Source: Apostichopus japonicus (Eukaryota; Echinodermata; Holothuroidea; Aspidochirotida; Stichopodidae). Taken from it: DNA of 64,000 nt. The notes beneath the pieces are model-generated. The model was not told the origin of the DNA. It ran no database searches and was given only the letters and a program-made list of their open reading frames with translations. Within the stretch, counting starts at the first letter, position 1; each line of letters opens with the position of its first letter. Location: contig NC_092569.1 in assembly GCF_037975245.1 (NCBI RefSeq), positions 30,508,668 to 30,572,667 on the forward strand. Direction: 5' to 3'. Both the position numbers and the translations under genes were made by a program. Below are positions 1-64,000 of the stretch, in pieces.

Positions 1-170
1 TGAATAGGTATATCCGTATGGTTCCATGATAGCATCTGCAAACTCTTCCTGCATACATTTGACTTGCTCTGGATGCATCTGTTTTGCCAAATTTGAGACT
101 TGGATTTTGTCTCTAGGGCTTTTAAATAACACGATGTAATGTGTGATATTACTCGTTTTCTTTGCCAGTT
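1..170 (-). pseudogene. Fragment of an unidentified coding sequence (A copy), cut by window edge
   Basis: The minus strand reads a degraded version of the peptide at 21500-21740 (QMHPEQVKCMQEEFADA is still legible) with disruptions. It lies downstream of gene A just as the other copy lies downstream of B. Probably an old transposon-type reading frame; the product is not identified. Confidence 0.35.
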
Positions 171-2228
171 AAATAAAAATTGTGATATAGCTCATGAAAA
201 TATTTGATATGATCATCTTTCTATTAACATCATATCTCTATGATAATTTCGTTTTGGAAAACCAATCATTTATGCGTTGATCGTTCCATTTGATATCATG
301 ATATGGTATAAAATAATCAACTTTTGTAAAATAGGTCAAGATTTTCCTCCAATTCCGACCGGGAGACCCTCAACAAAATGATTTTAGAGAGGACCACAGA
401 CAGCTCCATAACAGCTGGCTGGTATTCCCCATAGCAATGAACAACCCTCTATATTGGCGTATATTGGTACCTCCGGATATCTTGAGAGAAATGAATCCGT
501 TTTCAAATATCACCTTAATTATAAAGAAAAAATGTATCGACTATGAAAAGGACAATATACGCAATTGTCTCATGAGAGCTACCGTCATTTTAGCTTACGA
601 ATAATTGAATCCTGATTACCACGCACACGTCTTATTAAAATGATTCTGGCAATATGAAATGCGAGAAATAAGACATCCAAAGGAGTAAAAAAAAAAATAT
701 TTGCTCAACTCTAACGAAAATTGCCACCCGATTACTTTCCGGTTCTTCTTTTATTTAATTGTTTTGTATTGATGACGGTTCCAGTAAAGAGGTCTAATTG
801 TCTATGAATACCTCAAGAGTTTAACCACTACTATCACAACGTCAACTTCAGCGTATACAAACACGCTCACACTTCTGGTCAGGGCGTGCTCAAATTGCAT
901 TTCAAGACGCACATTACCATTTTACGGAGATTAAAGTGGCTTCAGCTAGCTAGGTCAGGTGTCATATCAACGGCATATAACGGGTAACCTTTGGCGTAGT
1001 CACTACGACTGATCTGATTGCCTTTGTCACTGGACATACTATTTAATCCCGAATACAGGAAAAGACGTAGCGATCATCCGTAAAATTAGGGCGTAACGGT
1101 TCCAAGTTATCTGTTCACCGTCGACGTTTAACGTTTACAAAGAATGTTAGGTCCATGAAGTTGAATGGTGCGAAGGCGTTGCATCCATAGTCTCTCTCTC
1201 TATATTTCAGCCGATTTGAAGTTGAATTACTACCGAAGCATTATACATGTATATACATCACCAAGTACTTGTGAATGATAACAATTCTGTCAATACGAAC
1301 CAGCAATTATCTGACGGTATGGATGAGGATAATACTTCAGTTTATTGATCTCTTTCTTCATTTAAAATAGTTGTTCAAGGTTATTGGATATTGCTTGAAC
1401 ATATTAAGGGAAAAGCAACCATAGATCATTTAAAATATCCATTTCTTTTCGTTGTAGTAATTGGCATCCATAAATGAACACAAAGCTATGGTATTTCAGA
1501 AATATCCGAGTCATATTGTCACTGGTGTAGGTGCTGGAAAGAGCGGATGAGCTGCTGTCAGTGAAAAAATATAGACATTAGGGCCTTTGTTATAATCTTT
1601 CCACTCTTTAAACTTTGTTTATTTGATGTTTTCTAACAATTGCTTCTTATATTTATAAAGACCGCACTTTTACATTTTTCTATTCGTTATGTCATTTCGA
1701 TATCAAGGTAATTTAGATATTTCCTTGTGTTCTTATGTTACTCATCTCGTCTGGCTTGTGGTTTTGCCCTCTTTACGAACTATCCGCAAGGTCGCAAATA
1801 GTGCGACAACTTATTTCCTGTGACGTGAAAGAAAAAAAAACTAAGGATCTAATGTTTACAAAAGGGCCGACAAAGGACCACTTTCCATAAATTAAAGTGT
1901 ACCTTTTGTCACTTTGAAAAAAACGTGTTTGTTATTGTTGTCATCTTAACGAAAAACAACGCAAGTTCTTTGAATAATCAACAAGACTCCATTATCTGTT
2001 ATTGAATACCAGGGATGTGGATTCGGGATACATAGGCCACTGTCATCCCGTGCCCCCCCCCCCTCCCCACTTATGCCCTCCTATTTCTGTGAAATTCTTG
2101 AAAATGACACTCTTCTTTGAATTTGTAAGTCTCAAGGGGATTCATGTCGGAATATCACTTTTATGTGTAATATTTCAAACATAGCAGTACGCGTTATACA
2201 CGTGCTGGGGTTAGTGGGGATGATAACG
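171..2228. other. Downstream flank of gene A, duplicated at 21.7-22.8 kb
   Basis: No gene seen. Positions to about 1,020 and 1,855-2,080 match 21,750-22,800 closely; the part at 1,430-1,640 also matches 42,040-42,240 downstream of C. This defines the duplicated block around each gene. Confidence 0.6.
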
Positions 2229-4420
2229 TCAGGGGCGTATCCAGGAATTTCTAGCCCGGGGGGCGAGAATTACTATCTAAGCGGAGCGCCACCATCGGTT
2301 GGCGCGCAGCGTACAAGAAAATTTCTGGTTTTGATACCCCCCCAGATCACCGGAAATGGCACTTCTCGGGCTTGAAATAACCAACAATATGTACACTTTT
2401 TCTTGAGAACCAAGAATTTTCCCCAAAAATATATATTTTTTCATCCATAACCTTTTGAAGATTGTCACCAGTCACACATCATGGTCGACCTCATCGCATC
2501 TCCTGTGGATCATTGCATTTTGTAGGTGATTCTACGTTGCGACCCACAATACCCGTAAGACCCACAATAAAGGTTTTAAGCACATTATTCGTTCAGAATT
2601 TGAAAATTCACAATTCTCGTGAATAAATTCACTTCAAAACATACCCATAACGTGGCACAAAATTTCATCTATGGACAACCAATATAGAAAATCCTCCTTC
2701 AACCCCTAACAGACCGGTCAAAATTGCACAAGTAGAATGAGGTATGATGAAGAATGGTGGTCATGGAATTTCGAAAATTCAGACACATTTACTTTATTGG
2801 TGTACAAATATTAAAACCTCTTATAACGGCTACTATAAAACTTCGTTGAAGGAAATACCAGATATTTCCGAAACCGAACACTATACACATCTACAGTTTG
2901 GAGGCTGTTCATCCCGGAACGCGATCTCCATGCTCACTGATATGATGTGATATCTACTGTTTGCGAATAATCGAAATAAGACTGAAATAAGTAACTTTTA
3001 TCTGTTTATTTTGCAATGCTCTACCAGTGGCGTAAGTTCGCGTAACGATGAGCCTGGGGAGGGTCTCCTGGCCCAAAGGGCCCCCTACCAGGAGGTCCAA
3101 GCAAGGGAGTCCGCTGAAATGTTTACAAGGGGAGGGGGCTCAGTAGGTCATATAGGTGTAACACACCACTTGAGACTATCTGAGCGGAGCGCCACCATCG
3201 GTTGGCGCAGATCGTACGACGATTTTTTTCGCCAAAAATTACGCCTAGATCGTCGGAAAAGACACTTCCCGTTCAAGTTGCATTTACACATCGGTTGTTT
3301 TGAGATATCATGTCTTAGGATTTTGACTTCCAATCATTTCAGTAGTTCATTATGGGTCCGTATGCAATGAACATAACTAGAGAACTGTTGGTTGGGGAAA
3401 TCATTGAAAATGTCAAATGCTTAACTTGTTTTTTTAATTTTTGATTTTCCAGGAGGGGGCGGGCAAGTGCCCCCCCCCCCCCTTCTGTATGGAGTATAAT
3501 GGAGACTACTGTACAAATATAGTAATCAAACCTAAGCATAGGCCTAATTTCGGCTGAAACTTGTCTCCATCTAAGCCTAATTTCCTGTTCTTTTTTACTT
3601 ACCAGATACACCGAAGGCATCTTAAGTCTTACCTTTTATTATTATATTTATATGAAATCCCTGCCTTCTTTTTCAAATGAACGCAGTTTCAAGTCTGTTG
3701 GGTGTTGGGTTACTGTTTTAGAATTTTTTCAAAAAATCATATGTCCCGATGTTTTACTCAGTACAACATTGGCTGGAATTGGATTTTAAATTATATACTT
3801 TGCTTTCATTATAATAATAAATAACACAACTAGCTCGATACAAACATTAATACTTAATGAGCCCATGATCATGATGCCCGTATTCCGTATCACGTGAAAA
3901 TATGTTTATTGTCTTGTTCAGTCTTGCATGAGTTTATCTTTCCCAGTAAAACGGGCCCTCCCTATCCAAAGAGGTGACCTTTTTCTGTGCATCAGTATAG
4001 CGGGGCCCCCTTTTGGTCGGGGCCACCGGCTCAGCATGGTCCGAGCCCATAGGAGTTACGCTACTTTGCCCCACATTCTTTTCATTTCGAAAGACGCACA
4101 GTTTCAAGTTCATTACACACTGAAGGCTTCGATTCTCTATCTGCCTTCAGTATAGGGAAGATCTTGGGATTTTCATCCCTAGATATCACTAGATATTGCA
4201 AGATATCCATACAGTACAGTGCTCTTGGGATTTCTTGGCTTTTATTCCCCTTTTTCTCTCATTCTTCTTTTTCTTTTCCCTTCCTTCCTCTCCTTCCTCC
4301 TCTTCCTTCTCTTTTTTCCCTTTTTTCTTCTCTTTTTTTTCTCTCCTCTTTTTCTTACCCGGGGGGCACGCGCCCCCAACACCCCCCTGGATACGCGCCT
4401 GCAGGTGGTATATCGCACTT
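2229..4420. mobile_element. Composite repeat with inverted ends, absent beside B and C
   Basis: Near 2,231 the sequence reads CAGGGGCGTATCCAGG; near 4,387-4,403 the reverse complement of CAGGCGCGTATCCAGG occurs, giving terminal inverted repeats. Inside, a motif starting GCGGAGCGCCACCATCGG occurs twice (about 2,280 and 3,183), and there are poly-C/G tracts near 3,470 and 4,360. Flanks in C are continuous in order (2,125 and 4,423 of A correspond to about 47,570 and 47,695). No transposase was found; nonautonomous and possibly nested. Confidence 0.5.
4240..4355 (+). repeat. Polypyrimidine tract
   Basis: About 115 nt of almost pure C/T, giving spurious Phe/Leu/Ser-rich frames; part of the composite element at 2.2-4.4 kb. 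Confidence 0.8.
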
Positions 4421-4971
4421 AACTAGGAATTCGGAGAACGATCATTTCTTTAGTCGGGACAATCAAGCAGATGACCAAATGAACAAGCACTACATCATAT
4501 TCTTCCATGGAGATGAGTGGGATAGAAAGAAAGATTTGCAGATTACTGGAAAGTGAGTGAGTCTCGTTGAATACATACCTTTGGCAAATATCTTATTAAA
4601 GGAGTCTCCCAGAACCCTGGTTATATATGATCAACTTCGTGTGCATATAAACGCTTCTTTCATTATCGAAAGCAAATGTATCATCTAATTTTGTCAATAT
4701 AAGGATATTGATTCATGAATAAGAGGGCACATATTCTGGTGATTTCGGTTGGTTGTGTTCTTTCTGCATAAACTAGTGCGCTTTACTCTGGCAGTAGAAC
4801 TGTTCTCTCAAACATATTACATAAACAACCCAGAAAGTAAATCGAAACGTATAAGATAACGTTCATAGTAAGACGATGTCATAACATTGTCACTTGTGTT
4901 TATTCAATATAATCGCAACTTTTGGAAAGGAATATTACTGGTCAGTATACTGATGTATTTTTTTAATATAT

Positions 4972-4977
4972 TTTATT
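4972..4977 (-). promoter_or_regulatory. Likely poly(A) signal of gene A
   Basis: AATAAA on the minus strand, about 336 nt after the stop. It is conserved at the equivalent place in B (23108-23113) within a conserved 3' flank. Confidence 0.5.
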
Positions 4978-5312
4978 TGCATCACTTCTTAGTATTCTCA
5001 GTGACATCAATACTAATAACATTTAAGAAAAATCGAATTCAATACCATTTTTGAAAACTCTGGACAAATTATCGAATGCCATCGAGTTTCCTGTGATTGT
5101 TGTACCCCTCTTAAATTGTTTTACCGTCGTTTGATAGTTTGACCCATTACATAGTATTGCTTTGGCTAACTAGTGTCTCTTTCCTTCACTTCCATCCTTT
5201 AAATATGCAAACTTCCACCAGCTTCGATATGTACTTCCTTGTTTAATATATGCTATTATATCGCCAACCGTTTCCTGTCCTTGTAACCTTAAATTCAAAT
5301 CCACTACTTTGA

Positions 5313-5803
5313 TCATTGACTTGGCCGTATTTTCATTGTTGTTGCTGTTATACCGCAATCAGAACCCTGAAGATTCGTCCAGAAGATACCGCGGTTATCG
5401 TTGTACGAGTAGTCACCATTCAGATTGGAGTAGCCACATGAATAGAAAGTTGTCGCATAGGCCTGGTTTTTGTTTCGGCAGCATTTATAAGGGTAATTAC
5501 CACTACAGCTATCACAATTTGTGCATTTATGTTCACGGCGATAATCGTATTCATGACAAAAGCAATAATTATGCAGACAATAATATTGAAAATAATAACA
5601 ATAACAGTCAGAGTACTCGTATCCACCTGTAGCTACGCGGTTGCTGAATGAGTAGCAGTGGTTGGAAGAGCCCGTGCTTCTATCGTATGCATACCACCAG
5701 CCACCTTGGTGTTTTTCTGCACAGTCGAAGGTACTCGATCCATCGTTGTCTTGATCGTGCGTACTAAATCGATACCCTGAATTTGCTCCCATAGCATTGT
5801 TAC
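5313..5803 (-). CDS. Gene A exon 8: FReD 2 C-terminus with Cys/Tyr-rich insert
   Basis: 491 nt ending in TGA. Order: FSTHDQDNDGS (calcium site, about 452-462), DCA (Cys467), GGWWY (473-477), then 84 residues (478-561) with 11 cysteines and many tyrosines, then CGYSNLNG (Cys562), GIFW and MKIRPSQ. In ordinary FReDs only a few residues separate GGWWY from the NLNG cysteine. B keeps the frame open through an insert of different length, which supports coding. Confidence 0.87.
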
Positions 5804-8800
5804 CTGGAAGGAAATTAGCAAATACTGAATGAAGGTATTTTCTTGTAAAATACGAAGTTTTTTCCTTTTATATATACTGGACACTATTAAGTCACTTTAG
5901 GTTCGTTTGCTATAGTTGTAGGTTATAATTGCGTTGGTTATTTTGTTCGTTTAAGTTGGGCTTACGTTATATTTTTGTGGTTTCATATACGAGTGCTAAA
6001 TTATCGTAAGGGAGTTTACAATATTGAACAAAGGAGTCAAGTTTGCGATTTTTTATTGGAACGATTCCAATTCTGTAAATTCGTCTGGGACCTCATTTGA
6101 GAACATCGTTAATTATAACAATATTTTTCTCAATGCCAGTATTGTATTTATATCATTGTTTTGTTTCCTTTGACAAATATTAATTATTAAAATAGTAGTG
6201 AGTGACAGATTAGCAGAAATGTAATCGGTGCCTTTTTTTGAAGATTAACTTTTAGCATTTTGTAAAATATATAGTGTTGACTGTTCAATATATGCTAGGC
6301 GCTCAAATAAAAGGGAAGTTAATAAAGTTTTTGGTTGTATCATTCATGGCATCATCTACTCTCGTGATAACGTTTTAATTTCCATACTGACAGATTTCTT
6401 CCATTTGATATCGACGAGCTAATAGTTTACAATATGATTATACATTTCTAACGATAAGAAATACGGCAAGTAATGCTCTTTAAGAATGTAACACATACAA
6501 TTCGTCTCGAATGATCTCTTTAAAAAACTGTCCGAATTATTTGGATACTTTTGATGTTATTATTGCAATATCATTGGCCTCTCAATCAATGTAATGAACA
6601 AATAATGCATGGTCAAATGAAACTTAATTTTCTTTGTTTGGAAATGATAAAGTCGTTCTTAAAAAAGAATAATTGAATTTAAACTTTAATAACATATTTC
6701 AATCACAAAGTAAGCTGAAAAGATGCAGCAATCATTAGATTCCTAGACTGGTTATTATTCCTTTACGTTTTAAGCTCGACAAGGTCTGGGTGAAATTTGC
6801 GAGCAAGCAGACGCTACTAACTATATAAGAGTGGTTGATATAATATATTATGATGTTAAAACCATATATACTTTCACCAACACGTGCTAAAGTGCAAAAC
6901 AACGTGTAATGAGCAATGCGCACGGGAATCTATGCTCAACGTCTAATACAGTTCTACATTAGTACAAACACTAGATTTATAACATGACTTTGAGCATATG
7001 TACGAGTACAAATCAAAGACTGTGATTACGACTACAGGTAGTTATGTTATAAGAATATTATGTAATAACTGCGTGTGATTACGTATGCGTATGATTGACA
7101 TTTGTGATTGCGTATGATTGCATATGATTGACTGCGTATGATTGACATTAAGCAAAATACATACCAGCATTTCCACTGTAGCCATCCAAAGACAGTTGGT
7201 ATTTATCTCTCTCGTTACTGATACTGAAAGATGAATAACGGCTGTGGTATGTTGATCCTTCCCTGTTTGTCTTTTCTATTAGAAGTTGGTAGTTTATGTC
7301 TGTTTGTTGTGTCAAACTGTATATTTTGTCGTTGCCAATCCAGTGGTCTCCTGTGGGAATTCCAAAACCGTGTTTGTACTCATTCCAGTTTCGATAAAAG
7401 TTGACGGAGCTACTTGTACGTCGTTGCAAAATCTAGAATGAGAATCAAAAAGTTTATCGATTGGATGTGAGTAATATATGAAATATCTCATTTGTACTAC
7501 AGTAATTTAGAGAAATTAACTGGTGAAGGTCAATATCCGATTGGATTAAAGCGATAGGAAGATGGATCAATTTAATCAAATAATTGAATTATTTAATTAA
7601 AATGTTAGTGAGAGAGGTCATGTTATATGAAAAAATTAAAATTTAACATGGTAAAATTCTGTTTTTTCAATAGTTAAAACTTACTGTCCAACCACCACTA
7701 GACATTTCACAATATACTTCAAAACCAGAGCTTTCAGCGGGATAAATGGTATATGCTCCGTTATTTGTTCTGTTAGCTGCGTACAGATCAGAACAATCTA
7801 TCGGTCCACTGCGGGTACATGTAAGACCATCGCCTTCAAACCATTCGTTACAGTAACATCTACGGACATCATTCCGCTCCTCGCAGGTTGCGTCTGCGCT
7901 ACAACTGTAACTCTCACTTGTGAGTACGTTACTGTTGCAAGTTATCCGTAAGGAACAGTTAGAATTAATGTATGATTCACCTTCCTGGAAAAGATAAACG
8001 TTAAACGACATATTCCAGTGAAAATAAAATTAATGTTCATTTAGAACAACGCTTGGTAACGCTCTATTAGTAAAACTGAATTTCTAATACTAAATGGTCG
8101 TGAGCGTTTTAAATGTCTCCTTCTGGGGTTAATTGCTTTGGATGCCTTGTATTTTGCTAGGTCTCAATTAGAAGACTTTTGCAAGAACACGTAAAACCGA
8201 AATGGAAGTGAAAATTAATATCATCAATAATCATGAGAATTAATAACAGATCAAATAAAAAGTAAGGTCAATCAATTGAAGCGTATTGGTAGAGTATTTT
8301 TGATGATATAGATTAAGACTTGTGAACGGCATCAAATAAACTTACTGCTAATACGACGCTGTCCTCTTGGACGTAACAGCCACATTGCTCTTTAGGTATG
8401 CAGCTATCTCCAAGAACCATGTGGTTTTCTGTACAAAGACATCTCTCTGGATCCACTGGATCCGGTATGACACAATCAGTTGGATTCTCACAAGTTCTTT
8501 CACATGTATTATCATAATTATCCTTGTTGGATGAGCACCAGGTGATGGGTAAATCTGGGGAAGTTGAAACCACAGCAAGTTAATCTTAGCTTGAAGTGTT
8601 AACTCACTGTTATGACCATAATTTTTTAGCGAATCGTGTTACCATTGTAATGCTCTGGGCGCTCGGAACATTTGCTGATTGTTAAAATATGATCAAATGT
8701 AAGCCGGATTTTGTATTGTTAAGGCTCATTCAACGTATACTCATTTATGTCACACATTAAAAATAATATTGCATTATCAAGTATTCGACTATGGGAATCA

Positions 8801-11800
8801 ATCAATATAGTTGTGTATGATAATCATTTCCTCCATTTAAACTTTTCTGTAAGCATTTTTAATTTCCGTTTTGACTACAAACATATGAAGAAAATAATTT
8901 AGAACAAGTCTTACCTGTTATTCCTTCGACACCCCCAAGACTTGTTATAGAATAATTCCCCCATTCATCGGCAATGCGAAAGTTGTCGTATGTCAAGGAA
9001 TATGACTGGCCTGCATAATTCTCTAGCTCGATGTGCAGCTGGTACCTCTTTTGGTTTATCAAATGAGCTAACTTTTCATTACCAATCAGAAATTCACTGT
9101 CTAAGAAACCAATTCCGTGTTTGTATTCATACCAGGTTCGATTAAAACCGATGGATCCATCAACACGTCGTTGTATGACCTGAATAGTAAACAAAAAATA
9201 GGTAGACAACTAACGGATAAATTTCATTAACTTATGATCTTAACCTTATAGCCAAAATTTGCTGCTCGCCTAAATTAATACGAATTGGATAGAACACATT
9301 TGTGATGTTGCGTTATATATTATCATAATACATATCTAGATCACTAGCCTAGTTGTGCAGAGATTTTTTTTATTTTTATAATCGTTTACAATTTTAATGT
9401 AATTACTCTGGGTAGTTTTGTTTCCGATATTAGGCTTCAAATATTCATACATCGTACAAGGTATATCATCCGACACACTGTACAACTAAAATTAACTGAA
9501 AATTTGAATGTGTCCTACAAAGTTTGTCTTGGAGAGTAATCTCTGTGATTGTAAGTGTTCATTTCTTGAAATATATTACTTGCTGTCCAACCTCCAGATG
9601 TAGTGTTGTGATCACAATTTGTCTGAAATGGTTCCGGATACTGGTCAGGTTTAATCAGGTACACACCGGATTTGGCGTTGGTAGAAGAGCATTGGTTAAG
9701 TACTTCATGACAATCCCTTGGATACTCCGGAGTTTGGAATAGAAAATACTGCAAGTCTAGCACCACGATAATGTATGAAGAAGAGGAGAACAAATCGTAA
9801 AACTGTTGTAGATACAGTTCCATATGTAAAGAATTATTTAAAGAAAAATATTATATAGGGCTACATCGCAATAGTTTTGTTGGAACTACACAGTAAACCT
9901 GACGTGTTCAGTAATATGAACCATAAGAAAATGCATTCAATCTTGTTCGGCTAGTTTTCATGGAGGCTAATATGAGCAAGTATATTTCATTTGAAATGAG
10001 AATCTAACGCAAAGATCTACCGTGAATCTGTTGCGACATGGTCACAGAAGCAAACATGATTAGTAATGGATTAGTAATGGCTAATCCTCAACATGACGGT
10101 ATGATTTTGCCCTATATTCACCTTACAACAATCTAACGTTCATCAGCACTGACCGGAGATTTGAAAGTGCCAAATTATTGAACGAGCCTACAGTATACAA
10201 AGTTTAAACAAAGTGCGTGTTTTGTCCCTTCTGTTACTGTGATTCTCCTTTTAGCCTCTGAAGAAGATCCTGCTAGGATCGAAACGTCAGGTCAACTTAC
10301 TTTGAACAAATTACTAACTAATATGAATGAATATAATCAGAACTATTTTTTATCGCTTGAAATAAAATTGACTAATGACTTGTATTTCTTTCAGTGTAAC
10401 TATCGCGGAGTATCTACAATTTACCCCAATCAGCGCTAAAACTACTTCAATACACAGTACAAGGAAATTATTGAGAATTGTAAATTATTATTTATCTTAC
10501 AAATTGAAATAGGAGAATGTACAACATATGAAGTACATCTAGATGGTTCCTTTCTTTATTAAACTTTTCCGAATTATGATTTAGATAACAAATTTATGTT
10601 AATTGGTTAGTTTTCGGTAGTTTATATTAACCGTTACCATTACAGAACGAAAACTTACTTGAATTGTTGACTCTTGTGCTTGACGATATCTGATGTAACA
10701 AAATATAAAGGAAATGTACGATTAAGCAAAGTACATTCTAAAGAAACAATATCGAGTTAAGAAGGTTGTACGAAGGTCAATATATCACAAAAAACAGGAC
10801 ATACGCCTATCTATTACACCTTAATTTTAACAGATACTATCATTTTTAGTTTCAATACACAAAACAGAATTGTATAGCCTATTAAAATAACAGCTGATTT
10901 CGCTTTTGATTCAAATAAATGAACTATTTCCAACTTGTCAATTATTATAGAAAAAGATGATTAGAACGGAAAGAAAATTTCACATTCCAAAATCTAAGCA
11001 GTAATATTATGTTTCGCAATCTTAATATTTCTTAAACATTGATTTTACTGTTTATTAGCATAGCTGATATTAAAAGTATTTATTGAATAGCTTTAACTGT
11101 TTGAAAATATGATTGTATGTATGTTTGCATGTCTTCTAATACTTCTTATTTATCATTACTATACATAAAACAATCGTAAGTCACCATACACTAACTTAAT
11201 TAAGAGATCATAACTACGATAAGCAGATGAAAGTAATAATTCCCTGTGCATTATGCTAATCGAAATGTGAATGACATATTATCTGAGAAAGCGAGAAAAA
11301 AAAACCTACAATATATTATTGAAAGAAATTTAAAAGTACAAACATCAGCATTATCTATGGATTATAAACAAATTGAAACCTTACCCACGTCCTTAAAAAA
11401 AAACATGTATCCGACTGTACATTTTTCGCATGATATATATTTTTTTGCAGTAATGAATGTTGTTAATTGCAGATGTGTTGTGAAATATAAGAAAAAAAAT
11501 AGTTGATATCATTAGGCTTTTATCAATATAAAAACCTTGAAGATCGCCAAGGTTGTCTGGAACGCTGCCAGGTTGCATATTATTTACCAAAAGCGGTATT
11601 TTTCATTTTTTTTTTCTTTTTCGCTTACTAAGAACATCTCTTAAAAACGGTGATTTTAAGATTGATGACGTTTTGCAATGTGTTCGTGTCCCTCATACGC
11701 TTCCGTAACCTATTACCAAAAAATGAAAAGGTCTCTATTATGCAGAAACGATGCAATTCAAGAATTCAACGTTTTTTGTTTGGAAATTTAAGTAAAAAAA

Positions 11801-14800
11801 AGAAATAATTGCAGAAATCTCGAACTATTTGCAAACGTATTCTAGTTACAATATTCATGAAATTGTATTCTATTTTTACAATGAGACACTTTATTCTGAG
11901 CTTCTTGAAAAGAAATGAAGAAAATTCATGATCCGTAAATCTTTGATCTCCTAGTGGTGTTCGTATAGTAAGCTAAGTGAAATTATCTATAGCGGGAAAC
12001 TGGATATATGATGCTTATGAGGTACTTATACACTGGGACAACGTGCAATTTACCCTCAAAGCTTGAAAATAGCCAAGTTTTGAAAATATGTCCAAAAAAA
12101 GGGCAACCAACCAACATTAAAAATTCATCCGTTGTGAAGAAGAGTATTGTTTGTTTCGATACGTACAAACCACTTGATTGACTTGGACAAGCATCAACAA
12201 CACAATATATCTTTTTTGTCTTGAACATCACAAAACACGTTTACGTTTTACGCCCCAGCTACTGAAGCTAATTTTCGTTCGCCTGAAAGCTACAACTGCT
12301 ACAACAACTTTTTGCGACAACAACTTTTTGCTCATAGAAAATATGTCGATATTTTTAGAAATATTGTACTCAGAACGTATGCAATAAGTAAGGCTTTCAA
12401 TGTACACACATTATGCAGAGTTATCTGTAACCTACAAAAACATTGTTAAAGTAATATTTTATATTTTTATAAATAAAAAAAAAACAAGTTTAAGATCGGA
12501 GTTGAAAATATTTGGGCAAAGCTTAACACATGTATGACGATTCACGCTCAATTAAAATAACCTCATGTATAGCAAAAGACAAGTTAGCGTATCCATAACG
12601 AAAACTGTTTGAATTACCTTTGTCTACATCAGCAAAAACGATACTCTTTTGGCAACTTTACGTTTACTGTATCTATTTAAGACAGAACACCATTATTGAA
12701 AGCCCCACAGCCTCCCCGTGAACATAGCTCTCATGAAAACACATCCTTGCTCATAACAAAACGTGCATGAATATTTTTTTTTTTTTATCTTTGATTGGCG
12801 TAATTCTCTGAAGTATCCTAAGTCAAGGATAACACATAATATCATAACGACACATATTTGTCTTTTGTTCCCTTGATATAAAAGGAAGTGTCATTTGACG
12901 CCTGTGCGAAAAGCTTCGTATGAAAGAAAGTAAGATACTGCGTTGAAGGAGGAAATAATTCAGATATATTGCATGAAATGCACGATCCGTCTAATTCAGT
13001 AAAACATCACATTTATCCTATTGAATATAACATATACAAATTAGTTAGTATTTTATTTGTGCATTGGTTCACGAGACTTCTTACATGGTCTACATGTGCT
13101 GAGATTATCCGATAGCTCGTATTAATTATGTATGTTGGGAGAAAGAAGCTAATGATATACCAGTCGTGCATAAATTCTTCTTCAAACGATATTTTCGTCG
13201 GAGTAGTTATGAAAACATATAAGTGCCTAAGTAAACGATATCTGTTAACTTTAAAAGAAATGATAGGTAACTGGTCAACAGACACATCAAATTTCAAATG
13301 TGACTCTGTAAAGTTATATCCATTTTGAAATTTTGTCACAATCAACATTATCTAGTTTCCCTCAAAACAACAGGATTTTCAATAATAGCCGTTCTTTCCT
13401 ACGTGATCACGTATTGTATGGTAACATTTTCAATTTTTTTTTTTTTAATTATAGACTTTGCAAAAAGGAACGAAGAAATGATGGATACAAGCCTGTTTTT
13501 TCGACAACGTGGCAAAAAACTCTGAATCGTAAATTCTAAAGTTTATACAGTTTTGTTCAATTTTGAAAAACAGAATCAGGAACTTAACGACGGAAACGCA
13601 CAGCGAGAAGGCAAACGCATGTATTTATTGTTTGGTCTGGGATGATTGAGTAATGTTAATAAACAAGTCTGTTTTACTATTCTCCTTTTTCTTGACATTT
13701 GCTTGGTACAATAAAAACAAAAATCTTAGCATGAATCTTTTTTTATGATTGTGGGTTAGTAGACGATCTTCTCGATGCTATTTGCAAAATATCAAAAGTA
13801 ACAACGTTTCACATTGATTTTTTTATTTTACTTTATTTTTAATTTTTTATCACTTTTCATAACATTAAGGTTATAATTTTCGTACTTTATTTAATTTTAA
13901 TGCGGCGTTTCGTGCAAACTTCTTACAAATATGTTGGATAAAAGAATATCTTAATTTAGTTGATGATTATTACATTGACATGCGTCAAACTCATCCCTAT
14001 GATAAACGCACATGACCGAATCGAACACATTATTAATAGATACATGTGTAATACGATGCAATGACCGCCATAGAGAAACAAGACATTGGAGAACAAACAG
14101 TGTTACCTTAACCCGCAAAATCATAAATGGAACGATTGAAATTTAGGGGCTGATACATTTTAAGAAGAAACATTAAGATTGATATGAAAAAAAATTCAAG
14201 ACAAAATACAGAATTATTACGATACACATTTTGTACACGAAACTGTTGGAGACGGGGTTACTTGGCTTACAAATATTGGTTGCCAAATTACCTGTATCAA
14301 ATATAAGGTGTTTTGGGGATGTTTGGCAAATAATTGTTGATCATTTTGAGATACATTTTGTTTCCTTTTCTGTATTTGCATGATGAACTGATCAATATAT
14401 ATTCGTACGTAGGCCTACGCAGCTGTATTGAAGAGTGTGTTACATTAATGCGTTTATTATGTTATGTTTTACAGATACCTACTTAACATATTAACACTTT
14501 TGAATTGATCTATTACTGTTTTTGTAGTTTAAAATCGATTTTTAAATGTTGCACACATAAACTGTAACAATACTGAAGTTTTGTAAGCTCTTTTTGAAGA
14601 AAACAAAATACTGTTTAGCCATATTGCGTAAAGCTGTCATATACATGTACACGAATAACCATTAATACTTTAAGTTGACATTCTAACGTCTTTGTATTAT
14701 GAATTATGTTTTTCGATTATTGAATCCAACCTATTAAGCATATCAGTATAAAGTTGTTAATCTAGCAAATTGGATATTAAACTTATTCAAAAGTTTATTT

Positions 14801-17800
14801 ATCATTTCCGGATGCATATGTGTTCTTTTAAGTATCAATGTCTGAACTTGATCTACTTTATCATACTAGTTGGGCAGTCATTTTTACGGAGAGATATATT
14901 TTGTACTTTGAAAATATGAATACTTATATGAATTGACAGAACAAATTGTCATCGTGCAGGAATAGCTTCGCAGATTGTTTTATGATATTGTTACTTGTTC
15001 TATACATTTTCATTTTAAGCTTCGTGCGATATTTTCTTTGATTAAAAAGTATTAGTTCACAAGTTAATCATAAAGTCATTTTCCTAGCGTAGGTTAACGG
15101 ATACTAAATCATATGTAGGGTTTTGTAACCCATATGCTCTCATTAAAAGACCGTTTAGGTTTTTTTGTAAAACAATTTGTAGAGTTTGTGTAAAATTATG
15201 AAAATTCTTGGCAATAAAACCTCGTCTAGACTCAATAAAAAACAGCACGATTTTGAATAATAGCCGTTCTTGTCTACGTGATCACGTGTTGTATGGTAAC
15301 ATTTTTAGTAGTTTTAAATATAGACTTTGCATGAAGAAACGAGGATATGATGACTACAAGCCTGTGTTGTCGACAACGTGGGAAAATAGCTCTGAATCAT
15401 AAATGACAACATTTCTACAGTTTCTGTTCTTTTAAAAACCAGAATCAGGAACTTTACAACGGAAACGCACAGCAAGAAGATATATACATATATTAATGTT
15501 TTTGTCTGGGATGATTGAGTAATGTTAATGATCAAGTCTGTGTTACTGTTCTACTTTTTCTAGACATTATTTTGGTAAAACTTTAAAAAAAAAAACTTTC
15601 TTAGCATGAACCTTTTTTATGTAGGTTAGTAGACGCTCTTTCTGATGCTACAGGCACAATTTCAAAACTTAGAACTTTTCTTATTGATTTTTTAATGATA
15701 CTTTATTTCCTATAACTTTTCATAACATTTAGTCTATAATTGTCGTACTTTATATTTATTCTTAAAGTAGCGTTTCGTGCAAAATTCTTACAAATATGTC
15801 GATTATTTTAAAATTTACATTAGTTGATGGTTTTACATTGACATGCGTTAAAAATGATACCTATGAATAACGAACATGACCGAATTAATTACATTTTTCA
15901 CAGATACATGTGTAATACGTTGCTTTGACCGCCAGAGGGAAAACAAAACATTGGAGAACATATAGTGTTACCTAAAACCCGCACATTCGTGAGGGGAACG
16001 ATTGAAATTAAGAGATTGAACATTTTTAAGAAGAAACATTAACATTGTCATTGCTTGGTCATGCAAAAAAGTTTCAATATAATATACAGAATTATTAAGA
16101 TAAACTTTTTGTACACTAATGGAAACGATATTTCAGTATAATGCTAGTATAAAACGGTGATACTTGGATGTTAAATATTGGTTGCCAAATTACCTGAATA
16201 AAATATAAGGTGTTTTGGGGATGTTTGGCAAATAATTGTTGATCATTTTGAGATACATTCTATTTCCTCTTTGGTATTTGCATGATGAACTGATCAATAT
16301 ATATTTGTACGTTCTTGTCTGTATTGAAGAGTGTGTTACATTAATTCATTTAATGTGTAATGTTTTACAGATACCTGCCAAGCGAGCACATTTGTTGTCG
16401 TAGTTGTTGTCAGTTATATATTGTAATACTAAACATATTAACAATTTTGTAAAAAGCCAATTTAAAACTACTTTGATTGCTCTAATGTTAACTGATATAA
16501 TAATGAGGTTTTCTTGGCTCGTTTTGAAAAGAAAAACAAGAAAACAAAACATTTCAGCTCTACTGCGTAAAGCTGTTATTTTTATGTCCACAAAAACCTA
16601 TCAGTACTTTAATGTTGACATATTAAACTTCTGTGTATTAGGAATTATATTTGTTGGAATACTAAATCCAATAGTTTGATCATATTATTATAACTTTGTA
16701 AATACAGCAATTTAGATATTTAATAAAGAATACTTTTATGAATTGACAGAACAAATTGTCATCGTGAAGGAATAACTTCGCAAATTGTTTTATGATATTG
16801 TTACTTGTTCTATACATTTTCATTTTAAACTTAAAACTCATTCAAAAGTTTAATTATCATTTCTCATGCATATTTATTCTTTAAGAAAATCAATGACGGA
16901 ACTTTTTCTATTTTATCATACTAGTTGGGCGTTCATTTTGACGTATAGATAAATGCTGTATTCGGAAAATATGAATAGTTTTATGACTTGACGGAACAAA
17001 TTAACATTGTGAAGAAATAAATTCGTTGTTGAAATTGTAAGTTGTTTTATACGTTCGGATTTTACACTTCATGCTTTATTTTCTTGATAAACATATCATT
17101 AGTTCACACGTTATCATAACGTTATTTTTCTTAGCATAGGCTAATGGATACTTCATCATATGTATGGTTTGGAAACCCTTATGCTCTGTTTACAAGACCG
17201 TTTAGTTTTTCACTCAAGATGGATGAGAAACTTGTTGTATTAAAAACCGAATTGTGTGAATTTGAGATATATTTAAGTTATACATTAACACATTTCAATA
17301 TGTATGTGTTTTTTGTATGTTTCAAAGTTCTAATCCAAGGGATTCGTGTTGATTTTAAGTAGTTTGCTCTCTAAAAAAGACATGTAAAAGGTAGATGTAC
17401 TACGTAGTTAAACTATGTTGTAGATTTTCCATTTACGTGTTTGTTTGGTTCTCAAAAAAATCAACGATGTAATTCATAATTGTGTATCAACAATGATACA
17501 GAATGGACAGTACGAATATTTGGGGCACATAAGACAATATAAGGGCAAGATAATAAATGCAATAAAGTAATACAGCGAGATAATTGTGTGCAGAATAATG
17601 CTCGATAATGTAAAACATTCCCAAAAAATATCTAAGTTTCAAAAAAGTTAGATTTGCTCACGAATCGTAATATTTCTACAAATACTCGAGGTAAGTCAGC
17701 GCAGGTAGACCGTTGTTATATTTTATATGTAGAAAAAAAGGTAAGTTTTTAATCTCAAGTTAATGAAATACTGAGTTCCAAATTGTAAATCACTTAAAAA

Positions 17801-17950
17801 CGTATACAAGTAAAACAAATCAATTCAATTTTACTTTGAAGAAATTAATTTCATTTTATTAATATTTTAGAGACTTACCCGAAAACCATTTGAGTTTAAA
17901 AGCAGCAACACCGCAAATACGAAAATACATTTGCTTCGAAGTTCTGCCAT
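5313..17950 (-). CDS. Gene A: secreted FReD/TIL/TILa-EGF/FReD protein, 8 exons, 602 aa
   Basis: Joined CDS on the minus strand: 17950-17879, 10689-10659, 9756-9584, 9179-8915, 8554-8346, 7984-7685, 7432-7165, 5803-5313. Exon lengths 72+31+173+265+209+300+268+491 = 1809 nt = 603 codons with stop; all phases agree. Residues 1-24 are a signal peptide, about 45-180 the N-terminal half of a fibrinogen-related domain (FReD), about 185-250 a cysteine-rich TIL domain, 251-310 a TILa/EGF-like module, 311-602 a second, full FReD with DQDND calcium-site motif and GGWWY. I see no transmembrane segment, so the product is probably secreted. FReDs bind carbohydrates or acetylated ligands; a lectin or innate-recognition role is inferred. 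Oddities: first FReD lacks its C-terminal half; 84-residue Cys/Tyr-rich insert at 478-561; one GC donor. Family assignment is firm; function and exact transcript are not proven. Confidence 0.8.
7070..7147 (+). repeat. Minisatellite beside A exon 7 donor
   Basis: Several imperfect copies of GCGTATGATTGA(CATT), where B (25,206) and C (49,017) have one copy. Expanded only in A, about 17 nt inside the intron from the splice donor. Confidence 0.6.
7165..7432 (-). CDS. Gene A exon 7: FReD 2, middle
   Basis: 268 nt beginning ILQRRTSSSVNFY and ending GYSGNAG, with HWIGNDKIY and RYSSFSISNE. It is 6 nt longer than the B and C homologues (extra codons around QQTDIN). Donor GTATGT, as in all three genes. 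Confidence 0.87.
7685..7984 (-). CDS. Gene A exon 6: TILa/EGF-like module fused to start of FReD 2
   Basis: 300 nt, phase 0 at both ends. The first 58 residues (EGESYIN, then ATCEERNDVRRCYC, GDGLTC) are TILa plus EGF-like. The rest (DCSDLYAANR, GAYTIYP, SSGGWT) starts FReD 2. Acceptor TTCCAG, donor GTAAGT. Confidence 0.85.
8346..8554 (-). CDS. Gene A exon 5: TIL domain
   Basis: 209 nt, reading DLPITWCSSN then NTCERTCENP, RCLC, DSCIPKEQCGCY. I count nine cysteines in the spacing of trypsin-inhibitor-like domains, as found in zonadhesin- and FCGBP-type proteins. It ends VVLA, which with the next exon's EGESYIN makes a TIL-TILa junction. Donor GTAAGT. Confidence 0.8.
8915..9179 (-). CDS. Gene A exon 4: FReD 1, second part
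   Basis: 265 nt opening VIQRRVDGSIGF and containing TWYEYKHGIGF, LIGNEKL and YDNFRIADEWGNYSI, hallmarks of the FReD central region. It stops at the point where a normal FReD continues into the calcium site and GGWWY, and splices in phase into a TIL exon. Donor GTAAGA. Confidence 0.85.
9584..9756 (-). CDS. Gene A exon 3: start of FReD 1
   Basis: 173 nt. Contains YPRDC, GVYLIKP and SGGWT, the first beta strands of a fibrinogen-related domain with the first disulfide pair (Cys50, Cys82). CTAG acceptor. The donor is GCAAGT, whereas C has GTAAGT at the same site. Confidence 0.82.
10251..10310 (+). repeat. Hairpin motif repeat, copy in A intron 2
   Basis: CCTCTGAAGAAGATCCTGCT followed by AGGATCGAAACGTCAGG; the core GATCC-tgcta-GGATC is a perfect 5-bp-arm palindrome. 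It occurs at the matching intron position in B (about 30,609) and C (about 53,542). Confidence 0.6.
10659..10689 (-). CDS. Gene A exon 2: 31-nt linker microexon
   Basis: CATCAG acceptor and GTAAGT donor bound 31 nt. In phase 0 it reads ISSSTRVNNS plus one base, a hydrophilic Ser-rich linker. B and C have a 31-nt exon at the same place. The one-base remainder is required by exon 3. Confidence 0.75.
10690..17878. other. Gene A intron 1 (7.2 kb) with internal tandem duplication
   Basis: No exon recognised. From about 13.3 to 17.1 kb two ~1.9-kb units follow each other (anchor GTGATCACG at 13,403 and 15,278; GGTTGCCAAATTACCTG at about 14,278 and 16,180). Gene C intron 1 has the same pair, so the duplication predates the A/C split. 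Small open frames here are not conserved among the four unit copies. Confidence 0.65.
17879..17950 (-). CDS. Gene A exon 1: signal peptide
   Basis: Seventy-two nt, ATG at 17950, phase 0, followed by GTAAGT. It begins MAELRSK, has the hydrophobic core IFVFAVLLLL and ends NSNGFR, a typical secretory signal. Other open frames across this segment do not fit the phase of exon 2. Gene C has the same exon with one residue changed (Cys8 to Tyr). Confidence 0.8.
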
Positions 17951-19023
17951 TGATCCAAAATGAAACAGAGAAAAATGGGTGCACGAAATAAAGGAGATAC
18001 TTGCTGACTTTCTGAGAGAGTGACATAAGTAATGAACGTGAATTCGTTACCCAAGGAGGGACCTTCATACGTACGGATGTCCAATTACACCACGTTATTT
18101 ATCAGTCGGTCACATTTAAGATCCATAACCTATGTCATGCATTCTAGGGTGTCACATATCGACATCTGTATATAATGTAAGTGTCGTTATTATTACAAGA
18201 TAAAAATGTGTTATATTTTACTAGAAGCTCTTTTATCTCGAACTGTTAGTAAGAATTAAAGAACTTGCAATTCAAACACAAGGAAATTATAAGAATGGTT
18301 GTTTACATCTCACACAATAAATGCCAAATTATCTGTATTTTGAACCATTACTGGATTAAATTACTATATTTTCATTGTCTTAAGCTTGTCACATATGTTT
18401 GCGAGTTAACATATGATAATAAGTCGAATAGAGAAGGTGAATTATAAGAACTAAGAACTGTGTTTGTTCGTCGATTAAACTTTTTAACTGATATGGGACA
18501 TCATTTCTGCAAAGGACGCTCACAACTTATTAAAATACTTTAACACCAAATCACTCGGAATCGTAACATATCAATATCAAACAGCACCTTTCTGATATTA
18601 AACGAATCACTGTCTGCTGGCATATCAAGGAAATAGAGTAATTCTATTTAACGATGTGGTTTTGTCTTTATTTACTGGGGTGTTAACAATTATCAATAAT
18701 TTGGTTAAATCAACAACATTAATATTGTTTTTCCACCCGACATTCATGACTTGTTCAGTAACTAACTACTGTTCATGTCCTGTAACACTTGTTTTGAACA
18801 CAAAGCAGTAATTACTGATAATTATTGATACACGGTTGTGGTACATAACAGTAGTTGCTGTGCCAACCATTGGGTGCGAGTTATTTAACACGCGATTATA
18901 AAATGAAGTCGTATCTAGTCGTTTTATGCTATCAGTAAGCCTATGGGTATACGGAACACGGCCTTTCTTCGTTCTCGGCATGACAAATTGGCGTAATTTA
19001 CCTCAAACACATAGCGAGTACAG

Positions 19024-19145
19024 TAACTACTGGTGCCACCTGTAACACATGTTATCTACTGTTCATGTCCTACATTCGTGCATCATTAATTTTTACTTTG
19101 TGTTAATAACAATGCAACATGTGTTACAGGTGGCACCAGTAGTTA
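19024..19145. repeat. Perfect 30-bp inverted repeat with 62-nt spacer
   Basis: Left arm 19024-19053 begins TAACTACTGGTGCCACCTGT; right arm 19116-19145 is its exact reverse complement. It would fold as a 30-bp hairpin. Absent from the corresponding flank of C. Confidence 0.85.
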
Positions 19146-19228
19146 GTGAACTAGTGTGAGTATCGGCTGGTTTTCCAGATATAATTATATTATGTGTTAC
19201 AATATCACTCATGCAGTAAACTGTTTAA

Positions 19229-19858
19229 AGCAGCATTTTGCGTCCTTTTCTATGATTTTTCTCAACCACACTGACCCCCTATGTCATAACGACATACATA
19301 AATAGCGTATCTATTTAAATCTTAAAAAAATTTAATCTTCAAATGGTGGCATAAAAGTCGAAAACTTTGCAACTTTCAACTTTGTTTTTCTCCAAGATAT
19401 TTCCGTTAAAACCAAATAAACCTCGCCCATAATATGAATATTTAAAAACTTCGAACGTCATTGACCAATAGGCCTATGTAATACAACACCATGCTTTATT
19501 TGTGTACAGTCTATATGGCAGTTGTACCAGGGAGTTCCATACATCTCCCTGGTTGTACCAACGCAAAGTCTCGAATCTATTTTTAGCAACGACTCATAAC
19601 TAATCCTGTATCTCTGATTGGTTGAATTCAAACTAGTGGGTTTTGGGGGAACTGTATACGATTAATTTTAACTGTGGAATTTGTCGTGGACACTCTTCTC
19701 ATTATCTGCAAATTTCCTTAATAACTCGCCAATTAACGTTGTTGGCAGGGAAAAACTTGGATTAAATCTTAGTTTGCTGTTTTGTGATTGATATATGTAG
19801 AAAACTTGATGGACATGTCAAAAAAGTAGGAAACGGCGACCAAACGCAAATTGCTGCT
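19229..19858. mobile_element. 630-bp nonautonomous DNA transposon with TTAA target duplication
   Basis: TTAA at 19225-19228 and 19859-19862. Termini AGCAGCATTTTGCGT and, in reverse complement at the right end, AGCAGCAATTTGCGT (14 of 15 match). No reading frame of note. TTAA targets are typical of piggyBac and Kolobok superfamilies; the superfamily is not resolved. Confidence 0.7.
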
Positions 19859-21499
19859 TTAAATGATACAATTCACTTTAAATTATCATGACCAGGAACT
19901 AACCATTTTATACGCAATATGACGAACACCATGATATATATTATGATTTCAAAGTACATAAACTGCTTTAACGTTTCACAATCATTTACAAGGTAATGCC
20001 TTCTATTTTCATAGCTGGTATGCACAAGTTACTATATGCTAAACAACGTGGCTGGCAACATACGATACTTTAAGGAATCTTATGGACGTATAAAACCGTA
20101 TGATATCACGTGATTGAGCCACCTAGCACTGTTCCACGTGTTCGATATGATGACATCACAAGGAAATACATCTTGAATGATGAATAATCGAGGCTGGATT
20201 CTTTACTACAAAAAAACAAAGGCATATTGTCAGACGTTATTATCTTTGCCAAGAAATCGGAATTCTTGCGTCGAAGCATTTGCCTACCCCCTAACTCACA
20301 AAACCTAGTAGAGGTATATTACCTAGTTATAATTACAGGATTTTATTCGGAATGTGGTGACAGAGGATCAGAGTGAAGTATTATATAAGCCTACTAAATG
20401 AGATCACATTCAATTTTTCTGTGACTGACAAAATGTTTGACACTGGGTTACTGGTAGCAAGAAACAGCCAAATGGTTGTACCTGCATATATGCCGTGAGT
20501 TACCCTGAATGATATAGATGGGTGTATAGTACATGATGATGTGGATAAAATGATACAAACATATATCGTTGGTGTCTCTAATGTTAATATTACAACACCG
20601 AATTAGGCGGTCTCAACGACAATCATTGTGACATGTCAGAGAGCCATCTCCTCATACTTATAAATGATAAGCGTTTATTCAAACACATTTCTAGCAATAT
20701 TTAAGAAAATTCGCCAATCATAATTCATTTTCGAATATTATTAACATTTCTCTCGTGTTCTTCTTCATTTTCTCCCATTTCGTCTCAGCGTTTTTATCTT
20801 TACTGTACGTAGTAGCCAATGAAAGTCCTAACCATATTATTGTTACTGAAAACTGTTTCGATCAATATCAATAAATGCCATTCCAAAAACGTTGATAATA
20901 TTTCTATCTGCTTATGCTTGTGTTAAGTCCCACACTATGAACCCACAAATATCACTTTGAATTACCTGTAGCAACTCGTTAATAAAATATTCTGACGTTA
21001 TACATGAAAAAAAATGCAAACAAATAAGCGACTTGGTACGTTTGTCTATGTATGACATAAATAATAGTTCCTAAATGTTGTGTATTATTGAAATACAATT
21101 AAAAATTAAACTAAGAATGTGTGCATAATTTTAATACATCTTAATACATCCTTGAACTTATTGCATAGGCGTTTGATGGAAAGATCCCTTAGATGTTTCT
21201 TGTACCATGATAGTTTTGACTTTCTGGACGTGAGTTAACGGTATATTACTTTTTACCACATTGGCGGCTCATTCACATAAACTGGTAATTAATTGGGTGT
21301 CCTCGTGTGGTAGAAAAGTATTTCGCATTTTGGGCGAAAATTTGTAAAACCATCCATTTCACGAGCATGGTTTATAAATCGACGTGATGCTGGTGCTATT
21401 GTGGTGCTAGTAAAGTTTTAGAACTATGCGTCTATGTTTTATCTCTTTTTTTTTGGGGGGGGGGGATTCGATCACTTGGCTACGTAAGCAGACTTGGTC

Positions 21500-21748
21500 T
21501 CATAAGAAAGTGTTTGTACGTAGACGAAAAACCGTGGGCGTATAAGGCTTTAAATTGATGCATAGGTATCCGTATGGTTCCTTGGTAGCATCTGCAAACT
21601 CTTCCTGCATACATTTGACTTGCTCTGGATACATCTGTTTTATCAAATTTGAGACTTTTTTTTCTAGGGCTTTTAAATAGCACGATGCAATGTGTGATAT
21701 TACTCGTTTCCTTTGCCAGTTAAAGAAAAAAACTGTGATATAGCTCAT
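21500..21748 (-). pseudogene. Fragment of an unidentified coding sequence (B copy)
   Basis: Open minus-strand stretch containing HIASCYLKALEKKVSNL, QMYPEQVKCMQEEFADAT and PYGYLCINLKPYTP, then RLRTNTF. Composition is protein-like and the segment is shared with 1-170. It resembles fragments I associate with mobile-element proteins in invertebrates, but I cannot name the family. No start, splice site or continuation was found. Confidence 0.35.
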
Positions 21749-23107
21749 GGAAATATTTCATATCATCATATTTTTTATTAAATCCATATTTTTATGATAA
21801 GTTTCTTTTGGAAAACCAATCATTTATGCGTTGATCGTTCCCATGTGACGTCATGATATGTTCTAAAATCATCAACGTTTTGTAAGATGGGTCAAGAATG
21901 TCTCCAATTCCGACGGGAGACCCTCAGCAAAAGGATTTTAGAGAGGGCCACATACAGCTTCATAACAGCTGGCTGGTATTCCCCCATAGCAACACACAAT
22001 CCTCTCAGGCGTATATTCGTAACTTCGGAATTAATGAGACATGAATTCAAATATCACCTTAAATATAAAGAAAAAAACGTCGCGACTATGAAGAGAACAA
22101 TATACGCAATTGTCTTATGAGAGCTACCTTCATTTTAGCTTACGAATAGTTGAATCCTGATCATTACGCACACTTCGTATTAAAATGATTCTGGCCATTT
22201 GAAATGCCAGAATAAGACGTCCAAAGGAGTAAAAGAAAATTATATTTGCTCAACTCTAACGAAAATTACCACCCAATTACTTCCCGGTTCTCCTTTTATT
22301 TAATTGTTTTTAATTGTTATTAATGACGGCTCCAGAAAAGAGGGTTAATTGTCTTTTAATACGTTACGAGTTTAACCACTACTATCACAACGTCATATTC
22401 AGCGTATACAAACACGCTCACACGTCTGGTCAGGGCGTGCTTAAATTGCATTTCAAGACGCACATGACCCTTTAGATTAAAGTCGCCTCCGCTAGCTGGG
22501 TCAGGTGTCATACCAAAGGCATACAACGGGTACCCTTTGGCGTAGTCACTACGACTGATATGATGGCCGTTGTCACTGAACGTACTAAGGATTCAATGTT
22601 TTCAAAAGGGCAGACAAAGGACCACTTCTATAGATCAAAGTGTACCTTCTGTCAAAAATAACGTGTTTGTCATTGTTTTCATCTTAAAGAAAAAAACGCA
22701 AGTTCTTTGAATAATCAAGAAGACTCCATTATCTGATGTTAAGTACCAGGAAAGTAGAGTCGAAATACAAAGGCTACTGCGATCCCGTGTCCCCCACCTG
22801 TGTCCTCCCTATATGTATCATCTAATTGTGTCAATGTAAGGATATTGATTCATGAATAAGAGGGCACATATTCTGGTGATTTCGGTTGGTATCTTCTTTC
22901 TGCATAAACTAGTGCGCTTTACTCTGGCAGTAGAACTGTTCTCTCAAACATATTACATAAACAACCCAGAAATTAAATCGAAACGTAAAAGATATTGTTA
23001 ATAGTAGGGCGATGTCATAGCATTGACACTTGTTTTTATTTAATATAATCGCAACTTTTGAGAAGGAATATTACTGGTCAGTATACTGATGTATTTTTTT
23101 AATATAT
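21749..23107. other. Downstream flank of gene B
   Basis: Collinear with gene A's downstream flank but lacking its 2,083-4,675 segment: the join lies near 22,815, where sequence matching about 2,080 of A passes directly to sequence matching 4,676. No gene seen. Confidence 0.6.
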
Positions 23108-23113
23108 TTTATT
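23108..23113 (-). promoter_or_regulatory. Likely poly(A) signal of gene B
   Basis: AATAAA on the minus strand about 326 nt after the stop. The matching region is deleted in C. Confidence 0.5.
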
Positions 23114-23438
23114 TGCATCACTTCTTAGTATTCTCAGTGACATCATTACTAATAACATTTAAGAAAAATCGAATTCAATACCATTTTTGAAAACTCTGGG
23201 CAAATTATCCCGTGATTGTTGTACCCCTCTTAAATTGTTTTACCGTCGTTTGATAGTTTGACCCATAACATAGTATTGCATTGGAAGGCTAATTAGTGTC
23301 TCTTTCCTTCACTTCCATCTTTTAAATATGCAAACTTGTACTAGCTTCGATATGTACTTCCTTGTTTAATATATGTTATTATATCGCCAACCGTTTCCTG
23401 TCGTTGTAACCTTGAAGACTTCAAATCCACTACTTTGA

Positions 23439-36733
<13,295 letters not shown>

Positions 36734-37419
36734 AATTTCGGGTCTGTAGAAATGTCACGCGAAAATATATTCGATGAAGTGCAAGATGACAAATGGCACA
36801 GAGTCCCTCTTTAGGGGTGATCAACTCCCTACTGATATGACCGCAGTAGTGGTATGGATGTCCATTAATGCCATCATTTTATTTGAAATATGTTTTGGAT
36901 TATAAGTACAGCTCATAGGAGGAAATGCTGTACATTGGCCTGTGTGTTAATTAAGCTAGTGGTCATGCGCAATCTAACTTAATATTATTTGTAGCTATTT
37001 GCATCTTGAACTTTCACTTAAATATACAGTAAGCTTCAGTTGCATAATGTTGAATTGTCCTTGTTCCGATAAATGTAGCATAAAACATATTGTATACTAA
37101 TTGACTATCTTGTCTCTAGTTCCAAGGACAGCAGTGATATTGCAATTTAATAACTCTTAATGTATTTGCTTTTTAAAACGAGTGTCGTGCTAGGTTTTAA
37201 TTTTATTTCGTTCAGTGTGGTTTATGATCAAAGGTTTTGTAATTGTGCGTTGTTGTGATGTCAATTCTACCAAACCGATAAAAAGAGTAGGAATGCTGAT
37301 TTTTTTTGTTCTGGTTGATATCATCCATATGTTTAAGAACCCTTTATGAGTGATTATGTTAGCTAAGTTTCTTTGCTTTTGGTTAAAAGGCAAAATTAAA
37401 GCAGTATCGAGAGGACAGG

Positions 37420-37786
37420 AAGTGATACTACTAATCAACACTTTATAACATGCATGAACTAGTACGATACATATTATATACCGTGTAATGTACGTTATGA
37501 TCTATTCTACACTATCAATATGTATGAACAAGTATCTAATTAACACAGTTTGGAACAGTCGAAGTTTGTCAGTGGTATGCTATATGAACAATACTTCCTT
37601 GTGAAGTGATACTACTAACCAACACTTTATAACATGCATGAACTAGTACAATACATATTATATACCGTGAAATGTACGGTATGATCTATTCTACACTATC
37701 AATATGTATGTACAAATATCTTATTAACACAGTTTGGAACATTCGAAGTTTGTCAGTGGTATGCTATATGAACAATACTTCCTTGT
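37420..37786. repeat. 184-bp tandem duplication
   Basis: Two consecutive units begin AGTGATACTACTAA at 37,421 and 37,605 and end TATATGAACAATACTTCCTT; they differ at only a few positions, so the duplication is young. Confidence 0.85.
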
Positions 37787-39469
37787 TTTATGATGCCTAC
37801 GTCACACCCTGTTTGCGGAATCGAGTATCCTCACATCTGATTGAATAAACATGTCAGCTGTTTTGTTGGGCTTTCACTGAATGTTTATTATCTGTAAAAA
37901 TTACATCCATACTGACTGTAAACAATAAAAAAATCGTTGTCATTTATATAAGATATTGAATCTAAGGAGCTTGTTTTGACATTTAAAAAGGTACACTGAT
38001 ATCAGATTACAAACCTCTCTTTCAATTAAAATATTATTTTAATTTGTAACAAGAAAGGCTCAAGGGGCTTTAAAACTAGTAAAGAATGCAGAGGAGAGAC
38101 GAGTGGTCGAGGAGAAGGCTAGACGTGGGACCTTATTCGTTCCCACGGCAGCAAACCAAACGTAAAAGTTTTCTAAAAAAAACATTCTAGTTCAGCTGAA
38201 TTATTTCAGATGATCTACAGCGATGCGCATGCTGCGAAAATTCTGTCACTTTTTTCCACCTTCTTTAAATGACTGCCATTTCGTCATTTTTCATTCGATT
38301 TGACTGATCGTTTGTCAGAGGTTCGAGTGACTTCATCTTCTTTATATGCAATCATATTTGTTAGGTCATTTGAGTTCAAAAGAGATCCTTTTCTGATCCT
38401 CCTAGAAATGTCGTCCAAATCTGCTGAAATATTGTGGAAATAATGTTTGAATAATGGTGAACCAAAGTTGTTTGGAGGAAATGTTTGTTTCGTCATCTAT
38501 GGGCCCAAAACCGGGCCTTCTGTGTGTAATGTTGGCCACAGATCATATGCAGTGAGCATGAAATTTGTTTCACAACTATTTACTATTCATGACCAGCTTG
38601 CGTTTTATGTGAGTAGCAAAATGTCTTCCAACTTAATTTTACCGTAATTTTGGGAAATAATTCCACCCGTGGGAGACTTCATCATGTCAAATATTTAGTT
38701 TCTATGCAGGCTTTCTATCTACTTCGATGGCATACTCTGTACAAGGACTACTTGGCAGATTTGCAATTTGAACTTTTTCACGGTTGTATGTGGAATATGT
38801 GAGAATGACCTGTATTGTTGGAGCCGATTTTCTCTGCGGTACGTCGATTGTAAACAAGTTGAAGGTCGTTCTATTATTTTATAGGGGCAATTTTAGGACA
38901 GCGCAATTTAAACGTGATATCCACAACATTTTAGCAGACTTAGCAGAGGAATACTTTTTTTTTTGGTTTGCGTTCTAATATTGCATGAATTAAAACTACG
39001 AAGTACATATACTGTTGGTTCTTTGTTTTTGCAATGGGGCAAAGTTAATCCCTAGTAATTAGTATAACGAAATATTGTATACAATATGTTCGTGACAGTG
39101 TTTCCAAGCAAAACAGGAGATGGAGGAAGGAAATGAAACCCGATGTGCTGCTTTGTCTTACTTTTTTGCACAAACAAATGAATAAACCGCTCAAAAATGT
39201 TGTCATTTCTCAGCGTTGCTGCTCTAGTTGGTTACTTGCTGGTAGCAAAGGATACTCAGCCATGTTTTTTGCGGGTGTGCGGGTGTCGGTGTGTGCGCTT
39301 CTGTGACACTTGCGTGGGTCCGCGATATCTCCAAACGGAGTGATGGTTATTTGTCATACTTTCTATGTAGATGTATTATAGTATGAAGTTGTGATCCATC
39401 TTTCTTGGCAATGACCTTATGAATACTAATGTGGTGATTGGATCAAACGTAAAAATCTTTACATTACTA

Positions 39470-40060
39470 TAACTCCAAAACCGTGATTCTGACTGTAGAT
39501 AACTTGGGATGTTGTTGTTGGTTAATAACTAGCCCATGTAGGCCCAGATTTACATTTCCACATAAAATGCATTTCGGGACGCATTCTTTTGGCCCGAGTT
39601 TGTGGGCCCCAATATTTTTGGGACCATTTAGGCCCACTATTTCTTTACATTGCAATAACTTCGCAACCGTAGGTCGAATTTTAGCCAAACCTAGAATACA
39701 GTTGTTGGTTAATAGCTCGTACATTTAGGCCATCTTGGCCCAAACAAATCCGGGCCCGTTTTTGGGCCGGGTGGCCCAAATTTTTTTCCACGTCAAAAGC
39801 ATGTTGAGGCACATTGTATGGGCCCAAATACTTGTAGGACCACTTGGGCCCACATTTTGGAGGGTCCAATTTTTTTGGGGAAACTATATTTTGAGCCACT
39901 TTGAGTCAAATATATTAGTGACCTTTTAGGCGCAAAATATTATCGGGACCCAATTTTTTGGGAGGTGCCAAATTTTTAATTTGCAATAACTCCACAACCT
40001 TAAATCAGACTGTAACCAAACTTGGAGTTAGTTGATAGCTGGTATGTGTGGGCATAAATA
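39470..40060. repeat. Degenerate GGCCCA-rich long tandem repeat
   Basis: Three imperfect units start with ATAACTCC or ATAACTTCG plus an ACCGT/ACCTT context (about 39,470, 39,656, 39,985), each followed by a GTTGGTTAATAGCT-like motif. The interior is studded with GGCCCA and TTTGGGCCC. Open frames on both strands come from this repetition. Confidence 0.65.
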
Positions 40061-41015
40061 TTTTGCTATTGATTGATGACATAAAACACTTAAAGATATC
40101 ACTTAGCAAGATACAGTAGCGCCTATTGAATTCTTCTTTATCACTCGTTCCATATAGTGTGTATCGTAATAGTCAACGCAAAAAGAATAATTTGAGTGAT
40201 ATTAATATTTCAATAGCCGTTCCGGCTTTCAAGATATTCAATGTTAAAGTGTACTATATCTCCGGATACTCCTTACGTTAGTGTTAAATTGATGATGGCG
40301 AGTCCCGCGTATTACGGGACTGAATGTTCGGAACCAAATAATTTCCCTTTAACTTTATGTAAACGAGGTAGAATTCTTGGATAACTTTCAATACCACTTT
40401 TGCTGGAAAACAAAATGAAATGAAGTATCATGGTTGCCTTTGTACTGTTTGATCTGATGACATCACAAGGAAATAGATATTGACGTATCGATAAAGTGTC
40501 ATCAGATTCTTTAATACATGAAACTGAGGCGTTTTGTTATTGACCTTAGTGATTATCTGTGTTATTGCATGCTAAAGGAGCTATATGACACAAGGCTGTT
40601 ATATAAAAATCCGATTTAAACCCACCCCACCCCAATACACCGTTACACTTAATTATGGCAGAAATTAACCCCTTAAACAGAATATAAGATTGAACAGGAA
40701 CGTATTTGATATTGACTAAAACTTCAATTCAACAATTATACTTACAAAGCGAAAGAAAAACACGAGATGCAATTAAATGAGAAGTGTGTCTACACAATCC
40801 ATGAAACATTTTGGCTACACGAGTACGTTTCGTGTTTAATTTGAAGAGCCCCCTCTATTTGCTTCCGGAAGGTACACATGTCATAGCCATCACTCCGTGC
40901 TTATAATTGATATTAGTTTATTCAACGTATTTCTATAAATATTTAAACAAAATTCAAAAAAATATTATCGTAATCACTTATTCAACCTTTTAAATTTGTC
41001 GGAATGTTATAAACG

Positions 41016-41018
<3 letters not shown>

Positions 41019-41069
<51 letters not shown>
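41019..41069. repeat. (AT)n microsatellite
   Basis: About 50 bp of uninterrupted AT dinucleotides. Confidence 0.95.
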
Positions 41070-41071
<2 letters not shown>

Positions 41072-41085
41072 TTTTGATATGTTGA

Positions 41086-41345
41086 TATAAATTCGGACAT
41101 ACTCCTATTATATGTGACATGCTTATATTATTTTGGGACATTTTGCACCAAATGGCGTGAATTCAAATGCCAAAATGTTCTCTACAAATATGATATTAGC
41201 AGTTACATTCGACATGTTCATCTAATTTTTCGACACTCTAATATTATTTTGGAAATGCTCATTTTATTTTTGGACATACTTATATAAATTTCGACATACC
41301 TATATAAACTTGGACATACTCCTATTTGGACATGCTTTTATTGTT
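41086..41345. repeat. Degenerate GGACAT minisatellite
   Basis: Irregular repeats of a unit like TTGGACATACTCCTAT or TCGACATACCTATATAA, about 20-30 nt apart, adjoining the AT tract. Confidence 0.55.
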
Positions 41346-42608
41346 TTGGACATTACACGTATGGCGTTCCGTACTACGACCAGTGTAAAAGTAAATTTGT
41401 CGGAACATTCTCCGACTTTTTGAAGCACGAATGGTTACAAATTGAGTGGCTGTCGTCATAATTGGAAGAGCCCCCTCAATTCGATTTGAAGAGTGCACGC
41501 ATCACGGGAGAATCTTTACATAGTTTTCTGAAATATGTATTGATAGAATTGATAAGCAAATATTGAAAGAAATATTTTTCCAGCAATTTTTAGCAATATC
41601 CGTCAATATTAATTTCACAATATATTCAATAAGAATACTTTGTCGGAACATTTTTAGGTTGTTATCAATTTGCTCTAGTGGGCTGATACGTGAAGGTTAA
41701 GTATTATGGAAAATGGTCCGGTAAAGTCCCCAAAAGTATACTCATAAGTCTACTTAAATGGTAACGTATAACATCTTGTTCTTTGAGGGTGAAGATACGA
41801 CCCGCCTAAATGTGAATCTTTCAGAAATTTCTCTGCCGTTTTAATTAGAAATACTACAATAAAAAACAATAAACATGTTTATGAGTCATCTCAAAGCAAT
41901 GTTAGTGTTAACAGTCTTGTTGGCATTGACAGGATTATACGTCGAGTCCGTTTATCTTGCTCTTAATTGTTAACATTTGTTCAGTGTGAAGTAATACTGG
42001 TTCCATATATTAAGGTATAAACCACAGTCAGTTTTTTATATTGCATTATCTTTTCGTTGTAGTATTTGGCATCCATAAGTTAACACAAAGTCATGATATA
42101 TTAGAAAATATTCTAGTCACATTTTAGATGCTCTGATTGTAGGAAAGAGCGGATGGGATGCTCTCAATGAAATATGCGGGTATTAGAGACTTTGCTATAA
42201 TTTTTCCACTCTTTTAGCCTTTCTTTAGTTGATGTTTTCTAAAAAATATCTTCTTTCTACACTGTTAAAACACTGGGTAAAAAAATTGTTGGGCAAGTAC
42301 CCGTTCAACTGTGTTGGTCAAATAGTGCCCAATTTATACATAAAAATGATCGAATCGCAGATTAGTTTGTTTACCCATCGAGTTGGTAAACTTCTTGCTC
42401 ATATTTGTCCACATGTTGGTCTTTTCTGTCATCGTAATCGTATGTTGGGCGAAATTTCGGTTCTTTATACCATACGCTGGGCAAGCATTCGGCTTTACCT
42501 TGGCGACGTTTACCAACGTTGGGCAACTTTGAATGCAAAGTGTGCTTGAGCGCGCGTGCACGACGAAGGGTTACATATTCCGTCGAGTTGACAGCCTCAA
42601 AAGTCGAA

Positions 42609-44571
42609 ATGGAAGATCTACTCAAGAGCTGGGGGTTGTTTGTTCCCGACATAGTTCAGTCTATGGAAGGTAATCATTTCAGTGAAGGGATTGAAGTAAT
42701 CGGAATAAACTGGGACGATTCTTTCACACAATTTTCATCAACATTTTGTACTCCTATGCTAGGCCTAGTAGTAATACTAACGTTAGCGTATAGAGCCTAT
42801 ACAGTAGTGTAGCCTATCACAGTGACAAAAGGATACCTGTATATCGACGTACGTACTATATGCCTAGCCTAGATTACTTAAGCGAGTCATACTCCTACTA
42901 GGCTAGTTAAGGTTAAGTGTGGAGTTCGAACTTCCAATAACCTTTTCTATCCTTTTAATAAGCCTATGGTGATCCGTGGTTGAAATCTTGGGCTTATGTT
43001 TACAATGTGTATCGTTTTTATTATGCTACAGTGGCAAGCTACAGTAGCTTCAGCATATTACGGTAATTTCTTAGTGTTTATTGTAGATAATATAGAAACT
43101 AGGTCAAATGACAATAAATTAAGTCAGCAGAGGTCAAACAATGACCTTTAACCATATTGCCTCAGGAACAACCAGGTTGATGATGTTAAGTATGTTCTGT
43201 ATATTTCCAATATTGAATACAGGATCACTATCTTTCTTTGAATGGGAGGGGGGTCTCCCAGCTACTTACCTACCCTATGGTTTCTAACCTGATGACTATT
43301 GAATTTGGTATTTACTTCCCGATAGACTATTATATTACAACAACCATTGATTTTGAGGTTTTTATGCTTTGCTAAATTTGGCATTTTGGTTTTCACTTGC
43401 AGAGGAGAAGGACAACCTGTCATTGCTCATGTTACCACTTATTTTTGGGACCAGGAGCAAGGCCAAAACTGGAAGACGATCAGCGGCAACAGATCATGCT
43501 TCATCATTTATGAATTAAAAAGGGTATGTCTAAATGCATTATTCATATCAGCTGCTGACTTTGCTTGTAATCAGCTAGGGTACTCTATCTTGATGGCCTC
43601 ACTCCACTCAGGTGAAAATGTGAACTTGTGAGGAACCTGAGCAAAACCCTGTGTGGATTACAAAGACTGCAGCAACTTACTCTCCAGGATTGTTGGAGAA
43701 TTGTGACAGGCTCCACTGATCTGTAAAACCCTTAAAGCTGTATTTTCATCATTATTGTTATTGTTGCTGTTCTTCTTTTTTTTGTTCTTGTTCTTCTTGT
43801 CGTCGTTTTTGGTGGTAGTAGTAGTATTAGTATCAGTAGTATTAAGTGTAGTATTGCTATTGCTGGGCATTGGATTGTGAAAAATCCCTGAGTTCAAAAC
43901 TAGCATGTACCCATTGTGATCTACATTTATATTTCGAATGGGAAGGAGGTGCCAACTAATGCCCTACGACAATCTTCTTGTTCACTTAGATGATCTTAAG
44001 CCAGTTAAGTCCCTCCAAACTAATTCTACATATGAATCAGTGGTGTGTTGGTATCATCCTACTGGTTAGACATATCAAAAGGGAGCGTTTCCATTTTTAA
44101 TTCATACTACAAGTTCAATAACATATTTTTGATATGCATAAAGTAAATGGTTTTGGCTGTAATATAGAACACACCAGAAATAAATCAATTTGAACATGGA
44201 ATACTAAAAGCTACTTTTCATTGCTTCTATTGGTTTCACAGGAGCACACCCATTTGCCTTCATACTTACAGGGAATAAGCAGTGAATGAAGATCTCAGCC
44301 TTTCATCCTTGGGTTTTACTCAGACTTCAAGCTGACACCATCACAAGTGTTTGTTATCTTGGAGAGGCACGCAGTGAGCGTGCAGACACTCTCTGAAGGA
44401 GTCGACATCTGCTATAAAGCACACTACATATTCAACTTGCAGTACCAGCACCACTGCCGAAATGTTTGGGATTTCATTGAAAGTTGCATATATAAACAAT
44501 CAAGAATGAAGAATCTTTCCTCCTCCATCCGGTCTTTCAGAGCTTTCATGAAGAATGCTGCCAGTCCTTAA
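42609..44571 (+). pseudogene. Remnant of a SAMD3-like multi-exon gene inside the 5.1-kb element
   Basis: Three pieces are visible on the plus strand. At 42,609-42,669 MEDLLKSWGLFVPDIVQSME, like the start of a SAM domain, ends at a GTAATC donor. Near 43,406-43,520 a frame with KDNLSLLMLPLIFGTRSK stops early. At about 44,250-44,571 HPFAFILTGNKQ, a stop, then GVDICYKAHYIFNLQYQHHC and VWDFIESCIYK resemble the C-terminal part of SAM-domain-containing (SAMD3-like) proteins of fish and invertebrates. Stops and missing exons indicate decay. The family name rests on remembered motif resemblance only. Confidence 0.4.
43740..43860 (+). repeat. Imperfect trinucleotide repeat
   Basis: Runs of TTR, TTC and GTA triplets; the minus strand would encode poly-Asn/Lys, an artefact of the repeat. 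Confidence 0.8.
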
Positions 44572-46939
44572 ACAGTTTATCACCTGGCTCGGAGCCTTTT
44601 TTCCTCGAGGTATCATAATGGGATACATATCCAAAGCCATAATACCACTGTTTCAAACTTCGACACAAATTACAAGGTGTCTAGAAATTCATTTTTGAAG
44701 CATGCATTTATCATGGAATTGGTTAAAAAAAAGTGGATGATACGAGTATATGTAGGTTACATTTGTGTTATGAACGTGCTGAAATGGGCAGTTGCCGTGA
44801 TTTTACGGCTAATTAATGAACTATTAGCTACTGTACCACTTAAGTTAAGATATTTCGCAGAACTAGTCCATAGGAATTTTTATGTACAACTCAACATCTA
44901 GATTTGAACTTACTCTGTAATTGTATTCACTTAAATCAAAATGACAACATTATTAAGGGCACCCATGAAAGGCAGAGCTTCATGCACAATGTGACTGCAA
45001 ATGTAATTTTGAAACTTACTCTTGATTTGCACCACCAATTAAAATTCTTCCAGCAACTACTGTGTGATGAGCTAGTGTACAATCAACTGACATACTTGTG
45101 CTCTTTCTATCCACTATTTTTACATTTTTACATATGTAGAATAGACCCTTCCCCCTCCCCCATCTCAATGTAATGAACTTGCAAACATTCCCTTAGCCTG
45201 TGTTACCTTGTATATTTGGAAACTGAAAGGAAACTGAACAGTGTGCCTTACGTGATTAATTTGCATAAGAATATCAGTATAAAATGCATATCAATTAAAT
45301 TTTACCTTGAAGTTATTCCTCAATGTGTCCTTTTCAGATATAATAGGCACCTTAGCAGATTTCTCTCAATGCTTCACAGGATTTATTGATTTTCTCCAAA
45401 AAGTTTAAATTCTTCAGTTCTCTGCGTGACTTACGTGACAAATGTTGAGGGCGATATAATTCGCAATGGGAAAGCATTAATGTTTCGCAGTGGTGACAGA
45501 ATTTATTTTGGGTTTTCAAAGTTCAGGAACTATAGGCTTCTAAATTAACTACAGACTTGTACTGAACATGATATTGAAAACAAGTGTAAAATTTCGCTCT
45601 GAGTTGTGTCTTACGTCATGTGGAATGGTCCTAAAGAATGTTATCAGTTTTTAAATCATATGAACATTGTATAGCTTGCTTCACAGCACAGAAACACAGA
45701 AATTAGCATAGCAATATATCAAAATTTGCGGATCTTTGTTTTAATTATCATGAAGAACATTTTCAAAGACATTTTTTGGCCAGCCCTCATATCTCCTTTA
45801 ATTCCATTATTCATTTGAACAAAAGTTTAAAAGTGTTCCATTCATGTTCATCAAAAAAAGAGACTTTTCCTATTCAACAATTTAAAGATGGCTAGTTATG
45901 TAGTAATCATTTTGTGGAAAATGTTTTGCCAATATCATTAGATTGTGGAAGACAATTGTTCAAGTGCAAAAGAGATTGCTGTAAATTTTGTAAATTCAAC
46001 TTTGTACATGGTTCCACATAATTATTAATTAATTAATGATGAGTTTAAACGACTCCAAAGGAAATAAGTGATTAGCTATGGTCAGAAAACATAGGTCCTA
46101 ACATAGATCTAGAGAGGGAGTGAGTCTGACCACAGCAAATTTCCATTTCCTAAACAAGAAAAGACAGCAAGGGCAGTACTGGGCTGAAGGCAGTAAGCAT
46201 TTAGGTACAAGAACATTGCTGACAACCTGCTTTGCTTCCTGTTTAACTATAGTATGGAGCTTTACACCCCTTGATTGCAGCCCATTTTGATCCACCCTTG
46301 CATTGGTTAAATATTAATTTTAACCAGTACACTTTCAGACATGGGTACTCCAGAAATGAAGGGTGTATATGTGCTTTTGATCCACATTACTGAAACTTTT
46401 GGGGTTAAACTTAAGTTAAAAGGTTAAAATATTAATGCAAAGTTGGTGTATGATGTACAAGGGAGATTTTAGTTCTCATGGCAAGGAATCACAAAGCCAT
46501 TGGCATTTTTTCCATAAAATTTATCTTGTGGGATTCTTAAGAAAATTGAGGCCACAAATGTTAATGTCACTTTAGGGAAGGTTGTTTTCAGATCAAAATG
46601 AGTTTCCAAGGAATGTGCGTGAACCATACATAAATGAAACATATGGCTTCATTAATTAATTTATTTCAGTTCATACCCTTGTTTCAAGAATACCTGAATT
46701 TAAGACTTCTTATATCAAATTATACTGTTCAGTCAACAATAAGTTTCTTCAACCATTATAGTTATATGTCTTCTTCAAGTTCAGTTCATTCAACAATAAG
46801 TTTATTCACCCATGATAGTAATATATGTCTTCTTCAAGGTCAGTGAATAAAGGTGTTCCATGTATTACAAAATACAGTATCTTTCTTCATTTCAAAGGAT
46901 GTGATGTCTTAGATTTTTTAGAATTCCAACAGTTCTTTT

Positions 46940-47330
46940 CCATTATTGCCCAACACGATCTAAGAAACCCCAACAGTTGGAAGTGGTTCAGGATTAACCC
47001 AACATTTGGTTGTTGCAAATGCCCAACAAAATCCATGAGTTGTCCAACAATTGGGACAAATTTAGTATACACCCAACAGGTGGCTAAATGAACTGCTCAA
47101 CAGATGGATACATTACTGGTGCCTTAACCCATACGTTGGTTAAATGATTTGCCCAACAAAATGAATGACCCACCCAACAGTTGAGGAAATGGCTAACCTG
47201 AACAGTTGGGTAATTCCCCTCCCAACTGTTGAGAATTTATTATACCTATTTGGGTTGGTCAATTTTTGCCCAACTTTTGAGGTTGCTGAATACATGCCCA
47301 ACGTTGGTTAAAAAGTTGGGTAAATTTTGC
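46940..47330. repeat. CCCAACA/GTTGG subterminal repeat array
   Basis: At least a dozen copies of CCAAC and GTTGG words, often paired as CCAACAGTTGG palindromes, spaced 20-40 nt at the right end of the 5.1-kb element. The left end has a sparser set. Such arrays commonly bind a transposase; that role is inferred. Confidence 0.6.
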
Positions 47331-47350
47331 CCATTATTTTTAACAGTGTA

Positions 47351-47863
47351 TTGACGAAGACTCAAGGTTTACTCCTATACTTCCTACTTAGAAATTGCTT
47401 GAATTAATACATGAATCGAAACTTGGAGTTCAGAGAAATTAAAATGTTTCAAACGATACCAGAAATTCGGTGACGAAAATGTGTTTTATATATAAACGCC
47501 AGTTCTTTGAGTAATCTACAAGACTCCTCTATATGTTGTTTAATACGAGGGAATGGAGTCGGAATTTTTAAATCTCAAGGGGTTGCCTAATATTTCTTAT
47601 ATTGGTTATATGTTTAAGACAGTAGTTAAGCTTTAAATATTTGCTGAACTGGAAGGTGATTGGTGCGGATGATCATGTGTTTATAGACCTTAACCAGCAA
47701 TTCGGAGAAGGAAGAATTCTACATTTGGGACAATCAATCAGATGAAAAAAAAAATGAGTTAGGGTAAAAAGACAGTTATGTAGACTAATGACAAAGTTAG
47801 TGAGACTGACTGTGTTTAAACCTTTGAAAAATAACTCATTAAAGGAGTCGCCCGGAATATCTC
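47351..47863. other. Downstream flank of gene C
   Basis: Collinear with A near 1,925-2,140 and 4,423-4,652, without the A-specific composite element. No AATAAA homologous to those of A and B remains. Confidence 0.55.
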
Positions 47864-47994
47864 TTATATGATCACTTCGTGTGAATATAAACCACCTCTG
47901 TGTTTTTCTGCGCAATCGAAGGTACTCGATCCATCATTGTTTTGATCGTGCGTACTAAATCCATATCCTGAATTTGCTGCCATTGCGTTATTAC
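47864..47994 (-). CDS. Gene C exon 10: truncated FReD 2 C-terminus
   Basis: 131 nt. After FSTHDQNNDGS and CAEKHRGG the homology to A and B stops at about 47,891 and the frame reads LYSHEVII then TAA. The sequence beyond the junction matches what lies about 1 kb further downstream in gene A (around 4,590-4,652), so an internal deletion removed the rest. Confidence 0.75.
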
Positions 47995-50900
47995 CTAGAA
48001 GGAAATAAACAAATACTTAATGAAGTTATATTTTTTTCAAGTCTTGTTATTTGCATACTGGACGTTATTAAACTACCGGGGTTAGTTTGCTGTAATTGTC
48101 GGTTGTTAGTGCGTTTGTTGTTGTGTTAGTTCATGCTTGGATTTGACTTTAATTTAAGTTTTTTCATATAGAAGTTCTTGAGCTTTCCCAAATAGGTGTC
48201 AATTTCCGGTCAATTTTGACGATTTTCTTTGGGAGCCTTAGTTCATAAATCGTTCATAAATAAATAATATATATTTGATATAAATAGTAAACGCTATGGT
48301 ACTTTTCAATTTTGTGACGAATATTATTTAGTAAAGCGTTTAAAGGTAAATTGTGTCATGAGTAGAAATGTAAACAGCAAATTCTTTGTAGTACTTCAAT
48401 TTCTGACAAATGAAATGTGTAGTTTTGCTTTTTAAACTACTAGGTTTTCAAATAAGAAGAAAAACATGTAAAGTGTTGGAATTTCTCATCTTTGTCACCA
48501 TCATCTTTGTGGAACGTCTTAGCTTGCATCTGACGTTTTTACATCCTTTTGATCATTAAAAAATAATAAGATACCTACATTTATTATTATACATTTATAC
48601 ATATAAGAAATAATGCAGGTAGTGCCATTTGGAAATGTAAAACGAACAATTTTCTTGACTGATCTCTCACAAAAACGTCCGAATTATTTGATATTTTCTA
48701 TTACCATTGTAATATGATAGGCCTCTTGATAATTCCATGAACAAATATTCAATGGTCTAATGAAACTTAATTTGTTTCTCTTTTGAAAACGGTAAAGTCA
48801 TGTTTCATGATATTTCTAGGTTCCCATGATAGTTATTTTGCCTTTCTTTTCTAAGATTGACAAAGTCTATATGAAAGTGCAAGGTCTAGTACATACCTAA
48901 GTATCTACACTATATTTGTAACATGACCTGAGTATATGTACGAGTGTAATTCCTATAGTGTGATTACAACTACAGGTAGTTATGTTAGAATAATATTATG
49001 TAATAACTAAAAGTCTGCGTATGATTGACATTTAGCACAATACATACCAGCATTTCCATTGTAGCCATCCAATGACAGTTGGTATTTGTCTCTCTCGTTA
49101 CTGATACTGAAAGATGAATAACGGGTGTGGTATGTTGATCCTTCCGTGTTTGTCTTTTCTATTAGGAGTTGGTAGTTTTTTTTATTTGTCAATTTGTATA
49201 TTTTATCGTTGCCAATCCAATGATTTCCTGTGAGACTTCCAAACCTGTTTTTGTACTCATTCCAGTTTCGATAAAAGCTGACGGATCTACTTGTACGTCG
49301 TTGCAAAATCTGTAAAGAGAATCACTTAGTTTATATATGAAAAGTAAGTAATGTATGAAATATCACATTGTACTACAATAAGCAAGATAAATTAATTGAA
49401 GGTCAATAATCCGATTTGTTTTAAACTGAAAGGAAGATGGATCATTTAATTAAATAATTGAATGATTTACTTCAAATGTTAGTCAACGAAGTCCTGTCAT
49501 ATAAGAAAACACAAGTTTAACATGGGAAAGCTATTGATTGTCAATGGCTAAACTTACTGTACAACCCCCACTAGAAAATTCACAAAAAACTTCAAACCCG
49601 GAGCTTCCAGCGGGATAAATGGTATATTTTCCGTTATTTCTTCTACCCGCTGTGTGAAGATCAGAACAATCTCTCGGTCCACTGCGGGTACATGTAGCAC
49701 CATCACCTTCAAACCATTCGTTACAGTAACATCTACGGATATCATTCCGCTCCTCGCAGGTTGCGTCTTCACTACAACTGTACCTCTCACTTGTTAGTGC
49801 GTTACTGTTGCAAGTAATCCGTAAGGAACAGTCAGAATTTATGTATGATTCACCTTCCTGGAAAGATAAATGTTAAACGACATATTCCAAATATAGTAAA
49901 ATATATGTTAATTTGTTACATTTTTAACGACTTTTGATGACACACTGGATTAAAACTAATATACGGTCATAAGCGTTTTAAAGATATTAGGTAAAGTTCA
50001 TCGTTCTGAATGTATCATAATTGCGTTGCCATATCTATGTATTTTCGCTAGGTCTAAATGAATTACAGGCAAATAATTTAAGATACCCTAAAAGATTCGT
50101 ACTGACCCTTACTACACTTCCTTTGGCAGCAACGAAGCAGTTGTGGGTGCACGTCACTCCGTCACCTTGGTAGTTTTGATTGCAGTAACATTTACGGACA
50201 CCGTTCCTCTCATCACAGGTTGCATGATCACTACACTGGTAACTCGCCTCTATTATCTGGTTGTTGCTACAAGTTGATCTTCGTGTACATCTTGAATTGA
50301 TGTAAAACTCGGCTTCCTAATATAAGATATTCAGTGAGAAAAATATAATAATAAAGGAATTTTGGATTTGCGGTTGTCACAGTGAAAGGTACAGCATTGC
50401 AAGATTGGCTGGCCAATTTCATTTTTTTCTGGCAAAGAATATCAACTTTTAAGAAAGTTTAATGCGGTCTTTGCAGCCATCTCTGGTGTTGGGGGCCTAG
50501 GGATTTAAAATTATTTTGTTTTGTTTAAAGTAGCTGTCAAATGTTGCATTCCTTGAAGGTTTATAGCCACTAAAAACTTAAAATACGTTTGAAACGCACT
50601 ATTTAGGTAAGAAGTACCCAATAATATTCTTTAAGGTTTTTAAAGGAATGCACACCCGTAGAAGTAATATTATGCTTCTGACTAAATGTAAAACATCCCT
50701 CGACTGACACTTTTGCCTGGCCTGTCGAATAAAATGGGATCCAAGGTCCCTGCCTAACCACGATGCGCTCACCACACGGTTATCTTTAAATGTAATGCGA
50801 TACTTGACAAGTTTATATAGTAAATGTTTGCATGAAATAATATGAACAATGAATTAAGAGCTAAGCATTTTAAATGGCATGAAAGAACTGTACTGACCCT

Positions 50901-53900
50901 TAAAACACTTCTTTTGGCAGCAACGAAGCAGTTGTGGGTGCACGTCACTCCGTCACCTTGGTAGTTTTGATTGCAGTAACATTTACGGACACCGTTCCTC
51001 TCATCACAGGTTGCGTGATCACTACACTGGTATCTCGCGTCTATAATCTTGCTGTTCCTACAAGTTGATCTTCGTGTACATCTTGAATTGACGTAAAACT
51101 CGCCTTCCTAATTTAAGATATTCAGCAGAAACAAATAAATCTGTAAATGTATTCTGTAATGTATTGCGATAATCGACAAGTTAAACAGTCAGAATTAATG
51201 TAAGTTACATGCTCCTGGAAATGATAAATGTTAAACAATATATTCCAGTGAAAGTAAAATGATCATTTGGTACAACGCTTGATGACGATGTTTGAGTAAA
51301 ACTGAATTTCTACTATTAAATGGTCGTGTGCGTTTTATATATTTTAGGTAAAGTTCTTTATTCAGGGTGTAGGTGCTTTGGATGCCTTATTTTGCTAGGT
51401 CTCAATTAGAGGACTTTTGCAAGAACATGTAAAACCGAAATAGGGGGACAATCAATATCATCAATAATAATGAGAATTAATAACAGATATAATAAAGAGT
51501 AAGGTCAATCAATTGAAATCCAAGATTTTAAGTTACAGTGTACTTTTTATGTTATATATTAAGAGTTGTGAACGGCATCATATAAACTTACTGCTAATAC
51601 GACGCCTTCCCCTTGGACGAAACAGCCACATTGCTCCATAGGTATGCAGCTATCTCCAAAAATCATGTGGTTTTCTGGACAAAGACATCTCTCTGGTTCC
51701 GCTGGATCAGGTATGACACAATTATTCGGATTCTCACAAGTTCTTTCACATGTATTATCATAATTATCCTTGTTGGACGAGCACCAGGCAATGGGTAAAT
51801 CTGGTAAAATTGAAACCGCCACAATTTAATCCTAGCTTGAAGTGTTAACTCACTTTTATTACATTACGTTATTATCGAATCATCGGAACATTTGCTGATT
51901 GTTAACATAGGATCAAATGTTAGCCGCATTTTTTATTGTTTAGACTCTGTTACGACATTACGTTATTAGCGAATCATGTTACCATCGTAATGCTCTGGCC
52001 ACTCGGAACCTTTGTTGATTGTTAACATAGGATTAAATGTAAGCCGGATTTGTAATTGTTAAGGCTCATTCAACTTACAATCATTTATGTCACATACAAA
52101 AAGAATATAACATTTTCAAGTATTCGACTATGGGAATCAATCAATATAATTGTGTATGATATACATCTCTTCCATTGAAACCTTTCTATAAAATGCTTCA
52201 ATTTCCGTTTTGAGTACATAGATATGGAGAAAATAATTAAAAAAAATGTCTAACCTGTTATTCCTTTGACATCACCAAGACTTGTTATAGAATAATTGCC
52301 CCATTCATCTGCAATGCGAAAGTTGTCGTATGTCAAGGAAAATGACTGGCCTGGATAATTCTCTAGCTCGATGCGCAGCTGGTAATTCTTTTGATTGATC
52401 AAGTGAGCTAACTTTTCATTACCAATCAGAAATTCACTGCCTAAGAAACCAATACCGTTTTTGTATTCATCCCAGGTTCGATTAAAACCGATGGATCCAT
52501 CAACACGTCGTTGTATGACCTGAAGAATTCAAAAGATAGGTATACAACTAACGGATAGAATTCATTATCTTATGATTAACCTTATAGGCACTCTTTGCGG
52601 CCCACATCAAGAAATATGAATAGGATAGAACAGATTTGTGATGTTGCGTTATAGGTTATCTTTATACATAGTTAGATCACAATCATAGTTGTGCACAGAA
52701 TACAAGTTTTCTTATCGTACTAAAATTCAATGTAATTATACTGAGTAGTTTTGTTTCCGATATTAGGTTTCAAATATTCATACATCGTACAAAATATATC
52801 ATCCGACACTCTTTAAAACGAAAATGTGTCTTCGAGAGTAACGTCTGTGATTGTAAGTGTACACGTTTTGAAATATATTACTTACTGTCCAACCTCCAGA
52901 TGTAGTGTTGTGATCAAAATATGTCTGAAATGGTTCCTGATACTGGTCAGACTTAATCAGGTATACACCGGATTTGGCGTTGGTAGGAGAGCATTGGTTA
53001 AGTACTTCATGACAATCCCTTGGATACTCCGTAGTTTGGAATAGAAAATACTGCAAGTCTAGCACCAAGATAATGTAAAGAAGAAGATGAGAACAAATCG
53101 TAAAACTGTTGCAGATACACTTCCATATGTAAAGAATTATTTCGAGAGAAATATAATATATGGCTACATCGCAATAGTTTTGTTTAAAAACACAGTAAAT
53201 AAGACGTGGTAATTACTATGAACCATCAGAAAATGTATTCAATCATTTAGGCTAATATTCATGGAGGCTAATATAAGCAAGTATATTTTATTTGAAATGA
53301 AAATCTAACGCAAAGAACTACCGTGACTCTGTGGCGACATGGTCATAGAAGCAAACATGATAAGTGATAGCTTTCCTCGACATGAAGGTATAATTTGGCC
53401 CTATTTTCACCTGACAACAATCTAACGTTCATCAGCACTGACCGGAGATTTGAAAGTGACAAATTTTTGAACGAGCTTACAGTATGTAAAGTCTAAACAA
53501 AGTGCTGGTTTTGTCCCTTCTGTTATTGTTACTTGATATTTAGCCTCTGAAGAATATCCTGCTAGGGTCGAAACGTCAGGCCAACTTACTTTGCACAAAT
53601 GACGAACAAGTATGAGTACATATAATCGGAACTATCTTTATTGCTTGAAATAAAAATTAACTAAAGACTTGTCTTCTCTTTGTTTTAATTAACCCCAATC
53701 AGCGCTAAAAATACTTCAATACACAGTACAAGGAAATTATTGAGAATTGTAAATCATTATTTATCTTACAAATTGAAATAGGAGAAAGTAACAAATATGA
53801 AGTACATCTAGATGGTTCCTTTCTAAATTTAACTTTTTTCCGAATTATGATTTAGATAACAAACTTATGTTAATTGTTTAGTTTTCAGTAGTTTATATTA

Positions 53901-56900
53901 ACCGTTACCCTTACAGAACGAAAACTTACTTGAATCGTTGACTCTTGTGCTTGACGATATCTGATGTAACAAAAAATTAAAGGAAATGTACGATTAAGCA
54001 AAGTACATTCTGAAGAAACAATATCGAGTTAAGAAGGTTGTACGAAGGTCAATGTATCACAAAAAACAGGACATATGCCTATCTATTACACCTTCATTTT
54101 AACATATACTACCATTTTAAAGGAATTGTCTGGTGGAAGATTTTGATACATTGTCTTTGTAGTTATTATTTTTCTCTTTCTAACCATGTAAAAATTGTCC
54201 ACATTCGCCGTTTTCTTCTTGTAGAAATCTGGTTTTCAAATTCACCAGTTTCTCATCAAAAGTACCGTTTGTTCGAACGCTTCAATATGGTGATTGACGT
54301 AGTGGTTGCAGATAGGCAAAACAGGCGACTTGAAGTTAGCACTCCCAATTCCGCAGCAAATAAACTCACGTGTAAGCACATTGGATTGCCTCATATATAT
54401 AACGTACATACTCGCGAACGTATATACTACGATGCTCAGTTGGTGTACTTGTATAGCGTTACACATAGTACACTCACACTCAAACCACAGTTCATTAACT
54501 GTTCTTCGAAATCGCTGAAATAAAATTCACGGATCAAATTAACAGTAAAAGGAAACTTGTAAAGTATTCGTTAAACCGGAAGATGAAACTTGGCGGAATC
54601 GATGTCATCGCAGAACTGTCCGATTGTAAACGTTAGAGTAGGCTATACACGCGAACATTCTTCGCGCTGGAGCTGGATACCGCGATGTGTAAACAACGAA
54701 GAGCCTGCTGTTAAAACTTATCTTGTGTTTCACAAAGACCACGAAACCACCGATCTACTACATATATGGCGGCTTAAGGAGTTTTTTAAATCATATCTAA
54801 TTTATAAGAAATTTCACCGGAAATTATTGAAGAAATTGATCGAATCGTTGTCAGAGCAGAATGTAGCACTGAGAAGCTTAGGCTTCGCAGAACTGTCCGA
54901 TTGTCAACGTTTGAGTATAGCCTACATGCGAACATTTTTCGCGTTGGAGTTGGATAGCGCGATGTATAGCCTGAACAACTCAGAGTCTGCTGTTAAAATT
55001 TACCTTGTGTTACACAAAGACCACGGAACCACCGATCAAGTACATGGCGGCTTAAGGAGTTTTTGAAAACATATCTAATTTTAAAGAAATTTCACCGGAA
55101 ATTAAGGAAGAAACTGTTTTTGTTGTGATTACCGTATAGGTACTGTGCGGAGGGTGGGGTAGGACGCAATCTGCTATGGCAGAGCTGACGTCACGTATTG
55201 TACTGTTCAAATCATATTTGAAATGTCTATCCATAACGATTAAAAAATCGTTTCTCTGTCAAACGCAACATTAGCGTTCTCATTTTTTGACAACATGTTT
55301 GGAAAATTATTTACTATTTTTTAAGCTAACTTCTTTGGGCCACCAGACAATCCTTTTAAGTTTAAATATACAAAGCAGAATTGTATAGCCTATTAAAATA
55401 AAATCTGATTTCGCTTTTGATTCAAATAAATGAACTATTTCCAACTTGTCAATTATTATAGAAACAGGTGATAAGAACGGAAAGAAAATTTCACATTCCA
55501 ATATCTAAGCAGTAATAAAATGTTTCACAATCTTAATGTTTCTTTCACATTGATTTTACTGCTTATAAGCATAGCTAATATTAAAAGTAGGTTTTATTGA
55601 ATATCTTTAATTGTTTGAAAATATGATTATAACTATGTTTTCATGTCTTCTAATACTTCTTATTTATCATTACTATACATAAAACAATCATTAGTCACCA
55701 TACACTAACTTAATTAAACGATCATAACTACGATAAGCAGATGAAAGTAATAATTCCCTGTGCATTATGCTAATCTAAATGTGAATGACATATTATCTGA
55801 GAAAGCGAAAAAAAACTTACAATATATTATTGAAAGAAAATTAAAAGTACAAACATCAGCGATATCCATGGATTAAAAACATATTGAGACCTTACTCACG
55901 TCCTTAAAAATACATGTATCCGACTGTAAATTGTTCGCATGATATATTTTGTTTTGCAGTAATGAATGTTGTTAATTGCAGATGTGTTGTGAAATATAAA
56001 AGAAAAATAGTTGATATCATTAGGCTTTTATCAATATAAAAAACCTTGAAGGCCGCCAAGGTTGTTTGGCACGCTCCCAGGTTGCATATTATTGACCAAA
56101 AGCGGTAATTGTCACCTTTTTACTTTTTCACATACTAAGAACATCTCTTAAAAACGGTGATTTTAAGATTTATGACGTTTTGCAATGTGTTCGTGTCCCT
56201 CATACGCTTCCGTAACCTATTACCAAAAAATGAAAAGGTCTCTATTATGCAGAAACGATGCAATTCAAGAATTCAACGTTTTTTGTTTGGAAAAAAAAGT
56301 AAAAAAAAGAAATAATTGCAGAAATCTCGAACTATTTGCAAACGTATTCTAGTTACAATATTCATGAAATTGTATTCTATTTTTACAATGAGACACTTTA
56401 TTCTGAGCTTCTTGAAAAGAAATGAAGAAAATTCATGATCCGTAAATCTTTGATCTCCTAGTGGTGTTCGTATAGTAAGCTAAGTGAAATTATCTATAGC
56501 GGGAAACTGGATATATGATGCTAATGAGGTACTTATACACTGGGACAACGTGCAATTTACCCTCAAAGCTTGAAAATAGCCAAGTTTTGAAAATATGTCC
56601 AACAAAAGGGCAACCAACCAACATTAAAAATTCATCCGTTGTGAAGAAGAGTATTGTTTGTTTCGATACGTACAAACCACTTGATTGACTTGGACAAGCA
56701 TCAACAACACAATATATCTTTTTTGTCTTCAACATCACAAAACACGTATACGTTTTACGCCCCAGCTACTGAAGCTAATTTTCGTTCGCCTGAAAGCTAC
56801 AACTGCTACAACAACTTTTTGCGACAACAACTTTTTGCTGATAGAAAATATGTCGATATTTTTAGAAATATTGTACTCAGAACGTATGCAATAAGTAAGG

Positions 56901-59900
56901 CTTTCAATGTACACACATTATGCAGAGTTATCTGTAACCTACAAAAACATTGTTAAAGTAATATTTTATATTTTTATAAATAAAAAAAAAACAAGTTTAA
57001 GATCGGAGTTGAAAATATTTGGGCAAAGCTTAACACATGTATGACGATTCACGCTCAATCAAAATAACCTCATGTATAGCAAAAGACAAGTTAGCGTATC
57101 CATAAAGAAAACTGTTTTAATTACCCTTTGTCTACATCAGCAAAAACGGATACTCTTTTGGCAAATTTACGTTTACTGTATCTATTTAAGACAGAACACC
57201 ATTCTTGAAAGCCCCACAACATCCCCGTGAACCCAGCTCTCATGAAAACACATACTTCCTCATAAAAAAAACGTACATGAGTATTTTCTTTTTACCTATG
57301 GTTGGCGTAATTCTCTGAAGTATCCTAAGTCAAGGATAACATATAATATCATAACGACACATATTTTTCTTTGCTTCCCTTGATATAAAAGGAAGTGTCA
57401 TTTGACGCCTGTACGCAAAGCTTTGTATGAAAGAAAGTTAGATATAACGTTGAAGGAGGATATAATTCGGATATATGGCATAAAATGCCCGATCCGTCTA
57501 ATTCAGTAAGACATCACATTTATCCTATTGAATATAACATATTAGAATTAGTTAGTATTTTATTTGTGCATTGGTTCACGACAACTCTTATATGGTTTAC
57601 ATGTGCTGAGATTATCCGATAATTCGTCAATTAAGTATGTTGGGAGAAATAAGCTAATGATATACCAGTCGTGCAAAAATTCATTTTCAAAACGATATAT
57701 TTGTCAGAGTAGTTATGAAAATATATAAGTGCCTAAGTAAACGATATCTGTTAACTTTAGAAGAAATGATAGGTAACTGTTCAACAGACACATCAAATTT
57801 CAAATATGACTCTGTAAATTTATATCCATTTTGAAATTTTTTGACAATCAACATCATCTAGATTCTCTCAAAACAACACGAGTTTAAATAATAGCCGTTC
57901 TTGTCTACGTGATCACGTGTTGTATGGTAACATTTTCAATATAATTTATTAAATTATAGACTTTGCAAGCAAGAAACGAGGAAATGATGGATACAAGGCC
58001 TGTCTTCTCGACAACGTGGCAAAAAAGCTCTGAATCATAAATTCAAAACTTTCTACAGTTTTGTTCTTTAAAAAAAACAGAATCAGGAACTTTACAACGG
58101 AAACGCACAGAGAGAAGGCTTACGCATTTATTTCTTGTTTTGTCTGGGATGATTGAGTAATGTTAATAAACAAGTCTGTTTTACTATTCTCCTTTATCTT
58201 GACATTGGTTTGGTACAATTAAAACAAAAATCTTAGCATGAATCTTTTTTACGATTGAGGGTTAGTAGACGATCTTCTTGATATTATATGCAAAATTTCA
58301 AAACTAACAACGTTTCACATTGACTTTTTTATTATACTTTATTCTTAATTTCTTTTCACTTTTCATAACATTAAGGTTATTATTTTTATTCTAATGCGGC
58401 GTTTCGTGCAAACTTCTTACAAATATGTTGGCTATTAGAATATTTCAATTAAGTTGATGATTATTACATTGACATGCGTCAAAATCATCCCTATGATAAA
58501 CACACATGACCGAATCGAACACATTATTAACAGATGCATGTGTTATACGATGCTATGACCGCCAGAAGGAAAACAAGACGTCGGTGAACAAACAGTGTTA
58601 CCTTAATCCGCTCAATCGTAAGGGGAACGATTGAAATTTAGGGGTTGATACATTTTAAGAAGGAACAATAACATTGATATTGCTGGGTCATGAAAAGAAA
58701 ACTTCAAGACAAAATACAGAAATATTAAAATAAACATTTTGTACATAAAACTGTTGGAGACGGGGGTTACTTGGCTTACAAATATCGGTTGCCAATTTAC
58801 CTGTATAAACTATAAGGTGTTTTGGGGATGTTTGGCAAATAATTGTTGATCGTTTTAAGATACATTCTGTTTCCTCTTCTGTATTTGCATGATGAACTGA
58901 TCAATATATATTCGTACGTAGGCCTACGGGGCTGTATTGAAGAGTGCGTTACATTAATGCGTTTAAGGTGTTATGTTTTACAGATACCTGCCCAGCGAGC
59001 AAATTTCCAAGTTATTGTCAGATATACAGTATGATACTTAACATAGTAACACTTTTGTAAACGAGAATTTGAAAGTGCTTGGAATGCTCTCATGTTGAAT
59101 TGATCTTTTAATGTTTTTGTAGTTTAAAATTGATTTTTAAATGTTGCACACATAAACTGTTACAATACTGAGATTAGCTCGTCTTGAAAAAAAAAATCAG
59201 CCATATTGTGTAAAGCTGCCATTTGTATGCACACGAAAAACCATCGATACTTTATGTTGACACATTAAATATTTTTGTATTAGGAATGATGCTTCTTTCG
59301 AATATTAAATCCAACAGATTGATCATATCGGTATAAAGTTGTAAATATAGTAATTTGGATATTAAACTTATTCAAAAGTTTATTTATCATGTCCGTATGA
59401 ATATTTGTTTTTTTTTTAAATAAAAAGCTGAACTTGATCTATTTTATCATAATAGTTTGGCAGTGGTTTTGACAGAGAGATACATTTTGTATTCGGAAAA
59501 TATGAATACTTTTATGAATTGACAGAAAAAAATTGTCATCGTGAAGGAATAACTTCGCGAGTTGTGTTATGATATTGTTACTTGTTGTATACATTATCAT
59601 ATTTAATTTCATGCGAGATGTTCTTTGATAAACAAATTACTAGTTCACAAGTTATTCATAACGTTATTTTTATCAGCTTAGGTTAATGGATACTTAATCA
59701 TATGTAGGGGTTTCGAAACCTATATGCTCTCGTTACAAGAACGTTTAAGCTTCTTGTAAAGCAATTTATAGAGTTTCTGTATATATCCATTTTGAAAATT
59801 CTTGTCAATTAAACCTCGTCTAGACTCACTAAAACAACACGATTTTGAATAATAACCGTTCTTGTCCACGTGATCACGTGTTGCACGGTAACATTTTAAA

Positions 59901-62388
59901 TATTTTTAATTACAGACTTTGCTAGTAAGAACGAGGAAATGATGGATACAAGCCTGTCTTGTCGACAACGGGGCAAGAAAGCTCTAAATCATAAATTATA
60001 ACATTTCTACAGTTTTGTTCTTTTGAAAAACAGAATCAGGAACTTTACAACGGAAGCGCACAGCGAGAAGATATATACATTTATTTATGTTTTGTCTGGG
60101 TTGATTGAGTAATGTTAATAAACACGTTTTTTGTTACTATTCTCCTTTTAATTGACATTGGTTTGGTACAACTTTAAATAAAAATATTCTTAGCATGAAA
60201 CTTGTTTTTTTATTGTCGGTTAGTAGACGCTCTTTCTGATGCTACAGGCACAATTTCAGAACTTAGAACTTTTCACATTATGTTTTTATGTACTTAATAT
60301 CCTATCACTTTTCCAAACATTTAGTCTATAATTATCGTACTTTAATATTTTTCTTAAAGCAGCGTTTCGTGCAAAATTCTTACAAATATGTCGAATATTT
60401 AAATATTTACATTTAGTTGATTATTACATTGACATGAGTTAAAAATCATTCCTATGATTAACGCACATGACCGAATCAAATATATTTTTAACATATACAT
60501 GTGTAATACGATGCTATGACCGCCAGAGGGAAAACAAAACATTGGAGAACATACAGTGTTAATTTAACCCGCAAAATAGTAAGGGGAACGATTGAAATTA
60601 GGAGGTTGATACATTTTAAGAAGGAATATTAGGATTGACATTGCTTGGTCATAAAAAAAACATGTTTCAGGACAAAATACAGAATTATTAAGATAAACAT
60701 TTTGTACATAACAATAATGGAGACGATATTTGGATTTTAAATATTGGTTGCCAAATTACCTGTATCGAGTATAAGGTGTTTTGGGGATGTTTGGCTAATA
60801 AGTGTTGATCATTTTAAGATACAATCTGTTCCTCTTGGGTATTTACATGATGGACTGATCATATATATTCGTACGTACTTGCCTGTATTGAAATGTGTGT
60901 TACACTAATGCGTTGGTTGTGTAATGTTTTACAGATACCTGCCAACGAGCAAATTTCCAAATTGTTGTCAGTTGTATATTGTAATACTAAACATATTAAC
61001 AATTTTGTGAAAAGCTTATTTGAAAGTGCTTGGATTGCTCTAATGTTAACTGTTACAATACTGAGGTTTTCTTAGCTCAAAAAAATTTACATTTCTGCTA
61101 TATTGCGTAAAGCTGCCATTTTTATGTACACGAGAAACCTATCAATACTTTAATTTTGACATATAAAACTTCTGTGTATTAGGAATTATTTCTTTTCGAA
61201 TACTAAATCCAACAGATTGATGATATCAGTATAACGTTATAAATAGAGCAATTTAGATATTAAACTTATTCAAAAGTTTAATTATCATTTCCGTATGCAT
61301 ATTTGTTCTTTTAGAAAATCAAAAGCTTAACTTTATTTATGTTATCATACTAGTTCGGCAGTCATTTTGACGGAGAGATAAATTTTTTGAATTATTTTAT
61401 GACTTGAAGGAACAAATTATCATCATGAAGGAATAACTTCTCAGTTTTTTTAATTGTTACTTTTTTTATACATTCGCATTTTAAATTTCATCCGATATTT
61501 GCTTTGATAAACAACCGATTAGTTCACAAGTTAACCATAACGTTATTTTTCTTAGCATAGGTTAATGGATACTTCATCATATGTAGGGTTTTGAAACCCG
61601 TATGCACTCGTTACAAGACCGCTTAGGCTTTGCACGCAATATGGACGAGAAACGTGTTGTATTAAAAACAAAATGTGTGAATTTGAGATTTATTTAAGAA
61701 ATAAAATGTAGACATTTCAATATGTATATGTATTTGGTATGTTTCAAAGTTCTCCTCCAAGAGATTCGTGTTGATTTTAAATAGTTTAGCCTCTAAAAAG
61801 ACATGTAAAAGGTAGATTTTCTGCCTAGTAAATTTCTGTTGCAGATTTTCTTTTTACGCGTTTGTTTGATTCTAAAAAAAATCAATGATGTAATTCATAA
61901 TTGGGTATCAACAAATGATACAGAATGGACAGTACGAATAGTGGGGCTATCAGCAGAAAATATAAGGGCAAGAGAATAAATGCAGTAATTAAGGGAGATA
62001 ATTGTGTTTAGAATAATGCTCGATAACGCACAAGTTTTAAAAAAAAAACATATCTTAGTTCCAAGAAAGTTACAGTTGAATTGAGCGGATAGCTCACCAA
62101 TCGTAATATTTCTACAAAGACTCGAGGTAACAAGTCAGCACAGGTAGACCGTTGTTATATTTTATATGTAGAAAAAAGGACAGGAATTTTTTAATCTGAA
62201 GTTAATGAAATACCGAGTTCCACTCAATCAGTTAAAAAAGTATACAAGTAAAACAAATTAATTCAAGTTTACTTTGAAGAAATTAATTTTATTTTATTAA
62301 TATTTTAGAAACTTACCCGAAAACCATTTGAGTTTAAAAGCAGCAAAACCGCAAAAACGAAAATATATTTGCTTCGAAGTTCTGCCAT
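47864..62388 (-). CDS. Gene C: paralogue with two TILa/EGF modules, C-terminally truncated, 10 exons, 620 aa
   Basis: Joined CDS on the minus strand: 62388-62317, 53960-53930, 53058-52886, 52519-52255, 51800-51592, 51107-50898, 50316-50107, 49857-49558, 49309-49048, 47994-47864. Lengths 72+31+173+265+209+210+210+300+262+131 = 1863 nt = 621 codons with stop. Signal peptide, half FReD and TIL are close to A; modules and FReD 2 exons are mostly close to B. The last exon breaks after the GG of GGWWY and runs into non-homologous sequence encoding LYSHEVII and a stop, so about 130 residues of FReD 2, including the Cys/Tyr insert, are missing. FReD 1 has Phe82 where A has a Cys, and FReD 2 has Cys489 where A has the Trp of GGWT. 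The frame is otherwise open, so C is either a young pseudogene or a truncated product. Confidence 0.7.
49048..49309 (-). CDS. Gene C exon 9: FReD 2, middle
   Basis: 262 nt, ILQRRTSRSVSFY to GYNGNAG. The first half resembles B (SLTGNHWIGNDKIYKLTN) and the second half A (YQLLIEK, FSISNERDKYQLSLDGY), suggesting a conversion switch inside the exon. Confidence 0.85.
49558..49857 (-). CDS. Gene C exon 8: TILa/EGF-like module fused to start of FReD 2
   Basis: 300 nt, open throughout, EGESYINSDC to CEFSSGGCT. The invariant Trp of GGWT has become Cys489, and CDM or CEM of the homologues has become CEF. Confidence 0.82.
50107..50316 (-). CDS. Gene C exon 7: TILa/EGF-like module 2
   Basis: 210 nt, phase 0-0: EAEFYINSRC, ATCDERNGVRKCYC, NCFVAAKGSVVR; very close to exon 6. 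Donor GTCAGT. Its counterpart in B is the relic at 26302-26400. Confidence 0.82.
50898..51107 (-). CDS. Gene C exon 6: TILa/EGF-like module 1
   Basis: 210 nt, phase 0-0: EGEFYVNSRC, ATCDERNGVRKCYC, GDGVTC, NCFVAAKRSVLR. Donor GTCAGT, acceptor ATTAG. Confidence 0.82.
51183..51434 (-). pseudogene. Stub of an A-type exon 6 plus its upstream intron, stranded in gene C
   Basis: 51,183-51,434 aligns with 7,958-8,198 of gene A, which spans the first ~27 nt of A exon 6, its acceptor and the intron. In C this stub sits between exons 5 and 6 and is not a complete exon. It marks the junction between an A-like right part and a B-like left part. Confidence 0.7.
51592..51800 (-). CDS. Gene C exon 5: TIL domain
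   Basis: 209 nt, DLPIAWCSSN, NTCERTCENP, RCLCPENHM, EQCGCF, ending GVVLA; close to A. GTAAGT donor. Confidence 0.8.
52255..52519 (-). CDS. Gene C exon 4: FReD 1, second part
   Basis: 265 nt, VIQRRVDGSIGFNRTWDEY to GDVKGIT, fully open. The donor is GTTAGA, against GTAAGA in A. Confidence 0.82.
52886..53058 (-). CDS. Gene C exon 3: start of FReD 1
   Basis: 173 nt with YPRDC, GVYLIKSDQY and SGGWT. The second cysteine of the first FReD disulfide is replaced by Phe82 (TYFDHN against TNCDHN in A). Canonical GTAAGT donor where A has GC. Confidence 0.8.
53541..53595 (+). repeat. Hairpin motif repeat, copy in C intron 2
   Basis: CCTCTGAAGAATATCCTGCT then AGGGTCGAAACGTCAGG; same intron position as in A, with two substitutions that weaken the palindrome. 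Confidence 0.55.
53930..53960 (-). CDS. Gene C exon 2: 31-nt linker microexon
   Basis: 31 nt reading ISSSTRVNDS plus one base; one substitution from A (Asn to Asp). ATCAG acceptor, GTAAGT donor. Confidence 0.74.
54121..55355. mobile_element. 1,235-bp TTAA-flanked element in C intron 1
   Basis: TTAA at 54117-54120 and 55356-55359; termini AGGAATTGTCTGGTGG and, in reverse complement, AAGGATTGTCTGGTGG. Gene A has the uninterrupted site (about 10,842-10,860). It carries a plus-strand frame with an internal 287-nt duplication. Piggybac- or Kolobok-type by target; nonautonomous. Confidence 0.8.
54602..55066 (+). CDS. Unidentified 154-aa reading frame in the TTAA element, internally duplicated
   Basis: From the first ATG at 54,602 the frame is open for 154 codons. 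It contains two versions of one segment, marked by AVKTYLVFHKDHETTD and AVKIYLVLHKDHGTTD, encoded by DNA units about 287 nt apart. No known domain was recognised. It could be a fragment of a protein captured by the element, or a chance frame kept open by a young duplication. Expression is unknown. Confidence 0.3.
   Translation: MSSQNCPIVNVRVGYTREHSSRWSWIPRCVNNEEPAVKTYLVFHKDHETTDLLHIWRLKEFFKSYLIYKKFHRKLLKKLIESLSEQNVALRSLGFAELSDCQRLSIAYMRTFFALELDSAMYSLNNSESAVKIYLVLHKDHGTTDQVHGGLRSF
62317..62388 (-). CDS. Gene C exon 1: signal peptide
   Basis: 72 nt, identical in layout to A exon 1, with Tyr8 instead of Cys8; GTAAGT donor; core IFVFAVLLLL. Confidence 0.8.
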
Positions 62389-63345
62389 TGATCCAAAATG
62401 AAACAGAGAAAATAGGGTGCACGAAATGAAGGAGATACTTGCTGACCTTCTGAGACAGTGACAGATGTAATGAACGTGACATCGTTACCCAACGAGGGAC
62501 CTTCATACGTACGGATGTCCATTTACACGCCGTAATTTATCAGTCGGTCACAGTTAAGATCCATAATCTATGTTATGCAATCTAGTGTGTCACATATCGA
62601 CATCTGTATATAATGTAAGTGTCATTATTATTACAGGATAAATATGTGCTTTGTTTACTTAGAAGCTCTTTTATCTCGAATGGTTAGTTAGAATTTAAGA
62701 ACTCTCGATTCAACCACAAGGAAATGAGAAGAATGGGTGTTTACATCTCATACAATAAATGTCAAATTATCTGTATTTTGAACCATTACTGGATTAAATG
62801 ACTATATTTTAATTGTCTTAATCTTGCCACATATGTTTACGAGTTAAAAAAATAATAAGTGGAATAGAGGAGGCAAATTATAAGCACTAAGAACTGTGTT
62901 TTTTCGTCGTTTAAACCCTCTATTGATATGGGACATCATGTATGCAAAGGACGCTCTCAACGTATTAAAATACTTTAACACCAAATCGCTTGGACTCGTG
63001 ACATATCAATATCAAACAGCACCTTTCGAATATGAGACGAATCACAGGAATAGTAAGTTAGGGCTGGCCAATCAGTGAATAGAGTCATTATATTTTACGA
63101 TGTGGTTTTGTTTTTATTTACTAGGGAGTTCAAAATTAACAATAGTTTGGTTAAAACAACAACAGTAATATTGTTTTTCCACTCGATAAGCATGACTCGC
63201 ACAGTAAGTACTGTTCATGTCCTGTAACATTTGTTTGAACACAAAGTAGTAATAACTGATTGATACACGGTTGTTGGACATAAAAGTAGTTCCTGTGCCA
63301 GCCATTTGATGCGAGTTCTTTAATACGCGATTCTTAAATGAAGTA
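62389..63345. other. Upstream flank of gene C
   Basis: Matches 17,951-18,900 upstream of gene A, including segments close to the start codon, so the promoter was probably duplicated with the gene. No gene seen. Confidence 0.55.
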
Positions 63346-64000
63346 ATATCTAGAACAGGGACGTCGCTAGAGGGGAGTGTGAGGGTGTCTCACCCCTCCC
63401 CCCCCCCTCCAATCTTGGTAAAACTGACGATAGTTGGAAAATTTGAGTGCGACATTCTGAATTTCCGACTGTCTCACTCTAATTTTTCCGACTGTCGCAC
63501 TCTAATTTTCACATATTCTTGTAATTTGTGAGTGACCTAAAAATTTTCGGTCACGATTGACCTTTAATCATTCATATTTACCAAGTTTTCCACACATTGA
63601 GAAATTGTATCTCGCGATCCTTATACTCCACCATACAAAACTTCGTATGATTTTAAATACTCTAAAAAAATGCCCAATAGAACTACTGTACAACGTTCGC
63701 CAGCTTCAATTCTGTTAATTTATGTATTAACTTTGCTATTGGGTGGGTTGACCTGGTTCGCTAGCTTCAAGTAAGTTCAGGATATACATTGCCTCTATGA
63801 TATACAATTAAAACACTCAATGCTAATCAACGGAAGCTTAAAGGTGCCATCAACATAAGAAAAAATGTGCCCCATAAGTTGACATTTTTCAGTAAATTGT
63901 TTAGATAACAAGATAAAATCTTATAAATAAATCAGAAAAATGTTGGATTGCTCAGTTGCTTTAACTGAGCAATTGAACAATTTTCTGCAAAATGTTAAAT
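63346..64000. other. Possible mobile element entering the window's right end
   Basis: Homology to the gene A flank ends near 63,345, where CAGGGACGTCGCTAGAGGGG and a C-rich run begin, a style of terminus common in marine invertebrate repeats. TCCGACTGTC-TCTAATTTT occurs twice near 63,468-63,510, and a perfect 11-bp hairpin (ATTGCTCAGTT and complement) lies at 63,947-63,973. The right limit is outside the window. Confidence 0.4.

Follow-up and report, generated by a model that had tools for sequence, protein, structure and literature searches.

To our knowledge, invertebrates have no antibodies, and the source of their many recognition specificities is an open question. A locus of the sea cucumber Apostichopus japonicus raises a specific form of it: what is a long Tyr- and Cys-rich insert, strongly different between two related genes, doing in the ligand-side disulfide loop of a FReD? 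We analyzed a window of 64,000 nucleotides (the whole stretch of DNA under study, C9:30508668-30572667) and searched the genome it comes from (671,581,487 bases in 35 contigs). The reading we favor, with a probability of roughly 0.6, is that a germline family of probably secreted FReDs carries a hypervariable, disulfide-knotted recognition loop in the P subdomain, which by its motifs would be bounded by WWY and by the second Cys of the disulfide on the ligand side.

Three related genes in the window

The window holds three related genes, all on the minus strand, as are all exons given below: A (9739 to 5313), B (29000 to 23439) and C (53029 to 47885). Our models of A and B begin at FReD1, of which only the first two parts were found, followed by a Cys-rich exon, EGF-like exon(s) and FReD2. 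The Cys-rich exon is called TIL-like here after its Cys pattern. In gene A, the exons are the first part of FReD1 (9584..9739, 5' limit uncertain), the FReD1 middle exon (8915..9179, from splice sites and frame), the TIL-like exon (8346..8554), an EGF-like exon that also encodes the first part of FReD2 (7685..7984, with Pfam EGF_3 and Fibrinogen_C), the FReD2 middle exon (7165..7432, from splice sites and frame) and the last FReD2 exon (5313..5803, acceptor CAG/GT, stop at 5313-5315, Pfam Fibrinogen_C), which houses the insert. The FReD1 first exon of gene A has an apparent GC donor, not GT, at 9583. Gene B is built from the first part of FReD1 (28857..29000, 5' limit uncertain), its middle exon (28231..28495), the TIL-like exon (27193..27404), an extra EGF-like exon (26734..26943), the EGF-like exon with the first part of FReD2 (25753..26052), the FReD2 middle exon (25239..25500) and the last FReD2 exon, stop included (23439..23938).

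Both models exceed the Pfam cut-off for Fibrinogen_C and EGF_3; for Fibrinogen_C (PF00147, cut-off 22) the exons score 41.9 and 32.2 bits and the gene models 277.6 and 282.3. The TIL-like exon has no Pfam match of its own in either gene, and TILa matches fall on the exon(s) after it, at 206-252 in A (below the cut-off) and 272-321 in B (above it). No Ig domain is found among the Pfam matches of these models (Fibrinogen_C, EGF_3 and TILa), which start at FReD1 and in which no signal peptide was seen. The tblastn search with the FReD2 last exons detected no third (ligand-side, P subdomain) FReD1 exon, either across the window or in 8915-9739 of A and 28231-29000 of B. Gene C looks like a decayed copy, judged from its sequence: by tblastn and inspection its last FReD2 exon is broken (47885..47995), with the likeness ending after AEKHRGG and no insert.

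Several other features of the window may be recorded here. The EGF/FReD2 exon of gene C reads GGCTV in place of GGWTV. Gene B contains at 26338-26400 the relic of an EGF-like exon with a stop upstream, of which gene C has two intact counterparts (51107 and 50316). An open reading frame occurs at 11986-12240 and 56493-56765, upstream of A and C, in a 3.6-kb block that is 92% identical between the two places, and a long intergenic TA microsatellite spans 33369-33652.

The insert and its difference between genes A and B

By translation and alignment, GGWWY and the Cys of CGYSNLNG are 84 amino acids apart in gene A (5439..5690) and 87 in gene B (23565..23825). An earlier reading of the sequence alone had reported 11 Cys in the A insert, 13 in the B insert and no stop in either, all of which translation bears out. 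It had also given the A insert the right length, while placing it at 5478-5729, 39 nt too far upstream, and the residue numbers it gave (478-561 in A, 545-631 in B) assume further, putative residues at the N-terminus. The same reading described the two inserts as differing by substitutions and 9 nt; the net length difference is indeed 9 nt, but this understates the divergence, as the alignment has one gap of nine codons in one direction and gaps of five and seven codons in the other.

This divergence is sharply bounded. A and B are similar in the flanking intron, the FReD edges and the 3' DNA, and blastn gives two matches around the insert, intron and 3' DNA included, at 87.9% and 91.8% identity, both of which end at a central core (break at 5484-5604 in A and 23610-23739 in B). 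In a global alignment, identity per 60 columns is 38-65% within the insert and 75-98% outside. With the family alignment described below, these breaks place the hypervariable core at 5484..5603 in A and 23610..23738 in B. In A it consists of a TAT-derived Tyr/Cys tract and a semi-conserved HKCTNCDSCS module; the AAT/ATA-type triplets seen earlier on the opposite strand correspond to TAT codons on the coding strand.

A large family on a single contig

With the gene A exon as query, at least 147 matches were obtained in the genome (150 of 818 candidates scored). We fetched 90 loci, one of which (L001) is gene A itself, and added gene B, giving 74 full-length long-insert copies, 12 other FReDs and five copies that were set aside. 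Of these five, L073 and L074 have a frame broken in the N flank, ahead of the insert, L075 and L077 have a frame broken across the insert, and L078 is in frame with two stops and a 51-aa insert. Since 150 of at least 818 candidates were scored, 74 is a lower bound. Far from being limited to genes A and B, the insert is the most variable part of a family with at least 74 copies.

All of these copies have the long insert and both FReD flanks in one frame and lie on the contig of the window (C9), at 22.46-23.10 Mb (13 copies), 27.76-27.93 (5), 29.75 (2), 30.41-31.41 (39), 32.92-33.68 (14) and 35.75 (1). They encode 71 distinct exon proteins, identical proteins being entered once here and in the other counts of distinct sequences; 57 copies contain no stop, and 55 of these differ from one another in sequence; in 11 of the 17 stop-bearing copies a stop falls within the insert. 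Of 79 long-insert copies (73 loci, gene B and the five set aside), 77 retain the reading frame through the insert. Insert lengths differ by multiples of three through the way copies were delimited, and the evidence on frame is instead this proportion together with the nucleotide indels reported below. At least 62 of the 74 copies have a TIL-like exon on the same strand within 10 kb upstream, among 80 of 150 TIL-like matches.

A comparison by eye of the matches listed for a second, type II query showed no further long-insert group. The Pfam profile gave at least 169 Fibrinogen_C matches in this genome, where 150 of 2,730 candidates were scored. It had no match in 14 control genomes, and no relatives were confirmed in prokaryote genomes and viral contigs. 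Some copies on C9 are nearly identical at offsets of about 807 kb (L001/L002, L016/L017 and L021/L022) or 382-387 kb (L004/L005 and L006/L007). Such near-twins at constant offsets may be recent segmental duplicates or uncollapsed haplotypes.

A fixed framework around a hypervariable core

Across the 55 distinct open copies, mean pairwise identity, with gaps scored as differences, is 0.912 in the N flank, 0.790 in the 5' edge of the insert (29 aa), 0.350 in the core, 0.736 in the 3' edge (14 aa) and 0.852 in the C flank, and 54 of the 55 have distinct cores. In a family with at least 74 members, most variation is located in one loop of one lectin-type domain. Over all 57 open copies the insert ranges from 70 to 104 aa, with 7-13 Cys and 9-28 Tyr. 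Within the fixed framework edges, the core is formed by two length-variable tracts flanking a semi-conserved KC-x-x-C-x-x-C module, a pattern not found in three of the 55 copies (L026, L035 and L047). In the other 52, the first tract (HV1) spans 12-47 aa and the second (HV2) 4-19 aa, a long HV1 tending to occur with a short HV2 and vice versa, and together their residues are 38.0% Tyr and 13.2% Cys.

The first Cys of the ligand-side disulfide is present in 55 of 55 copies and its predicted partner, by position, in 54, the sole miss (L049) being a one-residue alignment shift. Among the putative calcium-loop Asp residues, D19 and D21 of the exon are present in all 55 copies and D17 in 44. The residues equivalent to the S1 pocket were placed through a ficolin alignment and the FIBCD1 sequence. 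With the residue names used in the available text of PMC3908420, Tyr405 is replaced by His in all 55 copies, His415 by Gly in 54, and Tyr431 by Asp in 50, Gly in four and Asn in one. By this placement of our own, the acetyl-binding S1 pocket would be altered in the long-insert family.

Sources of variation in the core

The core has a distinctive codon composition. TAT makes up 29.7% of its codons, compared with 0.2% in the 5' edge, 4.0% in the N flank, 0.4% in the C flank and 12.6% in the 3' edge, and TAT or codons one step from it account for 66.6% of the core versus 21-27% elsewhere. To follow recent changes, we used 20 disjoint near-twin pairs, stop-bearing copies included, whose flanks (about 1.6 kb) are at most 4% diverged (pooled, 391 of 31,563). 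These flanks contain 49 indels (1.55 per kb), 36 of them of 1 nt and only four a multiple of three. In the codon alignment, the cores of the pairs contain 20 indel events (8.8 per kb), the edges and C flank none and the N flank two, both in L063/L069, a pair in which L069 carries a 1-nt indel close to the start of the exon. Counted in nucleotides, 19 of the 25 indels within inserts are multiples of three, as opposed to 4 of 49 in the flanks, and the remaining six (1, 2, 28, 1, 1 and 1 nt) compensate within their pair.

Individual pairs show what these events are. The inserts of L016 and L017 differ solely by one TAT codon, and TAT codons have also been gained or lost in L018/L020, L023/L027 and L058/L066. 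It had been proposed that slippage could generate both Tyr and Cys codons; for Tyr the L016/L017 pair shows this directly, while Cys codons lie a single point change from TAT (TAT to TGT).

Beside slippage, recombination or conversion also shuffles inserts. In L009 and L035, flanks that are 0.9% apart (14 of 1,562 aligned sites plus four indels) enclose inserts of different types, and the C flank differs at 12 of 126 positions, a pattern that a conversion or exchange tract would leave. Further, the upstream intron and the downstream DNA identify the same nearest neighbor in 24 of 72 copies; the discordance in the others is inflated by near-ties among very similar copies. It is strong, by thresholds of our own setting, in 11 of 72; L072 and L076 are excluded here for want of a comparable flank, and also from the codon counts. 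Both the flank discordances and the single swap of an insert speak for recombination or gene conversion.

Selection, drift and other explanations

The alternative that survives best, although we regard it as rather unlikely, is tolerated drift, in which a TAT microsatellite has grown in a permissive surface loop and has diversified neutrally, through slippage and point mutation, the loop having no part in recognition. It would accommodate a composition close to the mutational cloud of TAT, the stops in 17 of 74 copies and the poly-Tyr tracts of variable length that also occur in shorter loops, but not readily the codons that are kept. In 69 distinct inserts the stops TAA and TAG occur 7 times, against 198 for AAT and GAT, which arise from TAT by the same base changes (comparable transversions). 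Together with the frame kept across the insert in nearly all copies, this implies only that the downstream protein matters. The stronger points are the excess of Cys and its parity. TGT occurs 247 times, against 86 for CAT and 92 for TAC, the other transition products of TAT. The excess is still about twofold (TGT 179) once the fixed Cys positions at the 5' end and in the CPSSRPH motif are removed, and among codons flanked by Tyr codons on both sides the counts are 62 for TGT, 17 for CAT and 10 for TAC.

As for parity, the insert itself usually has an odd number of Cys (46 of 57 open copies). In 54 of 55 copies an additional framework Cys (GSDCG) comes after it, and the exon total is even in 44 of 55. 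An even total is the majority state in 23 of 28 HV clusters, with one tied cluster omitted (p = 9e-4), although the p-values for codon counts and parity overstate independence because copies share ancestry. Even Cys totals, like the semi-conserved module within the core, would not be expected of drift in a permissive loop.

Substitution ratios speak less decisively. In a dN/dS-type comparison over the near-twin pairs, pN/pS is compatible with 1 in the core (1.20, bootstrap 0.86-3.41; 1.13 when L009/L035 is removed and 1.48 with another tie rule) and lower in the framework (0.38, 0.20-0.89, for all 20 pairs), where the constraint is not significant when L009/L035 is removed (0.50, 0.22-1.13). 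The core thus appears to lack the sign of constraint that the framework shows. A core pN/pS significantly above 1 was not found in the 20 pairs, and the variability of the core could therefore reflect tolerated drift. Since the pairs were picked for close flanks, framework pS is 2.35-fold the flank divergence and core-to-flank ratios are inflated.

It is also conceivable, but to our judgment improbable, that the loop is structural or adhesive and serves clotting, matrix or wound closure through dityrosine or disulfide cross-links of its Tyr and Cys, and that its variability is a by-product. Such a role would suit tracts in which Tyr and Cys make up about half of the residues (38.0% and 13.2%), as well as the up-regulation of A. 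japonicus FREPs during visceral regeneration (PMC5638244, available text), whereas neither a fixed framework holding 54 distinct cores in 55 copies nor even Cys totals are obviously needed for cross-linking. An artefact, be it an assembly error, a pseudogene array or an unspliced intron, is very improbable: stops in 17 of 74 copies and near-twins at constant offsets might suggest one, but 57 of 74 copies are open, framework pN/pS is 0.38 over all 20 pairs, so many distinct cores are hard to reconcile with assembly noise, and an intron is rejected because no AG is conserved in more than 90% of the 55 copies in the 3' edge and next 40 nt, that is, there is no shared acceptor.

Loops of other FReDs and known structures

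In FIBCD1, the Cys401-Cys414 disulfide joins the calcium site and the S1 acetyl pocket (PMC3908420, available text), and the description of the insert as lying in a disulfide loop beside the calcium site and ligand pocket matches this arrangement. The statement that no FReD with such an insert was known holds in part. It is correct for solved FReDs among the matches listed: 33 solved FReD sequences match a profile of A and B, and none of the best 5 of 33 alignments has a counterpart to the core, while in two ficolins the profile search pairs the C-terminal part of the chain itself with the beginning of the insert. With a tenascin-type end as query, the best 60 of 67 solved sequences carry no more than about 15 additional residues across this entire region.

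Within the genome, on the other hand, the loop is the extreme of a graded series. In all 52 other FReDs sampled, the loop is 14-38 aa long and contains 1-7 Cys (mostly 1, 3 or 5); the sample comprises the 12 fetched with the long-insert loci and 40 short-loop FReDs, all chosen by similarity to the queries, so that canonical loops are under-sampled. Three canonical FReDs of the same genome (C22 and C18) have loops of 2 aa. With loops of 2, 14-38 and 70-104 aa in one genome, loop growth looks graded, as far as these sequences indicate. Many of the 52 have a poly-Tyr tract immediately after WWF or WWY. Its length varies in L091-L123, whose loops reach 38 aa, and it may represent another tract of this type.

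A known domain within the insert was considered and rejected. Searched by itself, the insert matches no Pfam family up to E 0.1, and against PDB sequences the B insert has a single weak match (E 0.34) and the A insert none up to E 1. An AlphaFold model of the A exon, with B as the sole other alignment row, has a pLDDT of 28.8.

In the literature on FReD loops and holothurian FREPs, as represented mainly outside subscription papers, we found no description of such a loop. The A. japonicus genome paper of 2017 describes a strong expansion of the FREPs and places 21 FREP genes in tandem on one scaffold (PMC5638244), and its passages on fibrinogen and FREPs mention neither the insert, nor loop variability, nor triplet slippage. 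One LPS-induced FREP is known from H. glaberrima (PMC2702171), and in the available text of both papers a Tyr/Cys loop is not the subject of the FREP accounts.

Proposed mechanism and implications

Under the recognition-loop reading, we propose that the even number of Cys pairs into disulfides, which would fold the loop into a small knob, and that this knob, not the old acetyl pocket, may contact the ligand. New knobs would keep arising through slippage and point mutation and through recombination or conversion among copies in tandem, and copies with useful ones would be retained, probably for the recognition of microbes.

A broader version of this idea is offered more tentatively, as a possibility we hold at less than even odds. 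Sea cucumbers might maintain, in the germline, a repertoire of antibody-like binding knobs built on a lectin scaffold, with the TAT tract as a self-mutating generator: slippage would set its length, one-step changes would supply Tyr, Ser, Asp, Asn, His and Cys, conversion would shuffle the results, and selection would keep the Cys paired, with the same process running independently in the shorter-loop FReD subfamilies. If true, allelic and possibly somatic variation of the tract would make the repertoire different in each animal. The family offers a visible mutational engine in its in-frame TAT tract, and amplicon sequencing is feasible, as the core is about 120 nt long in A and B and lies in a single exon between conserved edges.

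Comparison with known systems

Among known systems, one close to it is that of the canonical FReD lectins (ficolins, tachylectin 5A, FIBCD1 and tenascin), with which the family shares Fibrinogen_C membership, the canonical disulfide Cys, the calcium-loop Asp and the WWY and NLNG motifs. It differs from them in the length of the loop, which is 2 residues in the three canonical FReDs of the same genome and a short span in the solved ones listed, compared with 70-104 here, and from FIBCD1 also in the changed positions of His415 and Tyr431.

Snail FREPs, which are somatically diversified in Biomphalaria, combine Ig domains with a FReD. Like the family described here, they are an expanded FReD family proposed to act in immune recognition (PMC13428168, available text). 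By contrast, the architecture here is FReD1, TIL-like, EGF and FReD2, and diversity is found mostly in one Tyr/Cys loop, in one assembled genome. Another large and highly variable immune family of echinoderms, 185/333 (SpTransformer) of sea urchins, consists, in the accounts available, of a different protein, in which diversity takes the form of a mosaic of elements with internal repeats and is not concentrated in a single loop on a lectin-type domain.

An analog is found in the ultralong CDR H3 of cattle. According to the available text of PMC5994613, the bovine D segment IGHD8-2 contains 38 codons one step from Cys, and its products show a variable number of Cys and deletions of 3 to 54 nt. 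Both systems have a long, Cys-rich, variable loop with a variable Cys number, codons one step from Cys and in-frame length changes (PMC5994613). The scaffolds are unrelated, and the cow relies on one D segment and AID, whereas the sea cucumber has a germline multigene family; the cow type folds as a disulfide knob on a beta-ribbon stalk, the sea-cucumber loop being known here from its sequence. By analogy, the loop may work like the knob of the cow's ultralong antibodies, but it is no member of that system.
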